NCBI RefSeq assembly: GCF_004011865.1
Contig: NZ_RKLP01000005.1
Location: forward strand, 248,001 to 312,000
Length of the DNA: 64,000 nt
Origin: Prescottella agglutinans
Lineage (GTDB): Bacteria; Actinomycetota; Actinomycetes; Mycobacteriales; Mycobacteriaceae
Direction of reading: 5' to 3'
Shown: one piece after another, positions 1-64,000 of the stretch
Position numbering within the stretch: the stretch's first letter is position 1
Layout of the letters: every line of letters begins with the position of its first letter
The notes under the pieces: model-generated
Database searches by the model: none
The model's input: the letters and a program-made list of their open reading frames with translations, nothing else
What the model was told of the DNA's origin: nothing
Translations under genes and position numbers: made by a program

Positions 1-291
1 GTCGTCGACCAGTCGGTAGCGGACGGTGCGCCCCGACCGCGCGGCCTGCACCCATCCCTGCTGCCGCAGCAACCGCAGCGCGTGCGAGACCGCGGTTCCG
101 GTCATCCCCAGGGCCGCCGCCAGATCGGTGACGCAGATGTCGGGCGCGTGGTGCAGGCACAGCAGCAGCCGCAGGCGATTGGGATCCGACAACAGTTCGA
201 AACGGTTTGCCCACGCACCGATGTCGGGCGTCACGAGCGCCTGCGAGGCGCGGCGCACGTGGTCCGGGTCGATCGCCGGCGTCTGGGGCAC
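1..291 (-). CDS. ArsR/SmtB-family HTH regulator (3' end cut by window)
   Basis: The minus strand is open from a GTG at 291 to the window edge (97 codons, no stop). The translation holds a winged helix: FELLSDPNRLRLLLCLHHAP, then CVTDLAAALGMTGTAVSHAL as the recognition region, and GRTVRYRLVDD as the wing. This is the ArsR/SmtB pattern of metal- or stress-sensing repressors. Cys residues before and in CVTDL resemble metal-binding alpha-3 sites of CadC/SmtB-type sensors, but the metal cannot be assigned. It is divergent from the hydrolase at 373, which it may control. The start is uncertain because no clear ribosome-binding site precedes it. Confidence 0.75.
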   Translation of the reverse strand, partial: MPQTPAIDPDHVRRASQALVTPDIGAWANRFELLSDPNRLRLLLCLHHAPDICVTDLAAALGMTGTAVSHALRLLRQQGWVQAARSGRTVRYRLVDD

Positions 292-372
292 GGCACCAGT
301 GTAGGTCCGGGTCCGGGCACGACCCGTCGAATCGGGCCCCGCCGCGGCGAGACCTACCGTGTAGGGGTGGTC

Positions 373-1173
373 ATGCAGCAGGCAATCAATCCGGTCGACG
401 GCGTCGGCATCGCGTATCGGGTGATCGGCGACGGCCCGCCGCTGGTGCTCGCGCACGGGACGGCGCTGTCGAGTGCGATCTGGCGGGCATTCGGATACGT
501 CAAGGCGCTGCGCGACGAATTCCAGTTGGTCCTGCCCGACATGCGCGGTCACGGCCGCAGCGACACCCCGCACGGTGCGGCGTCGTACGCGATGGACCTC
601 GTCGTCGGCGACATCCTCGCGGTACTCGACGACCTCGGCCACGAGCGGGCGCACTACCTGGGCTACTCGTTCGGCGGCCGCGTCGGGCTCTCGCTCGCGG
701 TCGCGGCGCCGGACCGCCTGCGCACCCTCACCGTCGGCGGCGGCAGCAGCCGACCGCAGGCCGGTTCGTTCGACAAGCTGTTCTTCCCGGGCTGCATCGA
801 CGTCCTCGACCACGAGGGCATGACGGCGTTCCTCGACCGGTGGAACGCGCATCGTTCGTGGCCGCTGGACCCGGCGACGCGGGCGGCGTTCGACGCCAAC
901 GACACCCGCGCCCTCGTCGCGTACCTGCGCCGGTCCGAGGAGGAACCGGGCGTGCCCGACGCCGCGCTCGCAGCGCTGGATGTCCCGACGATGCTGTTCG
1001 TCGGGTCCGAGGATCGGCCGCGGTTCTCGGACACCCAGAAACTGGCGTCGCTGATCCCGGGTTCCCGGCTCGCGGTGATCCCCGGTTTCGACCACGCCAC
1101 CACCGTCGCGGCATCGCCCGAGGTCCTGGCGGTGGTGAGGCCGTTCCTGGAGGAGCACATCGAAGGCGTCTAG
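373..1173 (+). CDS. alpha/beta-fold hydrolase
   Basis: A 266-residue alpha/beta hydrolase, probably cytosolic. It has the oxyanion-hole segment LAHGTALSS, the nucleophile elbow GYSFGG, an acidic residue in VGSEDRPRF and the catalytic His in GFDHATTVA, so the Ser-Asp-His triad looks complete. The ATG at 373 follows the divergent ArsR gene and fits the family N-terminus (short beta strand GIAYRVIGDGPP). A longer open frame runs upstream but is composed of shadow codons. The substrate is unknown; such enzymes hydrolyse esters or C-C bonds. Divergent placement suggests control by the ArsR-type regulator. Confidence 0.85.
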   Translation: MQQAINPVDGVGIAYRVIGDGPPLVLAHGTALSSAIWRAFGYVKALRDEFQLVLPDMRGHGRSDTPHGAASYAMDLVVGDILAVLDDLGHERAHYLGYSFGGRVGLSLAVAAPDRLRTLTVGGGSSRPQAGSFDKLFFPGCIDVLDHEGMTAFLDRWNAHRSWPLDPATRAAFDANDTRALVAYLRRSEEEPGVPDAALAALDVPTMLFVGSEDRPRFSDTQKLASLIPGSRLAVIPGFDHATTVAASPEVLAVVRPFLEEHIEGV

Positions 1174-1270
1174 ATGTACCGACCATCCTCGATGTCGATT
1201 GCAGGGCTGCCGCCGCCGAAGAATCGGAAACATCTTGGGTGACAACGGATCCCGGGATCTCGATGGCGAG

Positions 1271-1645
1271 TCAGACCAGGAGGCCGATACTGGTCGCCAG
1301 CATCACCACCGCCGTTGCGCCGTGGACGCCGTACGCGGTGGCCTTCGGCCCACCGCTGCGCAGCACGACCACCGCGTCTCCTGCGGGTACGGCGGCGAGC
1401 ACCAGCACGTACCAACCCAGCACCGGCGTCGCCGCGACGAGCATCAGAACGAAGACGGCGGCCCCGAACGCGATCTCGCGCAATCCCTTCACGCGCAGCC
1501 AGGACCGGAAGGCGGGGTCGTCGGCGTGTGTTTCGGGAATGCCGAAACCGACGGCAGCCTGCGGCGTCGTGAAGGCGCTCCCGCCCATGACGATGAGCGC
1601 CACGCCGAGCAGGCCGGCGAGAACAGTGGCAATGGTGGTGAGCAT
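1271..1645 (-). CDS. DUF4267-like small membrane protein
   Basis: A 124-residue protein with about four hydrophobic segments: an N-terminal helix IATVLAGLLGVALIVMGG, a central pair after a soluble loop (TPQAAVGFGIPETHADDPAF), and a C-terminal helix ending TAVVMLATSIGLLV. The loop followed by WLRVKGLREIAFGAAVF resembles the DUF4267 family of small integral membrane proteins, whose function is unknown. The ATG at 1645 gives the family-like start. It lies just downstream of, and on the same strand as, the quinone oxidoreductase and may be cotranscribed with it (92-bp gap). Confidence 0.7.
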   Translation of the reverse strand: MLTTIATVLAGLLGVALIVMGGSAFTTPQAAVGFGIPETHADDPAFRSWLRVKGLREIAFGAAVFVLMLVAATPVLGWYVLVLAAVPAGDAVVVLRSGGPKATAYGVHGATAVVMLATSIGLLV

Positions 1646-1737
1646 CAGCGGTCCTGTCCGTTGAGGGAGTCTCTTGACGAAGTGGTTGTCGGTCCATGCC
1701 GTCCGGAACGACGGCGGGTTCACGGTGGCCGAGTAGG

Positions 1738-2655
1738 TCAGGGCTCGAGCACGTAGCGACCGCGCGTCCCGCCCTTGGCCATAGCCCGGTGGGCGTCGGC
1801 GGCCTGAGCCAACGGCAGCACCGCATGCACTCGGGTCGGCAACCGGCCGGACGCGGCGCGGGCCAGCAGCTGTCCCAACCGAGGACCGTCCGACTGCGTC
1901 ACCAGTACGTTCACCGTGATCCCCCGCTCGGCCGCGGGCACCAGGTTGGGTCGGACGCCGACGAAGGCTCCGCCGTCGCGGACCAAGGTCAGGCCCCACA
2001 CCTGCATGGACGTGGTGTCGACGACCGCGTCCCAGCCCGGCTCGGCGTCAGTCACGAAGTCGGCGCCGAGACCTCGCACGAACTGCTCGTCCGCGGCTCG
2101 GGCCAGACCGGTCACCTGCCAGCCTCGGTCGGGCGCGACCGAGGCCACGTTGGCCCCGATCGCACCGGCCGCACCGGTCACCAGCAATCGGTTGCCGTCG
2201 GCGGGCGCGTCGCCCAGCAGATCGACGATCTGCGCCGCACCCAGGCCGTTGAGCGGCACCGTCGATGCCGCGACCAAGTCGAGCCCGTCGGGCACCACGG
2301 CGAGATCGGCTGCGGGCACGACGAGTTGTTCGGCATAGGTGCCGAAATCGCGGTCGAAACCGAGAACGACACCGGCAACCCGAGTCCCGACAGCCAGGTC
2401 CACGCCCGGACCGGCGGCGAGGACGGTGCCGGCGAAGTCCCAGCCCAGGCCGGTGTGGTCGGGCTGGTCGATCATGCCCAGCTCGTGGAAGAAGCCGCCC
2501 ACGACGCCGAGGTCGGTGGGGTTGACCGGCGCGGCCGCGACCGCGACCCGGACCTCGCCGGGGCCGGGCTCGGCGAGGGGGACATCGATGATCTCGATCA
2601 AGTCGGGTCCGCCCGGTGTGCGGACGACGGCGGCCCGGAAGGTGGGTGTGCTCAT
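1738..2655 (-). CDS. NADP-dependent zinc-free alcohol dehydrogenase / quinone oxidoreductase
   Basis: A 305-residue medium-chain dehydrogenase/reductase of the quinone oxidoreductase type. The GroES-like N-terminus includes PVNPTDLGVVGG and GWDFAGTVLAAGPGVD; the nucleotide-binding fold has LLVTGAAGAIGANVASVA. No structural-zinc cysteine cluster is present, as expected for zeta-crystallin-like members, which reduce quinones or enones with NADPH. The ATG at 2655 is preceded by GGAGGAGCGAAAC, a strong ribosome-binding site, which decides the start. Same strand as and downstream of the AfsR-type regulator (124-bp gap). Substrate not predictable. Confidence 0.88.
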   Translation of the reverse strand: MSTPTFRAAVVRTPGGPDLIEIIDVPLAEPGPGEVRVAVAAAPVNPTDLGVVGGFFHELGMIDQPDHTGLGWDFAGTVLAAGPGVDLAVGTRVAGVVLGFDRDFGTYAEQLVVPAADLAVVPDGLDLVAASTVPLNGLGAAQIVDLLGDAPADGNRLLVTGAAGAIGANVASVAPDRGWQVTGLARAADEQFVRGLGADFVTDAEPGWDAVVDTTSMQVWGLTLVRDGGAFVGVRPNLVPAAERGITVNVLVTQSDGPRLGQLLARAASGRLPTRVHAVLPLAQAADAHRAMAKGGTRGRYVLEP

Positions 2656-2779
2656 GTTTCGCTCCTCCATCAGTTCTGTTTCTGATGAGGTCGAGACTGC
2701 TCCTGGGTTTTGGAAGGCACTTGGAGCCGGCCAGGAACGCTCGAGGCGGGGCTGAGGCGCTCCGCCGCCGATCGCACCT

Positions 2780-5700
2780 TCAGCGATTCTGCGGGGGCGA
2801 AACATCCACGCCGAGAACACGATCGGCGCGTGATCGGGCGTCGGCGGACCAGTGGGGGGCGTTCCACCGGTCGGCGATGATGGCGGCCTGGGCGAAGTGT
2901 GCGGCGGCCTCGTCGTCGCGGCCGAGGAAGAGGGCGAGTTCGCCGAGCGTGTGGGCGACCGGGCGGAGCGCCAGCGACAGGCTCGCTGCGCCCGCAGGGG
3001 GACCGTCTCGGTGGGGGAGCAGGTCTGCGTAGATCTCCTCGGCAGCGTCGCGGTCGTCCGAGGCGATGATCGCCATCGCGCGCAGGCTGGCCAGGAAGGT
3101 GAAGAAGAAGTCGGGCCGGATCGGGGTCGGTGACGTGCGTGTCCGATGTGCCTCGTCGCCGCGGCCGGCGGCGTGGAGGGCGAGCGTGAGCAGGTCGGCG
3201 ACCATCGGGCCGAGCGCCTCGTGATGAGATCGCACGTCGTCCAGGTGGTCGCCGAGCGTGCCGTCATTGAGCCAGACCGCCGCCTGCGCGAGGCGGAGGA
3301 AGCCCGCGGCGTGCACCGATCCGGCGCGTTCCATGCGTGCGGTGGCCTCGGCGTAGAGGGGCTCGGCGTCGGCGAACCGGCCCTCGATGAGCACCAGTGT
3401 CGCCAGCGCGATCTCGGCGGCCCCGATCGCCTCGGGCATACGGTAGGCGCGGGCAAGGTCGAGTGCCTCGACCGTCACGCGACGCATGGCGGCCGGGTCG
3501 TTGGCCGCGGCGGCGTTCGCGGCCTGGTTGAGCAGTCCGGTCACGCGGTAGACGGGCAGATCGTGCTCGGCGCCGATTTGCACCAGCTCGCGGGAGTATT
3601 CCTCCCGCCCGGTCCCGCGGGCCAGGACCAGCAGCGCCGCGGCTCGGAGGCGGGGATCGGTGGCGAGGTCGAGCGCTTCCTGCGCCGCCTCCACGACGGT
3701 CGGATCGTCCTCGCCCACCAGTTCGTGGGCGTAGGCGATGAGGAGGTGGGATCGCATATCGGTGGCGAGATCGGTCCGTTCGAGCAGGCGACCGAGGCGG
3801 TCGACGATGGGACGGTCGACCGTGCCGTAGGTGCGGGCCTGCCAGGGTGTGGGCTCGGTCCAGGCGGTGAACGCGGCGATCATCAGGTCGTCGCGCGCGA
3901 GCGACTCGGCGTACTCCACGGCCTGCTCCCGCGTAGCCCTGGCCGCGGCGAAGGCCCCTGCCCTGACCTGCGCGCGCAGCAGCCTGCCGAGCAGTCCGAC
4001 GCGCTCGTCGGGGTCGCTGGAGTTGGTGACGGCATCGGTGAGGAGTGCGGCCGCCACATCGTGGGCGTAGCGTGCCTCGGCCAGCTCGGCGGCCCGCACG
4101 CAATAGCCCACGGCCTCCGGCGATCCCGCCCGCGCATGGTGATGGGCGAGGGCCGCGACGTCGCCGGTGCCCTCCAGGGCCGCGGCGATCCTGGTGTGCA
4201 TCCGGGTGATTCGCACCCGGCTGACATCGGTGATGAGCGTGTCCCGGACCAGCGCGTGCACGAACCGGACGCGCCCAGGCCCGGGCTCGTCGAGCAACCC
4301 GGCGATGACACCCGCGTCCAGCGCGTCCAGCACGCCGTCCTCGTCGGTGTCGGCGGCCCGCACGAGCACGTCCACCGAGCTTTCCCGGCCGGCCACGGCC
4401 GCCAGCCGCAGGACGGACACGCCGCTCTCGGGCAGCCTGGCGAACCGGCGTCGCAGCACATCCCGTACGCCTTCGGGGACCTCGGAGAGCGCGATCAGCG
4501 CACCCTCGCCGCCCAGCAGCCGCGCGCTCTCCCGCACGTAGAACGGGTTGCCGCCGGTCCGCTCGGCGATCCCGGCCACGGTCGCGTCGTCGGCCTCGCA
4601 CTCGGCGCGGACGAGCTCGGCGACGGCCGTGGCGTTCAATCCGGGCAGATCCAGCCGCAGAGGGGCGGTGCGGGCGAGAGACCCGAGCGCTTCGGTGAGG
4701 CGCTCGCTCTCCTCCGCGCGGTACGCCGCGACGACCAAGATCGGGGCCCGCACGTCGACGCCACCGCCGAGCAGTTCCAGTGTGGCGGCGTCCGCCCAGT
4801 GCAGGTCGTCCAGGACGACGGCGACCGGGCGGTCGCCGGCGGCCGCCGAGAGCCAGGCCCACACGGCCCTCCGCAACCGGAACCGCCCGGCCGCCGCGTC
4901 ACCGTCCACCGGCGCGGAGTCGGAGAGTAACGGTGCCAGGTCCGCGGCGAACTCCCCGGGAGGAACGGTCTCGGCCACCTGCCGCAGTGCCTCGACCCAC
5001 GCCCACGCGGGCGGCGCGCTGTCCATGTCGGGACAGCGCCCGGCGGCCACGAGCCACCCGTCCTGCCCGAGCCGCGCACCGAGCTGCTCCAGCAGCGTCG
5101 ACTTGCCGAGCCCCGCTTCCCCGGTGACGAGCGCGACGCGTGCCCCCTGCGCGACGACCTGCCCTGCGGCCGCCAGCAGCGCTGAAAGCTCGCCCGACCG
5201 TCCCACGAATGTTGTTGCGCCGGGTTGGTTTTGCGGCGGCAGCAGCACGGTGGCCGTGGCCCGGCGCCCGGGTGAGTCTGCCGGAGGCGACGGGACGGCC
5301 GCACGGAGGACGTCCGTGCGCTGGGTGAGTATCGCCTCTTCCAGCGCCACCAGATCCGGGCCTGGGTCGAGGCCCAGCTCGTCGGCGAAGGTGGCGCGGG
5401 CGCGGCGGAGCGCGGTCAGGGCGTCAGCCTGGCGGCCGCTGCTCCACAGCGCGAGGGCGTGCAAGCGCCAGCCCTCCTCGCGCAGAGGATCGTCGCGAGT
5501 GAGGCGCTCCGTCTCGGGCACCACCGTCGCGGAGTGACCGAGCCGCAGTCCCGCCGCGATGTGCAGTTCCCGGGCGACCAGGCGCAGCTCGTTCAGCCGG
5601 ACGGTCTCGGCGACGGCCCACGGCTCGTCGGCGACCTCGGCGAACGCGGGGCCCCGCCACAGCGCCAGTGCCTCGTCCAGCCGGACGCGAGCGTCATGGG

Positions 5701-6061
5701 GATCCGCGAGTGTGCGGGCTTCGTCAAGCAACTGCTCGAAGTGCCACGCGTCCACTGCTTCCGGTGGCAGCCGCAATGCGTAGCCGGGTGGCGCGCTCAC
5801 CAGCAGTCGGGCCGGGGTGCGCGGGGGGCGGGCGGGCTCGAGCAGGCGGCGCAGATTGGACACGTACGCCTGCAACGAGGCCAGCGCGCGTGCCGGCGGT
5901 TCGCCGCGCCACAGATCCTCGACCATCCGGTCGACCGGGACGACTTGTCCGCGCGCGGCCACCAACAGGGCCAGCACGCCGCGCTGGCGCGGTCCGCCGA
6001 GGGGAAGGGGTTCGTCGCAGGCCTCAGCCGCGAACGAGCCCAATACCCGGATCAAGACCAT
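2780..6061 (-). CDS. AfsR/SARP-type transcriptional regulator with BTAD and AAA ATPase domains
   Basis: A large cytosolic regulator of about 1,093 residues. Order of domains: OmpR-type winged helix (about 1-90, with VPVDRMVEDLWRGEPP and LQAYVSNLRRLLEP), bacterial transcriptional activation domain (about 95-245), then a P-loop ATPase with Walker A GEAGLGKST and Walker B VAVVLDDLHWAD, and a long helical/TPR-like C-terminus. This is the AfsR layout without a C-terminal LuxR helix-turn-helix. Such proteins activate specialised metabolism or stress genes. Starts at GTG 6088, ATG 6073 or ATG 6061 are all in frame; 6061 gives the usual N-terminus MVLIRVLGSF, but no site has a clear Shine-Dalgarno. 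No biosynthetic cluster lies nearby, so its target is unknown. Confidence 0.88.
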   Translation of the reverse strand: MVLIRVLGSFAAEACDEPLPLGGPRQRGVLALLVAARGQVVPVDRMVEDLWRGEPPARALASLQAYVSNLRRLLEPARPPRTPARLLVSAPPGYALRLPPEAVDAWHFEQLLDEARTLADPHDARVRLDEALALWRGPAFAEVADEPWAVAETVRLNELRLVARELHIAAGLRLGHSATVVPETERLTRDDPLREEGWRLHALALWSSGRQADALTALRRARATFADELGLDPGPDLVALEEAILTQRTDVLRAAVPSPPADSPGRRATATVLLPPQNQPGATTFVGRSGELSALLAAAGQVVAQGARVALVTGEAGLGKSTLLEQLGARLGQDGWLVAAGRCPDMDSAPPAWAWVEALRQVAETVPPGEFAADLAPLLSDSAPVDGDAAAGRFRLRRAVWAWLSAAAGDRPVAVVLDDLHWADAATLELLGGGVDVRAPILVVAAYRAEESERLTEALGSLARTAPLRLDLPGLNATAVAELVRAECEADDATVAGIAERTGGNPFYVRESARLLGGEGALIALSEVPEGVRDVLRRRFARLPESGVSVLRLAAVAGRESSVDVLVRAADTDEDGVLDALDAGVIAGLLDEPGPGRVRFVHALVRDTLITDVSRVRITRMHTRIAAALEGTGDVAALAHHHARAGSPEAVGYCVRAAELAEARYAHDVAAALLTDAVTNSSDPDERVGLLGRLLRAQVRAGAFAAARATREQAVEYAESLARDDLMIAAFTAWTEPTPWQARTYGTVDRPIVDRLGRLLERTDLATDMRSHLLIAYAHELVGEDDPTVVEAAQEALDLATDPRLRAAALLVLARGTGREEYSRELVQIGAEHDLPVYRVTGLLNQAANAAAANDPAAMRRVTVEALDLARAYRMPEAIGAAEIALATLVLIEGRFADAEPLYAEATARMERAGSVHAAGFLRLAQAAVWLNDGTLGDHLDDVRSHHEALGPMVADLLTLALHAAGRGDEAHRTRTSPTPIRPDFFFTFLASLRAMAIIASDDRDAAEEIYADLLPHRDGPPAGAASLSLALRPVAHTLGELALFLGRDDEAAAHFAQAAIIADRWNAPHWSADARSRADRVLGVDVSPPQNR

Positions 6062-6182
6062 GACGTGGCACATAGTACGCACGGTCACGTCAGGTATTCC
6101 ACGTCAGCTCCAACTGTTTTCCAAACTCCCGGGAGCAGTCTCGAGCACATCGAACCAGACCAGATATGAAGGGCAGGAACAG

Positions 6183-6824
6183 ATGAGCATCGACACGCAG
6201 GACATGGAGATCGTCCACCGCGCCTTCCGCCGCGAGTCGCGGTTGCTGAAGGAGCTCGTCGCGGCGGTCACGCCGGGTGACACCGCGCGCGCCACAGTGA
6301 TCGCCGACCACTTCCGCGATTACCGACTGGGATTGAAGAACCACCATGAGGGCGAGGACGAGCTGCTGTGGCCGCCGCTGCTGTCCCGGGTCGACCTGGA
6401 GGCGGACATCGTCCTGCGCATGCAGGCCCAGCACGAGCGCGTCGAAGCCACGATGGCCAGGCTGGACGCCGCGGTACCGGCGTGGGAGGCCACCGCCGGA
6501 GCCGACGAGCGCGACACCCTGGTAGCGGCCCTGACCGATCACCGGGCGGTCCTGGTCGAACACCTCGACGACGAGGAGACCACTCTGCTTCCGCTCGCGG
6601 CCGAGCACATCACCGAGAAGGAATGGGCGTCCCTGGGCGAGCACCTGGTGGCGAACACGCCCAAGCTCACCTTGCTCACGCTCTTCGGCCTCGTCCTGGA
6701 GGACGCCGATCAAGCGGAGCGCGCCACGCTCCTCGGCGTCCTGCCCGCACCGATCCGCGCCGTCTGGCACGTCATCGGTCGCCCCCGCTACGCCCGCCAC
6801 ATCCGCCGCGTCCGCGCGGCCTGA
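6183..6824 (+). CDS. hemerythrin-domain protein
   Basis: A 213-residue protein with a four-helix hemerythrin-like domain. Putative diiron ligands are visible: the HHEGEDELLWPPL motif, QAQHERVEATM, and a later H...EHLDDEETTLLP segment, in the right order. The family binds O2, NO or senses redox; in actinobacteria many are of unknown role. The C-terminal 60 residues (GEHLVANTPKLTLLTLFGLV onward) form an extra helical tail. The ATG at 6183 follows AGGGCAGGAACAG. It is divergent from the AfsR-type regulator, and its last 37 bp overlap the 3' end of the convergent FAD oxidoreductase. Confidence 0.9.
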   Translation: MSIDTQDMEIVHRAFRRESRLLKELVAAVTPGDTARATVIADHFRDYRLGLKNHHEGEDELLWPPLLSRVDLEADIVLRMQAQHERVEATMARLDAAVPAWEATAGADERDTLVAALTDHRAVLVEHLDDEETTLLPLAAEHITEKEWASLGEHLVANTPKLTLLTLFGLVLEDADQAERATLLGVLPAPIRAVWHVIGRPRYARHIRRVRAA

Positions 6825-8290
6825 CCTACCCCCCCGAGCGGGGTCACCGCGATGCCCAGGCTGCGCAGCGCGCTCGCCGCGGCGCCGGCTCCACACATGC
6901 CGTGCACGCCGGCGCCGGGTGGCGTGGAGGCCGAGCACAGGTACATCCCGTCCACGCCGGTCGCGTACGGGTCGGCGGCGAACAGGGGGCGACCGACCAT
7001 CTGCAGCGGCGTGTTGGCGCCTCCCACGATGTCGCCGCCGACGTAGTTGGGATTGCAGCTCTCGTGGCCGGTCGCACTCGTGGAGTGCACGGCGACGATC
7101 CGGCTGCGGAAACCCGGTGCGTAGGACTCGATCTGGTCGAGCACGACCTCGGTGGCATCCCCCTGGTACCCGGCCGGGACGTGCGCATAGGCGTAGATCG
7201 GGTGCACTCCGTCGACCGATCTGGTCGGATCGGCCAGGTACTGCTGTCCGATCAGCACGAACGGCCGCTCCGGCATCCGGCCGGCCGCCACCTCGGCCTC
7301 CACGGCCGCCACCTCGCCGGCGTCGCCACCGAGGTGCACGGTTCCGGCCCGACGTGCGGACTCGTTGGTCCACGGGACCCCGTGCCGCACAGCAAGATCC
7401 ACCTTGAAGGCGGCCGGGCCGAACGCGTACGAGCGGTACCGGCGCCCGCGTCGGCTGCCGAGCCGGCCACCGAGGATCTCGGCGACCGCCTGCGGGGTCG
7501 TGTCGAACAGGGTCACGTCGGCCGGGGGCAGATCCGCGAGCGACGCGACGCGTGCGTTGCACTCGATCACCCCGCCACGCTCGGCCAACACGCACGCGAG
7601 CGCCGACGTGATCGCCTGCGACCCGCCCTCCGCCACCGGCCACCCGTACCGATGACCGGCGACCACCAGCATCACGCCCACGGAGGCCGACAACGGCCGG
7701 TTCAGGGGTTGGAACAGGTGCGCCGCGCACCCCATGAGCAGCGCCCGCGCCTGTGGCGTGCGAAACGCCTTCGTCAGCACGGTCGCGGGGAGCCCCGCCC
7801 GCAGACCGAACCTGGCGAGCGCCACCGGGTGCGAGGGCACCCGCAACAGCGGACCGAGCACATCGGGGGCGAGCTCGTCGAAACGCGCCGCGATCGGTCC
7901 GAACACCCGTCGCCAGGCGTTCCGGTCGACCCCCATCCCGGCTGCGGTGCGATCCACGTCGCCCACCAGCACGCCGGCCGAACCGTCTTCGAGCGGATGC
8001 ACGAGGTCCACCTCGGGCCACCGCCACCGCAATCCGTGCTCGACGAGCGGAAGGGACGCCAGATACGGCGAGGCGACGCCGAAGGGATGCACCGCCGAAC
8101 AGACGTCGTGCAGCAGGCCGGGCACCGTCAGCTCACTCGTGCGTGCCCCACCGCCCGGCGTCTCGGCGGCCTCGAGCACCTGGACCTTCACTCCGTGACC
8201 GGCCAGTCGGACGGCGGCGGCCAACCCGTTGGGCCCGGATCCGACCACGACGGCGGTCCTCGACCGCGTCAAGTCAGCGATCTCGACCAC
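6788..8290 (-). CDS. phytoene desaturase-like FAD-dependent oxidoreductase
   Basis: A 500-residue flavoprotein. The N-terminal dinucleotide-binding motif VVVGSGPNGLAAAVRLAGHG and the following EAAETPGGGART match the carotenoid desaturase/NAD(P)-FAD oxidoreductase family; the C-terminal FAD segment ends PPGAGVHGMCGAGAA. The family carries out desaturations, isomerisations or lipid oxidations; the substrate here is not evident. The start is probably GTG 8290, which overlaps the stop of the upstream DUF3556 gene (8274-8276) by 17 bp and implies translational coupling. Its 3' end overlaps the convergent hemerythrin gene. Coupling to a membrane protein suggests a lipid substrate (inference). Confidence 0.85.
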   Translation of the reverse strand: MVEIADLTRSRTAVVVGSGPNGLAAAVRLAGHGVKVQVLEAAETPGGGARTSELTVPGLLHDVCSAVHPFGVASPYLASLPLVEHGLRWRWPEVDLVHPLEDGSAGVLVGDVDRTAAGMGVDRNAWRRVFGPIAARFDELAPDVLGPLLRVPSHPVALARFGLRAGLPATVLTKAFRTPQARALLMGCAAHLFQPLNRPLSASVGVMLVVAGHRYGWPVAEGGSQAITSALACVLAERGGVIECNARVASLADLPPADVTLFDTTPQAVAEILGGRLGSRRGRRYRSYAFGPAAFKVDLAVRHGVPWTNESARRAGTVHLGGDAGEVAAVEAEVAAGRMPERPFVLIGQQYLADPTRSVDGVHPIYAYAHVPAGYQGDATEVVLDQIESYAPGFRSRIVAVHSTSATGHESCNPNYVGGDIVGGANTPLQMVGRPLFAADPYATGVDGMYLCSASTPPGAGVHGMCGAGAAASALRSLGIAVTPLGGVGQAARTRRMWRA

Positions 8291-9986
8291 CCGCAACGAC
8301 CTGCACCGGCATGTCCGCGGCCCAGGGTTGACGGTTGACCATGTCCGCGACCCGCACGCTGCCCCGCTCGAATTCCCCGGTGGCGGCGTCCAACAGGCGG
8401 TACGCCTGGGACTGCCGGTGGATCGGCTGGGCGTCGAGGACGAGCACTCGCAGTTCACCCGGTTCGAAGCTGCATCTCTCCTGCAGCGCCGCGACCAGTT
8501 GCTCGGAATGCAGGTGGCCGTCGCCGAAGTTCCATCCGAGCACCACCCCGGCCACCGTCTCCCCGTCGAGTTCCACGTAGTCGATCCCGGGCCGATCCCC
8601 GATGAGTCGGGGCAGCAGGGCCGCGTGCGCCCGACCGTGCGTGTGGATCGCGCGGAACGCGAAGCCGGTGAGCCGAGTGACCCGGGCCTCGTCCTCGCCG
8701 CCGTAGATCTTCTCCAGCTGACGGTGCGGCAGCATCGCCGCGCGGATCGTGTTGTCGGTCAGCTTCTGCTCACCAGTGGGCGAGAGGCACCACACCGACG
8801 TGTCCCAGTTGCCGGCGTAGTAGCGCATGCCGAGCAGGAAGGAGATCCGCCGCGGGAAGAGATTACCCAGGATCACGAGAAGGAAGCTGACGGCGGGGAT
8901 CAGCAGGACTGCGGGATGGGCAAGGTCGCTCACACCCAGGTCGGCATGGTTCACGAACAGCACGAGGACGGCGAAGATCATGAACACGTTCCACTCCAGC
9001 GGCGTCCCCATCGGGATCGTCACGATGATGTGCAGATGGAACAGGATCATCACGATGGCGGCGACGGTGGTGACGGTGCCGCCGCTCGAGCAGACGAGCA
9101 CCAGTGGAACGCCGAACTCGATCGCGGTGCCGCCGTGGGCGAGCAGCTTCGAGAGCGCGGACGGTCGCAGGTCCTCGGGGTACGAGCGGGTGAACTGGTG
9201 CTTGATGCGCTTGGCACGCCACAGCGGGCTGTTCGCCTCCATGGCCTGCACGACCGACGGGAAGTGCACGTTGACCTTCGAGATCGCCGCTCCCCACCAG
9301 ATGCACAGCAGCACGAACTTGGCGACGACCATGGAATCGGGGAACGGAATCAGGAAGGTCAACGCGATCGCCCCGTAGACCTCCGCCCGGGCGGCCAGGA
9401 AGATCGTCTGGTCGCGCAGTCCGACGAGAGCGAGCACCACCAGCACGACCGCCACCTTCTGCCAGGGCAGCTGTCCGGTACCGGACGCGGTCGCCGAGAG
9501 CAGGGCCACCAGCAAGGAGACGAGCAGTGCGACGTACAGCACGACGTCGACAATGCTGCGCCGGCTACCGGAGGTGAACGGGAACCACCCCGACCATGGG
9601 GGCAACCGGACGGTTCCGGGTCGCAACCAGTAGAGGAAGGAGCCCAGCGGCGGCAGGAAGCGCAGGTTCAACGGCCCGAAACCGCAACCCAGCCCGGTGA
9701 CCTCGAAAAGGATGCACCACAGCACGACCTTCTCCCAGACCACCGGCAGCGCCCACCACTGCCCCACGTCGAGGAGGCCGTCCACTCCCGGGGTGCTCGT
9801 CGCGAACAGCGCGCCGCCGAGGACGAACAGGGCGATCTTGAGGAGATAGCCCACGTACACCACGTCGGGTGTCCCGAAGCCCTGGGAGAGAAAGTTCTCC
9901 GACAGGATGCGCATCTGGACGGGCCGGTCACTGCGCCGCAACGCGTCCGCGTCGACGTCCGGTTCAACCGGTTGCAGGAATCCCAT
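8274..9986 (-). CDS. DUF3556 transmembrane protein
   Basis: About 570 residues with seven or more hydrophobic segments in the N-terminal two thirds and a soluble C-terminal part. Segments such as LFEVTGLGCGFGPLNLRFLP and YWLRPGTVRLPPW match my recollection of the DUF3556 family of mycobacteria and relatives, whose function is unknown. I choose ATG 9986 (MGFLQPVEPDVD) because GGAGG stands four bases before it and the family starts there; ATG 10073 or GTG 10088 would add 29-34 residues, and GTG 10088 lies inside the dyad at 10078-10109. It is the first gene of a two-gene operon with the desaturase-like enzyme and diverges from a TetR gene. Confidence 0.82.
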   Translation of the reverse strand: MGFLQPVEPDVDADALRRSDRPVQMRILSENFLSQGFGTPDVVYVGYLLKIALFVLGGALFATSTPGVDGLLDVGQWWALPVVWEKVVLWCILFEVTGLGCGFGPLNLRFLPPLGSFLYWLRPGTVRLPPWSGWFPFTSGSRRSIVDVVLYVALLVSLLVALLSATASGTGQLPWQKVAVVLVVLALVGLRDQTIFLAARAEVYGAIALTFLIPFPDSMVVAKFVLLCIWWGAAISKVNVHFPSVVQAMEANSPLWRAKRIKHQFTRSYPEDLRPSALSKLLAHGGTAIEFGVPLVLVCSSGGTVTTVAAIVMILFHLHIIVTIPMGTPLEWNVFMIFAVLVLFVNHADLGVSDLAHPAVLLIPAVSFLLVILGNLFPRRISFLLGMRYYAGNWDTSVWCLSPTGEQKLTDNTIRAAMLPHRQLEKIYGGEDEARVTRLTGFAFRAIHTHGRAHAALLPRLIGDRPGIDYVELDGETVAGVVLGWNFGDGHLHSEQLVAALQERCSFEPGELRVLVLDAQPIHRQSQAYRLLDAATGEFERGSVRVADMVNRQPWAADMPVQVVAGGRDR

Positions 9987-10077
9987 GCGTCCTCCGAACC
10001 ACTGACCGAATCGGCGCATGCCGGGCCGGTTGGCGACCGGGCCTCTGGGTGGCCGGTCCTGACCGCCGAACATAGGG

Positions 10078-10109
10078 GTTGTAGACACTTCTCCACAAGT
10101 GCCTACAAC
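10078..10109. promoter_or_regulatory. 32-bp inverted repeat, likely TetR operator
   Basis: The arms GTTGTAGACACTT and AAGTGCCTACAAC are inverted copies matching at 12 of 13 positions around a 6-bp centre (CTCCAC). The dyad lies between the DUF3556 operon (start 9986) and the divergent TetR gene (start 10193), the standard place for a TetR self-operator controlling both directions. Confidence 0.75.
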
Positions 10110-10192
10110 AACATTTTCATCGCCCCGAACACCAGGCCCCGCCGGTCCGAGTTGCGATTCGGTTCTCGGACGTGTCCTAGGATCGGGCGGAG

Positions 10193-10780
10193 ATGACCCC
10201 CCACTCCAACACCATTCGCGACCGCATCCTCGACGCCGCCGAGGTGTGCCTGGCGCGCAACGGGATCCGCCGCACGACCGTGCGAGCCGTGGCTCAGGAA
10301 GCGGGCATCAGCCGCGCCTACCTGTACCGGTTCTTCACCGACAAGCCGGCACTGCTGTCAGCGGCGCTGATCCGCCGGGGCGCGGACTTCTGGGCGGATG
10401 CCACCCATCGGATCGAGCGTCAGGACAGCGTGGCAGCCATGCTGACCGAGGCCGTCGTGTTGTCCCGACAGGAACCGCTCGGGCCCTTGGCGGTTGAGCT
10501 GTCCGCCCGGGAACCACATGAGTACGCCGAGATCATGGGGAACTACGCACAGGACGTGGTCGCGCAACTCTCGGACTTCTGGGTGGACCGGATGCGCGAC
10601 GCCCGGGAGCGGGGACTGATCCGCGAGGATCTGGACCTGATCGGAGCGGCGGAGTGGCTGATCCGGATGCTCGTCTCCCTGGTGGGCACCCCAGGTTCGG
10701 CCGTCGACGTGGACGACCGCGCGGCGCTGCTGAGCTACCTGCAGACCTATCTGGATCCCGTATTCACTCCCCCGACCTGA
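10193..10780 (+). CDS. TetR/AcrR-family transcriptional regulator
   Basis: A 195-residue repressor. The N-terminal helix-turn-helix spans about residues 8-55 (ILDAAEVCLARNGIRRTTVR, then AVAQEAGISRAYLYRFFTDK), followed by a helical ligand-binding domain of normal length. ATG 10193 is preceded by GGGCGGAG. It is divergent from the DUF3556/desaturase-like operon and faces the 32-bp dyad at 10078-10109, so it most likely represses that operon and itself. The ligand may be a lipid or hydrophobic compound handled by the operon (inference). Convergent with hutC. Confidence 0.9.
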   Translation: MTPHSNTIRDRILDAAEVCLARNGIRRTTVRAVAQEAGISRAYLYRFFTDKPALLSAALIRRGADFWADATHRIERQDSVAAMLTEAVVLSRQEPLGPLAVELSAREPHEYAEIMGNYAQDVVAQLSDFWVDRMRDARERGLIREDLDLIGAAEWLIRMLVSLVGTPGSAVDVDDRAALLSYLQTYLDPVFTPPT

Positions 10781-10840
10781 CGGCCAGGTCGCTCCAACCC
10801 AGGTAGGGGATCCCCGGAAGCGGGGAAACCCATCCGCATC

Positions 10841-11596
10841 TCAGCGGCTGAACGCACCCTCGAGGCGGTTGCGGGACCCCGGATGGATCAGGCGCGCGGC
10901 GCTCACCAGTCCGCGCTCGGACCACGTCCGGCGCCGGATCAGCAGGCAGGGTTCGCCGCGGTCGATCTGCAGCAGGCGGCACTCCTCGGGGCTGGCGAGG
11001 ACGGCCTCGACGACGTGCTCGCCGCGCACGAGGGGCGCAACACGGCTGAGGTAGTCGTTCGGCGTGATCGCGGTGAAGTCCTGGTCGAGGTACTCGGGCG
11101 CCTCGGCCGGATTCACCAGACGGTCCTCCACCTGGATCGGCTTGTCGTCTTCGTAGTGCACGAGAACGGAGTGGAACACCCTGGCGCCGACGGCATCCCG
11201 GAGGAACGCCTGCGAGTGGTCGGTCTCCTCCTCGCGGACGAAGATCACCTCGGTGCGGTGCCGGTGGCCCCGCTCCTGGATCTCGTCGGCGATGTTCTTG
11301 ACCTCGAACAGCGGTGACGGGGTCTTGGTGCTCGCCACGAACGTGCCGATGCCCATCATCCGCACGATCAGACCGTCACTCGTCAGTTCGCGCAACGCGC
11401 GGTTGATGGTCATCCGGGACAGCCCGAGCGCGTTGACGAACTGGTTCTCGGACGGCAACTGATCGCCTTCGGACCAACGGCCCGACCGGATCTGCTCCGC
11501 CACCAGCTTCTTGACGCGTTCGTAGGCGGGAACGGACTCGCCGCCGGCCTCGTCGAACAGCGCGGCCAGTTCCGCGTCGACGTCAACCACTGCCAT
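10841..11596 (-). CDS. hutC: GntR-family histidine utilisation repressor HutC
   Basis: A 251-residue GntR/HutC regulator. The wHTH (about 25-90) includes AYERVKKLVAEQIRSGRW, LPSENQFVNALGLSRMTIN and GIGTFVAS; the C-terminal UTRA domain (about 100-245) has FHSVLVHYEDDKPIQVEDRL. HutC blocks hut transcription until urocanate binds. The predicted targets here are the TGTATA-N8-TATACA sites before hutU/gdh and before the permease-hutI-hutG operon. ATG 11596 is used; GTG 11626, behind a GGAG, would add ten residues. It is the only intact hutC in the window, yet it lies 17 kb from hutU because of the rearranged region between them. A gdh fragment sits directly upstream. Confidence 0.9.
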   Translation of the reverse strand: MAVVDVDAELAALFDEAGGESVPAYERVKKLVAEQIRSGRWSEGDQLPSENQFVNALGLSRMTINRALRELTSDGLIVRMMGIGTFVASTKTPSPLFEVKNIADEIQERGHRHRTEVIFVREEETDHSQAFLRDAVGARVFHSVLVHYEDDKPIQVEDRLVNPAEAPEYLDQDFTAITPNDYLSRVAPLVRGEHVVEAVLASPEECRLLQIDRGEPCLLIRRRTWSERGLVSAARLIHPGSRNRLEGAFSR

Positions 11597-11689
11597 CCGC
11601 TGCCCCTGTTCCTCGAAAAGTTCCACCGCTCCGTTCGTCGACTCGGCCCACGAAGTCTACCGACCGGTGACCTCCGCTCCGACGGCGAG

Positions 11690-11806
11690 CGGCCGCTGAT
11701 CGGGATCGAGCAGGACGGGTCGGCGACGGAACGCCCCGACGAGCCGAATGTACTTGCTGCACAACCTTCCGCCATCGGGGAGGTCACCGCTCATATCACC
11801 GATGCC
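11690..11806 (-). pseudogene. fragment of NAD-glutamate dehydrogenase gene
   Basis: Reading the minus strand from 11806 gives GIGDMSGD, then LCSKYIRLVGAFRRRP and LLDPD, which lines up with [24 protein letters not shown] and FLDPD inside the intact gdh (about 26385-26535). The nucleotides around AATGTACTTGCTGCACA are nearly the same. No start, stop or flanking gdh sequence remains. This 120-bp scar separates hutC from the oxygenase promoter and shows that gdh sequence was once next to hutC. Confidence 0.75.
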
Positions 11807-11863
11807 GAGCGGCCGCACCACCTGACGACCTGCCCCGCGAATCAGCCGACGCGTCGCATTCCA

Positions 11864-11980
11864 GGCTCATAAGCGGGCTCATAAGCACAAATGATGCCCT
11901 GCATCACTAATACGAGCTTGCCGCGGGTGACGCGCACCACCCAGCATGGATTGCGCATGATCCGTACGAAAGGCAGATGA
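11864..11980 (+). promoter_or_regulatory. promoter region of oxygenase A with dyads and a tandem repeat
   Basis: GGCTCATAAGC occurs twice, 12 bp apart (11864-11874, 11876-11886). Next come the dyad TGATG-CCCTG-CATCA (11892-11906) and a conserved block CCGCGGGTGACGCGCACC. From about 11910 to the start codon the sequence is almost the same as before oxygenase B (18770-18836). In the B copy the corresponding dyads are TAATGA-N6-TCATTA and GTGATGCGCATCAC. The dyads are candidates for LysR or GntR binding. The rest of the 384-bp hutC-oxygenase gap is the gdh fragment and unremarkable sequence. Confidence 0.5.
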
Positions 11981-12811
11981 ATGACTTCAGAGCTGGCGGC
12001 GGTCGCCTTCGATGCGACTGCAATTGCAGAGATTATCGACCTCGATCGCTATCCGATCCATCGCCTGGACTCCGACGAAGGGCGCCGACTGGTCGAGCGT
12101 TGCCAAGACGATCTGCGCAATCACGGCGCATGCCAACTCCACGGATTCATTCGACCGAATGCTGTCGAAATCCTGGTAGCCGAGGCCCTCGAAAAGGCCG
12201 GGAATGCGTACCGGACGGACGACACGCACAATGTGTATTTCGAGGAAATTCCGGCGGACGCGGCGGCCGACGACCCGCGAGGAATGCTCCAGCACTCCTC
12301 GAAGCTCACGATCGCGTGGGACGAGATCGCCGAGAACTCCGCCCTGCGAACGGTCTACAACTGGGATTCGCTGACCGATTTCATCGGACAGGCGTTGGAA
12401 ATGCCCAGCTTCTACCGCTACGACGATGCGCTGGGTGCGTGCTCTGTGGCCCTGTTCGAGCAGGGCGACGAACTGGGCTGGCATTTCGACAGGTCGCACT
12501 TCGCGGTGACTCTCATGCTCCAGCCCACCGACGAGGGCGGGGAATACGAGTACTTCCACATGCTTCGATCCCCGGAATCGGAGAACTACGACGAGGTGGC
12601 GGAGCGACTGAACGGATCTCGGTCCGGCGTGATCACCCTGCAGAACGAACCGGGCACCCTCAGCTTCTTCCGTGGCCGGTACTCCATGCACCGCGTCACC
12701 CCGGTGACAGGCGAAAAGACCCGCGTCAATGCCGTCCTCGCCTATTCCGAAAAGCCCGACGACAAGATGAACAGCATCACCCAGAAGCTCTTCTACGGAC
12801 GCACGACGTAA
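11981..12811 (+). CDS. Fe(II)/2-oxoglutarate-dependent oxygenase, HalD/BesD-like (copy A)
   Basis: A 276-residue cytosolic oxygenase. A jelly-roll core carries GDELGWHFDRSHFAVTLMLQ with the metal ligands His168 and Asp170, the distal His237 in RYSMHRVTPV and a candidate 2-oxoglutarate Arg248. GGEYEYFHMLRSPESENYDE and GTLSFFRGRY resemble the BesD/HalD group, which acts on free amino acids. BesD halogenases have Gly in place of the Asp; here Asp is kept, so hydroxylation is expected, not chlorination. It differs from copy B at about a dozen residues. A strong terminator follows and no lyase gene is directly downstream, so this copy is now monocistronic. The substrate is unknown; an amino acid linked to histidine is a guess from context. 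Confidence 0.85.
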   Translation: MTSELAAVAFDATAIAEIIDLDRYPIHRLDSDEGRRLVERCQDDLRNHGACQLHGFIRPNAVEILVAEALEKAGNAYRTDDTHNVYFEEIPADAAADDPRGMLQHSSKLTIAWDEIAENSALRTVYNWDSLTDFIGQALEMPSFYRYDDALGACSVALFEQGDELGWHFDRSHFAVTLMLQPTDEGGEYEYFHMLRSPESENYDEVAERLNGSRSGVITLQNEPGTLSFFRGRYSMHRVTPVTGEKTRVNAVLAYSEKPDDKMNSITQKLFYGRTT

Positions 12812-12826
12812 CTGCGCGACAGCGCC

Positions 12827-12875
12827 AGGGGCCGGAGGCATGCGGGCGAACCGCCCAACCATGCCGCCGGCCCCT
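12827..12875 (+). terminator. rho-independent-type terminator after oxygenase A
   Basis: AGGGGCCGGAGGCATG (12827-12842) pairs with CATGCCGCCGGCCCCT (12860-12875) with one mismatch, an inner GGGCG/CGCCC stem folds within the loop, and GTCGCTTTT follows. Related hairpins follow the oxygenase remnant (14069) and oxygenase B (19686). Confidence 0.85.
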
Positions 12876-12889
12876 GTCGCTTTTCATCG

Positions 12890-13330
12890 AGTGGTGGTGT
12901 GAGTGTGGCCAGGATCGTGGGCTACTCGATCGGCTCGGGACCGAAGGCGCGATCCGCTGTCGCCGCGATCGGCTCCGCCCTCGCCGAACGGGCTGCAGGC
13001 GATCACCAGGCGATCGGCTGTATCGTGCACAGCGACCGCGGATCGCAACCGTTCCCGCGGGTTCGTCCAAGTGTCGGGTAGACAGGCACGGTCGGATCGA
13101 TGGGGCGAGTAGGCGCCCGCGGTGACAACGCCGCCATGGAATCGTTCTACGCACTCCCGTCGGAAGAACCTTCTCGACCGCTGCCGCTGAACCACCGGCG
13201 GCCACCTTCGGATCGCGATCGCCTCCTGGGCCGAACCGGCCTACCAACGACGCCCGTCCAGGCCCGACACGTTGACCCCGTCGAATACGAGACCCGCATG
13301 ACCACACCAGCCGCTCGGGCTGCGCGACCG
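12890..13330 (+). mobile_element. IS3-family transposase remnant (OrfB catalytic part, frameshifted)
   Basis: Three plus-strand frames together give the rve-type integrase core of IS3-family OrfB: RIVGYSI then GCIVHSDRGSQ (frame of 12899), SRGFVQ (frame of 12903), then GSMGRVGARGDNAAMESFYA and, near 13275, DPVEYETRMTTPAARAA. The second Asp of the DDE triad (HSDRGSQ) and the Glu (NAAMESF) are recognisable. At least two frameshifts and loss of the N-terminal half make it dead. It begins in a stretch homologous to the oxygenase-lyase spacer of copy B, directly after the terminator, and ends before the decayed hutU promoter. An IS-mediated deletion is plausible. Confidence 0.75.
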
Positions 13331-13465
13331 AGCCTGCCACGCGATCGTGCTGCCGCCGTGCCCAACTCGGCACCCCATCGGATACCGACCGGTATCCCGT
13401 TCGCAGCCGAGTTCACCCGGTATGCGGGCCTAGCTGCGCCGAAGGCCGATCGGGCACCACTCTCC

Positions 13466-13499
13466 TTGACATCAGCTTGTATAGACCGGAATATACAAG
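13466..13499 (+). promoter_or_regulatory. HutC-type operator and -35 element in a decayed hutU promoter copy
   Basis: TTGACA (13466-13471) is followed by CTTGTATA-GACCGGAA-TATACAAG (13476-13499), a perfect 8-bp dyad matching the intact hutU operator at 28157-28180 except for one base in the spacer. It stands before a hutU 5' fragment. The operator is better preserved than the gene behind it and may still titrate HutC. Confidence 0.75.
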
Positions 13500-13624
13500 C
13501 CGTAATCATGGAAAGTGAGGGAGCGCACAACAGCTACCGACACGGGATGCGGGCGACAACAGGGTCGTTCGGCAGCCACGTGCGGCAGGCAGTGCCCTCA
13601 CCGCCCGATCGCTAGGAGCACCCA

Positions 13625-13720
13625 ATGGACATCACCTCATTCGGCAGCGAGGCCCGCCCGATCAGCGGCCCCGCGTCGCCGAACGTGCTCCGTGCGGACC
13701 CCGCCCCTGCCCCTGCGGAC
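13625..13720 (+). pseudogene. 5' fragment of hutU (urocanase)
   Basis: From about 13500 the leader matches that of intact hutU (GCGCACAACAGCTAC, CCCTCACCGCCCGATC, TAGGAG), and the frame from ATG 13625 begins MDITSFGSEARPISGP against [16 protein letters not shown] in HutU. Similarity stops after about 30 codons, where the sequence runs into an oxygenase remnant. The frame stays open to 13873 and makes an 82-residue chimera with no recognisable fold, so it is treated as a relic. Confidence 0.75.
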
Positions 13721-13794
13721 GACAGCGCCAACCGGGGGCCGTTCCGCGGGCCCGAGGGCCGGATGCTCCACCCCACCGACAGGGAACGACGATG

Positions 13795-14051
13795 TTTCCC
13801 TGTCCTCCGATCCCGGAATCGGAAGGCCACGAGGTGGTGGCGGAGCGCCCGGACGGTTCCCGAACCGGTGTGACCACCCCACAGAACGAACCTGGCGCCT
13901 CAACTTCTTCCATGGTCGGCACTCGATCCACCGCGCCGCTCCCATGGCGGGCGAGCAGACACGAATCGATGCAGTTCTCGCCTGTTCCGAAAAGCCGGAC
14001 AACAAGCCGAACGACATCAACCTGAAGCTCTTCCACGGACGCACAGCATAA
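13795..14051 (+). pseudogene. 3' fragment of a third oxygenase copy
   Basis: The nucleotides align with the last 260 bases of oxygenases A and B: CCCGGAATCGGA, GAGGTGGTGGCGGAGCG, CAGAACGAACC, then GCGAGCAGACACGA and the end AAGCTCTTCCACGGACGCAC. Indels break the frame: readable pieces are EPD-like PESEGHEVVAERPDGSRTGV and, in another frame, HGRHSIHRAAPMAGEQTRI to KLFHGRTA. The Fe-binding HxD part is missing. It sits where the oxygenase should be, directly before lyase A, and is followed by the same kind of terminator. Confidence 0.8.
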
Positions 14052-14068
14052 TTGCGCGACAGCGCAAT

Positions 14069-14118
14069 GGCCCGGAGCATGCGAGCGAGTCGGTGACCAT
14101 GGCTCCGGCCCCCTTCTT
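14069..14118 (+). terminator. terminator after the oxygenase remnant
   Basis: GGCCCGGAGCATG and CATGGCTCCGGCC form an imperfect stem with single-base bulges, followed by CCCCTTCTTTTTCG. It corresponds to the hairpins after oxygenases A and B and lies about 90 bp before lyase A. Confidence 0.7.
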
Positions 14119-14206
14119 TTTCGTCGACATGATCGCGCCGAAGTCTGCAGCGCTTCTGAATTGATCAAGTCGGCATGACGAACACGGACGAAATAGGGAA
14201 CTTTCA

Positions 14207-15652
14207 GTGCACGACACCAACGCAGGTCGAAACTTGACCGGAATAGATCCGACAGCTCTCGCGGCGAATTCCACGAGCCCATTCGAAGTGGATGCGGTTT
14301 CCCTCGATCTCATGGAGCGATCGTGGAAGACGGCGACGAGTGCAGCCGAACGTCGGCAGGTCTACGGTCGGACGACCGGAGTCGGAGCCAACCGCGAGGT
14401 GCAGATCGACCAAGCTCTCGAACAGGATTTTCGGCTGCTGCGCAGCCATGCGACGGGTGCCGGGCCCTACCTTCCCCACGACACCGTCCGCGCTGCAATG
14501 ATCGTGCGGCTCAACCAATTGCTGGCCGGCGGCTCGGGCATGCACCCGGACATCGTGGAGGCGATCTCGAAGTCGCTCAGCAACGACGACCTGCCACGGG
14601 TACACGCATCGAGTGCCATCGGAACCGCGGATCTCAGTCAGTTCGCCGAGATCGCGCTGGGCCTCATGGGCGAGGCCGACCTCGAGAGCGGTCGACGGGA
14701 GGCGCTCTGGCGCCCCCACCCGGGCGACGCGCTCGCGTTCATCTCGACAAATGCCATGGGCGTCGCTCGCGGTACCGCCGCATGCCAGGCGATGGAGCAC
14801 TACCTCGGGCACTACGCGGCTGTCGCCGCGCTGTCGCTGATCGCAACTGGTGGCGCGACCGAGGCGTTCGACGAGTTCGTCCATTCGTCGCGCCCGCACC
14901 CGCACCAGGCGTCGACGGCCGCAAGGATTCGGGCTCTCATCGAGGATCACGAGTGGACCCCACGACGGGTGCAGGATTCGTACGGGTTCCGGGCCCTGCC
15001 GCAGGTTGTCGGCCCCGCTCAGCACGCCCTCGAATCCTATTCGGCCGCACTGGACATCGAGATGAACTCGGCGGCCGAGAACCCGGTGGTCAGCGTCGAT
15101 CGAGACGACGTCTTCCACAACGCGAACTTCCATACGCAGGCCCTGGCCCTCGCATGCGACCACAGCAAGCTCGCCCTCTTCGGCGTCGCGAACCTGTCGA
15201 TGCGGCGACTGGCGAACCTGACCGAGCCTTCGTTCACTGGCTTGAATCCGTTTCTGGCCGTCGGGCCGGCGGGTAGCAGCGGGGTCATGCTGCTCGAGTA
15301 CATCGCGGCAGCATCCCTGTCGCGGTCTCGGAACTCGGCGGCCCCGGCGACGCTCGGAACGGTCACGATCTCGCGCGGAACCGAAGATCACGCGAGTTTC
15401 CATTCGCAGGCTGTCGACCAGATGCAGGACTGCATTCAGGCGGCAAACGAGATCCTCGGGTGCGAACTCGTCGCCGCGGTGAGGGCACTTCGCATCCTCG
15501 ACGTTTCGCTCGATCCCGAAACCCCGCTCGGTACTTATCTCCAGAGGGTGTCGAGCGTTCTCGATCCGAACAGCCTCGATCGTCCACTCACCCAGGACCT
15601 CGAGAGCGCGATTGACTTCCTCACGCAGTCTCATGGACTGAAAGGCATTTGA
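14207..15652 (+). CDS. aromatic ammonia-lyase superfamily protein without MIO triad (copy A)
   Basis: A 481-residue relative of histidine/phenylalanine ammonia-lyases. Superfamily landmarks are intact: the active-site Tyr loop QVYGRTTGVG (52-60), VQDSYGFRALPQV, NSAAENPVVS, NANFHTQ and SRGTEDHASF. The MIO site is not: where HutH has GSLGCSGDL, this protein has SSAIGTADL (Gly139-Thr140-Ala141-Asp142), so the Ala/Cys-Ser-Gly triad that cyclises to MIO is absent. A different chemistry is expected, for example elimination of a better leaving group than ammonia. It starts at GTG 14207 behind AGGGAA. Its stop overlaps the MFS start by one base (TGATG), so the two are coupled. Residue similarity to copy B is high, roughly 85-90% by eye. 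Confidence 0.85.
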   Translation: MHDTNAGRNLTGIDPTALAANSTSPFEVDAVSLDLMERSWKTATSAAERRQVYGRTTGVGANREVQIDQALEQDFRLLRSHATGAGPYLPHDTVRAAMIVRLNQLLAGGSGMHPDIVEAISKSLSNDDLPRVHASSAIGTADLSQFAEIALGLMGEADLESGRREALWRPHPGDALAFISTNAMGVARGTAACQAMEHYLGHYAAVAALSLIATGGATEAFDEFVHSSRPHPHQASTAARIRALIEDHEWTPRRVQDSYGFRALPQVVGPAQHALESYSAALDIEMNSAAENPVVSVDRDDVFHNANFHTQALALACDHSKLALFGVANLSMRRLANLTEPSFTGLNPFLAVGPAGSSGVMLLEYIAAASLSRSRNSAAPATLGTVTISRGTEDHASFHSQAVDQMQDCIQAANEILGCELVAAVRALRILDVSLDPETPLGTYLQRVSSVLDPNSLDRPLTQDLESAIDFLTQSHGLKGI

Positions 15653-16980
15653 TGTCCGAAAACTCAGTGATCACCGCACCCGGTGACAAGACCACCCAGC
15701 CAGTCGCGCTCGACCAGATCCCGTTCAGCCGGTTTCACGCCAAGATCACCGGGATGACGCTCGGCGCCAACTTCTCCGACGGCTACACACTCGGAATCAT
15801 CGGCGCGATCCTGCCCACGATCACCACCCAGCTCGGGCTCTCCTCGTTCTGGGAAGGGATGATCGCCAGCTCCGCACTGATCGGCCTGTTCCTCGGAAGC
15901 ATGATCCTGGGACGAGTCGGAGACATCATCGGGCGGCAACGCCTCTACGTCTTCAACTTCGTGCTGATCGCAGCGGTGTCGTTGATGCAGCTGTGGACTC
16001 CCAACGTGCTGGTGCTGTTCATCATGCGCGTTCTCATCGGCTTCGGACTGGGTGCCGACTATGCGGTCGGGCCCACCCTGATGTCGGAGTTCGCGCCGCG
16101 CAAGCACCGCGGGGCCATGCTCGCCTCGCTCACCGTCGCGTGGACCGTCGGTTACGTCGCCGCCAACGTGATCGGCACCTATCTCAACACCGGCGACGAC
16201 TCGTGGCGCTGGCTCCTGGCGAGCGGCGCGATCCCCGCATTGATCGTGTTGGTCGTCCGAATCGGCACACCCGAGTCGCCGGGATGGCTGATCAGCAAGG
16301 GACGGGTCGACGAGGCAAAGGCGATCGTCCGCCGCTGCTTCGGAGTGGAATTGGATACCACCAGCGTCGCGCCGGAAGAGGAATCCACCTCGTACAAGGC
16401 ACTCTTCAACAAGGCCAACAGGACGCGCACCTGGTTCGCCGTTCTGTTCTACAGCGCCCTCGTGCTCCCGTACTTCGCGATCTACACGTTCGTTCCCACG
16501 ATCCTGGCCGGGCTCAATGTCGAGGACGCCGATCTCCAGTACCTGATCCTCAACATCTTCCTCCTCGTCGGAGGCATCGCCGGAGTCTGGTTCGTCGCGA
16601 AGATGCCGCGGCGCTCGTTCACCATCGCGTCCTTCGGTGTCCTCGCCGTCTCGCTCGTGGCACTGGGTGCGATGAGCGACATGTCGGTCATGGCGATGAT
16701 GATTCCCTTCGCCATCTACACGTTCGTGATGTCGGGCGCGTCGAACATCACCCAGGTCTATCCCGCCGAAGTCTTTCCCACCAGCCTCCGGGCTTCCGGT
16801 GTCGGATTGGCCAACGGACTCAGCCGAATCGCCTCGGCCATCGGTACCTTTGTCCTCCCGGTCAGCCTGACGAGCTGGGGAATCCCCGCCACGATGTACT
16901 GGCTCGCCGGGGTACTGCTGCTCGGCATGCTGATCTCCATCAAATGGGCACCCGAGACCAAATCACAGCACCTGGTGTGA
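15652..16980 (+). CDS. MFS transporter (copy A)
   Basis: A 442-residue inner-membrane transporter with about twelve hydrophobic segments. The MFS motif A loop GRVGDIIGRQRLY lies between helices 2 and 3, and GFGLGADYAVGPTLMSEFAP is the helix 4-5 region typical of metabolite:H+ symporters related to sugar and phosphate porters. The N-terminal 30 residues and a central loop (SVAPEEESTSYKALF) are cytosolic. Its ATG overlaps the lyase stop codon, so it probably imports the compound used by the lyase/oxygenase, or exports a product. Copy B is nearly as long and very similar. A long hairpin follows. Confidence 0.9.
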   Translation: MSENSVITAPGDKTTQPVALDQIPFSRFHAKITGMTLGANFSDGYTLGIIGAILPTITTQLGLSSFWEGMIASSALIGLFLGSMILGRVGDIIGRQRLYVFNFVLIAAVSLMQLWTPNVLVLFIMRVLIGFGLGADYAVGPTLMSEFAPRKHRGAMLASLTVAWTVGYVAANVIGTYLNTGDDSWRWLLASGAIPALIVLVVRIGTPESPGWLISKGRVDEAKAIVRRCFGVELDTTSVAPEEESTSYKALFNKANRTRTWFAVLFYSALVLPYFAIYTFVPTILAGLNVEDADLQYLILNIFLLVGGIAGVWFVAKMPRRSFTIASFGVLAVSLVALGAMSDMSVMAMMIPFAIYTFVMSGASNITQVYPAEVFPTSLRASGVGLANGLSRIASAIGTFVLPVSLTSWGIPATMYWLAGVLLLGMLISIKWAPETKSQHLV

Positions 16981-17001
16981 TCGCCGGGAAATGAGATCAC
17001 T

Positions 17002-17038
17002 GTTGCCGCACTCCGCGATCCGCGCGGAGTGCGGCAAC
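17002..17038 (+). terminator. 16-bp hairpin between MFS A and LysR
   Basis: GTTGCCGCACTCCGCG (17002-17017) and its perfect complement CGCGGAGTGCGGCAAC (17023-17038) flank a 5-base loop; TTTCG follows. The same hairpin stands after MFS B with a compensatory pair change. It probably ends the oxygenase/lyase/MFS transcript, but as it also lies 21 bp before the LysR start it could regulate that gene. Confidence 0.75.
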
Positions 17039-17059
17039 TTTCGTCGATGGAGGCGATTC

Positions 17060-17983
17060 ATGAACAGACCACCGTGGACGTCGATCGAATTTCGACACTT
17101 CCTCGCCTTGGCCGAGGTGGGTCGGACAGGTTCGTTCACGGCCGCCGCCCACGCACTCGGGTATACCCAATCCGCGATCAGTCAGCAGATAAAGAAGCTC
17201 GAGTCCGTGGTGGGGCGGCGTCTGGTCGAGCGTCCCACAACCACCCTCCATTCGGTCACGTTGACCGACGAGGGAAAGATCCTGTTGGAACACGCGAAAG
17301 CGATCCAGGCACGGCTCGACACAGCGTGGGCCGATCTCACCGCGTTGTCCGAGGGCGCTGTCGGAACGCTGCGAGTCGGTAGCTACGAGAGCGTCGGCAC
17401 CAGAATCCTTCCGCACGCCCTGAAGCTGTTCAAGGAGGTTTGGCCCCGGATAGACGTCGTGCTCGAGGAACACGACGACGACGAGATCCTCCTCCAGCGG
17501 GTCGAGGGCGGCGAGTTGGACCTGACCTTCATGGTCTTCCCCCTGACACCAGGTCCATTCGAATCCGCTGAGCTGCTTGTCGATCCGTACGTTCTCGTGG
17601 TGCCCGAGGAATCGTCGATCGTGACCGGGGACGTCCCGATGCAACTCGACCGGGTATCCGACCTTCCCCTGATCGCGTACGGAAAGCTGCGAGGGATCCA
17701 CGACATCGCCGCGCGGCTCGGACGCCCCAGCCTGAACGATCAAGTCATCTTCCGCAGCAACGACAACGGCACGATCATGGGCATGGTCGCGGAGGGCTTG
17801 GGCGCGGCAGTCATGCCGCGACTGTCGGTGGACGCCAACCAGTCCGGATTCCGGATGGTCGACTTGGACCGGGTGAGTCCCAGGATCATCGGGATCGCGT
17901 GGCATCGCGGTCGGCGAATCACTCCCGTCATGCAGTCGTTCATCTCGGCGGCACAGAGCAGCGCGGGCCTGCTCGCAACGTAG
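17060..17983 (+). CDS. LysR-family transcriptional regulator
   Basis: A 307-residue LysR regulator. The N-terminal helix-turn-helix (about 8-65) reads FRHFLALAEVGRTGSFTAAA, GYTQSAISQQIKKLESVVGR; the effector domain follows (GTLRVGSYESVGTRILPHAL, AEGLGAAVMPRL). The start is ATG 17060 behind GGAGG. It lies on the same strand directly after the MFS gene and very likely controls the lyase/transporter cassette through sites in the oxygenase promoters. The corresponding gene after MFS B has decayed to its last 28 codons (22770-22853), so this single copy would have to serve both cassettes. Confidence 0.9.
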   Translation: MNRPPWTSIEFRHFLALAEVGRTGSFTAAAHALGYTQSAISQQIKKLESVVGRRLVERPTTTLHSVTLTDEGKILLEHAKAIQARLDTAWADLTALSEGAVGTLRVGSYESVGTRILPHALKLFKEVWPRIDVVLEEHDDDEILLQRVEGGELDLTFMVFPLTPGPFESAELLVDPYVLVVPEESSIVTGDVPMQLDRVSDLPLIAYGKLRGIHDIAARLGRPSLNDQVIFRSNDNGTIMGMVAEGLGAAVMPRLSVDANQSGFRMVDLDRVSPRIIGIAWHRGRRITPVMQSFISAAQSSAGLLAT

Positions 17984-17998
17984 GGACGCCGGCCCGAC

Positions 17999-18060
17999 GT
18001 CATGCACCGCTCGGCGAATCCATCTGCCGGTGAATGCAATGCGTGGCCGATCACGATGGC
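17999..18060 (-). pseudogene. short relic of the MBL-fold gene 3' end
   Basis: The 60 bases after LysR A (GTCATGCACCG, GCGAATCCATCTGC) resemble those after the LysR relic at 22868-22920, which include the stop codon and last codons of the intact MBL-fold gene. It is too short to prove on its own; the order LysR, MBL, hairpin, CitE is the same in both places. Confidence 0.4.
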
Positions 18061-18097
18061 CGTTCGTCCCCGTTCCAGGCCTGGAACGGGACGAACG
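18061..18097. terminator. long palindrome after the CitE relic
   Basis: CGTTCGTCCCCGTTCCAGG is followed directly by CCTGGAACGGGACGAACG, an inverted repeat with one bulged C and no spacer. The same element, with perfect 15-bp arms, follows the intact CitE-like gene at 23662. On the minus strand it lies downstream of CitE, so it is probably that gene's terminator or a repeat unit carried along in the duplication. Confidence 0.6.
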
Positions 18098-18179
18098 GCA
18101 ACGCCGGCGGGATCGCAGGCTGCCCGGTGTCAGCCTGCCGAAACAGTGCGGTGTGCCGGTTATCGACTGGTCGACACCA

Positions 18180-18435
18180 GATCCTTTTCGACGATGTCGA
18201 TGCGGTATTTCCGGGCACGGTCGAGGATCGCCTCGGCCGTGCGCAGACGGGAAGATAGCTTCCGTCGATGCTGTCGGTGCGGTTGGCGAGGAGTTCCCTG
18301 GGACGCTGCACTTCTTCCGCGCTGGGCGCAAACTCGGTGTTGGCCATCCGAATGTGCTCCGGCTTCACACAGAGCATGCCGCCCATTCCATTTGCCACGG
18401 ACCGGCGGCAGTAGCTGCGATTCCCGTCCGTGTCG
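18180..18435 (-). pseudogene. 3' fragment of the CitE-like gene
   Basis: The sequence matches the last 85 codons of the intact CitE-like gene (23744-23990) at roughly nine bases in ten, including GCAAACTCGGTGTTG and CACACAGAGCATGCCGCCCA. A one-base deletion near 18250 breaks the frame. The 5' part is missing; at about 18435 the sequence switches to a hutC fragment. Confidence 0.8.
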
Positions 18436-18640
18436 TCCTCGCAGTGCACGAGCACCGAGTGAAACACCCCGGCACCGAGCGCATCCCGGAGGAAAACCTC
18501 CTCGAAATCCTGCCGCTCCGATGGTGGACTCGGCCCACCAAGTCTGCCGACCGGTGACCTCGGGCCCGACGTGCTCGAGTCGCCGATGCCGATCACCGGC
18601 ACTTACCGGCCCGCCGGCCCCGCGAATCGTCGGGCGCAGC
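18436..18640 (-). pseudogene. internally deleted hutC fragment and upstream region
   Basis: GTGCACGAGCACCGAGTG and GCATCCCGGAGGAA correspond to hutC codons near 11150-11213 (VFHSVLVH region). The text then jumps to the hutC start region: CTCGGCCCACCAAGTCTGCC and GACCGGTGACCTC match 11641-11672. Later pieces (CCCCGCGAATC) match the hutC-oxygenase spacer. So a second hutC once stood before oxygenase B and lost most of its coding sequence. The rest of the gap up to 18740 shows nothing else recognisable. Confidence 0.75.
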
Positions 18641-18747
18641 CGGTCCTCCAGGCGGTCCGCCCCGTGCGTCGACCCCGTCCACTCTACGTCCGGGAGAGCG
18701 ATCGTCGGTGTATTCGTCGACGCATTCACGATCAGCATAAGCAGAAG

Positions 18748-18836
18748 TAATGACCTCCATCATTAATGCGAGCTTGCCGCGGGTGATGCGCATCACTCAG
18801 CATGGATTGCGCATGATCCGTACGAAAGGCAGATGA
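18748..18836 (+). promoter_or_regulatory. promoter region of oxygenase B with two dyads
   Basis: TAATGA-CCTCCA-TCATTA (18748-18765) and the perfect palindrome GTGATGCGCATCAC (18783-18796) precede a block identical to that of copy A (CATGGATTGCGCATGATCC, TACGAAAGGCAG). The AAAGGCAG serves as ribosome-binding site. The dyads differ in sequence but not in position from those of copy A, as expected for binding sites of a shared regulator. Confidence 0.55.
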
Positions 18837-19667
18837 ATGACTTCAGAGCTGGCGGCGGTCGCCTTCGATGCGACTGCAATTGCAGAGATTATCGACCTGG
18901 ATCGGTATCCGATCGATCGCCTGGATTCCGAGGAAGGTCGCCGACTGGTAGAGCGTTGTCAAGACGATCTGCGCAATCACGGCGCATGTCAGCTTCACGG
19001 ATTCATTCGACCGAATGCTGTCGAAATCCTGGTAGCCGAGGCCCTCGAAAAGGCCGGGAATGCGTACCGGACGGACGACACGCACAATGTGTATTTCGAG
19101 GAAATTCCGGCGGACGCGGCGGCCGACGACCCTAGAGTGATGCTCCAGCACTCCTCGAAGCTCACGATCGCGTGGGACGAGATCGCCGAGGAATCCGCCC
19201 TGCGAACGGTGTACAACTGGGATCCGCTGACCGATTTCATCGGACAGGCGTTGGAAATGCCCAGCTTCTACCGCTACGACGATGCGCTGGGTGCGTGCTC
19301 TGTGGCCCTGTTCGAGCAGGGCGACGAACTGGGCTGGCATTTCGACCGATCACACTTCGCGGTGACTCTCATGCTCCAGCCCACCGACGAGGGCGGGGAA
19401 TACGAGTACTTCCACATGCTCCGATCCCCGGAATCGGAGAACTACGACGAGGTGGCGGAGCGACTGAACGGGTCACGAGCCGGCGTGATCACCCTGCAGA
19501 ACGAACCGGGCACCCTCAGCTTCTTCCGTGGCCGGTACTCCATGCACCGCGTCACCCCCGTGGCAGGCGAGCAGACACGAGTCAACGCCGTCCTCGCCTA
19601 TTCCGAAAAGCCCGACGACAAGCTGAACAGCATCACCCAGAAGCTCTTCTACGGACGCACAACATAA
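18837..19667 (+). CDS. Fe(II)/2-oxoglutarate-dependent oxygenase, HalD/BesD-like (copy B)
   Basis: A 276-residue near-twin of copy A (differences include Asp26 for His, Val101 for Gly, Glu119 for Asn and Ala215 for Ser). It keeps the HFD metal motif at 168-170, His237 and Arg248, and the GGEYEYFHML segment. Unlike copy A it is followed, after a terminator and 95 bp, by a full lyase-MFS pair, so this is the original operon layout. Long nucleotide runs are identical to copy A, far closer than the neighbouring lyases are to each other, pointing to recent copying or gene conversion. It should have the same substrate as copy A. Confidence 0.85.
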   Translation: MTSELAAVAFDATAIAEIIDLDRYPIDRLDSEEGRRLVERCQDDLRNHGACQLHGFIRPNAVEILVAEALEKAGNAYRTDDTHNVYFEEIPADAAADDPRVMLQHSSKLTIAWDEIAEESALRTVYNWDPLTDFIGQALEMPSFYRYDDALGACSVALFEQGDELGWHFDRSHFAVTLMLQPTDEGGEYEYFHMLRSPESENYDEVAERLNGSRAGVITLQNEPGTLSFFRGRYSMHRVTPVAGEQTRVNAVLAYSEKPDDKLNSITQKLFYGRTT

Positions 19668-19685
19668 CCGCGCGACGGCAGTAAC

Positions 19686-19732
19686 GGGCCCGGAGGCGTG
19701 CAAGTGAGTCGGGCAACCTTGCCTCCGGGCCC
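19686..19732 (+). terminator. terminator between oxygenase B and lyase B
   Basis: GGGCCCGGAGGC (19686-19697) pairs perfectly with GCCTCCGGGCCC (19721-19732), followed by TTTCG. It would make oxygenase mRNA end here, or attenuate the downstream lyase and transporter. Confidence 0.8.
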
Positions 19733-19827
19733 TTTCGTATCTCATCGACATGATCGCGCCCGAGTCTGCAGTTCCTTTGAATTGATCAATTCGGCACGAA
19801 GAACACAGACGAAAAAGGGAATTTCCA

Positions 19828-21273
19828 GTGCACGACAATAAGGTAGGTCAAAACTTGACCGGGAAATATCTGACTGCTCTCACAGCTAACTCTCTGGGCT
19901 CATTCGAAGTGGATGCGGCCTCCCTCGACCTCATGGAACGTTCATGGAAGACAGCGACGAGCGCATCCGGACGTCGACAGGTATACGGTCGGACGACTGG
20001 AGTCGGAGCCAACCGCGAGGTACAGGTCGACCAAGCCCTCGACCAAGATCTCCGGCTACTGCGCAGCCATGCGACGGGTACCGGGCCCTATCTCTCCCAC
20101 GACACCGTCCGCGCTGCGATGATCGCGAGGCTGAACCAGCTACTGGCCGGCGGCTCCGGCATGCACCCGGACATCGTCGAGGCGATGTCGAAGTCGCTGG
20201 CCCAGGACGACCTGCCACGGGTCCACGCTTCGAGCGCTATCGGAACCGCGGATCTCAGCCAGTTCGCCGAGATCGCGCTGGGCCTCATGGGCGAGGCCGA
20301 CCTCGAGAGCGGTCGACGGGACCCGCTCTGGCACCCCCGTCCCGGCGATGCTCTTGCGTTCATCTCTACGAACGCCATGGGCGTCGCGCGCGGCATGGCT
20401 GCGTGCCGGGCGATGGAGCATTACATCGCGCACTACGAGGCTGTCGCCTCACTGTCACTGATCGCGACCCGCGGCTCGACCGAGGCCTTCGACGAGTTCG
20501 TCCACGCATCGCGCCCGCAACCACACCAGGCATCGACCGCAGCGAGGATCCGGGCTCTCGTTGCAGACCACGAGTGGGTCCCGCGGCGGGTGCAGGATTC
20601 GTACGGGTTCCGCGCCCTCCCGCAGGTCCTCGGACCTGCAATACACTCCCTCGAATCCTATTCGGCCGCACTGGACATCGAGTTGAACTCGGCAGCCGAG
20701 AACCCGGTGGTGAGTGCCGATCGAGACGACGTCTTCCACAACGCGAACTTCCACACGCAGGCTCTGGCACTCGCGTGCGACCACAGCAAACTCGCTCTCT
20801 TCGGCGTCGCAAATCTGTCGACTCGGCGGCTGGCGAACCTCACCGAGCCGGCGTTCACGGGCCTGGATCCGTTTCTGGCGGTCGGCCCGGCCGGTAGCAG
20901 CGGGGTCATGCTGCTCGAGTACATCGCGGCGGCGGCCCTCGCCAGATTCCGGAACTCGTCGGCTCCGGCGACGCTGGGAACAGTCACGATCTCGCGCGGA
21001 ACCGAGGACCACGCGAGTTTCCATACGCAGGCCATCGACCAGACGCACGAGTGCATCCAGTCTGCAAACGAGGTACTCGGCTGTGAACTCATCGCTGCGG
21101 TGAGGGCACTTCGCATCCTCGGCGTTTCACTCGATCCGATCACCCCGCTCGGTGCCTACCTCCAGAGGGCTTCGAGCGTTCTCGATCCGAACAGCCTCGA
21201 TCGACCACTCACCCAAGACCTCGAGAACGCGGTCGACTTCCTCACCCAGTCTCATGGACTGAAAGGCATTTGA
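19828..21273 (+). CDS. aromatic ammonia-lyase superfamily protein without MIO triad (copy B)
   Basis: A 481-residue paralogue of lyase A with the same altered centre (SSAIGTADL), the same Tyr loop QVYGRTTGVG and the other conserved segments (VQDSYGFRALPQV, AENPVVS, NANFHTQ, SRGTEDHASF). The shared loss of the MIO triad in two separately diverging but intact copies argues that the altered site is functional. GTG 19828 follows AAAGGGAA. Differences cluster in the first 40 residues (DNKVGQNLTGKYLTALTANS) and around 215-250. One base separates its stop from the MFS ATG. Confidence 0.85.
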   Translation: MHDNKVGQNLTGKYLTALTANSLGSFEVDAASLDLMERSWKTATSASGRRQVYGRTTGVGANREVQVDQALDQDLRLLRSHATGTGPYLSHDTVRAAMIARLNQLLAGGSGMHPDIVEAMSKSLAQDDLPRVHASSAIGTADLSQFAEIALGLMGEADLESGRRDPLWHPRPGDALAFISTNAMGVARGMAACRAMEHYIAHYEAVASLSLIATRGSTEAFDEFVHASRPQPHQASTAARIRALVADHEWVPRRVQDSYGFRALPQVLGPAIHSLESYSAALDIELNSAAENPVVSADRDDVFHNANFHTQALALACDHSKLALFGVANLSTRRLANLTEPAFTGLDPFLAVGPAGSSGVMLLEYIAAAALARFRNSSAPATLGTVTISRGTEDHASFHTQAIDQTHECIQSANEVLGCELIAAVRALRILGVSLDPITPLGAYLQRASSVLDPNSLDRPLTQDLENAVDFLTQSHGLKGI

Positions 21274-21274
21274 T

Positions 21275-22603
21275 ATGTCCGAGAACTCAGTGATCGCCGA
21301 TTCCGGCGACAAGCCGGCCGCACCAACCGCGCTCGACCAACTGCCTTTCAGTCGATTTCACGCCAAGATCACCGCGATGACGCTCGGCGCCAATTTCTCC
21401 GACGGCTACGCTCTGGGAATCATCGGCGCAATCCTGCCCACTATCAGTGTGCAACTCGGCCTCTCCTCCTTCTGGGAAGGGATGATCGCCAGTTCAGCGC
21501 TGATCGGTCTCTTCTTCGGGAGCCTGATTCTGGGAAGAGTCGGAGACATCATCGGGCGCCAACGCCTCTACGTGCTCAACTTCGTGCTGATCGCGGCGGT
21601 GTCGTTGATGCAGTTCTGGACTCCCAACGTAATGATGTTGTTCGTTCTGCGCGTTCTCATCGGCTTCGGACTGGGTGCCGACTATGCAGTCGGCCCCACC
21701 CTGATGTCGGAGTTCGCGCCGCGCAAGCAGCGAGGGGCCATGCTTGCGTCGCTCACGGTGGCGTGGACCGTCGGTTATGTCGCCGCCAATGTGATCGCCA
21801 CGTATCTCAATACCGGCGACGACTCGTGGCGCTGGCTCCTGGCGAGCGGCGCGATCCCCGCCGTGATCGTGCTGGTCGTCCGCATCGGCACGCCGGAATC
21901 ACCCGGATGGCTCATCAGTAAGGGGCGGGTCGACGAAGCACGCGCGATCGTCCGCCGCTGCTTCGGAGTGGAACTGGATACAAGTGCGTACACGCAGGAA
22001 GGGGAATCCACTGGATACAAGGAACTCTTCAGTGCGAGCAACAGGACGCGCACTTGGTTCGGCATTCTCTTCTTCAGCGCTCTCGTGCTCCCGTACTTCG
22101 CGATCTACACGTTCGTTCCCACGATCCTGTCCGAACTCGCTGTCGAGGATGCCGATCTCCAGTACCTGCTCCTCAACATCTTCCTCCTCGTCGGAGGCAT
22201 CGCCGGAATCTGGTTCGTCGCGAAGATGCCGCGGCGCTCGTTCACCATCGTGTCCTTCGGAGTCCTCGCGGTTTCCCTCGCAGCTCTGGGCGCGCTCAGC
22301 GACATGTCGGTCACGGCGATGATGATTCCGTTCGTCATCTACACATTCGTGATGTCGGCCGCATCGAACATCACGCAGGTCTACCCTCCCGAGCTCTTCC
22401 CCACGAGCCTCAGAGCCTCCGGCGTCGGATTGCTCAACGGGCTGAGCCGAATCGCCTCGGCTGCCGGCACCTTCGCTCTCCCTCTCAGCCTGACGAACTG
22501 GGGAATCTCCGTCACGATGTACTGGCTCGCAGGCGTACTGCTGCTCGGCATGCTGGTCTCGATCCGATGGGCGCCCGAGACCAGATCACAGAACCTGGTT
22601 TGA
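21275..22603 (+). CDS. MFS transporter (copy B)
   Basis: A 442-residue transporter paralogous to that at 15652, with the same motif A (GRVGDIIGRQRLY) and helix 4-5 region (GADYAVGPTLMSEFAP). Differences lie mainly in the central loop (AYTQEGESTGYKELFSASN) and in conservative changes within helices, as expected for a functional transporter of the same or a close substrate. It is translationally close to lyase B (one-base gap). A hairpin and a LysR relic follow. Confidence 0.9.
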   Translation: MSENSVIADSGDKPAAPTALDQLPFSRFHAKITAMTLGANFSDGYALGIIGAILPTISVQLGLSSFWEGMIASSALIGLFFGSLILGRVGDIIGRQRLYVLNFVLIAAVSLMQFWTPNVMMLFVLRVLIGFGLGADYAVGPTLMSEFAPRKQRGAMLASLTVAWTVGYVAANVIATYLNTGDDSWRWLLASGAIPAVIVLVVRIGTPESPGWLISKGRVDEARAIVRRCFGVELDTSAYTQEGESTGYKELFSASNRTRTWFGILFFSALVLPYFAIYTFVPTILSELAVEDADLQYLLLNIFLLVGGIAGIWFVAKMPRRSFTIVSFGVLAVSLAALGALSDMSVTAMMIPFVIYTFVMSAASNITQVYPPELFPTSLRASGVGLLNGLSRIASAAGTFALPLSLTNWGISVTMYWLAGVLLLGMLVSIRWAPETRSQNLV

Positions 22604-22651
22604 GCGCTTCATCGAACCGGGCATAAGTCGAGACGAAGAAGCTGGAACGCA

Positions 22652-22688
22652 GATGCCGCACTCCGCGATCCGCGCGGAGTGCGGCATC
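22652..22688 (+). terminator. 16-bp hairpin after MFS B
   Basis: GATGCCGCACTCCGCG (22652-22667) and CGCGGAGTGCGGCATC (22673-22688) form a perfect stem with a 5-base loop. Compared with the hairpin after MFS A, the second base pair is changed on both sides (T-A to A-T), so the structure rather than the sequence has been kept. Confidence 0.75.
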
Positions 22689-22769
22689 TGTTGCTGATGG
22701 AACGTCAGTGTGGTGCAGCCTCGCCGAAACGCCAATCGTTTGCTCTGACGAGGGGCCCCGAGGTTCGAG

Positions 22770-22853
22770 CCGAAGAGGGGTCGCAGGATCACCCCCGCCA
22801 TGCAGTCGTTCATCTCGGCGGCACAGAGCAGTGCGGGTCTGCTCGCGACATAG
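22770..22853 (+). pseudogene. 3' relic of a LysR gene
   Basis: The plus strand encodes RRITPAMQSFISAAQSSAGL, then LAT and a stop at 22851-22853, equal to the last residues of the LysR protein ending at 17983 (RRITPVMQSFISAAQSSAGL). Nothing of the rest is left. Its position after MFS B is that of LysR after MFS A. Confidence 0.85.
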
Positions 22854-22869
22854 GGACACAGGTTCTGCG

Positions 22870-23499
22870 TCATGCACTCTGATCGACGAATCGATCTGCA
22901 GGCAAAGATAATACGTGTCCGAGTGCGAAACGGTCACCGTGCCCGGGGTGGACACGCGTGTCGTACGGAAGGCCCCGGAGGGTTTCGTGAACCGAGTCGG
23001 GAACTCGACGCCGCCCTCGCCCGTCGGTCGGCCGGCGCCTCTCCAGGGCATCACCGGCGAGTAGGGCGCCCAGACGGGCGACGTACAGGGACACCGCCCC
23101 GGCCGTAGGGGAAGGGGTGTGCACCACCTGGATCTCTTCGCCGGCCACCGCAATACGCTGTCCGTCGTCGAGTCGCCAGTAGCGGTGGTCGCCGTGAAAC
23201 CCCTGCCACAGAACGTGGTCGGCCGGATGCAACAGAACCGGGGCGTACAAGCCGCACGCCACATCGACCGCCGCGGCGAAGTGGGAACTGCTCCCGTGCG
23301 TGCAGATCACCGCGACCACCGATCGGTCACCCACGGCAGCAGCGATCTCCTCGGTACTACCGGCCGCATCGACGACGACCACGTCCGTATCATCGCCCAC
23401 CAGCCAACAATTCGTTGCGTCCGACTTCGCGGGAGTGATTCGGCACCGCTCCGACAACCCGGTGACCACAACCTGCTCGACCCGAAATGTACCGCTCAT
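22870..23499 (-). CDS. MBL-fold protein with degenerate metal site
   Basis: A 209-residue metallo-beta-lactamase-fold protein related to the glyoxalase-II-like hydrolases common in actinobacteria (NCWLVGDDTDVVVVDAAG start). The canonical HxHxDH is here THGSSSH, so the second His and the Asp are Ser, and the GH of the next ligand motif is missing (HTPSPTAGAVSLY). Asp in LLAGDAL and His in HPGHGD remain. Hydrolytic activity is doubtful; it may be a decaying gene or a non-metal binding protein. ATG 23499 follows GAGG. It lies between the LysR relic and the CitE-like gene, same strand as the latter, about 225 bp downstream of it. Confidence 0.6.
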   Translation of the reverse strand: MSGTFRVEQVVVTGLSERCRITPAKSDATNCWLVGDDTDVVVVDAAGSTEEIAAAVGDRSVVAVICTHGSSSHFAAAVDVACGLYAPVLLHPADHVLWQGFHGDHRYWRLDDGQRIAVAGEEIQVVHTPSPTAGAVSLYVARLGALLAGDALERRRPTDGRGRRRVPDSVHETLRGLPYDTRVHPGHGDRFALGHVLSLPADRFVDQSA

Positions 23500-23661
23500 C
23501 GAACCTCGATGCGTAGTGTCCGCCAACTCGTCTCGAGGACGAACGTTCACGTGCGCCTCTCACTACGAGGCTAGTCAGGCGCGGGCAGTGCGGGTACTGG
23601 TCGAGCGGAGAGGCGGACCTGACCGAACGGGCAGGAGATCAGGCGATGGACGCGGATACGC

Positions 23662-23697
23662 GTTCGTCCCCGTTCCGGGCCTGGAACGGGGACGAAC
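23662..23697. terminator. hairpin downstream of the CitE-like gene
   Basis: GTTCGTCCCCGTTCC (23662-23676) and GGAACGGGGACGAAC (23683-23697) are perfect 15-bp arms around a 6-base loop. The element lies just past the CitE-like stop codon and recurs at 18061 after the CitE relic. The rest of the 225-bp gap to the MBL gene shows nothing else. Confidence 0.65.
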
Positions 23698-23724
23698 ACG
23701 GTTGTGTGCCTTGTTATCGGCTCA

Positions 23725-24516
23725 CTACACCCCGGCCCCTTCGAGGATGTCGATGCGGTACTTCCGGGCGCGGTCGAGGATCGCCTCGGCCGCGCGCAGA
23801 CGGGGCAGGTAGCTTCCGTCGATACTGTCGGTGCGGGTGGCGAGGAGTTCCCTGGCGGCCTGCACTTCTTCCGTGCTGGGCGCAAACTCGGTGTTGATCA
23901 TCCGAATGTGGTTCGGCTTCACACAGAGCATGCCGCCCATCCCATTTGCCACGGACCGGCGGCAGTAGGCGCGAAGCCCATCCGTATCGGATGCGAGGGA
24001 CGGCCCGTCGATCGGCGCGGGGCGTCCGGCCGATCGACTGGCCAGGACGAGGTGGGACCGCGCCCCCATGACCGTGGCGGAGTCGTCCGTCGCCGACGTG
24101 TCGTGGCGGAAGTCGCCGCTGCCGAATGCCAAGCGGGTCAACGCGTTCGCACGCGCGATCGATACCGCGTTCAGAACCCCTGTCGCCGACTCGATCAGGG
24201 CGATCACACCTCCGGCGAAGTCGCCGAGCCCGGCCGCGGTCGCATCGATCTCGGCCGGGTCCTCGGTCTTCGCCAGCACGACCCCGAGAATCCCCGGGCA
24301 ATGGGCCGCGAAGTCGAGGTCGAGTTGCCAATCCGCGGTGGTAGCCGGATTGACCCGGATCCAGGCCTCCCCACCCCTCGCTGCCCAATCGTGGATCTCG
24401 TCGCGGGCACGCGGCCTGTCTCCGGGCGCGACGCCGTCTTCGAGATCGAGGATGACGGCGTCGGGGCCATACCCTCGAACCCGGTCTTCCAGTTCGTGCG
24501 TGCGGGTTCCGGGCAC
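23725..24516 (-). CDS. HpcH/HpaI aldolase / citrate lyase beta (CitE-like) family protein
   Basis: A TIM-barrel CitE-like protein. Visible sites: [20 protein letters not shown], the metal Glu in ALIESATGV and the metal Asp in [10 protein letters not shown], and a conserved C-terminus [14 protein letters not shown]. The family cleaves or forms C-C bonds of CoA thioesters or keto acids; the substrate is unknown. The GTG at 24516 is the first regular start, but conserved strand residues [12 protein letters not shown] begin upstream in the same frame, with only CTG, ATC or GTC codons available and GAGAGGAA near 24604. The true start is therefore likely about 24585-24594 and non-standard, or the gene has lost its ATG. 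It lies 40-120 bp after gdh in the same frame and strand, probably in one operon. Confidence 0.75.
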
Positions 24517-24636
24517 CAGCAGCCACGAACGCGCGTCACGAGGAGCGACCGCTCCGACGGACTCACTGATGTTGCGGCAGTTCAGGGTAGTGATGACATT
24601 TCCTCTCGTGGATGGAGCACAGGTCAGTTCTGCGGA

Positions 24637-27600
24637 TCAGCCGACCATCCGCCGCAGCTGACGCGACGCGACGGACAGGGCCGCGAGGTCCCGTCGGCCG
24701 GATGCGGCGATCTCCGCGAGCGACTCGCGAGCCCGGCGCAGACGGGACTCGTTGCGCTCCTGCCATTCCGTGATCATCCGGTCGGTGTCGTCACCGGGCA
24801 GCGCCTGCGCGAGGACGTCCAGTGTGAGGGCGCGCACGCTGTCGTACAGCTCGTCGCGCAGAGCCAGGCGCGCGAGCGCATCCCAGCGCCCCTCCTTGGG
24901 CAGCTCGGAGACCCCGTTGAGCAGCGGGACGAGTCCCACCCGCTCGCACAGATGGAAGTAGAGCTCACCGGCGACGGCCGTGTCGCACTCGGCCAACTCC
25001 GCGATCTCGACGACGTCGAGCAGGCCGAACCGGTCGAGCGCCAGTTCGACGTCCTGAACCAGGTCCTCGGGTGCGCCCCGCTCCGCGACCGCGCGCGTGC
25101 GGTCGCGGAGGTTGGTGCGGTCGGCGCCCACCAGCCACTCCTCGAGGTGCGCGGACGCGTCCTCGATCCGGTCCTTGAACCGCGCGATCTCCGCTCCCAC
25201 CGCGAGCGGCTGCGGCCGACGGTGCAGCATCCAACGCGACGCCCGGTCGAGCAGCCGCCGCGTCACCGAGACCAGTTCGTCGGCGACCGCGCTCGGAACA
25301 TCGGCTGCCGCGATCTTCGACCACAGCTCGGGGAGCCCGAACACCTCGCTGACCACACTGAACGCCCGGACGGCGTCATCGGGAGTGGCGCCCGCCTCCT
25401 CTCCGAGGCGGAAGACGTAGCTGATGCTGCCACGGTCGACGACGTCGTTGGTCAACGCCGTCGCGACGATCTCGCGGCGCAGTGGATGCCGGTCGATGGC
25501 GTCGACGTGATCGCGCCGAAGGGGCTGCGGGAAGTACTCGCGCAGGATCGGCAGGAACACGTCGTGGTCGACGAGGTCGCCGGCCAGCAGAGCGCCCTTG
25601 AGCTCGAGCTTCACGTGCGCCATCAGCGTCGCCAGTTCCGGCGCCGACAGACCCGCCCCGGACCGGCCCAGCGCCGTGATCGCCTTGCGATCGGGCAACA
25701 CCTCGAGCCTGCGATCCAGCGCGCCGGCCGCCTCGAGTGCCGCGATCTGGCGTCCGTGTGCCTCCAGCATCGAGGGTGCGGCGGCGATCGCCGTGCCGAT
25801 CAACTCGTTCTGGGAGACGTTGTTCGCCAACACCAGTGCGGCGACCTCGTCGGTCATCTCGGCCAGCAGGTGCGGACGCACCTCGGCATCGACGCTGCCG
25901 GCGCCGACCAGATCGTCGACCAGGATCTTGATGTTGACCTCGTGGTCGGAGCAGTCCACACCGGCCGAGTTGTCGAGCGCGTCGGTGCCCACGCGTCCTC
26001 CCGCACGAGCGAACTCGATTCGCGCCGCCTGCGTGAAGCCGAGGTTGCCGCCCTCGCCGACGACACGGGCGCGCAGATCGCACCCGTCCACGCGCACAGC
26101 GTCGTTCGTCTTGTCCCCGGCGTCGGCATGCGACTCGGTCGAGGCCTTGACGTAGGTGCCGATGCCGCCGTTCCACAGCAGGTCCACCGGTGCGCCCAGG
26201 ATCGCCCGGATCAGTTCGGGCGGTGTCATTTCCGTCACGTTCGCGTCGAGACCGAGGACGCGACGGACCGCATCGCTGATCGGGACGGACTTCGCGCCGC
26301 GTTCCCACACGCCGCCGCCGGGGCCGATCAGCGACCGGTCGTAGTCGGCCCACGAGGATCGCGGCAGCGCGAACAGCCGCTCCCGCTCCGCGTACGACCG
26401 TTCGGGATCCGGATCCGGATCCAGGAAGACGTGCCGGTGGTCGAATGCCGCGACCAGTCGAATGTGCTTGCTGCACAGCATCCCGTTGCCGAAGACGTCG
26501 CCGCTCATGTCGCCGATGCCGACCGCGGTGAAGTCTTCCCGCTGGCAGTCGACCCCCAGTTCACGGAAGCGCCGCTTCACGCTCTCCCACGCGCCGCGCG
26601 CGGTGATGCCCATCGCCTTGTGGTCGTACCCCACCGAACCGCCGGACGCGAAGGCGTCACCCAACCAGAAGTCGTACTCGGCCGCGACCGCGTTCGCGAT
26701 GTCGGAGAACGAGGCGGTGCCCTTGTCTGCGGCCACCACGAGGTAGGTGTCGTCGCCGTCGTGGCGGACGATGCCCGGCGCCGGGACGACCGCCCCGGTG
26801 CGCCGGTCGATGTTGTCCGTGAGGTCGAGCAGGCCGCTGATGAACGTGCGGTAACCCGCGACACCCGCCTCCCGCAGCGAGGCGCGATCGGCCTCGGCGT
26901 CTCCGGTCGGCGCGGGCGGGCGGCGCAGCACGAAGCCGCCCTTGGCCCCGACCGGCACGATCACCGCGTTCTTGACCGCCTGGGCCTTGACCAGGCCCAG
27001 CACCTCGGTGCGGAAGTCCTCCCGGCGATCCGACCAGCGCAGCCCGCCGCGGGCCACCGCGCCGAACCGCATGTGCACACCCGCGACGGTCGGCGAGTAC
27101 ACGAAGATCTCGTGCCGCGGGCGGGGCTCGGGCAGCTCGCCGATGCTGCGCGAATCAAGTTTCAGCGCAAGGGAATCGCGTGCGGGAGTGGCGAAGTGGT
27201 TGGTGCGCACGGTGTTGCGGACGGCGCTGAGGAGCGCCCGGAAGATCCGGTCCTCGTCGAGCCCGGACACCTGCTCGATCGACGCCGACACCGCCGCGGC
27301 GGCCGTCTCTCCGCCGTCGCCCGGCGCCACCGACGGATCGAATCGCGCCGTGAAGCACTCGACGAGGCCGACCGCGATCGCCGGGTAGCGGCACATCACA
27401 TCGGCGACATACGCACTGCTGTAAGGCAATCCACCTTGCCGCAGGAACTCGGCGTACGCGCGGAGCGCCGACACGTCGCGCCACTGCAGCCCCGCGCGGG
27501 CCACCAACTCGCCCAGGCGGTCCGCCTCGGCGGCACCCACCCACAGCGCCTCCACCGCCGCACCGAAGCGGCGCGCGAAGTCGTCGAACCCGTCTTCCGG

Positions 27601-28044
27601 GGCGATCGGGTACCGGACGGTGAATTCGTACACCCAGCAGGGCAGGTCCGCCGGAGACACCAACGCGTAGGGACGTTCGTCGAGGACCTCGACCCCGAGG
27701 CTCTGCAGCAGCGGCATGAGATCCCCGAGCGACGCGGGTCGCCCGCCCACGTACAGGGACAGGCGGTGGGTGGCGCGCGCCGTCACGTCGGGGACGATCC
27801 GGACGCCGACGCCCCCGTCGGCGAGCCCGGCCAGGATGTCGAGGTCGACGCGTGCGCGCTCGGGGGTGATGTCCTGCTTGTACCCCGCGGGGAGGCCGGA
27901 GACGAATCGCGCGAGATGCTCACGCGCTTCGGGGTCCGCGTCGGCGAGCACACGCTCGTCCCAACTGCGGAAGACACGGGCGAGAGCGTCGTCGATCTCG
28001 CTGGGGTTCGTCGTCGGATCGGTCTGGGTGGAGACGGTGGTCAT
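24637..28044 (-). CDS. gdh: NAD-specific glutamate dehydrogenase, short form
   Basis: A 1,135-residue enzyme that oxidatively deaminates glutamate to 2-oxoglutarate. The catalytic region includes [40 protein letters not shown] and the nucleotide-binding part [11 protein letters not shown]-like [14 protein letters not shown] through [14 protein letters not shown]; the long helical C-terminus ([20 protein letters not shown]) is typical of the large NAD-GDH class. Mycobacterial relatives are about 1,600 residues; here about 500 N-terminal residues with ACT-like domains are absent, so allosteric control may differ. ATG 28044 follows GGAAGG. It diverges from hutU across a HutC-type operator, which suggests induction with histidine use, and is followed by the CitE-like gene. 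Confidence 0.9.
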
Positions 28045-28146
28045 CTGGGAACCTTCCGCCGGATGCCACGCTGCATCCGGCTGGTCGTCGTGTCCGTTCA
28101 ACTGGTCGAGTTCTCGAAATCTCGGGGCCGTACAGCGGCCTGCCCC

Positions 28147-28180
28147 TTGACACGAGCTTGTATAGACAGGAATATACAAG
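28147..28180. promoter_or_regulatory. hutU promoter with HutC-type operator, shared with divergent gdh
   Basis: TTGACA (28147-28152) is followed by the perfect dyad CTTGTATA-GACAGGAA-TATACAAG (28157-28180), whose right arm covers a plausible -10 (AATATA). The repressor would sit between and over the promoter elements. The same operator pattern occurs at 38419 and 13476. It lies 100 bp from the gdh start and 120 bp from hutU. Confidence 0.8.
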
Positions 28181-28302
28181 TCATAGTTGCAGAACGTGAG
28201 CCAGCGCACAACAGCTACGACAAAACGGATGCCGACGACAACGGAGTCGCTCGACAGCCACCGGAGCAGCGCCCTCACCGCCCGATCACTAGGAGTTACC
28301 CG

Positions 28303-29979
28303 ATGGACATCACCTCACCCGGCCACGAGGCCCGCCCGGTCAGCGCACCCCGCGGCTCCGAGCTGAACACCCTCGGGTGGCAGCAGGAGGGCGCGCTGCG
28401 CATGCTCATGAACAACCTCGACCCCGAGGTTGCCGAGCACCCGGACAACCTGGTCGTCTACGGCGGCACCGGCCGCGCCGCCCGCAGCTGGGCCGCGTTC
28501 GACGCCATCGTCGCGACCCTCAAGACGCTGAAGAACGACGAGACCATGCTGGTGCAGTCCGGCAAGCCGGTCGGCGTCTTCCGCACCAACGAGTGGGCTC
28601 CGCGCGTGCTCCTCGCGAACTCCAACCTCGTCGGCGACTGGGCCAACTGGGAGCAGTTCCGCAAGCTCGAGGACGAGGGCCTGATGATGTACGGCCAGAT
28701 GACCGCCGGGTCCTGGATCTACATCGGTACCCAGGGCATCCTGCAGGGCACCTACGAGACCTTCGGTGCGATCGCCCGCAAGCGCTTCGACGGCACCCTC
28801 GCCGGCACCATCACCCTCACCGCCGGCATGGGCGGCATGGGCGGCGCCCAGCCTCTCGCGGTCACCATGAACGACGGCGTCGCGATCTGCGTCGACTGCG
28901 ACGTCACCCGCATCGACCGCCGCATCGCGCACAAGTACCTCGACACCAAGGCCGACAGCATCGAGCACGCGCTGCAGCTGGCGACCGAGGCCCGCGACGC
29001 CCGCAAGCCGCTGTCGATCGGCCTGGTCGGCAACGCCGCCGAGATCTTCCCGGCACTGCTGGAGATGGACGCCCCGATCGACATCGTCACCGACCAGACG
29101 TCGGCGCACGACCCGCTGTCCTACCTGCCGCTCGGCGTCGACTTCGCCGACATGAAGGCGATGGCCGAGAAGGATCCGGCCCAGTTCACCGAGGACTCCC
29201 GCAAGTCGATGGCCGCGCACGTCGAGGCGATGGTCGGCTTCATGGACAAGGGCGCCGAGGTCTTCGACTACGGCAACTCGATCCGCGACGAGGCCCGCAA
29301 GGCCGGCTACGACCGCGCGTTCGCGTTCCCCGGCTTCGTCCCGGCCTACATCCGTCCGCTGTTCGAGGAGGGCCTCGGCCCGTTCCGCTGGGCCGCGCTG
29401 TCGGGCGACCCGAAGGACATCGCCGCGACCGACAAGGCGATCCTCGAGCTGTTCCCGGAGAACGAGCACCTCAAGCGCTGGATCGAGATGGCCGGCGAGA
29501 AGGTCGCCTTCGAGGGCCTGCCCGCCCGCATCTGCTGGCTCGGCTACGGCGAGCGCCACAAGGCCGGCCTGAAGTTCAACGAGATGGTCGCCAACGGCGA
29601 GCTGTCGGCCCCGATCGCGATCGGCCGTGACCACCTCGACTCCGGCTCCGTCGCCTCGCCGTACCGCGAGACCGAGGCGATGAAGGACGGCTCGGACATG
29701 ATCGCCGACTGGCCGCTGCTCAACGCCCTCGTCAACACTGCGTCGGGCGCCTCCTGGGTGTCGATCCACCACGGTGGCGGCGTCGGTATGGGCCGCTCGA
29801 TCCACGCCGGTCAGGTGTGCATCGCCGACGGCACCGAGCTGGCCGCGAAGAAGATCGAGGCCGTGCTCACCAACGACCCGGGCATGGGCGTCATCCGCCA
29901 CGCGGACGCCGGCTACGAGCACGCCATCGACACCGCGCGCGAGCGCGGCGTGCGTATCCCGATGACCGAGAACAACTGA
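28303..29979 (+). CDS. hutU: urocanate hydratase
   Basis: A 558-residue cytosolic urocanase, the second enzyme of histidine breakdown (urocanate plus water to 4-imidazolone-5-propionate, with tightly bound NAD+). Length and motifs are standard: [47 protein letters not shown], and the active-site region [20 protein letters not shown] 28303 follows TAGGAG. Codon use is very strongly biased (GCC, CTC, GAG, ATC almost throughout), more than in the cassette to its left, consistent with high expression. It stands alone as a transcription unit: two hairpins follow and the next gene has its own promoter. Controlled by the HutC-type site at 28157. Confidence 0.97.
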
Positions 29980-29996
29980 TCCTCACACCTGAACAA

Positions 29997-30022
29997 GGGC
30001 TCACGACGACCAGCGTGAGCCC
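29997..30022 (+). terminator. first hairpin after hutU
   Basis: GGGCTCAC (29997-30004) pairs with GTGAGCCC (30015-30022). A short but perfect stem 17 bp after the hutU stop. Confidence 0.55.
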
Positions 30023-30050
30023 GAACCGGCGGCACTGACGTCGGCTCCGC

Positions 30051-30099
30051 GGCGAGCGGCAACGCGCAGGACGATCCCCCCTGCGTGTTGCCGCTCGTC
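30051..30099 (+). terminator. strong hairpin after hutU
   Basis: A 20-bp stem, GGCGAGCGGCAACGCGCAGG against CCTGCGTGTTGCCGCTCGTC, with only two G-U pairs, followed by GTCGTTT. Probably the main hutU terminator. Confidence 0.75.
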
Positions 30100-30176
30100 G
30101 TCGTTTCCGGGGCCGGGACGACGGCGAACTGCGCCCTCTGGACAAACGGCGCGATCGGATGCGATAGTCACGTATG

Positions 30177-30215
30177 CCACTAGATGGCAATTGACTTCCA
30201 CTAGATGAAATCTAG
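30177..30215 (+). promoter_or_regulatory. promoter/operator of the acyl-CoA dehydrogenase operon
   Basis: CCACTAGATG occurs twice (about 30177 and 30198), the second copy running into the palindrome CTAGATGAAATCTAG (30201-30215). TTGACT (30191-30196) between them is a candidate -35 element. The operon carries its own IclR-type gene, which may bind here. Confidence 0.5.
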
Positions 30216-30249
30216 CGATTCCCCCTCTCGTTCCCCCTCAGGAGTTCCC

Positions 30250-31413
30250 GTGACCGCTCAGACTCTCGACGACGCCCTCGACCTGTCCGAATTTCGCAGC
30301 ACCGTCCGCGCTTTCGCGAACGCGGAGATCCTTCCCGGCGCGGCCGAGCGCGACGAGTCCAAGGAGTTCCCCGCGCACCTGATGCGCCGCCTGGCCGAGC
30401 AGGACCTGATGGGCATCTCCGTTCCGGAGGAGTTCGGCGGACTCGGGCTGTCGACGCGCGCCCAGCTGGTTGCCGTCGAGGAGGTCGCCCGCGCCGACGC
30501 CGCACTGGCGTCGATCTACACCGCCCACTACCTGGGCCTCGAGCCGATCCTCGTCGGCGGGACCGAGGAGCAGAAGAAGCGCTGGCTGCCCGGGCTGGCC
30601 TCGGGTGAGGTCCTGGCCGGCTTCGCGCTCACCGAGCCCGACGCGGGCTCGGACATCGCCTCCATGCGCACCGTGGCGCGCCGCGAGGACGACGGCTGGC
30701 ACCTGTCCGGCTCCAAGACCTTCATCTCCAACGCCCGCGAGGCCGACCTGGTCGTGCTGTTCGCCAAGACCGATCCCTCCGCCGGCTTCCGCGGCATCAC
30801 GGCCTTCGCGGTCCCGAAGGGCACGCCCGGCATCAGCTACTCGGAGCCGCAGGACAAGATGGGCATCCGCTCGGCGCCCACCTACACCGTCTACCTCGAC
30901 GACGTGGTCCTGCCGCACGACGCCGTCATCGGCACCGAGGGACGCGGCGGCAACATCGCGCTCACCGCACTCAACCGCGCCCGCATCGACGTTGCCGCAA
31001 TGGCCAACGGAATCGCCCTGCGCGCTTGGGAACTCGGACGCGAGTACGCCGCCGAGCGCAAGCAGTTCGGGCACCCCATCTTCGAGTTCCAGGCCATCCA
31101 GCTGCTGCTCGGTGAGTGCGACGCCAAGCTGGTCGCCTCGCGCGTGACCGCCGACTGGGCCTCCGACGTCAAGGACGCCGGCCAGGACCTGCGCCGCGCC
31201 GCCTCGATCTCGAAGTTCGTGGCGACCGAGGCCTGCTTCTCGATCGTCGACCAGGTCGTCCAGATCCACGGCGGCGCCGGGTTCATGCGCGAGTCCGAGA
31301 TCGAGCGCCTCTACCGCGACTGCCGGATCCTGCGCATCTTCGAGGGCACCTCGCAGATCCAGCTGCTCACCATCGCCGGCAACGCCCCGTCGATCCGTTC
31401 CACCGAGTACTGA
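30250..31413 (+). CDS. acyl-CoA dehydrogenase
   Basis: A 387-residue flavoenzyme of the short/medium-chain acyl-CoA dehydrogenase family. FAD/substrate motifs are visible: AGFALTEPDAGSDIASM, GSKTFISNAREADL, RKQFGHPIFEFQAIQ-like and the C-terminal QIHGGAGFMRESEIER, DCRILRIFEGTSQIQ. It forms the 2,3-double bond of an acyl-CoA. GTG 30250 behind CAGGAG is chosen; an upstream ATG at 30205 lies inside the palindrome and lacks a ribosome-binding site. It is followed after 14 bp by a CoA-transferase. Placement between hutU and hutH suggests an imidazole acid such as imidazolepropionate as substrate (inference), but ordinary fatty or branched acids are equally possible. Confidence 0.9.
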   Translation: MTAQTLDDALDLSEFRSTVRAFANAEILPGAAERDESKEFPAHLMRRLAEQDLMGISVPEEFGGLGLSTRAQLVAVEEVARADAALASIYTAHYLGLEPILVGGTEEQKKRWLPGLASGEVLAGFALTEPDAGSDIASMRTVARREDDGWHLSGSKTFISNAREADLVVLFAKTDPSAGFRGITAFAVPKGTPGISYSEPQDKMGIRSAPTYTVYLDDVVLPHDAVIGTEGRGGNIALTALNRARIDVAAMANGIALRAWELGREYAAERKQFGHPIFEFQAIQLLLGECDAKLVASRVTADWASDVKDAGQDLRRAASISKFVATEACFSIVDQVVQIHGGAGFMRESEIERLYRDCRILRIFEGTSQIQLLTIAGNAPSIRSTEY

Positions 31414-31427
31414 GAGGCGAGGCGAAC

Positions 31428-32582
31428 ATGACCACCCCCGCACTCCCCCCGCTCGACGGCGTCCGCGTCGTCGACCTCTCCCGCGTCCTCGCGGGCCCGT
31501 TCTGCACCGCGCTGCTCGCCGACGCCGGCGCCGACGTCGTCAAGATCGAGTCGAAAGCCGGCGAGGACTCCCGCCACCTCGGACCGTTCCGCGACGGCGA
31601 GAGCATCTACTTCAACGTCCTCAACCGCGGCAAGCGCTCGATCGCGCTCGACCTCAAGGACCCCGAGGACCGGGAGTCGTTGCTGCAGTTGATCGCCGAC
31701 GCCGACGTCGTCGTCGAGAACTTCCGCCCCGGCGTCACCAGCCGGCTCGGCATCGACTACGAGGCCGCCCGCGCCCGAAACCCGAAGATCGTCTACGCGT
31801 CGATCTCCGGTTTCGGGCAGAAGGGCCCGATGGCGGGCGCCGCGGCCTACGACCTCGTGGTCCAGGCGCTGTCCGGCGTCATGAGCATCACCGGCACCGA
31901 GGACTCCGGCCCCACCCGCCTGGGCGAATCGTTCGGCGACACCATCACCGGCGTCTTCGCCGCGTGGGGCATCAGCACCGCACTGCTGGCCGCCCGCAGC
32001 ACCGGCCAGGGCCAGCACCTGGACGTGGCGATGTTCGACAGCATGCTCGCGATGCTGCCCACCGCGCACAGTCAGCTGCAGGCGTCCGGCGAGACCCCGA
32101 AGCGCGTCGGCAACCGGCACCCGGTCTCGACGCCGTTTGACACCTATCGCGCCGACGACGGCCTGTTCGTCCTCGCGATCGCCAGCGAGAAGGGCTTCCA
32201 GACGCTGGCCCGGACCATGGGCCGCGACGAACTGCTCGCCGACCCCCGGTTCGCGGACGACACCCTGCGCACCGAGAACGAGCCCGCGCTCCGCAAGGAG
32301 ATCGAGGCGTGGGCCTCGGGCCGGACCGTCGCCCAGGTCCTCGAGGTGCTCGACGCGGCCGGGCTGGCGGGCTCGGAGGTGTGGACGGTCGAGCAGGCGC
32401 TCGGGTCGGATCAGGCCCGGCGCCGCGGGGTCGTCGAGTCGTTCGAGCACCCGGCCGCCGGTACCGTGGCGTACGTCCGGCAGCCGGTCGTCTTCGGCGA
32501 CAGCACGCGGCCGGAGGTGCGGCGCAGCCCGCTGCTCGACGAGCACCACGACGAGATTCTCGGCGAGGCGCGCCCGCGATAG
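31428..32582 (+). CDS. CaiB/BaiF-type (family III) CoA-transferase
   Basis: A 384-residue CoA-transferase. The N-terminus GVRVVDLSRVLAGPFCTALL, GADVVKIESKAGEDSRHLGP, RGKRSIALDLKDPEDRE and the putative catalytic Asp in AAAYDLVVQALSG are family hallmarks, and QHLDVAMFDSMLAML follows. It moves CoA from one acid to another. ATG 31428 follows GAGGCGAGGCGAAC. It is the second gene of an operon with the acyl-CoA dehydrogenase: CoA activation followed by dehydrogenation is the logical pair for breaking down a carboxylic acid. The IclR-type gene 49 bp downstream probably belongs to the same transcript. Confidence 0.9.
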   Translation: MTTPALPPLDGVRVVDLSRVLAGPFCTALLADAGADVVKIESKAGEDSRHLGPFRDGESIYFNVLNRGKRSIALDLKDPEDRESLLQLIADADVVVENFRPGVTSRLGIDYEAARARNPKIVYASISGFGQKGPMAGAAAYDLVVQALSGVMSITGTEDSGPTRLGESFGDTITGVFAAWGISTALLAARSTGQGQHLDVAMFDSMLAMLPTAHSQLQASGETPKRVGNRHPVSTPFDTYRADDGLFVLAIASEKGFQTLARTMGRDELLADPRFADDTLRTENEPALRKEIEAWASGRTVAQVLEVLDAAGLAGSEVWTVEQALGSDQARRRGVVESFEHPAAGTVAYVRQPVVFGDSTRPEVRRSPLLDEHHDEILGEARPR

Positions 32583-32631
32583 ATTCACGCAGTCGGCCGA
32601 TCGGTCGACACCCTCGGCATGGGAGACACGC

Positions 32632-33294
32632 ATGGCCCCCGGTGAGACACGCAGTGTCAGTCGCACCTTCGAACTGCTCGGCGCGATCATCGAGCACGGT
32701 GGGCTCACCCTCGCCGACGCCGCGAAGACGACCGACCTCGCCACCAGCACGGCGCTGCGGCTGATCCGCAGCCTCGAGCAGACCGAGTTCGTCCTCCGCG
32801 GCGAGGACAACGTCTACCGGGTCGGTCCGCGACTGCTGCAGATCGGGGCGAGGGCCATCGCGGACAACCAGTTGCTGCTCCGCGCGCAGCCGGCCATGAC
32901 CGAGATCGCCGAGATCACCCGGGAGTCGACGTACCTGTCGGCTCCCGGGCCTCGCGGCACCGCGTTGTACATGGGGCAGATCGAGGGCACCCACGCCATC
33001 CGGCACATGGGATGGGTCGGGCAGACGGTGCCGCTGCGGGGAACCGCCGTCGGTGCCGCGCTGCTCGGCGAGGTGGGCGAGCACGGCTACGCCATCGCCC
33101 ACGACACGATCGAGGACCACTCCACCGGCGTGGCCGCCCCGATCTACGACGCGATCGGCCGGATCGTCGGGGCCCTGAGCGTCGTCGGCCCCACCTTCCG
33201 ACTGGACGACGACGTCTGCGCTCAGCACGGGCAGGTCCTCGTCGAGCGCTGCGCGCGACTGTCGGCCGAACTGGGACGCACCGTCCCGTCGTAG
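32632..33294 (+). CDS. IclR-family regulator, shortened effector domain
   Basis: A 220-residue IclR-type regulator. The N-terminal wHTH (about 8-70) is complete (SVSRTFELLGAIIEHGGLTL, ATSTALRLIRSLEQTEFVLR). The effector domain has the usual start (STYLSAPGPRGTALYMGQI) and end (APIYDAIGRIVGALSVVGPT), but the stretch between VGAALLGEVG and YAIAHDTIEDH is about 30 residues shorter than in typical IclR proteins such as its neighbour at 33427, where HLTAVGRAILARLDPEQLSA is present. Ligand binding may thus be altered. It lies in an operon with the CoA-transferase and acyl-CoA dehydrogenase and probably controls them. Confidence 0.85.
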   Translation: MAPGETRSVSRTFELLGAIIEHGGLTLADAAKTTDLATSTALRLIRSLEQTEFVLRGEDNVYRVGPRLLQIGARAIADNQLLLRAQPAMTEIAEITRESTYLSAPGPRGTALYMGQIEGTHAIRHMGWVGQTVPLRGTAVGAALLGEVGEHGYAIAHDTIEDHSTGVAAPIYDAIGRIVGALSVVGPTFRLDDDVCAQHGQVLVERCARLSAELGRTVPS

Positions 33295-33336
33295 TCCGAG
33301 ACCCGCAGTTCGCGAAATGAGAAGTTTGGTGCCGCG

Positions 33337-33352
33337 GTCTCGTATCCGAGAC
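33337..33352. promoter_or_regulatory. IclR-type operator before the second IclR gene
   Basis: GTCTCGTATCCGAGAC is a near-perfect 16-bp palindrome 74 bp before the IclR start at 33427. Two more copies precede hutH. This suggests autoregulation. Confidence 0.7.
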
Positions 33353-33426
33353 AATGGCGCGGCACGCCGGTCGGGACGATGACGCGGCACTCCGGCCGAT
33401 CGGCCGGGATCGGAAGGGGTCATTCG

Positions 33427-34215
33427 ATGTCGACGAGCCGGGTCAAGTCCGCGGAGCGGGTGCTCGACGTGCTCGATCTGCTCGCCCGGCGCGGTGTCCC
33501 GATGGCCGCGACCGAGATCTCGAGCGCGCTGGACCTGCCCAAGAGTACGACGCACCACCTGCTCAACGTGATGCGGGACCGGCGGTTCGTCGCGTACTGG
33601 CCCGATCAGCGGGCGTGGACGCTCGGCGTCTCCGCGTTCGAGGTGGGGGCGTCGTACATGCGGTCCGGTCCCCTGCACCGCGAGGGGCAGCGACACATGG
33701 TCGCGCTCACGCAGGCCGCGGACGAGACGTCGCATCTGGCGGTCCTGCAGGGCACCGACGTGATCTACCTGGACAAGCGCGAGCCTCTCAAGCCCGGCGT
33801 CCGGCTGGTGACGGAGGTCGGGACCCGGCTGCCCGCGCACCTGACCGCCGTCGGACGCGCGATCCTGGCGCGTCTCGATCCCGAGCAGCTCAGCGCGCTG
33901 TACGCCGGGTACACGTGGCCGACGCGCACCGGCGAGGGGCCGACGTCGCTCGACGACCTGCGGGCGCTCCTGCGGGCCGATCGCGAACTGGGGTACGCGG
34001 TGGAGCGCGACTCCACCACCAACGGCGTCACGTGCATCGCCGGTCCCGTCGTCACCCGGGACGGCCGTCCGGTCGCCGCGCTGGGTGTCGCGTACCTGAC
34101 CGGCGCGCGTTCCGACGCGGAGACGACGGAACTGGCCCGGCTGGTCACGGACGCGGCCGCGCACTTCTCGGACAGCCTCAGCGACCGCATGGTCGAAGAG
34201 TCCATGGAGGCCTGA
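33427..34215 (+). CDS. IclR-family regulator, probable hutH operon regulator
   Basis: A 262-residue, full-length IclR protein. wHTH about 8-70 (SAERVLDVLDLLARRGVPMA, DLPKSTTHHLLNVMRDRRFV) and effector domain with SHLAVLQGTDVIYLDKREPL, HLTAVGRAILARLDPEQLSA and CIAGPVVTRDGRPVAALGVA. ATG 33427 follows GGAAGGGG; an earlier ATG at 33379 has no such site. Palindromes of the GTCTCGTATxCGAGAC type lie before this gene and, doubled, before hutH, so it very likely regulates itself and hutH-aminotransferase-oxidase. That would give the hut genes a second regulator besides HutC. Confidence 0.9.
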   Translation: MSTSRVKSAERVLDVLDLLARRGVPMAATEISSALDLPKSTTHHLLNVMRDRRFVAYWPDQRAWTLGVSAFEVGASYMRSGPLHREGQRHMVALTQAADETSHLAVLQGTDVIYLDKREPLKPGVRLVTEVGTRLPAHLTAVGRAILARLDPEQLSALYAGYTWPTRTGEGPTSLDDLRALLRADRELGYAVERDSTTNGVTCIAGPVVTRDGRPVAALGVAYLTGARSDAETTELARLVTDAAAHFSDSLSDRMVEESMEA

Positions 34216-34261
34216 CCCGCCCACCCGCCCGTCCCCGTTCGACAGTCCCCACCCACCTGTT

Positions 34262-34297
34262 GTCTTATATACGAGACTATGGTCTCGTATACGAGAC
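34262..34297. promoter_or_regulatory. tandem IclR-type operators before hutH
   Basis: GTCTTATATACGAGAC (34262-34277, two mismatched pairs) and GTCTCGTATACGAGAC (34282-34297, perfect palindrome) are spaced 20 bp start to start, about two helical turns. They lie 60-100 bp before hutH. Confidence 0.75.
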
Positions 34298-34358
34298 ATA
34301 TTCGTCACGGCTGCGGATCCGTCGCGACCGCCCGGCCGTCCCTGCCTTCGGAGTCCCC

Positions 34359-35918
34359 ATGACCCTCACCGCCCAGTCCACCGACATCGTCGACGTCGGA
34401 CTCGGACCCGTCACCGTCCAGGACGTCGTCGACGTCGCCCGCCGCGGCCACGGGGTGCGCCTCACCGACGACGCCCTCGCCGAGATCGCGCGCTCGCGCC
34501 GACGCATCGAGGACCTCGCCGTCGACCCCCGCCCGGTGTACGGCGTCTCGACGGGCTTCGGCGCGCTCGCCACCCGGCACATCCCGCAGGAGCTGCGGAC
34601 CCAGCTGCAGCGCAGCCTGATCCGCTCGCACGCCGCCGGGTCCGGACCCGAGGTGGAGCGCGAGGTCGTGCGGGCGCTGATGCTGCTGCGCCTGTCCACG
34701 CTCGCGACCGGACGCACCGGCGTGCGCCCCGAGGTCGCGCAGGCGTACGCCGACCTGCTCACCGCCGGGATCACGCCGGTGGTCCACGAGTTCGGCAGCC
34801 TCGGCTGCTCCGGCGACCTCGCCCCGCTCGCGCACGTCGCGCTCGCGGTGACCGGGGAGGGCACGGTCCGCACCGCGGACGGACGGCTGCTCGACGCCGC
34901 CGACGCGCTCGCCGAGCACGGCCTGAGCCCGGTCGTCCTCGCCGAGAAGGAGGGCCTGGCCCTCATCAACGGCACCGACGGCATGCTCGGCCAGCTCGCG
35001 CTCGCCGTCACCGATCTCGACCACCTGCTCAAGCTCGCCGACATCGCGGCCGCGATGAGCGTCGAGGGCCTGCTCGGCACCGACCGGGTGTTCGCGGCGG
35101 ACCTGCAGGCGCTGCGCCCGCACCCCGGACAGGCCGCGGCCGCCGCCAACATGGCTCGCCTGCTGGCCGATTCGCCGATCGTCGCGAGCCACGCCGGCCC
35201 CGAGGACACCCGCGTGCAGGACGCCTACTCGCTGCGCTGCGCACCGCAGGTGGCCGGCGGCGCGCGGGACACCGTCGAGCACGCCCGCACGGTCGCGCAC
35301 CGCGAACTCGCGTCGGCGGTCGACAACCCCGTCGTCACCCTCGACGGCCGGGTGGAGTCGAACGGCAACTTCCACGGCGCCCCCGTGGCCTACGTCCTCG
35401 ACTTCCTCGCGATCGTCGCGGCCGACGTCGCGAGCATCAGCGAGCGCCGGACCGACCGGTTCCTCGACGTCGCCCGCAATCACGGCCTGCCGCCGTTCCT
35501 GGCCGACGATCCCGGCGTGGACAGCGGGCTGATGATCGCGCAGTACACGCAGGCCGCGATCGTCTCCGAGCTCAAGCGGTTGGCGGCGCCGGCGAGCGTC
35601 GACTCCATTCCGTCGTCCGCGATGCAGGAGGATCACGTCTCGATGGGGTGGTCCGGCGCCCGGAAGCTCCGCCGCGCCGTGGACGGACTCACCCGGGTGC
35701 TCGCCATCGAGATCCTCACCGCGGCACGGGGTATCGATCTTCGCGCGCCGCTGCAGCCCGCGCCGGGCACGGGCGCGGTGGTCCGCACGCTCCGCGAGAG
35801 CGTTCCCGGTCCGGGCACCGACCGCTTCCTCGCCCCCGAGATCGACCGGGCCGTCGCACTCGCCGCGTCCGGCGCGCTGGTCGCGGCCGCCGAGCACGAG
35901 ATCGGCGCCCTGCAGTGA
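34359..35918 (+). CDS. hutH: histidine ammonia-lyase
   Basis: A 519-residue enzyme converting L-histidine to urocanate and ammonia. The MIO-forming triad Cys150-Ser151-Gly152 lies in FGSLGCSGDLAPLAHVALAV; the Tyr loop is VYGVSTGFGALATRHIP, and RVQDAYSLRCAPQV, ESNGNFHGAPVAY and SSAMQEDHVSMGW complete the active site. Length is normal. ATG 34359 is supported by position but lacks an ideal ribosome-binding site (CGGAG 10 bp upstream). Its stop overlaps the next gene's GTG by four bases. It is preceded by two IclR-type palindromes and no HutC-type site. It serves as the in-window reference for the two MIO-less paralogues. Confidence 0.97.
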   Translation: MTLTAQSTDIVDVGLGPVTVQDVVDVARRGHGVRLTDDALAEIARSRRRIEDLAVDPRPVYGVSTGFGALATRHIPQELRTQLQRSLIRSHAAGSGPEVEREVVRALMLLRLSTLATGRTGVRPEVAQAYADLLTAGITPVVHEFGSLGCSGDLAPLAHVALAVTGEGTVRTADGRLLDAADALAEHGLSPVVLAEKEGLALINGTDGMLGQLALAVTDLDHLLKLADIAAAMSVEGLLGTDRVFAADLQALRPHPGQAAAAANMARLLADSPIVASHAGPEDTRVQDAYSLRCAPQVAGGARDTVEHARTVAHRELASAVDNPVVTLDGRVESNGNFHGAPVAYVLDFLAIVAADVASISERRTDRFLDVARNHGLPPFLADDPGVDSGLMIAQYTQAAIVSELKRLAAPASVDSIPSSAMQEDHVSMGWSGARKLRRAVDGLTRVLAIEILTAARGIDLRAPLQPAPGTGAVVRTLRESVPGPGTDRFLAPEIDRAVALAASGALVAAAEHEIGALQ

Positions 35919-36991
35919 CCCGCTCGATCGGCCTGCCCCGGGCCCGACCCGAGATCGACGCGCTGCCCGCGTATTCGCGGGCCTCGGGTGCCGCGACGGT
36001 CCGCTGGCGCGCGTCGAGCAACGAATCCACCATCGCGCCGTCCCCGGCCGTCGTCGAGGCGATCGCCCGCAAGGGCGCACACGGACACCTCTACCCGACG
36101 CTGTTCGCCGACGACCTGGTCGCGGCCCTGGCCGAGCGCCTGTCCGTGCCGGCCGACGCGGTGCTGACCGGCGCCGGTTCGCTGGCACTGCTGCAACAGG
36201 TCCTCACCGCCTTCACCGGTCCCGGCACCGAGGTGGTCCACGCGTGGCGCAGCTACGAGGCGTATCCCATTCTCATCGGGATCGCCGGCGCCACAGCCGT
36301 TCCGGTGCCGCTGGACGCGGCGCACCGGCACGACGTCGATGCGATGATCGCGGCGGTGACGCCCGACACCCGCGCGGTGCTGGTGTGCAACCCGAACAAT
36401 CCGACGGGCACCGAACTCACCGAGACCGAGTTGCGGCGACTGCTCGACCACGTGCCCTCGGACGTCCTGGTGATCCTCGACGAGGCGTACCGCGAGTTCG
36501 CCGAGGAGCAGGTCGATGGCGTGGAACTGCTGCGCGAGTACCCGAACGTGGTGGTGCTCCGGACGTTCTCGAAGGCCTACGGCCTGGCCGGCCTGCGCGT
36601 GGGGTACGCGGTCGCCGACTCCGCCGTCGCCGCCCCGTTGCACGCCGCCGCCCCGCCGTTCGGCCTGAGCTCGGTCGCCGAGGCCGCGGCGTGCGCCGCG
36701 CTCACCGACCCCGGGCACACCGACCGGATCGTGGAGTCGGTCCGGGCCGGACGCCGGCACCTGCGCACGGGACTCGCCGACCGGGGCATCGAAACCCCCG
36801 CCAGCGGAGGAAACTTCGTCTGGATCCCGGTGGGCGACCAGGCCGCTTCCCTCGACGCCGCCTGCGTCGCGCACGGGGTGTCCGTGCGCGCGTTCTCCGG
36901 CGAGGGCGTGCGGGTGACCGTCGGCGACCGCGACGCCGAGGATGCTGTGCTCGCCGCCGTCGACGCCTTCACCGCAGACCGACAGAACTGA
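35915..36991 (+). CDS. histidinol-phosphate/aromatic aminotransferase family (HisC-like)
   Basis: A 358-residue PLP-dependent class I/II aminotransferase. Motifs: VCNPNNPTGTELTETEL, VILDEAYREFAEEQ and the PLP Lys in RTFSKAYGLAGLRVGYA. It resembles HisC-type enzymes, which transaminate histidinol phosphate and often aromatic amino acids or histidine. GTG 35915 overlaps the hutH stop (GTGA), so it is translationally coupled to hutH. In this catabolic context a histidine to imidazolepyruvate transamination, or its reverse, is more likely than biosynthesis (inference). Confidence 0.85.
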   Translation: MTRSIGLPRARPEIDALPAYSRASGAATVRWRASSNESTIAPSPAVVEAIARKGAHGHLYPTLFADDLVAALAERLSVPADAVLTGAGSLALLQQVLTAFTGPGTEVVHAWRSYEAYPILIGIAGATAVPVPLDAAHRHDVDAMIAAVTPDTRAVLVCNPNNPTGTELTETELRRLLDHVPSDVLVILDEAYREFAEEQVDGVELLREYPNVVVLRTFSKAYGLAGLRVGYAVADSAVAAPLHAAAPPFGLSSVAEAAACAALTDPGHTDRIVESVRAGRRHLRTGLADRGIETPASGGNFVWIPVGDQAASLDAACVAHGVSVRAFSGEGVRVTVGDRDAEDAVLAAVDAFTADRQN

Positions 36992-37004
36992 TACGAGGAA
37001 CCCG

Positions 37005-38369
37005 ATGTCTCTCACCGCCCTCGCCGACGCCCTCGGCTCGAGCCGGCTCGTCACCGATCCCGACGTCATGGACGCCTACACCCGCGACGAGGCGCACCTC
37101 GCGACCCCCGGCCGGCCCCTCGCCGTGCTGATCGCGGATTCCGCCGAGGACGTCGTCGCCGCCATGAAATGGGCCACCGCCCATCGCGTTCCGGTGGTCC
37201 CCCGCGGCGCGGGCAGCGGCCTGGCCGGCGGCGCCACCGCGATCGACGGCTGCCTGGTGGTGTCCACCGCGGCCATGCGCACCATCGTCGAACTGAACGC
37301 GGCCGATCAGCTCGCGGTGGTGCAGGCCGGTGTCGTCAACGCCGACCTCGACGGGGCGGCCGCCGAGCACGGGCTGATGTACGCCCCGGACCCGAGCAGC
37401 TACCAGATCTCGACGATCGGCGGGAACATCGCCACCAATGCCGGCGGACTGCGCTGCGTCAAGTACGGCGTGACCCGGGATTCGGTGCTGGGTCTCGAGG
37501 TGGTGCTGGCCGACGGCCGGATCCTGCGCACCGGGCACCGCACCGTCAAGGGCGTCGCCGGCTACGACCTCACCGGGCTGCTGGTCGGCTCCGAGGGCAC
37601 CCTCGGGATCGTCACGAGCGCGACGGTCCGCCTGCGCCCGCGCCCGCCCCGGGAACCGGCGACGATCGTCGGCAGCTTCGGCTCGCTGCGCGCGGCCGCG
37701 GACGCCGTCGCCGCGGTGGTTCGTGCCGGGATCGGGCCGAGCCTGCTCGAACTGATCGACCGCGCCACGCTGGCGGCGATCGACGAGTGGAAGCGCATCG
37801 GCCTCGAGCCCGGGACCGAGGCGATGCTCATCGCCCAGGCCGACGGACCCGACGCCGACGAGGCCGCCACCGCGATCGAACGGCACTTCACCGAGGCGGG
37901 CGCGGACTTCGTCGCGGTCTCCCGGGACCCCGCCGAGTCGGCGCAGTTGCTCGAGATTCGCCGCCTGGCGTACCCGGCGGCCGAGCGCCTCGGGCAGTGC
38001 CTGGTCGAGGACGTCGGGGTGCCGCGCTCGCGGTTGCCGGAGATGGTCGAGTCGATCGAGGAGATCTCGCGGCGGCACGCCGTGACCGTGATGACGGTCG
38101 CACACGCCGGGGACGGCAACGTGCACCCGACGTTCGTGTTCGACCGCCTCGCCGACGGGTCGGTCCCGGACGCCGTCTGGACGGCCGCCGACGAGGTGTT
38201 CCGACGCGCTCTCGACCTGGGTGGCACGCTTACTGGTGAGCACGGCGTCGGCGTGTTGAAGCGACGCTGGATGGCGCTCGAAGTGGGAGAGGCTGGTTTG
38301 GACATCCATCACGCGGTGAAAGCCGCGTTCGATCCGCTCGGTCTGATGAATCCGGGGAAGGGCTTCTGA
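37005..38369 (+). CDS. FAD-linked oxidase, GlcD/D-lactate dehydrogenase type
   Basis: A 454-residue flavoprotein with an FAD_binding_4 (VAO/PCMH) domain: VPRGAGSGLAGGATAIDG, STIGGNIATNAGGLRCVKYG and GLLVGSEGTLGIVTSATVRL, and a C-terminal oxidase domain with VAHAGDGNVHPTFVFD and GGTLTGEHGVGVLKR. The family oxidises 2-hydroxy acids to 2-keto acids. ATG 37005 comes 14 bp after the aminotransferase, behind CGAGGAAC. With that enzyme it could convert imidazole-lactate to imidazolepyruvate and on to histidine for HutH (inference). Third gene of the hutH operon. Confidence 0.88.
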   Translation: MSLTALADALGSSRLVTDPDVMDAYTRDEAHLATPGRPLAVLIADSAEDVVAAMKWATAHRVPVVPRGAGSGLAGGATAIDGCLVVSTAAMRTIVELNAADQLAVVQAGVVNADLDGAAAEHGLMYAPDPSSYQISTIGGNIATNAGGLRCVKYGVTRDSVLGLEVVLADGRILRTGHRTVKGVAGYDLTGLLVGSEGTLGIVTSATVRLRPRPPREPATIVGSFGSLRAAADAVAAVVRAGIGPSLLELIDRATLAAIDEWKRIGLEPGTEAMLIAQADGPDADEAATAIERHFTEAGADFVAVSRDPAESAQLLEIRRLAYPAAERLGQCLVEDVGVPRSRLPEMVESIEEISRRHAVTVMTVAHAGDGNVHPTFVFDRLADGSVPDAVWTAADEVFRRALDLGGTLTGEHGVGVLKRRWMALEVGEAGLDIHHAVKAAFDPLGLMNPGKGF

Positions 38370-38408
38370 CCGGCGACCAGGCGAAACAATCCGAATACAA
38401 ACCGAATG

Positions 38409-38438
38409 TTGACAGACCTGTATATACAGGCCTATACA
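38409..38438 (+). promoter_or_regulatory. promoter of the permease-hutI-hutG operon with HutC-type operator
   Basis: TTGACA (38409-38414) and TATACA (38433-38438) are spaced 18 bp. Between them lies the palindrome CCTGTATATACAGG (38417-38430); the pattern TGTATA-N8-TATACA (38419-38438) matches the hutU operator. A bound HutC would cover the promoter. Confidence 0.8.
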
Positions 38439-38545
38439 TTTTGCACTGACATGGCGTGATCCAGCGCACAAGCACGAAGAAGGTGGGCATCACCCCCGGA
38501 AGTCGACCCCGCCGCACGGTGGGATCAGCAGAAAGAACAGGCCCC

Positions 38546-39985
38546 ATGACACACGACGGCAGCACATCCGAGGTGCTCCTCACCCCCGAGCGGCGCACCA
38601 TCGACGTCGTCCCCGACAATGAGCGCCACGGCACTCCCCGTAGCCAGTTCACGCTGTGGTTCGGCGCGAACATGCAGATCACGGCCGTCGTCGACGGCGC
38701 CCTGGCCGTCGTGTTCGGCGCCGACGCGCTCTGGGCGATCCTGGGCCTGCTGATCGGCAACGTCTTCGGCGGCGCCGTGATGGCGCTCCACTCGGCGCAG
38801 GGCCCCCGGATGGGCCTGCCGCAGATGATCTCGAGCCGCGCCCAGTTCGGCGTCAAGGGCGCGGTCATCCCGCTCGTGCTCGTGATCCTGATGTACCTCG
38901 GGTTCGCCGCCACCGGCACCGTCCTGGCCGGCCAGGCCGTGAACAAGGTGCTCGGCATCGACAACGCCAAGGTCGGCATCGTGATCTTCGGGTTGCTCAC
39001 CGCGTTCGTCGCGGTCACCGGCTACAAGCTGATCCACATCGTCGGCCGCATCGCCACGGTCGTCGGCGTCATCGGCTTCACCTACCTGGCCGTGCGACTG
39101 TTCATGGAGTACGACGTCGCGAACTACGTCGGAACCGTCGACTTCGACGTCGTGACCTTCCTGCTGGCGATCTCCCTGGGCGCCGGATGGCAGCTCACCT
39201 TCGGCCCGTACGTGGCCGACTACTCCCGCTACCTGCCCCGCGAGACCAGCGAGCGCACCACGTTCTGGTCGACGTTCCTCGGCAGCGTTATCGGATCGCA
39301 GTGGTCGATGACCTTCGGCGCGCTCACCGCGGCCGTCGCTGGAAAGGCATTCCTCGGCAACCAGGTCGGCTTCATGGGCGACCTCGCCGGCCCGGCGATC
39401 ATCGCCTTCCTGATCTACCTGGTGATCGTGGTCGGCAAGCTGACCGTCAACGTCCTCAACGCGTACGGCGGATTCATGTCGATCCTCACCACCGTCACCG
39501 CGTTCGACGGCCGCTCGCAGATCTCCACCAAGGCCCGCACGCTGTACATCCTCGGGTTCACCGTCGCCTCGATGTTCATCGCGATCGCGGCGAGCGCGGA
39601 CTTCCTGGACAACTTCAAGAACTTCGTCCTGGTGCTGCTCATGGTGTTCACGCCGTGGAGCGCAATCAACCTGATCGACTACTACCTGATCTCGAAGGAG
39701 CGCATCGACATCCCGGCGCTCTACGACCCGAAGGGGCGCTACGGAGCCTGGAACGTCCCGGCCCTGCTCGTCTACGTCGTCGGCGTGCTCGCGCAGATCC
39801 CGTTCCTCGCGCAGAAGATGTACACCGGCCCGATCACCGACATGCTCGGCGGCGCGGACATCTCGTGGATCGTCGGCATCGTGTTCACCGGCCTGATCTA
39901 CTACCCGGTCGCCAAGCGGACGAACAACCCGCCCAGCGAAATGATCTACCCCGCCCACACCGCGATGGTCGACAGCCGGGTCTGA
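38546..39985 (+). CDS. NCS1-family permease, probable histidine or urocanate importer
   Basis: A 479-residue membrane protein with about twelve hydrophobic segments, of the nucleobase:cation symporter-1 (CodB/purine-cytosine permease) family: FTLWFGANMQITAVVDGALA, ISLGAGWQLTFGPYVADYSR, FTPWSAINLIDYYLISKERI. ATG 38546 is used; the ribosome-binding site (AGAAAGAAC) is weak. First gene of an operon with hutI and hutG under a HutC-type operator, so it probably imports urocanate, histidine or a related imidazole. NCS1 transporters for hut substrates are known in pseudomonads. The substrate cannot be read from the sequence. Confidence 0.88.
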   Translation: MTHDGSTSEVLLTPERRTIDVVPDNERHGTPRSQFTLWFGANMQITAVVDGALAVVFGADALWAILGLLIGNVFGGAVMALHSAQGPRMGLPQMISSRAQFGVKGAVIPLVLVILMYLGFAATGTVLAGQAVNKVLGIDNAKVGIVIFGLLTAFVAVTGYKLIHIVGRIATVVGVIGFTYLAVRLFMEYDVANYVGTVDFDVVTFLLAISLGAGWQLTFGPYVADYSRYLPRETSERTTFWSTFLGSVIGSQWSMTFGALTAAVAGKAFLGNQVGFMGDLAGPAIIAFLIYLVIVVGKLTVNVLNAYGGFMSILTTVTAFDGRSQISTKARTLYILGFTVASMFIAIAASADFLDNFKNFVLVLLMVFTPWSAINLIDYYLISKERIDIPALYDPKGRYGAWNVPALLVYVVGVLAQIPFLAQKMYTGPITDMLGGADISWIVGIVFTGLIYYPVAKRTNNPPSEMIYPAHTAMVDSRV

Positions 39986-40032
39986 GCCCGGCCACCGTCC
40001 AACCGCATTCCCTCCCGACCTAGGAGCCTCAC

Positions 40033-41226
40033 GTGACCACGACCGGTCCCCGGACCACCGCACTGACGAACATCGGAACCCTCGTCACCAACGACCCCTC
40101 ACTGGGCGAGGGGGCGCTGGGTGTCCGACACGATGCAGCGGTCGTCTTCGAGGACGGCGTGGTCGCGTGGGTCGGTGACTCCGCGGACGCCCCGGCGGCC
40201 GACGCCGGACACGACCTCGGCGGCCGGGCCGTGCTGCCCGGCTTCGTCGAGAGCCACTCGCACCTGGTGTTCGCGGGCGAGCGGGCCGAGGAGTTCGCCG
40301 CACGCATGGCGGGCGAGAAGTACGCGGCGGGCGGCATCCGCACCACGATCGAGGCGACGCGGACCGCGAGCGACGAGCAGCTCGCCGCGAACGTGCAGCG
40401 GCTGCTCGACGAGTCGCTGCGCTCGGGCAGCACCACCGTCGAGATCAAGAGCGGTTACGGCCAGAGCGCCCGGGACGAGCTGCGCAGCGTCCAGGTCGCG
40501 AGCCGGTTCACCGACGAGGTCACCCTGCTGGCCGCGCACGTGCCGCCGCCCGAGTACGCGGGCCGCGCCGACGAGTACGTGACGATGGCCGTCGACGAGA
40601 TGATCCCGGCGTGCGCTCCGTACGCGAAGTGGATCGACGTGTTCTGCGAGCGCGGCGCGTTCAACCTCGAGCAGTCGCGCGCCGTCCTCACCGCCGGCGT
40701 CGCGCACGGCCTGATCCCCCGCGTGCACGGCAACCAGCTCGGCGAGGGCCCGGGCGTGCAGCTGGCCGTCGAGATGGGCGCCGCCTCGGTGGACCACGTC
40801 ACCTACGTCACCGACGCGGACATCGACGCGCTCGCCGGCAGCAACACCGTCGCGACCCTGCTCCCCGGCGCGGACTTCTCCACCCGCAACCAGTACCCCG
40901 GCGCCCGCGCGCTCCTCGACGCCGGTGTCACCGTGGCGCTCGGCGCGGACTGCAACCCCGGCACCTGCTACACCACCAGCCTGCCGTTCTGCATCGCCAT
41001 CGCCGTCCGGGACATGCACATGACGCCCGCCGAGGCCGTGTGGGCCGCGACCGCCGGTGGCGCCCGCGCCCTGCAGCGCGAGGACGTCGGCAGCCTGCGC
41101 ATCGGTGCCCGGGCCGACGCGATCGCGCTCGACGCACCGTCGTACCTGCACCTCGCCTACCGTCCGGGTGTGCCGCTGATCCGCGAGGTGTTCAAGGGCG
41201 GCGTCCTCGCTACCGCCACGAACTGA
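40033..41226 (+). CDS. hutI: imidazolonepropionase
   Basis: A 397-residue amidohydrolase opening the imidazolone ring to N-formimidoyl-L-glutamate. Metal and substrate residues: [16 protein letters not shown] (HxH), [22 protein letters not shown] (His), SVDHVTYV (His) and [13 protein letters not shown] (Asp). Standard length. GTG 40033 follows TAGGAGCC. It lies 47 bp after the permease and 21 bp before hutG, in one operon. Confidence 0.96.
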
Positions 41227-41247
41227 TCGACCGAACTGGGATCTGAC

Positions 41248-42222
41248 ATGTCTGAGATGACCAACCACATCACCGTCGACATCGCGCCCCGGCCGTGGTC
41301 CGGCCGGACCGATGGCACCGGACCCGAGCACCTCCGCTGGCACCAGGCCGTCACGCCGTACCGCCCGGGCTCGGGCACCGGCACGGTCCTGATCGGGTTC
41401 GCCAGCGACGAGGGCGTGCGACGCAACAAGGGGCGCCAGGGCGCCGCCGCCGGCCCCGACGCGCTCCGCAAGGCCCTGTCCTCGATGGCGTTGGAGAACG
41501 AGACGACGCTGTCCGACGCGGGAACGGTCGCCGTGACGGGTGACCAACTCGAGGCGGGCCAGGAGGCGCTCGGCGCCGCCGTGACCACGGCGCTCGACGC
41601 CGGACGGCTGCCCGTCGTCCTCGGCGGCGGTCACGAGGTCGCCTACGGCACCTACCTGGGCGTTGCCGGCTCGCAGTTGCGGGGTCGGCACCCCCGACTC
41701 GGCATCCTCAATCTCGACGCTCACTTCGACCTGCGCAACGACCCGGTTCCCAGCTCCGGCACGCCGTTCCGACAGATCGCCGAGGCCGAGGAGGCCGCGG
41801 GCACCGGCCACCGCTACGACGTGATCGGCATCAGCCAACCGAGCAACACCAACACCCTGTTCGAGACCGCACACCGCCTCGGCGTGCGGTACCTGCTGGA
41901 CGAGCACTGCGGCGTGGCCGATCGGGAGCGGGTCGACGAGTTCGTCACCGCCTTCCTCGACGACGTCGACCTCGTGTACCTGACGATCGACCTCGACGTC
42001 CTGCCCGCCGCCGTCGCTCCCGGCGTCAGCGCGCCCGCGGCCTACGGTGTGCCGCTCGAGATCATCCAGCGGGTGTGCGATCGGGTGACCGCGAGCGGCA
42101 AGCTGGCGGTCGTCGACGTCGCCGAGCTCAACCCGACCCTCGACGTCGACAGCCGCACGGCGCGGACCGCTGCGCGGCTGATCCACCGCATCGTCGCCGG
42201 CCACGTTCCGCCGGAAGCCTGA
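41248..42222 (+). CDS. hutG: formimidoylglutamase
   Basis: A 324-residue ureohydrolase (arginase/agmatinase fold) that hydrolyses formimidoylglutamate to glutamate and formamide, the direct route that avoids formiminotransferase. The dimanganese ligands are complete: GGGHEVAYG, LNLDAHFDLRN and TIDLDVLPAAVAPGVSAPA. Length and operon position after hutI support HutG. ATG 41248 follows CTGGGATCTGAC. The operon ends with a strong terminator at 42262. Its product glutamate would be used by the NAD-glutamate dehydrogenase at 24637. Confidence 0.94.
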   Translation: MSEMTNHITVDIAPRPWSGRTDGTGPEHLRWHQAVTPYRPGSGTGTVLIGFASDEGVRRNKGRQGAAAGPDALRKALSSMALENETTLSDAGTVAVTGDQLEAGQEALGAAVTTALDAGRLPVVLGGGHEVAYGTYLGVAGSQLRGRHPRLGILNLDAHFDLRNDPVPSSGTPFRQIAEAEEAAGTGHRYDVIGISQPSNTNTLFETAHRLGVRYLLDEHCGVADRERVDEFVTAFLDDVDLVYLTIDLDVLPAAVAPGVSAPAAYGVPLEIIQRVCDRVTASGKLAVVDVAELNPTLDVDSRTARTAARLIHRIVAGHVPPEA

Positions 42223-42261
42223 CGCAGGCCCTCACCGCTCGAGCCGCTATTCCCCCTCCCC

Positions 42262-42296
42262 TGTAGCCGGCACCCTCTTCCAGGGTGTCGGCTGCA
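42262..42296 (+). terminator. terminator of the permease-hutI-hutG operon
   Basis: TGTAGCCGGCACCCT and AGGGTGTCGGCTGCA form a 15-bp stem (two G-U pairs) around CTTCC, followed by GTGGTTTCG. Confidence 0.85.
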
Positions 42297-42450
42297 GTGG
42301 TTTCGGGAGTTGCACGGTTGTCGTTGTGCCGTTGTCGGCTGTGCCGCGGTCGCGGGCGAGGCCTCCACTCGAAACTCACCTGCGCACCCGCGTCACCGCG
42401 TGCTAACGTCCGCCCTTGGAATCGTGGCCCGTAGACAGGAGGTGAGACCC

Positions 42451-42510
42451 GTGAACGCAGTATCCGCGCTGGGTGCTCCCCCGCAGCCCACGATCACGCG
42501 ACTGACCTAG
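42451..42510 (+). CDS. 19-residue leader peptide before the patatin-like gene
   Basis: A GTG-started frame reading MNAVSALGAPPQPTITRLT with its stop at 42508-42510, preceded by ACAGGAGGTGAGACCC, the strongest ribosome-binding site in the neighbourhood. The next gene starts 47 bp later behind a weak site and inside an RNA hairpin. The Pro-Pro and the Thr-Ile-Thr-Arg-Leu-Thr end could stall ribosomes. The layout is that of a translational attenuator. I do not recognise the peptide as a described leader. Confidence 0.6.
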   Translation: MNAVSALGAPPQPTITRLT

Positions 42511-42558
42511 TCGCCATTGGGAGCGCCGTACAAGGCAATTCGCGAAAGGCGACTCCCA
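42509..42558 (+). promoter_or_regulatory. alternative hairpins covering the patatin-like gene start
   Basis: AGTCGCC (42509-42515), beginning in the leader stop codon, can pair with GGCGACT (42548-42554). Alternatively TGGGAG (42518-42523) can pair with CTCCCA (42553-42558), whose last base is the A of the ATG at 42558. The two stems share CT and exclude each other, and a ribosome at the leader end would block the first. Confidence 0.5.
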
Positions 42559-43478
42559 TGAATACAACTCCTTCCTCGATCCCTCAGCGTGCCGCAGGCG
42601 AGCGAGCGCTGGTCCTCGGTGGCGGCGGATCTACCGGCAATGCGTGGCTGATCGGCGTCGTCGCCGGGCTGTTCGAGGCCGGGCTCGACGTGACCACCGC
42701 CGACCTGACCGTCGGGACCTCGGCCGGCTCGACAGCCGCCGCCCAGCTGGCGGGCGCAACGCCGACCGAACTACTCGCCGCCGTCCTGACCTCCCCTCCC
42801 CCACACCGCACCCATCCGGCCGGACCCGATCCACGACGCGTTCCGGCCAGGCCGGTGTCGGACCACATGGCGAGAACGAGCAAGATCATCGCTTCCGCCA
42901 CGGATCCGGCCGACATGCGCCGCAGAATGGGCGCGGCGGCACTCGACTTGGATGGCACGTCGGACGATTCCAGGCAGAACCATTGGCGTGCAACGGTTGC
43001 TGCACGCATTCCCGGTCAGCATTGGCCGCAGCGGCCGTTGCTCGTCACGGCGGTCGACGCCGAGACCGGCGAACCGGCGGTGTTCGACGGCCGCAGTGGG
43101 GTGGATCTGGTGGATGCCGTCGCCGCCAGCTGTTCCAGTGGCTTCGCCTACAGGATCGGGGACCGTCGGTACATCGACGGCGGCTACCGTTCCAACGCCG
43201 AGAACGCTGATCTGGCAGGCGGATACAAGCGGGTGCTGGTGCTCTCGCCCTTCGGCGGCCGGACACGGACGCCGTCGGAGTGGGGCCTCGACCTGGCGAC
43301 GCAGGTCGACGAACTACGCGCGCACGGCAGCAGAGTCGAAACGATCTTCCCGGGCAGCGACTCCGAGTACATGTTCGGCGCCAATGCCATGGATCTGTCG
43401 CTGCGTCCGCCCGCCGCGCGAGCCGGTTACGACCAAGGCAGGGCCTTGGCCGAGCAGCTCACCGCGTTCTGGAACTGA
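42558..43478 (+). CDS. patatin-like phospholipase family protein
   Basis: A 306-residue patatin-type lipid acyl hydrolase. The oxyanion loop ALVLGGGGSTGNAWLIGVV, the nucleophile motif LTVGTSAGSTAAA (GxSxG) and the catalytic Asp in YIDGGYRSNAENAD are complete, so it is a probable Ser-Asp dyad esterase or phospholipase. No signal peptide is seen. ATG 42558 is preceded only by a weak AAAGG. The upstream leader peptide and competing hairpins suggest translational control by an external signal such as an antibiotic or amino-acid shortage (inference). Convergent with the isomerase-family gene over a shared terminator. Confidence 0.88.
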   Translation: MNTTPSSIPQRAAGERALVLGGGGSTGNAWLIGVVAGLFEAGLDVTTADLTVGTSAGSTAAAQLAGATPTELLAAVLTSPPPHRTHPAGPDPRRVPARPVSDHMARTSKIIASATDPADMRRRMGAAALDLDGTSDDSRQNHWRATVAARIPGQHWPQRPLLVTAVDAETGEPAVFDGRSGVDLVDAVAASCSSGFAYRIGDRRYIDGGYRSNAENADLAGGYKRVLVLSPFGGRTRTPSEWGLDLATQVDELRAHGSRVETIFPGSDSEYMFGANAMDLSLRPPAARAGYDQGRALAEQLTAFWN

Positions 43479-43495
43479 CGCTCGCAGAACCGGCC

Positions 43496-43533
43496 CCGCC
43501 GATCGCGCAATCATCCTCCCGCGCGATCGGCGG
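43496..43533. terminator. bidirectional terminator
   Basis: CCGCCGATCGCGC (43496-43508) and GCGCGATCGGCGG (43521-43533) are perfect 13-bp arms between two convergent genes. Confidence 0.8.
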
Positions 43534-43550
43534 CCCGTTCGTCGGGCGTC

Positions 43551-44267
43551 CTAGAGCCAGCGCGGCGGCAGTCGATCGGCTCCAGCCGTGAGCCCGCTCG
43601 CCCCACGACCCGAGGCCCAACGGACCACGGCCGCGAGCGGACCCGCGACCGTGTCGGTGATCGGCGGACCGTCCTCCACGACGACGAACCGGCGATCGTC
43701 CACCTCGAGGACCAATCCCGCGCCGTCGCCCGTGCGTCGCCACATGCCGACGATGTCGTCGAGCAGCGAGCCGAGCACCACGTCCGGGAAGTCCTCGAAC
43801 CGTCCGCCGTTGCCGAGGTCGACGGTGTGGATCCACACCTCGCGGCTGCGCATCCAGGCCGTCTCCGACGCCGGCACCATGCGTCCCTGTGCGGTCCGCA
43901 CCTGCGCATCCCACGCCTGCCCGGGCAGATGCCGCCACTTCTCGTCGAGCTGAGCTGCCCTCTCGGCGAACAAGTTCCGCAACGAACCGGCGCTGAGGGC
44001 GGCGCCCTCGTCGATCTCCCGGGCCCGCTGCTCCATCGACTCGTACATGGGCGTCTCGACACCGGTCGCCGCCCAGTCCAGGAGCCGGCACAACGCGGCC
44101 GCGTTGTAGCCGACGTGCCCGACGAGGTGCTTGCGGGTCCAGCCGTCGAGCAGGCTCGGACCGGACAGATCCTCGTCCGGGAGCGCCGCGAGCCGCTGCG
44201 CGAAGTACGCGGTGCCCTCGCGCGCGATGTCCAACCGCTCGGACAGGTCCAGATCGTTGAAGGCCAC
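43551..44267 (-). CDS. maleylpyruvate isomerase family mycothiol-dependent enzyme
   Basis: A 238-residue protein of the DinB/MDMPI fold. The N-terminal metal-binding helix bundle shows LLDGWTRKHLVGHVGYNAAA and SREVWIHTVDLGNG with the expected His residues, and a small C-terminal domain follows. Members use mycothiol as a cofactor or as substrate for conjugation; the precise reaction is unknown. GTG 44267 follows AGGAGCGTCA, which fixes the start. It lies 95 bp downstream of the AsnC-type regulator on the same strand. Confidence 0.85.
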   Translation of the reverse strand: MAFNDLDLSERLDIAREGTAYFAQRLAALPDEDLSGPSLLDGWTRKHLVGHVGYNAAALCRLLDWAATGVETPMYESMEQRAREIDEGAALSAGSLRNLFAERAAQLDEKWRHLPGQAWDAQVRTAQGRMVPASETAWMRSREVWIHTVDLGNGGRFEDFPDVVLGSLLDDIVGMWRRTGDGAGLVLEVDDRRFVVVEDGPPITDTVAGPLAAVVRWASGRGASGLTAGADRLPPRWL

Positions 44268-44362
44268 TGACGCTCCTACTCGACGACGGTCTCGATGCTC
44301 ACCTCGACCGTATCCCCGTCCCCGACGTGGCGCGCGGGCTTGCGCCCTCGAAGCCCCAACCG

Positions 44363-45406
44363 TCAATCCACCGGATCCGACCAGATGTCCATCGGCACGC
44401 TCTCGACGCTGCGGCCGTTCTCGTCGAGGATGCGCCCCATGCGCTTGAAGAACCGCAGTGTCACGGTGCGGTCGAGGATCTCGAGGGACGGCGCGATCCG
44501 CCGCAGGAGTTGCTCGACGCGGTGCACGTCCTCGAGGGAGCGGACCCAGACCGAGTAGAAGAAGTTGGCCGGCGCGCCGGTGAGGACGAGGCACGCCCGC
44601 GTCTCGGGCAGGGCGACCAGTCGGCGCGCGACGTCGTCGCACTCGTCGACCGGGACGTGCGCCCACATCCACACCGACACCGGCCACCCGGACAGGGGCT
44701 GCGCGACGTCGCAGCGCAGCAGCAGCGCGCTCCGGCCGAGCAGGGCGTTCAGCCTGCGCCGCGCGGTGCTGACGCTGCAGTCGAGTCGGGCAGCGATGTC
44801 GGTCAGCGAGGCTCGCCCGTCGTGGAAGAGGGCGGTGATCAGTCGTCGGTCGACGGTGTCGAGCGGCTGCAGCGACGACTGACCCCGACGCCCGTGCGCG
44901 TCGAGTTGGCCCCGCTGGTCGGCGTCGAGCGCCCGGAGCTGCCAATCCCCACCCATCGCGTACGGGCGGATCACGAGATGTGTTCTGGTCGAGCGGATTC
45001 CGGACAGCTTCTCGATGTGCAGCACCATCCGGGACAGTGCCGCCAGGTCGGCGACGCTGACCGTCAGCAGCAGGTCGCGGGCACCGCTCGTGTGCTCGAC
45101 GGTGAGCACGTGCGCCCGGCGGGACAGGATCTCGGCGGTCACCTCCGCCTCGCCCGCCACACACTCGACCTCGACGAGCGCCGCGGTCTGCGGTCCGGCG
45201 GGGTGCGCCGTGACCCAGGCCGATCCGGAGGTGACCAGTCGGGCCCAACGCCGCGACGCGGTCACCGGATCGATGCCGAGTGCGCCGCCCACCTTCGACC
45301 ACGAGGCCCGCGGCTCGAACTGGAGCACGTTGACCAGGCGCAGATCGATCTCGTCGAGGCCGTCAGATTTCTGAGAATCCGGTTCGCTCACGAAAGAATC
45401 CTGCAT
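44363..45406 (-). CDS. Lrp/AsnC-family regulator with two tandem modules
   Basis: A 347-residue protein made of two Lrp/AsnC units: an HTH near residues 18-65 (DEIDLRLVNVLQFEPRASWS, VTASRRWARL) with its ligand domain, then a second HTH near 185-230 (LDTVDRRLITALFHDGRASL, CSVSTARRRLNALLGR) with another. Single-module members are about 150 residues. This double form is known in actinobacteria. ATG 45406 has no clear ribosome-binding site; GTG 45391 behind AGGAT is an alternative. It diverges from the M20 peptidase gene, the usual place of its target. Confidence 0.88.
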   Translation of the reverse strand: MQDSFVSEPDSQKSDGLDEIDLRLVNVLQFEPRASWSKVGGALGIDPVTASRRWARLVTSGSAWVTAHPAGPQTAALVEVECVAGEAEVTAEILSRRAHVLTVEHTSGARDLLLTVSVADLAALSRMVLHIEKLSGIRSTRTHLVIRPYAMGGDWQLRALDADQRGQLDAHGRRGQSSLQPLDTVDRRLITALFHDGRASLTDIAARLDCSVSTARRRLNALLGRSALLLRCDVAQPLSGWPVSVWMWAHVPVDECDDVARRLVALPETRACLVLTGAPANFFYSVWVRSLEDVHRVEQLLRRIAPSLEILDRTVTLRFFKRMGRILDENGRSVESVPMDIWSDPVD

Positions 45407-45486
45407 TTCGTCGGGGAGTTGTGCACGTCGTGTGCATCATGCCTGAACCCGCTGCACCGCGGGCACCACCGAGAGAGGAGCCCTCC

Positions 45487-46695
45487 GTGTCGCTCGCCGA
45501 GGACGCACACGCACTGCACGACGATCTGGTTCGGCTCCGGCGCACGCTGCACGCCGAACCCGAAGTGGGCCTGCATCTTCCGCGCACCCAGGAGAAGGTC
45601 CTCGCCGCCCTGGACGGACTGCCGCTCGAGATCGCCACCGGGACCGGACTGACGTCCGTGACGGCGGTCCTCCGCGGGTCACGCCCCGGCCCCACCGTGC
45701 TGCTGCGCGGCGACATGGACGCCCTCCCCGTCGGCGAACGCGCGAGCGTCGACTACGCGTCGCGCATCCCCGGGCAGATGCACGCGTGCGGCCACGACCT
45801 GCACACGTCCATGCTGGCCGGCGCCGCCCACCTGCTGTCCGCGCGGCGCGAGCACCTCGCCGGTGACGTCGTCTTCATGTTCCAACCCGGGGAGGAGGGC
45901 TTCGACGGCGCCGGCCTGATGCTGGAGGAAGGTGTGCTCGAGGCTTCCGGCTCCCGACCGGTGGCGGCATACGGACTGCACGTCAGCGCGTCGATGCCGC
46001 CGCGCGGGGTGTTCGTCACGCGCCGCGGACCGTTGATGGCGGCCAGCGACGTCGTCCGGGTGACGGTGCTCGGACGCGGCGGACACGGCTCGGCACCGCA
46101 CGCGACGCTCGACCCCATTCCGGCGGCGTGCGAGATGGTGACGGCGCTGCAGACGTTCGCGGCGCGCTCGTTCGCGCCGTTCGACCCGGTCGTGGTCACG
46201 GTGGGCTCCTTCCACGCCGGGACCGCCGCCAACGTCATCCCCGACGACGCCCGCTTCGACGTCACGGTGCGTACCTTCGCGCCGGAGACCCGCGAGAAGG
46301 CCCGCGCGGGGATCATCCGCGTGTGCTCGGGCATCGCGGCCGCGCACGGCCTCGACGTGGACGTCGACTACGTCGAGCAGTACCCGGTGACCGTCAACGA
46401 CGACACCGAGGCCGAGTTCGTCGCCGACGTGGTCGCCGAGGTGCACGGCCCGGAGCGGTTCGCGTGGTCGCCGCAGCCGGCGACCGGTTCCGAGGACTTC
46501 TCGCGAGTGCTCGACGAGGTCCCAGGCGCGTTCGTGTTCCTCGGCGCGTGCCCCACCGACCGCGATCCCACCACGGCGGCGTACAACCACTCGCCGCTCG
46601 CCGAATTCGACGACAGCGTGCTCGGCGACGGCGCGGCCCTCTACGGCGAACTGGCACTCCGCCGCCTCGCCCGACCGGACGTGGTGGCGTCCTGA
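45487..46695 (+). CDS. M20-family amidohydrolase/peptidase
   Basis: A 402-residue metallo-amidohydrolase of the aminoacylase/carboxypeptidase Ss1 type. RRTLHAEPEVGLHLPRTQEK, the metal site MHACGHDLHTSMLAGAA, the catalytic Glu in MFQPGEEGFDGAGLM and GRGGHGSAPHATLDP of the lid domain are visible. It removes acyl groups from amino acids or hydrolyses small amides. GTG 45487 follows GAGAGGAG; earlier starts at 45421 and 45439 have no such site. It is divergent from the double AsnC regulator, suggesting amino-acid-responsive expression. Confidence 0.9.
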   Translation: MSLAEDAHALHDDLVRLRRTLHAEPEVGLHLPRTQEKVLAALDGLPLEIATGTGLTSVTAVLRGSRPGPTVLLRGDMDALPVGERASVDYASRIPGQMHACGHDLHTSMLAGAAHLLSARREHLAGDVVFMFQPGEEGFDGAGLMLEEGVLEASGSRPVAAYGLHVSASMPPRGVFVTRRGPLMAASDVVRVTVLGRGGHGSAPHATLDPIPAACEMVTALQTFAARSFAPFDPVVVTVGSFHAGTAANVIPDDARFDVTVRTFAPETREKARAGIIRVCSGIAAAHGLDVDVDYVEQYPVTVNDDTEAEFVADVVAEVHGPERFAWSPQPATGSEDFSRVLDEVPGAFVFLGACPTDRDPTTAAYNHSPLAEFDDSVLGDGAALYGELALRRLARPDVVAS

Positions 46696-46754
46696 TCACC
46701 GATCAGGGGCGGCGCATCACCGTCTCGACGAGGTCGTTCGCCGAGGTCCGGATC

Positions 46755-46777
46755 GACCGCGCCTAGTAGGCGCGGTC
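46755..46777. terminator. bidirectional terminator between M20 and TetR genes
   Basis: GACCGCGCC and GGCGCGGTC form a perfect 9-bp stem around TAGTA; the loop contains part of the TetR stop codon (46763-46765). Confidence 0.7.
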
Positions 46778-47443
46778 GGTCGGCCCCGAACTCGTGGGCA
46801 TGTCCGGGGCACGGGTGGCGCCGACCATCCGGAGGGCGATCCCGACGTACTTCCGCGCGACCACTTCCGGGCTGTGGATGCCCTCCGCGTGGTACCAGCG
46901 GGGAATCGCCTGGCACATACCGAGAATCGCCCGGGTGGTCTCGGCGGGATCGTCCGCGTCGAAGTCCCCGGCCGAGTTTCCGTCGTGCACGATGTCGAGC
47001 ACCAGGCCCTCGATGCCCTTCCGCATCGCGCGGTACCGGTCCCAGTTCTCCGGACCCAGGTACCGCGCCTCGCCTTCGAGGGCGGCCAGCCGCGCGCGGT
47101 TCGTCATCTGCAGCACGATCGTGAAGATCACATTCGTCAGGCGCTGAACCGGATCGCCGTCGCCGGCGGCGTTCGCTGCGAGGGCCCGCGAACGCAGGCC
47201 GCCGGTGGAGAGTTCGAGGAGCGCGATGAGCAACCCCTCCTTGCTCTGATGGTGGTAGTACAGCGAGGGGACGGTGACCCCGACCCGACGGGCGATGTCC
47301 CGGACGGATGCTCCGTGGAAGCCCGACTCGTAGAACGCGTCGAGCGCCGCCGACAGGATGGGGGTCAGTTCCATCCGCTCGACACTGCGCCAGTCGGTGG
47401 GACCCTCGACCCCTTCGGCCACGTCCGTCGACAACTTCGCCAC
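46763..47443 (-). CDS. TetR-family regulator of the neighbouring beta-oxidation genes
   Basis: A 226-residue TetR protein. The HTH (about 27-70) reads ILSAALDAFYESGFHGASVR, DIARRVGVTVPSLYYHHQSK; the C-terminal half (TNVIFTIVLQMTNRARLAAL, AILGMCQAIPRWYHAEGI) resembles acyl-CoA-responsive members. GTG 47443 follows GGGGTCAG. It is divergent from the thiolase-SDR operon, and a near-palindrome TTAGCGATCGTTAA lies at 47642, 57 bp before the thiolase RNA-binding region, so it probably represses those genes in the absence of an acyl-CoA. Confidence 0.88.
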   Translation of the reverse strand: MAKLSTDVAEGVEGPTDWRSVERMELTPILSAALDAFYESGFHGASVRDIARRVGVTVPSLYYHHQSKEGLLIALLELSTGGLRSRALAANAAGDGDPVQRLTNVIFTIVLQMTNRARLAALEGEARYLGPENWDRYRAMRKGIEGLVLDIVHDGNSAGDFDADDPAETTRAILGMCQAIPRWYHAEGIHSPEVVARKYVGIALRMVGATRAPDMPTSSGPTDRAY

Positions 47444-47641
47444 CTGACCCCATATCTGTCGTTCACGCTTGCTGACGGTCCGAGACTACTCGGGCTCGGT
47501 TCGACTTCCGGCCTACTCCGACGCGGCGGGACGGACGCCCCGCCCACGATCACGAGAGGTCGACCGCGGGGATGCGACCCGCACTTAGCGTGCGATAGAT
47601 AGGGCCGCCCATTGATCTCCCCTGCCAGCCATGGTAGCAAT

Positions 47642-47655
47642 TTAGCGATCGTTAA
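47642..47655. promoter_or_regulatory. probable TetR operator before the thiolase gene
   Basis: TTAGCGATCGTTAA is a 14-bp palindrome with one mismatched pair, placed about 57-70 bp before the thiolase ATG and 200 bp from the divergent TetR gene. Confidence 0.55.
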
Positions 47656-47711
47656 GTAGGCAGGATTATCCGGAGGAGTCTCGTGGGGCCACGCATCCGA
47701 AAGGAACTCCC

Positions 47712-48905
47712 ATGACGAACGCTGTCATCGTCGACGCCGTCCGCCTCGCATCCGGCAAGGGCAAGCCGGGCGGCGCCCTCTCCGGCACGCATCCGGTCGA
47801 GATGCTCGCCGAGGTGCTCCACGCGCTCGTCGACCGCAACGATCTCGATCCCGCGATGGTCGACGACGTCATCGGCGGCTGCGTCCAGCAGGTCGGCGAG
47901 CAGGCCGTCAACATCACCCGTACCGCGCTGCTCTCGGCCGGATTCCCCGAGTCCGTTCCGGCCACCACCATCGACCGGCAGTGCGGATCGAGCCAGCAGG
48001 CCGCGCACTTCGCCGCGCAGGGCGTCATCGCCGGTGCCTACGACATCGTCATCGCGTGCGGCGTCGAATCGATGAGCCGGATCCCCATGGGCACGTCTCC
48101 CATCGGCCAGGACACGGCCGGGCCGGGCATCGCCGCGCGATACCCGGAAGGTCTTGTCCACCAGGGCATCTCGGCCGAATTGGTCGCCGCGAAGTGGAAG
48201 CTCGACCGGGCCACCCTCGACGCCTACTCGGCCGAGTCGCACCGCCGCGCGGCGGCCGCGATCGCATCCGGATTCTTCGACGCCGAGATCGTGCCGACCG
48301 ACGTCACCACCGGGACGGGCGAGACGATCGAGCACGCCGTGGACGAGACGGTCCGCGCCGCCACCACGGCCGAAGGGTTGGCCGGTCTGAGGCCGTCGTT
48401 CCGCACGGACGCGTTCGCGCAGCGGTTCCCCGACGCCCAGTGGCACATCACCCCCGGCAACTCGTCGCCCCTGACCGACGGCGCCTCCGCGGTGCTGATC
48501 ATGAGCGAGGACATGGCGAACAAGCTGGGCCTGACCCCGCGCGCCCGGTTCCATTCGTTCGCGGTCGCCGGCGACGACCCGGTGTACATGCTCACGGCAC
48601 CGATTCCGGCCACCCACAAGGTCCTCGCCCGGGCGGGACTCGGCATCGACGACATCGACGCCTACGAGGTCAACGAGGCCTTCGCCCCCGTCCCGCTGAT
48701 GTGGGCGCACGAATTCGGCGCCGATCCCGCCAAGCTCAACCCCCGCGGCGGGGCGATCGCGCTCGGCCACGCCCTCGGCTCCTCCGGCACCCGCCTGCTC
48801 ACGACGCTCGTGAATCACCTCGAAGCCACCGGCGGACGCTACGGTCTGCAGACCATGTGCGAGGGCGCCGGGATGGCGAACGCCACCATCATCGAACGAA
48901 TCTGA
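47712..48905 (+). CDS. acetyl-CoA C-acyltransferase (thiolase)
   Basis: A 397-residue degradative thiolase. The nucleophile Cys lies in [17 protein letters not shown], the catalytic His in [18 protein letters not shown] and the second Cys in [17 protein letters not shown]. It cleaves 3-ketoacyl-CoA. ATG 47712 follows AAAGGAACTCCC. It is the first gene of an operon with the hydroxyacyl-CoA dehydrogenase (28-bp gap), and the acyl-CoA dehydrogenase lies convergently beyond, so three steps of one beta-oxidation spiral are together. The chain type cannot be told from sequence alone. Confidence 0.93.
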
Positions 48906-48933
48906 ACCACAAGCACATTCGAAAGGAACACAC

Positions 48934-49695
48934 ATGATCGTCAACGACAGCGTCGCACTCGTCACCGGCGGCGCCTCCGGCCTCGGCCTCGCCACCGTCA
49001 AGGCCCTCCACGAGCAGGGCGCCAGCGTCGTCATCCTCGACCTGCCCTCGTCGAACGGCGAGACCGTCGCCAAGGAACTCGGCGACCGCGTCCGCTTCGC
49101 CGCCGGCGACGTGACCGACGAGGCCTCCGTCACCGCTGCCCTCGACCTGGCGGAATCCCTCGGCCCGCTGCGCGTCACCGTCAACTGCGCCGGCATCGGC
49201 AACGCCATGAAGACGGTCGGCAAGAACGGCGCGTTCCCCCTCGCCGACTTCAGCCGCGTGATCAACATCAATCTCGTCGGCACGTTCAACGTGATCCGTC
49301 TGGCCGCCGAGCGCATCTCGAAGACCGAGCCGATCGACGGCGAGCGCGGCGTCATCATCAACACCGCCTCCGTCGCCGCGTTCGACGGCCAGATCGGTCA
49401 GGCCGCCTACTCCGCCTCCAAGGGCGGCGTCGTCGGCATGACCCTGCCGATCGCCCGCGACCTCGCCTCGCTGCTCATCCGCGTGGTCACCATCGCTCCC
49501 GGCCTGTTCAAGACCCCGCTCCTCGCCGGTCTGCCGGAAGCCGCGCAGGCCTCGCTCGGCCAGCAGGTGCCCCACCCGTCGCGCCTCGGCGATCCCGCCG
49601 AGTACGGCGCCCTCGCCGCGCACATCGTCTCCAACCCCATGCTCAACGGCGAGGTGATCCGCCTCGACGGCGCCATCCGCATGGCACCGCGCTGA
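48934..49695 (+). CDS. SDR-family 3-hydroxyacyl-CoA dehydrogenase
   Basis: A 253-residue short-chain dehydrogenase resembling HSD17B10/type II 3-hydroxyacyl-CoA dehydrogenases. The NAD motif [19 protein letters not shown] with Asp in VVILDLPSS (NAD preference), NCAGIG, and the catalytic Ser and YSASKGG are all present. ATG 48934 follows GAAAGGAAC. With the upstream thiolase it gives consecutive beta-oxidation steps. Confidence 0.92.
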
Positions 49696-49715
49696 TCGTC
49701 GCGACATGAGGCGGT

Positions 49716-49748
49716 CTCCGGTCCGCGCGGCACCCGCGCGGACCGGAG
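49716..49748. terminator. bidirectional terminator
   Basis: CTCCGGTCCGCGCG (49716-49729) and CGCGCGGACCGGAG (49735-49748), perfect 14-bp arms with a 5-base loop, lie between convergent SDR and acyl-CoA dehydrogenase genes. Confidence 0.85.
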
Positions 49749-49754
49749 CGCGAC

Positions 49755-50999
49755 TCACTTGGCCAGCAGACCCTTCGCGATGTGGGTCACCTGGATCTCG
49801 TTGGAGCCGGCGTAGATCATGAGCGACTTGGCGTCACGCGCGAGCTGCTCCACCTTGTACTCGGCCATGTAGCCGTTGCCGCCGAACAGCTGCACGGCCT
49901 CCATCGCCACCTCGGTCGCGGCACGCGACGAGTACAGCTTCATCGCCGACGCCTCGGCGAGCGTGACCTTGTTGCCCGCTGCGGTGCGCTCGATCGCGTT
50001 GAACACCATGTTCTGCACGTTGAGGCGGGCGACCTCCATCTCGGCCAGCTTGAGCTGGATGAGCTGGAACTGCGCGATCTCCTTGCCCCACAGCTTGCGG
50101 TTCTTCGCGTAGTCGATGCACAGCCGCTGGCACTCGTTGATGATGCCCAGCGCGAGCGACGCGATGCCGATGCGCTCGGCCGCGAACGACTCCTTCGCGC
50201 TCTCCTTGCCGTCACCCTTGGCCGGGTTCTCCGTCTCGCCGAGCAGCCGGTCCTTCGTGATGCGCACGTTGTCGAAGAACAGTTCGCCGGTGGGCGAGGA
50301 GTTCATGCCCATCTTCTTGAACGCCGGGCTCTGCGTGAAGCCCTCCATGCCCTTGTCGAGGACGAAGCCGAGCACCTTGCGGTCGCGGCGGTCGACCGAC
50401 GGATCACCCTCGTCGAGCTTGGCGTAGACGATCGTGACGTCGGCGTACGGGCCGTTGGTGATGAACGTCTTCTGGCCGTTGAGGATGTAGTCCTCGCCGT
50501 CGCGGCGGACGTACGACTTCATGCCGCCGAAGGCGTCCGAGCCGGAGTCGGGCTCGGTGATGGCCCAGGCGCCCACCTTCTCCATCGTGACCAGCCCGGG
50601 CAGCCAGCGCTTCTTCTGTGCCAGCGTGCCGCGGCTGCGCAGGGTGCCGACGGTCAGCCCCAGGCTCACGCCCATCGACGCGACCAGGCCCAGGCTCACA
50701 CCGGCCAGTTCGCTGTTGAGGATGACGCCCATGCTGCCGGCGCCGCTGAAACCACCGGACTTCTCGCCGGACTCGGGGACGGTCTCGCCGCGCTCCTTCG
50801 CCTCTTCCTTCGCGAAGGCCTTCTCGAGGGCCTCGCTGGCCATCTCGTCCATGCCGAAGGTGGCGTACATCTTGCGGATGATCTCGAACGGGGGAAGCTC
50901 ACCGCTCTCGAGCTTGTCGACGTGCGGCTTGATCTCCTTGTCGATGAAGCCGCGAAGGGCATCGCGGAACATCAGGTCGGTGTCGGACCACTCGTACAT
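49755..50999 (-). CDS. acyl-CoA dehydrogenase with inserted N-terminal loop
   Basis: A 414-residue acyl-CoA dehydrogenase. FAD/substrate segments: GAWAITEPDSGSDAFGGM, GQKTFITNGPYADVTIV and the C-terminal QLFGGNGYMAEYKVEQLARD, SLMIYAGSNEIQVTHIAKGL. Between helices near residues 55-90 it carries an extra charged stretch (EKAFAKEEAKERGETVPESG). ATG 50999 follows GGAG. It is convergent with the thiolase-SDR operon and divergent from the OhrR-like gene. A site fitting the KstR consensus (51085-51098) lies upstream, which would put it in the sterol or side-chain degradation regulon (inference). Confidence 0.9.
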   Translation of the reverse strand: MYEWSDTDLMFRDALRGFIDKEIKPHVDKLESGELPPFEIIRKMYATFGMDEMASEALEKAFAKEEAKERGETVPESGEKSGGFSGAGSMGVILNSELAGVSLGLVASMGVSLGLTVGTLRSRGTLAQKKRWLPGLVTMEKVGAWAITEPDSGSDAFGGMKSYVRRDGEDYILNGQKTFITNGPYADVTIVYAKLDEGDPSVDRRDRKVLGFVLDKGMEGFTQSPAFKKMGMNSSPTGELFFDNVRITKDRLLGETENPAKGDGKESAKESFAAERIGIASLALGIINECQRLCIDYAKNRKLWGKEIAQFQLIQLKLAEMEVARLNVQNMVFNAIERTAAGNKVTLAEASAMKLYSSRAATEVAMEAVQLFGGNGYMAEYKVEQLARDAKSLMIYAGSNEIQVTHIAKGLLAK

Positions 51000-51084
51000 G
51001 TCGTGAACTCCAGTCGGTGCGATCGAGGTGGCGGCCAGCGGAACAGGCCGGGCCGCCGCGTGGCGACCATCACATCCACACATA

Positions 51085-51098
51085 TAGAACGCGTTCTC
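51085..51098. promoter_or_regulatory. KstR-like operator candidate
   Basis: TAGAACGCGTTCTC contains the perfect palindrome AGAACGCGTTCT and fits TNNAACNNGTTNN, the pattern described for KstR in mycobacteria, except for the last base. It lies 86-99 bp before the acyl-CoA dehydrogenase start. Confidence 0.45.
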
Positions 51099-51139
51099 AT
51101 TTGTCCACTCCGGGCGTCCCCGATCACATTTAGTTAGTG

Positions 51140-51154
51140 CACGACTTAATCGTG
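51140..51154. promoter_or_regulatory. MarR operator candidate
   Basis: CACGA-CTTAA-TCGTG lies 15-29 bp before the MarR-family start codon, within an AT-rich stretch, as expected for an autoregulatory site over the promoter. Confidence 0.5.
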
Positions 51155-51168
51155 TATTATTCATTTCC

Positions 51169-51654
51169 ATGACCGCGACCACCGCAGAACAGGACATCGA
51201 CTGGGGCGACGCCGACCCCCTGGCCCTCGACCGCCAGGTGTGCTTCGCGCTCGCGGTGGCCAACCGCGCGGTTCTCGCGGTCTACCGCCCCCTCCTCGAG
51301 CCCATGGGTCTGACGCACCCGCAGTACCTCGTGATGCTCGCCCTGTGGGGGAACGCGCCGATGTCGGTCAAGGAGATCGGGCAGGCCCTCCAACTCGACT
51401 CACCCACCCTGTCGCCGCTCCTCAAGCGGCTCGAGTCGAGCGGGCTGATCACCCGCACCCGCAGCAGTTCCGACGAACGCCAGTTGATCGTCGAACTGAC
51501 CGACGCCGGGAAGGCCCTGCGCGCCCGGGCCGAACGCATTCCCGGTGCCGTGGTCCAGCGCCTCGGTGTCAGCCTCGCCGAACTCGAAGAACTCCACTCC
51601 GTCCTCACCCGCGTCAACGCCGCTGCCCTGCGCGCCGGCGCCCTGCACGAGTGA
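51169..51654 (+). CDS. MarR-family regulator, OhrR-like
   Basis: A 161-residue MarR protein. LDRQVCFALAVANRAVLAVY followed by PLLEPMGLTHPQYLVMLALW and the wing RSSSDERQLIVELTDAGKAL match OhrR, the organic hydroperoxide sensor whose single reactive Cys sits at this position (Cys25 here). No ohr peroxidase gene is adjacent, so it may sense lipid hydroperoxides or other electrophiles and act on the divergent acyl-CoA dehydrogenase. ATG 51169 follows a short dyad. Confidence 0.88.
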   Translation: MTATTAEQDIDWGDADPLALDRQVCFALAVANRAVLAVYRPLLEPMGLTHPQYLVMLALWGNAPMSVKEIGQALQLDSPTLSPLLKRLESSGLITRTRSSSDERQLIVELTDAGKALRARAERIPGAVVQRLGVSLAELEELHSVLTRVNAAALRAGALHE

Positions 51655-51689
51655 ACCCGCCCCTCCAGACAGGAACAGGTACACCGGAC

Positions 51690-52085
51690 ATGACCAGCAA
51701 CAAGAAGGTCCATCGCCGCCCCAACCCGCTGCAGTGGATCGGGTACTCCTGCGGCCGCAAGCTGCCCGATTCGATGCAGGACTGGGTCCGCAACGACCTC
51801 ATCGGCGACTGGGCGGTGCCCCGGCACATGATCCGCAGCATGGTGCCGTTCCTCCCCATCTTCGCCGCGTTCTTCCTGTTCCCCGGCCCGTTGTGGCTGC
51901 GTGGCTCGATGGTCCTGCTGGGTGTGTTCCTGGCGCTGTTCTTCTCGGCGGCCTACATGGAGCAGAACCGGCGTCGCCGCCTCGAGAAGCACGGCCTGGA
52001 CCCCGACCTCGAGAACCCGAAGAAGGTCGCTCGACAGCACGCCGAGAAGGCCGCGTACGAGAAGGCACACCCGCACACGATCTAG
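51690..52085 (+). CDS. DUF5313 membrane protein
   Basis: A 131-residue protein with two hydrophobic helices (MVPFLPIFAAFFLFPGPLWL and SMVLLGVFLALFFSAAYM) flanked by a conserved N-terminal PNPLQWIGYSCGRKLPDSMQ and a basic C-terminal tail. The N-terminal block matches DUF5313, an actinobacterial family of unknown function. ATG 51690 is 35 bp after the MarR gene, likely the same transcript. Convergent with the PucR gene after 10 bp. Confidence 0.8.
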   Translation: MTSNKKVHRRPNPLQWIGYSCGRKLPDSMQDWVRNDLIGDWAVPRHMIRSMVPFLPIFAAFFLFPGPLWLRGSMVLLGVFLALFFSAAYMEQNRRRRLEKHGLDPDLENPKKVARQHAEKAAYEKAHPHTI

Positions 52086-52095
52086 TGCGGGCCGA

Positions 52096-53331
52096 TCACC
52101 CGGACCCGCCCGGCTCCCAGCCCCGGGCCCGGCGCGCGTCCAGCGCCGACCCGAGCGCCATGATGCCCTCGTAGCAGCTCGGATCGACCCCCGCGAGATC
52201 CCGGATCCGGCCCAGCCGGTTGTTCACCGTGTTGGGGTGCACGTCGAGCGCCCGGGCCGTTCGCCCGCGGTCGAGATCGTGATGCAGATACGCGTCGAGG
52301 GTCTCGACTAGTTCCGGGTACGGATCGAGCGGCAGCAACCAGTCCGCCAGGTACTGCCGCCCCTCCGTCGGCCTGGACAGCTGGAACGGCAACGCCAGGT
52401 CCTTGAGCTGATACACCCCGGGGTCGCAGCCGAGCCGCCGCGCCAACAACAGCAGCTCACCGGCGAGCCGCACCGAATCCGCTATCCGGGCACGCGTGAC
52501 CGGCTCGGTCACGGCACCGGTGACGGGCGAGTCGACCGCGGCCGAGATCGACTCGGTCAGGGCGACCGCCCGGCGGTACCAGTCGATGTCGCCGCCGACC
52601 TTGTGCGGCACCAACAGCGTGCCGCCGTCCGGCTCGAGGACGCCCAGCACCGGCGGGGGGCCGTTGCGATCGAGCACCCGCGCCGTTCTCGTGTCCGCCG
52701 ACCACCGCGCGGCCGGATCCTGTTGCGCATCAGCGCGGTACAGGGTCAGGACCGAGTACTCGTCGGCCAGTTCGATGCCGCACCAGCGCGCGGTCGGGTC
52801 GGCGTCCTGCCCGGCCAGCAACAGCCGCGCCAACAACTCCCGGGACGACTTCTCGTCGCCGTCCAAAGCGATCCGCTCGCTCTCGTAGGATTCGACCACC
52901 GCGCACGTGATGGTCTCCTGCAGGCGCAGGACCGCCGCGCCGATCTCCACCAGCCCGGCCGCGCGCTCCCCCGCTGCGGCGGCGCGGCATTCGTCGAGGA
53001 GCGTGCGCCCGAAACGGTGCCAGTTGTGGAGCACCGCGGCCAACGACGCCCCGTCGGCCGCCGCCTGGACGGCGCCCTCACAGATCGGACGCAATTCGGC
53101 GGCGCTGAAAGTCCGGTTCTCCCGGATCGCGCGGGCGGCCACTTCGAAGAATCGACGGGTGCTGCGCCGCAACAGTTCCGGATGCGAATCGACGGGGACA
53201 CCGTGCCTGCCCTCGCGAACCGGGAGCTTCCTCCCGTGGGCCAGCGAGTCGAGCCTGGCGTCGAATCGATCCAGGATTGCGATCACCGCGGCGCCGGCCT
53301 CCGGACGGTGCCGGTCGTCTTTCGACGGCAT
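52096..53331 (-). CDS. PucR/CdaR-type transcriptional regulator
   Basis: About 411 residues. The C-terminal HTH_30 helix-turn-helix (DRGRTARALDVHPNTVNNRL) with the preceding LVETLDAYLHHDL is the PucR/CdaR hallmark; the N-terminal helical part (RRFFEVAARAIRENRTFSAA) resembles the RsbRD-like domain often attached, and a GGDEF-like divergent middle domain is possible. ATG 53331 is used; an ATG at 53361 lies in frame but without a ribosome-binding site. The target is unknown; no purine or sugar-acid genes are adjacent. Confidence 0.85.
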   Translation of the reverse strand: MPSKDDRHRPEAGAAVIAILDRFDARLDSLAHGRKLPVREGRHGVPVDSHPELLRRSTRRFFEVAARAIRENRTFSAAELRPICEGAVQAAADGASLAAVLHNWHRFGRTLLDECRAAAAGERAAGLVEIGAAVLRLQETITCAVVESYESERIALDGDEKSSRELLARLLLAGQDADPTARWCGIELADEYSVLTLYRADAQQDPAARWSADTRTARVLDRNGPPPVLGVLEPDGGTLLVPHKVGGDIDWYRRAVALTESISAAVDSPVTGAVTEPVTRARIADSVRLAGELLLLARRLGCDPGVYQLKDLALPFQLSRPTEGRQYLADWLLPLDPYPELVETLDAYLHHDLDRGRTARALDVHPNTVNNRLGRIRDLAGVDPSCYEGIMALGSALDARRARGWEPGGSG

Positions 53332-53414
53332 GGGCCGAACGATACGCCGACGATTCGGCACGGAGCCACGGATCGCGGCGTCCGTTGCGCCACCGTCACC
53401 CCGGCCCCCGCGGC

Positions 53415-53885
53415 CTATTCGCGGTCGGCGCTGCGGCGCAGCGCCCGGCGCTCGGCATCGTCGTGTGCCTGTTGCAGGAGGCTGATCGCCAATGCGTGTG
53501 TGACGGCGCCCGGGTTGACGATCGAAACCCAGCCTTGCGCCCGATACAGCGGGTGAGGAAGGACGGTGTCGGTCGCGGTGTGGTCCCTGGGTGTCCCCCC
53601 GTCACGGGGGTTCTCGCCGAGGAGATCGACGAACGCATCGGTGCCGACGTGGATGTTCACTCGCCAACGATCGGGGCGGTCGAGGTCGCTCGAGGCATCG
53701 TCGGGATAGTTCTTCGTGACGATGGTGGCGTAGGGCTGCTGACGCTGTGGCACTTGGCCATCGGGCGCGTAGTAGAAGAAGTGATCGCCCCAGGCGATCT
53801 CGGGGAAGACACTGCCCTCGCCGGGGGCGAGCTCGAACACCCCGTCGAACGCTCGGATCGTCTCGAGAAGTTGCTCCATACTCAT
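53415..53885 (-). CDS. DUF6194 family protein
   Basis: A 156-residue soluble protein: MSMEQLLETIRAFDGVFELA, then DHFFYYAPDG, ATIVTKNYPDD, WRVNIHVG and HPLYRAQGWVSIVNPG. This pattern matches my recollection of DUF6194, a small actinobacterial family of unknown function. ATG 53885 or the ATG two codons later may be used. It diverges from the MerR gene (39-bp gap), which may regulate it. Confidence 0.75.
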   Translation of the reverse strand: MSMEQLLETIRAFDGVFELAPGEGSVFPEIAWGDHFFYYAPDGQVPQRQQPYATIVTKNYPDDASSDLDRPDRWRVNIHVGTDAFVDLLGENPRDGGTPRDHTATDTVLPHPLYRAQGWVSIVNPGAVTHALAISLLQQAHDDAERRALRRSADRE

Positions 53886-53924
53886 GGTTCGAGCATGCAG
53901 TTGAAGTGCTTGTGGAGGGTTCGC

Positions 53925-54665
53925 ATGATCGGCACTGACGACTCAGCCTCACCGGTGAGCACCGCTGCCGTCGCGGCAGCGACGGGCTACTCCGTGCAAC
54001 AGGTTCGAGACCTGGAGGCCTTGGGCGTGATCCCTGCGGCAGCCAGGTCGCGCAACGGGTACCGGCAGTTCTCCGCGGCCCACGTCCGCGCCCTTCGCGC
54101 GTATCGCGACCTCGCACACGCGGTGGGACCTGTCGATGCGCGACGAGCGATGCGGGAGATTCGACTCCAGCCGCCCGATCGGGGGGCTGCATTGATCTGT
54201 GGGTTCCATGCTCGGCTCAACGGCGAGCGCGAGCAGGCCCTCGCAGCACGCTCGGCGTTGGAGTCGATCCGAGCCGAAGCGACAACCGACGCTGAACCCG
54301 TCGACGGCGACTCCATGACCATCACGGAGTTGTCGCAGGCACTCGGAGTCAAAGCGTCCACACTCCGCTTCTGGGAGAAGGTCGGTTTGGTGACACCCGA
54401 CCGGGTCGGCACGCGAGCGGGGACCGCGCGGCGCTACACCCTGACCGCCATCCGGGAAGCACGCATCACCGCGGCCCTCCGGGCCAGTGGCTACCGCATC
54501 CCGGACGTACAGAAGGCGATCACGGCGGTCCGCGACCTCGACGACGTGAGCCACTCCCTCGCCGCGCTCGACACGCGAGTGGAGGCCATCGCCCGACGCG
54601 CACTGGCCCTTCTGCGCGCGGGCGCCCTGTTGGCAGAGCTCATCGAGTCAGCCGGGACGGCGTGA
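53925..54665 (+). CDS. MerR-family regulator with two HTH domains
   Basis: A 246-residue protein with two MerR-type HTHs: one near residues 12-80 (AAVAAATGYSVQQVRDLEAL, RSRNGYRQFSAAHVRALRAY) and one near 130-200 (LSQALGVKASTLRFWEKVGL, GTARRYTLTAIREARITAAL). A helical tail with no obvious metal or thiol Cys ligands follows. ATG 53925 follows TGGAGGGTTCGC. It diverges from the DUF6194 gene. The double-HTH form is unusual because MerR proteins normally dimerise to present two HTHs. Confidence 0.87.
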   Translation: MIGTDDSASPVSTAAVAAATGYSVQQVRDLEALGVIPAAARSRNGYRQFSAAHVRALRAYRDLAHAVGPVDARRAMREIRLQPPDRGAALICGFHARLNGEREQALAARSALESIRAEATTDAEPVDGDSMTITELSQALGVKASTLRFWEKVGLVTPDRVGTRAGTARRYTLTAIREARITAALRASGYRIPDVQKAITAVRDLDDVSHSLAALDTRVEAIARRALALLRAGALLAELIESAGTA

Positions 54666-54671
54666 CAAAGG

Positions 54672-55937
54672 TCAGCCCTCCGCCTCACCGAGTCGGCGCC
54701 GCAGATACTCGCGCTCGGGTTCGGTGCCGGCCAGACCCAGCGCACGCCGGTACGCCTCGGCGGCCTCGAGGCTGCGCCCGAGACGGATCAGCAGTTCCGC
54801 ACGCGCCGCCTCGTACGGGTGGTGCGCGCGCAGACGCGGTTCGTCGGCCAGGCCGTCGAGCAGCGTGAGACCCGCCTCGGGGCCGTCCCGCATCGCGACC
54901 GCGACCGCGCGGTTCAACGCGACGACGGGCGACGGCACGATCCGGAGCAGGACGTCGTACAGGGACACGATCTGCGGCCAGTCGGTGCCCGCGACGTCGG
55001 GGGCCTCGTCGTGCAGCGCGGCGATCGCGGCCTGGACACCGTAGGCCCCGGGCGGGCCTCCGGTGAGCGCGATCAACACCAGTTCGCTGCCCTCGTCGAT
55101 CATCGCGCGGTCCCAGTCGGTGCGATCCTGATCGCCCAGCAGCACCAGTTCGCCGCCCGGGCCGGTGCGGGCCCCGCGACGCGCGTGGACGAGCAGCATG
55201 AGCGCCAGGAGCCCCGCCACCTCACGTTCGTCCGGCAACAGTCGGTGCAGGACGCGGGTCAGCCGGATCGCTTCCTCGGCGACGTCGAGACGCTGCAACC
55301 GAGGTCCGGCGCTAGCCGCGTATCCCTCGGTGAAGATCGAGTACAGCACCTGCAGGACGCCGGGCAGCCGCTGCGGCAGCTCGTCGGCTCCGGGAACGCG
55401 GAAGGGGATCCGGAGATCCCGGATCCGCTTCTTGGCCCGCGTGATCCGCTTCGCCATCGTCGTGGTCGGCACCAGGAAGGCCCGCGCCACCTCGGGTGTC
55501 GTGAGACCGGCGAGGCAGCGCAGCGTCAGCGCAGTCCGGTCCTCGGGTGGCAGCGCCGGGTGCGCGCACGTGAAGAACAGCTGCAGCCGCTCGTCGGGCA
55601 ACTCCCCGCTCGCGTCCGCGGGCGTAGCGGGATCGGCGCGATCCGCCTCCACCTGCAGCACCGCGATCCTCGCCGCGAGCACCCGGTCCCGACGCAACCG
55701 GTCGACGGCCCGGCGCCGCGCGGTCGTCAGGAGCCAGGCCCCGGGCTTGGCCGGCACCCCGTCCACCGGCCAGTGCCGCAGCGCCGATTCGATCGCCTCC
55801 GACGTGGCCTCCTCGGCCAGGTCGAGGTCCCCGAACCGGCCGACCAAGGCGGCGAGCAGACGGCCGCGCTCCTCGCGGAAGACCGCCTCGACGGACGTCT
55901 CCGCGTCGGCGGCGCGGCCGCTGCCCGCCCGTTCCAT
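54672..55937 (-). CDS. ECF42-type sigma factor with C-terminal TPR-like extension
   Basis: A 421-residue ECF sigma factor. Region 2 (LLAALVGRFGDLDLAEEATS, GAWLLTTARRRAVDRLRRDR) and region 4 (LTLRCLAGLTTPEVARAFLV) lie in the first 180 residues; the rest (VLYSIFTEGYAAS, LCRLLPDE-like VLHRLLPDEREVAGLLALML) is the long extension of the ECF42 group, which has no anti-sigma factor and is paired with DGPF proteins. That pairing is present here: the DGPF gene lies six bases upstream. It probably controls its own operon. Confidence 0.9.
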   Translation of the reverse strand: MERAGSGRAADAETSVEAVFREERGRLLAALVGRFGDLDLAEEATSEAIESALRHWPVDGVPAKPGAWLLTTARRRAVDRLRRDRVLAARIAVLQVEADRADPATPADASGELPDERLQLFFTCAHPALPPEDRTALTLRCLAGLTTPEVARAFLVPTTTMAKRITRAKKRIRDLRIPFRVPGADELPQRLPGVLQVLYSIFTEGYAASAGPRLQRLDVAEEAIRLTRVLHRLLPDEREVAGLLALMLLVHARRGARTGPGGELVLLGDQDRTDWDRAMIDEGSELVLIALTGGPPGAYGVQAAIAALHDEAPDVAGTDWPQIVSLYDVLLRIVPSPVVALNRAVAVAMRDGPEAGLTLLDGLADEPRLRAHHPYEAARAELLIRLGRSLEAAEAYRRALGLAGTEPEREYLRRRLGEAEG

Positions 55938-55943
55938 CGGTCG

Positions 55944-56288
55944 TCAGTTCCCGAAGTCGGCGATGGGGCGCACCACGATCCGGCCGCCGCCGCGCGATCC
56001 CGGGCACCGTGCCGCCCAGTCGAGCGCGACGTCGAGGTCGGGCACGTCGATGACGTAGAACCCGCCCAGCACCTCACGGGTCTCGGCGAACGGCCCGTCG
56101 GTGGTGATGGTGCGGGCGCCGTCCTCCCCCACCTGCACACTGGTCGCGGTGGTCAGGTCGGCCAGCGACTCCCCCGAGACATAGATGCCGGCGTCCCTGA
56201 CCTGCTTGTCGTAGACCATCCAGTCCTCGGGGGTGCAGCCACTCGCGGCGTCGGCGGATTCGGCGTTGATCAGCAGCAGATACTTCAT
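55944..56288 (-). CDS. YCII-related DGPF-domain protein
   Basis: A 114-residue YciI-like protein: MKYLLLINAE start, YVSGESLADLTTATSVQVG, then the name-giving TTDGPFAETREVLGGFYVID and VALDWAARCPG. The fold is ferredoxin-like; function is unknown, but these genes are the standard partners of ECF42 sigma factors. ATG 56288 follows GAGGAACCGATC. First gene of the operon with the sigma factor. Confidence 0.9.
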   Translation of the reverse strand: MKYLLLINAESADAASGCTPEDWMVYDKQVRDAGIYVSGESLADLTTATSVQVGEDGARTITTDGPFAETREVLGGFYVIDVPDLDVALDWAARCPGSRGGGRIVVRPIADFGN

Positions 56289-56388
56289 GATCGGTTCCTC
56301 CTCGAGAGGTGCTCGTTGTTGCGGTACACCATGACGACGAACGAGGAGACCCCGGAAGGACAGCGCCGACGAACTTTCTCGCGCGCCG

Positions 56389-57366
56389 TCAGTCGAGCCC
56401 GCGCAGGAACTCGAGCATCGCGGTGTTGACCTGCTCGGCCGCCTCCATCTGCACGAAGTGCCCGACGTCGGGGATCACGTGCGTCGAGCGCAGACCGGGC
56501 ACCATCGCTGCCATCGTCTCGAACGGGTTCTCGCCCATCATCTCGAGCACCGGGTCCTTCGCGCCGGCGATGAACGTCGTGGGGACGGTGATCGGGCGGC
56601 CGTGCAGTTCCTCGTTCTGCTCCCACACGTAGTCGTCGGCGCGGTACCAGTTGAGCCCGCCGGTGAACCCGGTGCGCGTGAACTCGTCCACGTAGTAGCC
56701 GAATTCGTCCTCGGTCAGCCACGACCACGGCAACGCCGGCGGCTCCGGCAGCACGTCGAGGTAGCCGTTGCCCTCCGACGGGAAGTCCCAGCAGTCGAGG
56801 TAGCGGTTGGCGCCGCTGAGCGCGTGGAAGATCTTGGCCAGGAACTCCCGCGGGTTGCCGCCCAGTTCCCGATCGGCCGGACCGTACTCCTGGAAGTAGT
56901 GCAGGTGCACGAAGTGCCGGGAGGCCAGGTAGCGGAATCCGATCGTCGGCTGGATCGGCTGACGCGGCATGCGCGGGACGCTGAGCTGCATGAGCGCGCG
57001 CACCCGCCCCGGCGCCCAGTTCGGCAGGTCCCACACCAGCTGCGCACCGAAGTCGTGGCCCGCGAACACCGCCTGTTCGATGCCGAGCGCGTCGAGCAGG
57101 CCGACCATGTCGTCGACGGTGTGCCGGCGGTCGTAGGCGCGCGGGTCCGACGGTGCATCGGTGCGGCCGTAGCCGCGCATGTCCGGCGCGATCACCCGGT
57201 AGCCCGCCGCCGAGAGCGCGGACAGCTGGTGGCGCCAGCTGAACCAGAGCCCGGGGAAGCCGTGACACAGCACGATCGGCTCGCCCTGTCCCTGCTCGGC
57301 GATGTGCATGTCGATGTCGCCGACGTGAACGGTCCGGTGGGTCAGTGTGCTGGCGGGATCGGTCAT
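56389..57366 (-). CDS. epoxide hydrolase-type alpha/beta hydrolase
   Basis: A 325-residue alpha/beta hydrolase with the epoxide-hydrolase triad: nucleophile Asp in VFAGHDFGAQLVWDLP (GHDxG), acid Asp in FIAGAKDPVLEMM, His in IPDVGHFVQMEA; the oxyanion part is LCHGFPGLWFSWRHQ, and cap-domain Tyr residues are present (RADDYVWEQN). It likely opens epoxides to diols. It lies nine bases after the monoglyceride lipase gene on the same strand, probably one operon. Confidence 0.88.
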   Translation of the reverse strand: MTDPASTLTHRTVHVGDIDMHIAEQGQGEPIVLCHGFPGLWFSWRHQLSALSAAGYRVIAPDMRGYGRTDAPSDPRAYDRRHTVDDMVGLLDALGIEQAVFAGHDFGAQLVWDLPNWAPGRVRALMQLSVPRMPRQPIQPTIGFRYLASRHFVHLHYFQEYGPADRELGGNPREFLAKIFHALSGANRYLDCWDFPSEGNGYLDVLPEPPALPWSWLTEDEFGYYVDEFTRTGFTGGLNWYRADDYVWEQNEELHGRPITVPTTFIAGAKDPVLEMMGENPFETMAAMVPGLRSTHVIPDVGHFVQMEAAEQVNTAMLEFLRGLD

Positions 57367-57375
57367 TTCGGGAGA

Positions 57376-58218
57376 CTATGTCACCCGAAGCCGCGGACGG
57401 AGCCAATCCACGAGGTCGTCGAGCACCTTCTCCTGCTCAGGCTCGTTGAACACCTCGTGGAACAGGCCGTCGTAGGTCTTCAACGTGAGGTCCTTCGATC
57501 CGGCCCGCTCGGCGATCATCCGGCTGCCGGAGACGTCGGCGAGTCGGTCGTCGGTGCCGTGCAGGACGAGCGTCGGCATCGTGAGCGACGGCAGCCGCGC
57601 CGGGAAGCTCTCGGCCGCGGTGATCATGCCACGGGCGATGCCCGCCTTGACCTTTCCGTGATAGACCAGCGGGTCGGACTCGTACGCCGCCACCACCGCG
57701 GGGTCGCGGGAGACGGACTTCGGGTCGAGGGTCTCGACCGGGACACCCGGTGCGAAGCGTCCGACGATCTTGCCGATCTCGATCACGAACTTGGGCTTGC
57801 CCTTGGCCACCACGACCGCGGGCGCCGACAGGATCAGGCCGGCGAGTTCGTCCGGGTGGTCCAGCGCGTAGGTGAGCGCGATCGCGCCGCCCATGCTGTG
57901 CCCCAGCAGGAACCGCTGCAGCCCCGGGTTCTCGGTGACCGCGATCGCCGACAGTTGGTGCAGGTCGTCGATGAACTCGGACCAGTCGTGCAGTTCGATC
58001 CGCTTGCCGCCCGAGCGGCCGTGGCCGCGATGATCCGGCGCGTAGACCACCAACCCGAGCCCGACCAGGCGCTCGACGACGTGGTCGTAGCGACGCGCGT
58101 GCTCGCCCAGGCCGTGCGCGAGCAGCAGGACACCGGTCGGCGCACCGTCCGGTCGCCACACGTCGTACGCGATGCGGGTGCCGTGCACCCCGGTGAACTC
58201 CGACTCTGTGTGCTGCAC
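57376..58218 (-). CDS. monoacylglycerol lipase (Rv0183-like)
   Basis: A 280-residue serine lipase. LLAHGLGEHARRYDHVVERL, the nucleophile GHSMGGAIAL, Asp in VLHGTDDRLADV and His in LFHEVFNEPEQ correspond to mycobacterial Rv0183 and eukaryotic monoglyceride lipases. GTG 58218 starts the protein; no ribosome-binding site is evident and TAGACT lies 11 bp upstream, so the mRNA may be leaderless. It splits monoacylglycerols to fatty acid and glycerol. In mycobacteria it neighbours sigG, which here lies 1.5 kb away. Confidence 0.88.
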   Translation of the reverse strand: MQHTESEFTGVHGTRIAYDVWRPDGAPTGVLLLAHGLGEHARRYDHVVERLVGLGLVVYAPDHRGHGRSGGKRIELHDWSEFIDDLHQLSAIAVTENPGLQRFLLGHSMGGAIALTYALDHPDELAGLILSAPAVVVAKGKPKFVIEIGKIVGRFAPGVPVETLDPKSVSRDPAVVAAYESDPLVYHGKVKAGIARGMITAAESFPARLPSLTMPTLVLHGTDDRLADVSGSRMIAERAGSKDLTLKTYDGLFHEVFNEPEQEKVLDDLVDWLRPRLRVT

Positions 58219-58311
58219 GAATGCGAGTCTAGGTCGATTCGCGGCATCGTGTGGGCGCTTGTCAGCGCGATGTGCGGGCGGCACGATGAAGGTGTCCCCA
58301 CAGGAGCCGCA

Positions 58312-58932
58312 ATGAGTATCACGGAAGCCCCCTACCTGCGGTACACCGACCAGACGGGGTGCCCGCACGAGCTGACGCTGTCCATCGACACACCACGGGT
58401 GACGGTGGGTCGCTCGCCCGACGCCGACGTCGCGCTGACGTCGGACCCGGAGGTCTCCCGCCTGCACGCCACGTTCGAGTGGATCGGCACCGACTGGACC
58501 ATCGTCGACGACGGGCTCTCCCGTAACGGCACCTTCGTCAACGGCGAGCGGATCTCGGGCCGGCGACGGTTGCGCAACGGCGACAGTATCCGGATCGGTA
58601 AGTCCGCATTCGTGTTCCGCGATCTGTCCGGTCAGGGCGGCGAGCCCACCCGGGTCGCGGCGGAGATGCCGTCGGTGCGTTCACTGACGCCGACGCAGCG
58701 CTCGATCCTGGTCGCGCTGTGCCGGCCGTACAAGCACAACGCGACATTCGCGAACCCCGCGTCGAATCAGGAGATCGCGGACGAGGTGTTCCTCAGCGTC
58801 GACGCGGTCAAGACGCACCTGCGGGCCCTGTTCTCGAAATTCGGCGTCGAGAAGCTCCCGCAGAACCAGAAGCGTCTGCGGCTCGTCGAGAAGGCGCTGC
58901 ACAGCGGCGTGATCACCGAGCACGACCTGTGA
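58312..58932 (+). CDS. FHA-domain protein with C-terminal winged HTH
   Basis: A 206-residue protein. FHA domain near residues 25-100: VTVGRSPDADVALTSDPEVS, RLHATFEWIG, LSRNGTFVNGERISGRRRLR, so phosphothreonine-binding residues (Arg, Ser, Asn) are present. The C-terminus (LTPTQRSILVALCRPYKHNA, ASNQEIADEVFLSVDAVKTH) is a helix-turn-helix typical of actinobacterial FHA regulators. ATG 58312 follows CAGGAGCC. It probably links Ser/Thr kinase signalling to transcription; the kinase is not in the window. Convergent with the SigD-like gene after 3 bp. Confidence 0.88.
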   Translation: MSITEAPYLRYTDQTGCPHELTLSIDTPRVTVGRSPDADVALTSDPEVSRLHATFEWIGTDWTIVDDGLSRNGTFVNGERISGRRRLRNGDSIRIGKSAFVFRDLSGQGGEPTRVAAEMPSVRSLTPTQRSILVALCRPYKHNATFANPASNQEIADEVFLSVDAVKTHLRALFSKFGVEKLPQNQKRLRLVEKALHSGVITEHDL

Positions 58933-58935
58933 CGC

Positions 58936-59553
58936 TCACGCCGCGACGTCCGACGCCTGCCGCAGGCGCGTCCGCAGCCTGCCGAGCGCGCGGTGCTGCG
59001 CGACCCGGACCGCGCCGGGCGTGGTGCCGAGCGCGTCGGCCGTCTCCGCCGCCGACATCCCCCACACCAACCGCATCACCACGATCTCGCGATAGCGCGG
59101 GGGCAGGGACTCGACGAGTTCCCGCGCCTGCTCGCCGGACTCGACCTCGATCAGGCGTTCCTCCGGACCCGCGTTCGGGCAGGCCACGTCGCCGGCGTCC
59201 TCGAGCGGCGCGCACGTCCGGCCGGCGGCGCGGCGGGCGTCGATCACCTTGTGCCCGGCGATCGCGTACACGTACGTCAGGAACGACGAGCCCTGGTCGC
59301 TGTAGCGCGGCAGGGCGGTCATCAACGCGACACACGTCTCGTGGGCGACGTCCTCGGCCACGGCCCGCAGCGCGCCGCGTCCCAGCCGCGCGAAGCAGTA
59401 GCGTCGCACCAGCGGGTAGACCACCGCGACCACCCGTTCCCGCGCCTCACGCTCACCCGCGACCGCGCGCGGCACCCACTCCACCAGCGCCTCCCTGGCG
59501 TGGGCGGCCGACATCTCGCCGATTCGTGTTGATGTGCAGACATTCCCGTACAT
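58936..59553 (-). CDS. ECF sigma factor, SigD-like
   Basis: A 205-residue ECF sigma factor. Region 2: LVRRYCFARLGRGALRAVAE, DVAHETCVALMTALPRYSDQ, SFLTYVYAIAGHKVIDARRA. Region 4: LPPRYREIVVMRLVWGMSAA, GTTPGAVRVAQHRALGRLR. It resembles mycobacterial SigD, although no RsdA-like anti-sigma gene adjoins. ATG 59553 follows GAGGAGACCGAC. Convergent with the FHA gene. Confidence 0.87.
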   Translation of the reverse strand: MYGNVCTSTRIGEMSAAHAREALVEWVPRAVAGEREARERVVAVVYPLVRRYCFARLGRGALRAVAEDVAHETCVALMTALPRYSDQGSSFLTYVYAIAGHKVIDARRAAGRTCAPLEDAGDVACPNAGPEERLIEVESGEQARELVESLPPRYREIVVMRLVWGMSAAETADALGTTPGAVRVAQHRALGRLRTRLRQASDVAA

Positions 59554-59719
59554 GTCGGTCTCCTCACCGGGGGGGCGCGGTCGGCCGTCCCACGTCTTCG
59601 ATCCTCGGCCGGGATCGGACGCGTCGACAGGCACCCTCGGGTGGGAGTCCCGCACCCGCGCCGGCTGCCGCGGTTCCGCTCACCTCCGCTTGTCGGCGTC
59701 CGCCACTAGAGTTCGGGGC

Positions 59720-60709
59720 ATGACCGTAGGGCAGAGCCTGGACGACGAATTCCTCACGGCGGCAGATCCTTATCGGCGCGAACTACTTGCGCACTGCTAC
59801 CGCATGGCCGGATCGATCCACGACGCCGAGGATCTCCTGCAGGAAACGATGGTGCGCGCGTGGCGCGGCTACGCGAAGTTCGACGGGCGCGCGTCGATCC
59901 GCACCTGGCTGCATCGGATCGCCACCAACACGTGCCTGACGGCGCTCGAGGGCCGCGCCCGCCGCCCGCTGCCCACCGGCCTGGGCGCGCCGAGTTCCGA
60001 TCCGTCCGACGACCTGGTCGAGCGCGGCGAGGTGCCGTGGCTCGAGCCCATCCCGGATTCGATGGTGTGGGGAGACACCGGTTGGGGTGCCGACGATCCC
60101 GCGACGGTCGTCGGAGCCCGCGAGTCGGTGCGGCTGGCGTTCGTCGCGGCGCTGCAGCACCTGTCGGCGCGACAGCGCGCGGTGCTGGTCCTGCGCGACG
60201 TGTTGCAGTGGAAGGCCGCCGAGGTCGCCGAGGCGCTCGGCACCTCCACCGCCGCCGTCAACAGCCTGCTGCAACGCGCCCGCGCACAGCTGGCCGAGGC
60301 CACCCCGAACCCGGACGCGCTCGTCGAGCCCGAGTCCGACGACGCCCGTGAACTGCTGCGCCGCTACGTCGACGGGTTCGAGCGGTACGACATCGACGGA
60401 CTCGTCGACCTGTTCACCCGGGACGCGATCTGGGAGATGCCGCCCTTCGTCGGCTGGTACGTCGGCGGCGCCGACATCGCCCGGCTGGTCAAGGAGAAGT
60501 GCCCGTCGGAGGCCGCGGGCGACATGCGCCTGCTGCCGTCGTCGGCCAACGGTCAGCCCGCGCTCGGCCTGTACATGCGCGGCGAGGACGGCGTCCACCG
60601 GCCGTTCCAGCTGCACGTACTCGACATCACCGAGCGCGGGGTCGCGCACGTCACGTGCTTCTTCGACACCGACCTGTTCGCCAGGTTCGGCCTGCCCGAG
60701 CGTGTGTGA
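59720..60709 (+). CDS. sigG: ECF sigma factor SigG with SnoaL-like C-terminal domain
   Basis: A 329-residue sigma factor. Region 2 includes RRELLAHCYRMAGSIHDAED, LLQETMVRAWRGYAKFDGRA, RTWLHRIATNTCLTALEGRA; the linker has EVPWLEPIPDSM; region 4 LSARQRAVLVLRDVLQWKAA. Residues about 215-329 (RRYVDGFERYDIDGLVDLFT) form a SnoaL-like fold that in related sigma factors modulates activity in place of an anti-sigma factor. Length and motifs fit SigG of mycobacteria. It starts at ATG 59720 behind GGGG. Convergent with the VOC gene after 12 bp. Confidence 0.88.
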   Translation: MTVGQSLDDEFLTAADPYRRELLAHCYRMAGSIHDAEDLLQETMVRAWRGYAKFDGRASIRTWLHRIATNTCLTALEGRARRPLPTGLGAPSSDPSDDLVERGEVPWLEPIPDSMVWGDTGWGADDPATVVGARESVRLAFVAALQHLSARQRAVLVLRDVLQWKAAEVAEALGTSTAAVNSLLQRARAQLAEATPNPDALVEPESDDARELLRRYVDGFERYDIDGLVDLFTRDAIWEMPPFVGWYVGGADIARLVKEKCPSEAAGDMRLLPSSANGQPALGLYMRGEDGVHRPFQLHVLDITERGVAHVTCFFDTDLFARFGLPERV

Positions 60710-60721
60710 CCGTCGCCGCGG

Positions 60722-61126
60722 TCACTGCCCCGCGGCGGCCGGATCCATCCACATGACCTCCCACACGTGGTTGTCGAGGTCACGGAACGAGCGGCCGTAC
60801 ATGAACCCGTGATCCTGCGGGTCCATCCACTTCGAACCACCGGCCGCGACGGCGGCGTCGACCAGCGCGTCGACCCCCGCGCGGCTGTCGGCGGAGATGC
60901 AGGTGAGCACCTCGCGGCTCTTCGTGGTGTCGCAGACGTCGTCCTTGATGAAGTCCCGGAACCGGTCCTTCTCGAGCATCATGATCCACGCCGAGTCGTT
61001 GATCGCCATGCAGGCGGTGTTCTCGTCGCAGAACTGTTCGTTGAACTCGAAGCCGAGTCCGCCGAAGAACGCACGGCTGGCGGCGACGTTCTCGACGGGC
61101 AGGTTGACGAAGATCAGACGGGACAT
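60722..61126 (-). CDS. VOC-family (glyoxalase-like) protein
   Basis: A 134-residue vicinal-oxygen-chelate protein: MSRLIFVNLPVENVAASRAF, FFGGLGFEFNEQFCDENTAC, DSRAGVDALVDAAVAAGG and the C-terminal GRSFRDLDNHVWEVMWMDP. The N-terminal metal His of glyoxalases is replaced (NLPV), as in many relatives of antibiotic-binding or DUF-type members. ATG 61126 follows AGGAGTTGCC. Function unknown. Confidence 0.85.
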   Translation of the reverse strand: MSRLIFVNLPVENVAASRAFFGGLGFEFNEQFCDENTACMAINDSAWIMMLEKDRFRDFIKDDVCDTTKSREVLTCISADSRAGVDALVDAAVAAGGSKWMDPQDHGFMYGRSFRDLDNHVWEVMWMDPAAAGQ

Positions 61127-61221
61127 GGCAACTCCTGACTCGGGTGACGGTGGGTGCGTGGGCACCGGCACTCACGCCGGAAGCTCACACCGATACAGAC
61201 CGCCCGCGCGCCGAAAACTCA

Positions 61222-61944
61222 TCACACCCGCTGCGCCACCCCGATCTCCACGCAATCCGTCCCCGCGAAGAGCGCCTCGAGCCCGCGGTTGGCCACGTCC
61301 TCCGGGTCGGCTTTGGGCCCGCGTGCCAGCGCGGTGCCCTCCATGCCGGCGCGATCGAAGAACTCGGTGTCGGTGGCGCCGGGCATGAGCGTCGTGACGC
61401 AGACCCCGGTGTCGGCGAGTTCGTCGCGGACCGCCTCCGCGAACGACTGCACGAACGCCTTCGACGCCGCGTACGTGGCGAATTGGGGTCCCGGCATCGC
61501 GGCCGCCGAGGACGACGTGAACAGCACCCGGCCGTGGCCGCGATCGACCATCGGCTTCAGGACGTACTTCGCGAGCCGGACCGTGGCGGTCACGTTCAGC
61601 GCGATCACCCGCAGGTCGTCGTCGATCGGCATCCGGTCGAAGCGCCCGTACGCCCCGACACCGGCGTTGAGCGCGGCCACCTCGATGGGACGCTCCAGCG
61701 CATCCAGGGAGCGGCGGACCTCGGCGAGCCCGACATTGGTCGCCAGGTCCGCCTCGATCGCATGGGCGGTGATCCCCTGCGGCGCGAACTCGGCGGCCAC
61801 CGGGCGGATCGCGTCGTCGTCGGCCACCAGCACGAGGTCGTAGCGGCGGGCCGCGAGCCCGCGGGCCAACTCGTACCCGATACCGGTCGAGGCGCCGGTC
61901 ACCAGGGCGAGTGCTCGAGCCCCGTTCGTTTCGCTGTCGTTCAT
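61222..61944 (-). CDS. SDR-family oxidoreductase
   Basis: A 240-residue classical short-chain dehydrogenase: ALVTGASTGIGYELARGLAA, the catalytic Ser in RVLFTSSSAAAM and YAASKAF (YxxxK). The strand LVLVADDDAIRPVA gives no clear NADP Arg, so the cofactor is uncertain. ATG 61944 follows GGAGGAGGCGTCGG. Substrate unknown; the pattern resembles the actinobacterial DltE/YciK-like group of lipid or ketone reductases. Confidence 0.88.
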   Translation of the reverse strand: MNDSETNGARALALVTGASTGIGYELARGLAARRYDLVLVADDDAIRPVAAEFAPQGITAHAIEADLATNVGLAEVRRSLDALERPIEVAALNAGVGAYGRFDRMPIDDDLRVIALNVTATVRLAKYVLKPMVDRGHGRVLFTSSSAAAMPGPQFATYAASKAFVQSFAEAVRDELADTGVCVTTLMPGATDTEFFDRAGMEGTALARGPKADPEDVANRGLEALFAGTDCVEIGVAQRV

Positions 61945-62082
61945 CCGACGCCTCCTCCGGTCCGGTACCGTCGCCGAGTTCCCCGGCGCGAGGGTGCCGA
62001 AACCCGACGACGGGGCGATTCGCGCCGGTCGGAACACGGTTCGGGGGTAGGCACGCGGACCGTCCGGTGGTGTCATTGATTC

Positions 62083-62328
62083 ATGAGTGAGGACAAGCGA
62101 CACTTCGTGGCGAGCCGACTCGACGGAATCATCCACACGCTCGAACTGAACGCACCGACCGCGGACGAGTCGTCGCCGGTGCCCACCGCGAACGGGTTCA
62201 CCGGTTCGCTCGCCGAGGCGCAGCGCCACCGCGCCGAACTCGAATCCGCGACGCCCGCACGCGTCGACGAGATCGCGGCGGGCTATCCGGAGATCGAGAA
62301 GGACTGGACGCAGCGGCAGCCGACGTGA
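62083..62328 (+). CDS. small hypothetical protein
   Basis: An 81-residue hydrophilic, acidic protein (MSEDKRHFVASRLDGIIHTL start, EIEKDWTQRQPT end) with no membrane segment or known motif. GC-rich third positions and placement divergent from the SDR gene with a plausible ATG at 62083 support coding. Not recognised. Confidence 0.6.
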   Translation: MSEDKRHFVASRLDGIIHTLELNAPTADESSPVPTANGFTGSLAEAQRHRAELESATPARVDEIAAGYPEIEKDWTQRQPT

Positions 62329-62349
62329 CCCGCCGGCCCGCGCCCTTCG

Positions 62350-62637
62350 TCAGTGGCCGAACGGGTACAGCACGCCCGCCGCGTCGAGTCGTTTGACCCG
62401 ACGGTGCTCGTGGAGCACCAGCGTGGTTCCCAGCACCAGGCTCAACGCGCAGATCGCGCCGGCGATCCAGGCCCAACCCTGGAACCCGTAGCCCGCCGCG
62501 ACCAGGGTCATGCCCAGGGTCACGATCGCGACTCCGATCAGGCCGTAGCCGGGCCAGTTGCGGGTGTCCTCGATGGCCTCGCCCGGGTGCTCCCGGGCGA
62601 CGGTGGCCGGTTCGCGTGCATCGTCGAAGTAGTTCAC
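62350..62637 (-). CDS. small two-helix membrane protein
   Basis: A 95-residue protein beginning MNYFDDAREPATVAREHPGE, with two hydrophobic helices (LIGVAIVTLGMTLVAAGYGF and WIAGAICALSLVLGTTLVL) and a basic end EHRRVKRLDAAGVLYPFGH. It starts at GTG 62637 behind GGGAGG, which decides against the longer open frame upstream. I recognise it only as a DUF-type protein common in actinobacteria. Convergent with the small gene at 62083. Confidence 0.75.
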   Translation of the reverse strand: MNYFDDAREPATVAREHPGEAIEDTRNWPGYGLIGVAIVTLGMTLVAAGYGFQGWAWIAGAICALSLVLGTTLVLHEHRRVKRLDAAGVLYPFGH

Positions 62638-62916
62638 AAAAGCCTCCCGGTGCCGAGTTCCGTTTGCGCTCTCGTCGTACTGAGGTCGACGCGTCGCCGG
62701 AGCAGATCCCGGCGGCGGGCCTATCCGGCGATTGTCCTCCCGCGGCGGACCTCGCGCACGGATACGGGCGAACGCCTCCGCCACCCCGGGTGGCGGAACC
62801 TCCACCCTCGGGGATCCGCCGCCACTCCCGGGGGCGCTGGCCGCGACGCCCCGTCGGGACGAGATTGAGGTGTGCGACTCCAGCGCACATCCTCGTCTCG
62901 ACCTCGGGAGGGCGTC

Positions 62917-63795
62917 ATGATCACCACTCTCCGTTCCGATCGGCACGGCCGACGGCGCGTGGTCGAGACCGACGACGGTGTCGCCCTGGCCGTCCGCGAG
63001 TTCGGCGATGCCGACGCACCGGTGACCGTGGTGTTCGTGCACGGGCACTGCCTGCACACCCACTCGTGGGCGCGGCTGCGCTCGCACCTGAGTCGCGAGT
63101 GGGGTTCGGCCGTGCGGATGGTGTTCTACGACCATCGTGGTCACGGCGAGTCGGGGAGCGCGCCGGCGCACACGTACACGATCGACCAGTTGGGCCACGA
63201 CCTCGACGCGGTCATCGGCGCGGTCGTACCGACCGGGCCGGTCGTCCTGGTCGGTCACTCGATGGGTGGCATGGCCGCGCTGGCCTACACGCGGCAGCAT
63301 CCCGAGGCGGTCGGCTCGCGCGTCGTCGGCGTCGGTCTGCTGTCCACGGCGGCGAGCGACATCACCCGTTCCGGTCTGTGCCGGTTCCTTCGGCACCCGC
63401 TGGTCTCGGCGATCGAGTTCGGCGTCCGGCGCATGCCCGCGCTGGCGCAGCGCCTGGCCACGATGGCGCTGGACAACCGGACGTCGGTCGTCACGATGTA
63501 CGGATTCTTGCGGTCGCTCGCGGGGGTCGACGAGTCCCGGGCACTGGCCGCACTCGGCGACATCCCGTCGCTCGTGCTCGGCGGCACCGCCGATCTGCTG
63601 ACGCCGTTCGAGCACTCCGTCGCGATGGCGGCCACCCTGCCGTCCGCGGAGTTGGTGCGCCTGCACGACGCCGGGCACTCGGTGATCCTCGACCAGGCCG
63701 CGGAGGTGGCGCACGCGGTGGTCCGACTCGTCGACCGTGCCGGACTCCACTACGCGACCGGTTCGCCCGCCGCGTCCCCCGCCATGGCCGGGTGA
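62917..63795 (+). CDS. alpha/beta hydrolase
   Basis: A 292-residue hydrolase with VVFVHGHCLHTHSWARLRSH, the nucleophile VLVGHSMGGMAALAYT, Asp in LVLGGTADLLTPFEHS and His in LHDAGHSVILDQA: a full Ser-Asp-His triad. ATG 62917 follows CGGGAGGGCGTC. It resembles lipases/peroxidase-like hydrolases of mycolic-acid bacteria; the substrate is unknown. The last 46 bp overlap an opposing open frame that runs out of the window. Confidence 0.88.
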   Translation: MITTLRSDRHGRRRVVETDDGVALAVREFGDADAPVTVVFVHGHCLHTHSWARLRSHLSREWGSAVRMVFYDHRGHGESGSAPAHTYTIDQLGHDLDAVIGAVVPTGPVVLVGHSMGGMAALAYTRQHPEAVGSRVVGVGLLSTAASDITRSGLCRFLRHPLVSAIEFGVRRMPALAQRLATMALDNRTSVVTMYGFLRSLAGVDESRALAALGDIPSLVLGGTADLLTPFEHSVAMAATLPSAELVRLHDAGHSVILDQAAEVAHAVVRLVDRAGLHYATGSPAASPAMAG

Positions 63796-64000
63796 GCACC
63801 CGGCGCAACCACGCCGTCCGCGACGTCACGGGCGTCGTCGACGTGGGCCCCACGCCCGACCTCCGTGTCGAAGACGCGCTTCCACCGCACCAGCCGGTCG
63901 GGATCCCAGCCTTCGAGCGCCCGGTCCAGCAGGAGCCGCCCGCCACGTCCCTCGGCGGCGGACAGCCGGGGTGACGCGAACTCGGCGACCCGCCGCAGGA
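63750..64000 (-). CDS. C-terminal part of an unidentified gene (5' end outside window)
   Basis: The minus strand is open from the window edge to a TAG at 63750-63752, with high G/C at third positions. The translation contains LRRVAEFASPRLSAAEGRGG, RALEGWDPDRLVRWKRVF and a low-complexity tail AHPAMAGDAAGEPVA. I do not recognise the family. It would overlap the convergent hydrolase by 46 bp. Confidence 0.4.
   Translation of the reverse strand, partial: LRRVAEFASPRLSAAEGRGGRLLLDRALEGWDPDRLVRWKRVFDTEVGRGAHVDDARDVADGVVAPGAHPAMAGDAAGEPVA

Follow-up and report, generated by a model that had tools for sequence, protein, structure and literature searches.

A conserved translated leader before five unrelated enzyme families of actinomycetes, probably an attenuator that reports ribosomes held at a start codon

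The patatin-like hydrolase gene at 42558..43478 (+ strand) of the window (the whole 64,000-nucleotide stretch of Prescottella agglutinans DNA analysed here) is preceded by an RNA leader that is probably a translational attenuator. It would sense ribosomes that linger at the beginning of a decoy open reading frame (uORF) and switch on the downstream enzyme when they stall. The conserved uORF, its alternative pairings, their geometry, the distribution of the element and the associated promoter signatures are computed here. Attenuators of this class have so far been described for single resistance genes; here one RNA, found in about a third of the sampled actinomycete genomes, precedes five unrelated enzymes.

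The patatin-like gene and its neighbourhood

The gene encodes a 306-residue protein with a match to Pfam PF01734 (42 bits), a GTSAG nucleophile elbow (Ser55) and an Asp207-Gly-Gly motif, and the GTSAG and DGG catalytic residues are invariant in 33 homologues. An AlphaFold2 model (pLDDT 85) has as its best Foldseek match PlpD (5fya, E 9.8e-10). The Pfam match, the GxSxG plus Asp-Gly dyad and the predicted patatin fold are thus all those of a patatin-like hydrolase. Upstream lie an amidohydrolase gene and an arginase-family gene, which resemble genes of histidine utilisation. A clear homologue is found in four of 14 genomes of the genus, and by this comparison of sequences the patatin gene is an accessory one. 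A role in defence was considered and is unsupported, the NCBIfam and PADLOC matches of the protein being weak and general.

Distribution of the leader

The leader and uORF region span 42415-42560 of the window, and the element is about 145 nt long. It lies upstream of 83 of the 84 homologous patatin genes examined, a frequency that is not due to chance. A covariance model built from patatin leaders (R1), with which the window leader scores 148.8 bits, also finds matches upstream of genes other than patatin. A broader model (R2) has matches in 122 of 395 genomes of the class and 115 of 299 of the order. As R2 contains only six base pairs, its matches rest mainly on sequence, and the checks on them are the families of the downstream genes and a betaproteobacterial control, in which none of 99 genomes matches.

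The downstream genes of 205 matches were read, these being the best together with chosen middle and weak ones rather than a random sample. They comprise alpha/beta hydrolases (78), rifampin monooxygenases (Rox, 45), PrmC-related methyltransferases (37), GNAT acetyltransferases (23) and patatins (19), so that one of five families stands behind 202 of the 205. The remaining three (L178, L179 and L268) have no clear downstream family; behind the L268 leader (MNAVSMWLLPLRVTVGRVT) no gene of the five families is recognised. In genomes of the genus without a patatin gene, all six leaders read precede an alpha/beta hydrolase. A first reading of this DNA, made from its sequence only, had treated the leader as a device of the patatin-like lipase, which is too narrow for an element common to five unrelated enzyme families.

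One Rox copy matches rifampin monooxygenases of solved structure with an E value of 2.8e-209 and, as far as sequence goes, the Rox copies are close relatives of these enzymes. Two GNAT-type operons behind the leader (L119, 2622-3236; L122, 2635-3314) also hold an infA gene, for IF-1; the plasmids that carry them come from Streptomyces viridifaciens and Tsukamurella tyrosinosolvens.

The betaproteobacterium Albitalea, source of one of the 83 conserved loci, has both the leader and a patatin gene (L017:2859-3003). It is the sole carrier among 100 genomes of its order, itself included, which points to horizontal transfer as the likely origin of the pair. In the Albitalea leader the stop codon of the uORF is changed from TAG to CAG.

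Rfam gives no match in the window at the gathering threshold, and four leader loci searched up to E 1 gave none either. A search of IMG/VR with a pattern for the element found nothing, and viral carriage was set aside. Among the papers searched, all outside subscription, there was no account of the element, nor any for VSTWVLP or for a patatin or Arthrobacter attenuator, and the main text of a 50-genome ncRNA paper contains no patatin, hydrolase or monooxygenase motif.

The upstream reading frame

The uORF (42451..42510, + strand; VNAVSALGAPPQPTITRLT) has 19 codons and runs from a GTG (42451-42453), which is ATG in most relatives, to a TAG (42508-42510) 47 nt before the ATG of the lipase gene. 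Its peptide would be (V/M)NAVSALGAPPQPTITRLT. The Shine-Dalgarno sequence AGGAGGTGA at 42437-42445 is the complement of the 3' end of 16S rRNA, and 198 of 202 leaders have a stop in this frame at codon 15-21, compared with 18 and 38 for the other two frames. A short upstream reading frame with its own strong ribosome binding site (RBS), one of the marks of a translational attenuator, is thus present, as the sequence-only reading had said, and by all signs available from these alignments the uORF is translated.

That reading had named conservation of the peptide in relatives as a check. The leader as a whole is conserved, but its distal peptide and frame are not. In 25 of 89 patatin leaders the uORF has 17 codons rather than 19. 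Beyond codon 10, two frames alternate (LQSTIARLS* versus CSPRSRD*, and likewise VTAGRLT and SRSGD). The segment S2, defined below, is read as VGAP in patatin leaders and as WVLP in the other gene families, and, counted from the uORF start, falls in any of the three frames; the distal peptide is therefore not the sensor. Stalling on the whole peptide MNAVSALGAPPQPTITRLT, proposed earlier, is unlikely on both counts and was rejected, since the natural frameshifts after codon 10 contradict it.

Constraint on the peptide looks confined to about the first five codons. At Ala3 and Ser5 most of the variation falls on the third codon position (entropy 1.37 and 1.43) rather than the second (0.50 and 0.55), so that the initial residues may be of importance. 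The conserved arrest peptide of leaders of the ermC type is absent, the reading frame being unconserved both beyond codon 5 and beyond codon 10, and the uORFs contain no run of codons for one amino acid such as an amino-acid attenuator would have. In patatin leaders GCA GTA at codons 3-4 (42457-42462 in the window) is strongly kept; codons ending in A are presumably uncommon in such GC-rich genomes.

In the PrmC-type leaders the start codon itself is replaced. AUU or AUC stands at the uORF start position in 14 of the 17 scored, with no AUG among those, and in such leaders (for example L103, L104, L182, L192 and L255) the Shine-Dalgarno sequence and the frame are kept. Control of initiation by IF3, of the kind seen in infC, would be a candidate mechanism for them. 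The replaced start codon, together with the retention of the distal sequence as RNA rather than as peptide, would suit a riboswitch-like element, a folded RNA that binds a protein or small molecule, with the uORF secondary. Against it stand the strong Shine-Dalgarno sequence, the closed frame in nearly all leaders, the third-position variation at Ala3 and Ser5 and the lack of an Rfam match, and the riboswitch-like alternative is very improbable.

Competing pairings

Four segments of the leader, all on the + strand, can form three helices. S1 (42437..42450), which consists of the uORF Shine-Dalgarno sequence followed by GACCC, is nearly invariant. S2 (42470..42482; TGGGTGCTCCCCC) covers codons 7-11 and can pair with S1 or with S3. 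S3 (42519..42527; GGGAGCGCC) is the switch strand, which holds the invariant GAG of the element and pairs either with S2 (ON) or with S4 (OFF). S4 (42548..42557; GGCGACTCCC) extends from the 3' end of the lipase Shine-Dalgarno sequence (GAAAGG, 42544..42549, + strand, retained across most families) to the ATG. S1:S2 and S3:S4 can coexist, whereas S2:S3 excludes both. Complementarity and folding thus give mutually exclusive stems, one of which hides the main RBS and start codon, as in translational attenuators.

The S3:S4 stem joins S3 to GGCG-a-CTCCC in 9 bp with one bulged A and reaches the lipase ATG at 42558. It is paired in 94.2% of cells and has three pairs with changes on both sides. In an alignment of 80 patatin leaders (A1), whose most conserved blocks are the uORF Shine-Dalgarno sequence, S2, S3 and the lipase RBS, 90.9% of cells form the OFF structure. 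Changes to both partners occur in 39 cells, where shuffles give 11.9 and slid versions 11-25. In S1:S2, both sides are changed in 10 and 7 sequences at the pairs of columns 24/76 and 25/75, and the duplex energy is about -19 to -21 kcal/mol (shuffled, -12 to -14). S2:S3 reaches about -20 kcal/mol (shuffled, -10 to -12); it is paired in 98.4% of cells and has too little variation to covary, as is expected of strands with two partners. Averaged within the five main families, the three helices S1:S2, S2:S3 and S3:S4 are about 3-10 kcal/mol stronger than their shuffled counterparts.

Further helices lie around these segments. Helix Pe (42421..42427 with CCACGAT at 42488..42494, both + strand) closes the 5' hairpin and is paired in 88.8% of cells of the 80 leaders, its changes being mostly one-sided. 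The hairpin Pb (42498..42514, + strand), in which GCGACT (42498-42503) pairs with AGTCGC (42509-42514), holds the uORF stop codon; 95% of cells are paired, and A-U is swapped for G-C in four sequences. In stem Pc, AGTCGCC (42509..42515, + strand) is able to pair with GGCGACT (42548-42554), as had been noticed earlier, and 91% of cells are paired. Pc is stronger than shuffled partners only in the patatin and rox families, by about 1 kcal/mol. The sequence-only reading took Pc as the leading stem, and we considered it as the main switch; both ideas fall with its lack of covariation beyond shuffles and its absence as a universal feature of the gene families. The TGGGAG/CTCCCA stem that had been set against it, which involves the lipase ATG, corresponds to S3:S4 and is longer than was claimed. 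The idea of competing stems stands, but two of the three decisive pairings had been missed.

The class to which the leader had been assigned, translational attenuation, fits the translated and conserved uORF leader, the exclusive stems and the sequestered lipase RBS and ATG. A transcription attenuator would have an intrinsic terminator; here there is no T-run, and S3:S4 ends at the ATG.

Ribosome position and the proposed switch

Folding was computed with a ribosome placed at each codon of the uORF. In the nascent RNA, before S4 exists, S2:S3 has 4.5-8.3 expected pairs when the ribosome is at codon 1-2 and 0-0.8 when it is at codons 4-14, in all five families; the pairing returns with the ribosome at codons 16-18. 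In the full-length RNA at equilibrium, S3:S4 still wins in most families, even with the ribosome at codon 1. In these foldings ribosome position alters the choice of stem in the nascent RNA and only weakly in the full-length RNA at equilibrium, so that the switch must be kinetic and the start-stall model needs co-transcriptional capture of S3.

The geometry is that of a uORF sensing stalls at its start codon, with the switch strand just beyond a ribosome held there. In most leaders S2 begins 19-20 nt past the start of the uORF, and in 11 hydrolase leaders 16 nt past it; start-codon-stalled ribosomes have their leading edge at +16 to +18 (PMC12121999). Drugs of the lincosamide, streptogramin A and pleuromutilin classes stall Streptomyces ribosomes on the starts of uORFs before ARE5 genes (PMC12421871).

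From these features we infer that ribosomes stall at the start codon, and likewise the kind of signal, the sense in which expression changes and the enzyme substrates. During normal growth the uORF would be folded away in S1:S2 or translated straight through, and S3 would pair with S4, hiding the downstream RBS and ATG. A ribosome lingering on codons 1-2, for example in the presence of an inhibitor of initiation or early elongation, would cover S1 and leave S2 free just past its leading edge. S2 could then capture S3 during transcription, leaving S4 single-stranded and allowing the downstream enzyme to be made.

The main rival to this mechanism places the stall late. A ribosome at the end or stop codon of the uORF, through slow termination or macrolides, would cover AGTCGCC and part of GGGAG, open S3:S4 and so turn on the enzyme. 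With the ribosome at codons 16-19 the median cost of opening the lipase start does fall from 11.7 to 8.0 kcal/mol, the unpaired fraction of the RBS rises in all families (in rox from 0.32 to 0.58), and the stop hairpin Pb is conserved; moreover, the toiL uORF answers erythromycin by stalling at termination (PMC12121999). However, late stalling leaves the conserved S1:S2 and S2:S3 pairs unexplained. Frame variants ending in TGA and in TAG also place the stop 6 nt apart, and the C-terminal residues are unconserved, so there is no fixed arrest peptide, and late stalling is on balance unlikely.

Promoters and a possible regulon

A predicted -10 element, TAACGT, lies at 42404..42409 (+ strand), and TANNNT is conserved in this place in 67 of 86 patatin, 29 of 31 hydrolase, 39 of 40 rox and all nine GNAT leaders. 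Transcription is expected to start 7-8 nt downstream of TAACGT if the published spacing rule applies (PMC7157823). The WblC motif has the consensus GAAAWY-TKGMNN-TANNNT (PMC7157823). A WblC-like AT-rich block before the -35 region is found in 23 of 40 rox, 23 of 31 hydrolase and nine of nine GNAT leaders, with a background of about 1-2%; it is scarce in patatin leaders (5/86) and absent from the six PrmC leaders tested. The block occupies the position of the WblC motif and agrees with the published consensus. It links the rox, hydrolase and GNAT families with the response that translation inhibitors elicit, and their transcription appears to be under WblC/WhiB7 control. The rifamycin-associated element (RAE) was rejected as a shared component, since its matches are scattered and loose, with up to five mismatches.

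These stress-type promoters in three families also speak against constitutive coupling or fixed repression, in which the uORF would sense nothing and only tune translation of the enzyme, by reinitiation or shielding. In favour of such tuning, 47 nt separate the end of the uORF from the lipase ATG, and the RBS opens when a ribosome stands at the uORF stop. Yet three competing helices kept across five families are more than simple coupling requires, and coupling seems a poor prospect, less probable even than late stalling.

Two further observations count against the start-stall attenuator that we favour. The patatin and PrmC-type leaders are mostly without the WblC block, and rifamycin, the known substrate of Rox, does not act on ribosomes. 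Why an enzyme that destroys rifampicin would sit behind a ribosome sensor is a puzzle.

The genes of the five enzymes behind the cassette probably form a scattered group serving detoxification and the protection of translation. A more tentative extension, perhaps true but held with less than even confidence, is that a largely peptide-independent cassette before at least five unrelated enzyme genes is a general sensor of start-codon stalls, defining a hidden post-transcriptional regulon of antibiotic response. Its PrmC-related branch, with AUU or AUC as start, might respond to initiation as such, and both the patatin-like and the alpha/beta hydrolases could be unrecognised antibiotic-inactivating enzymes. 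The leader may serve as a marker for finding uncharacterised drug-response genes, and it suggests the first inducers to try.

Comparison with known systems

In the erm and cat translational attenuators, competing 1:2, 3:4 versus 2:3 stems hide the RBS of the resistance gene, and a specific nascent peptide arrests the ribosome within the uORF. The present leader shares the competing stems that hide an RBS, but its distal peptide and reading frame are unconserved. The erm system is mentioned in PMC13410324.

The RAE, like the leader, is an actinobacterial cis element, and has also been used to find rox (PMC10719064). It is, however, a 19-bp DNA palindrome acting on transcription (PMC10719064), and is not a fixed part of the element described here. 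The WblC/WhiB7 regulon, which responds to translation inhibitors (PMC7157823), is linked to the leader by the promoter signature that lies upstream of its rox, hydrolase and GNAT copies. Its control is transcriptional, whereas the leader would be an added layer that is also found without that promoter, in the patatin and PrmC-type cases.

Closer parallels are found in uORFs that respond to stalls at the start codon. The toiL uORF of the Escherichia coli topAI-yjhQP operon similarly folds over the downstream RBS, and tetracycline and retapamulin stall ribosomes on its start and relieve repression (PMC12121999). In contrast to the present element, toiL belongs to a single E. coli operon, stalls ribosomes at several codons and has no S1-S4 switch common to unrelated genes. 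In the start-stall uORFs of ARE-ABCF genes (are5sc, tiaA, cplR and vmlR; PMC12421871, PMC10201436), actinobacterial ones included, an early stall likewise refolds the leader and induces a resistance gene. These uORFs mostly encode very short peptides (MLV, MRI) and serve one gene family, and are5sc and cplR also use transcription terminators, whereas the element described here has no U-tract and stands before five unrelated enzyme families.
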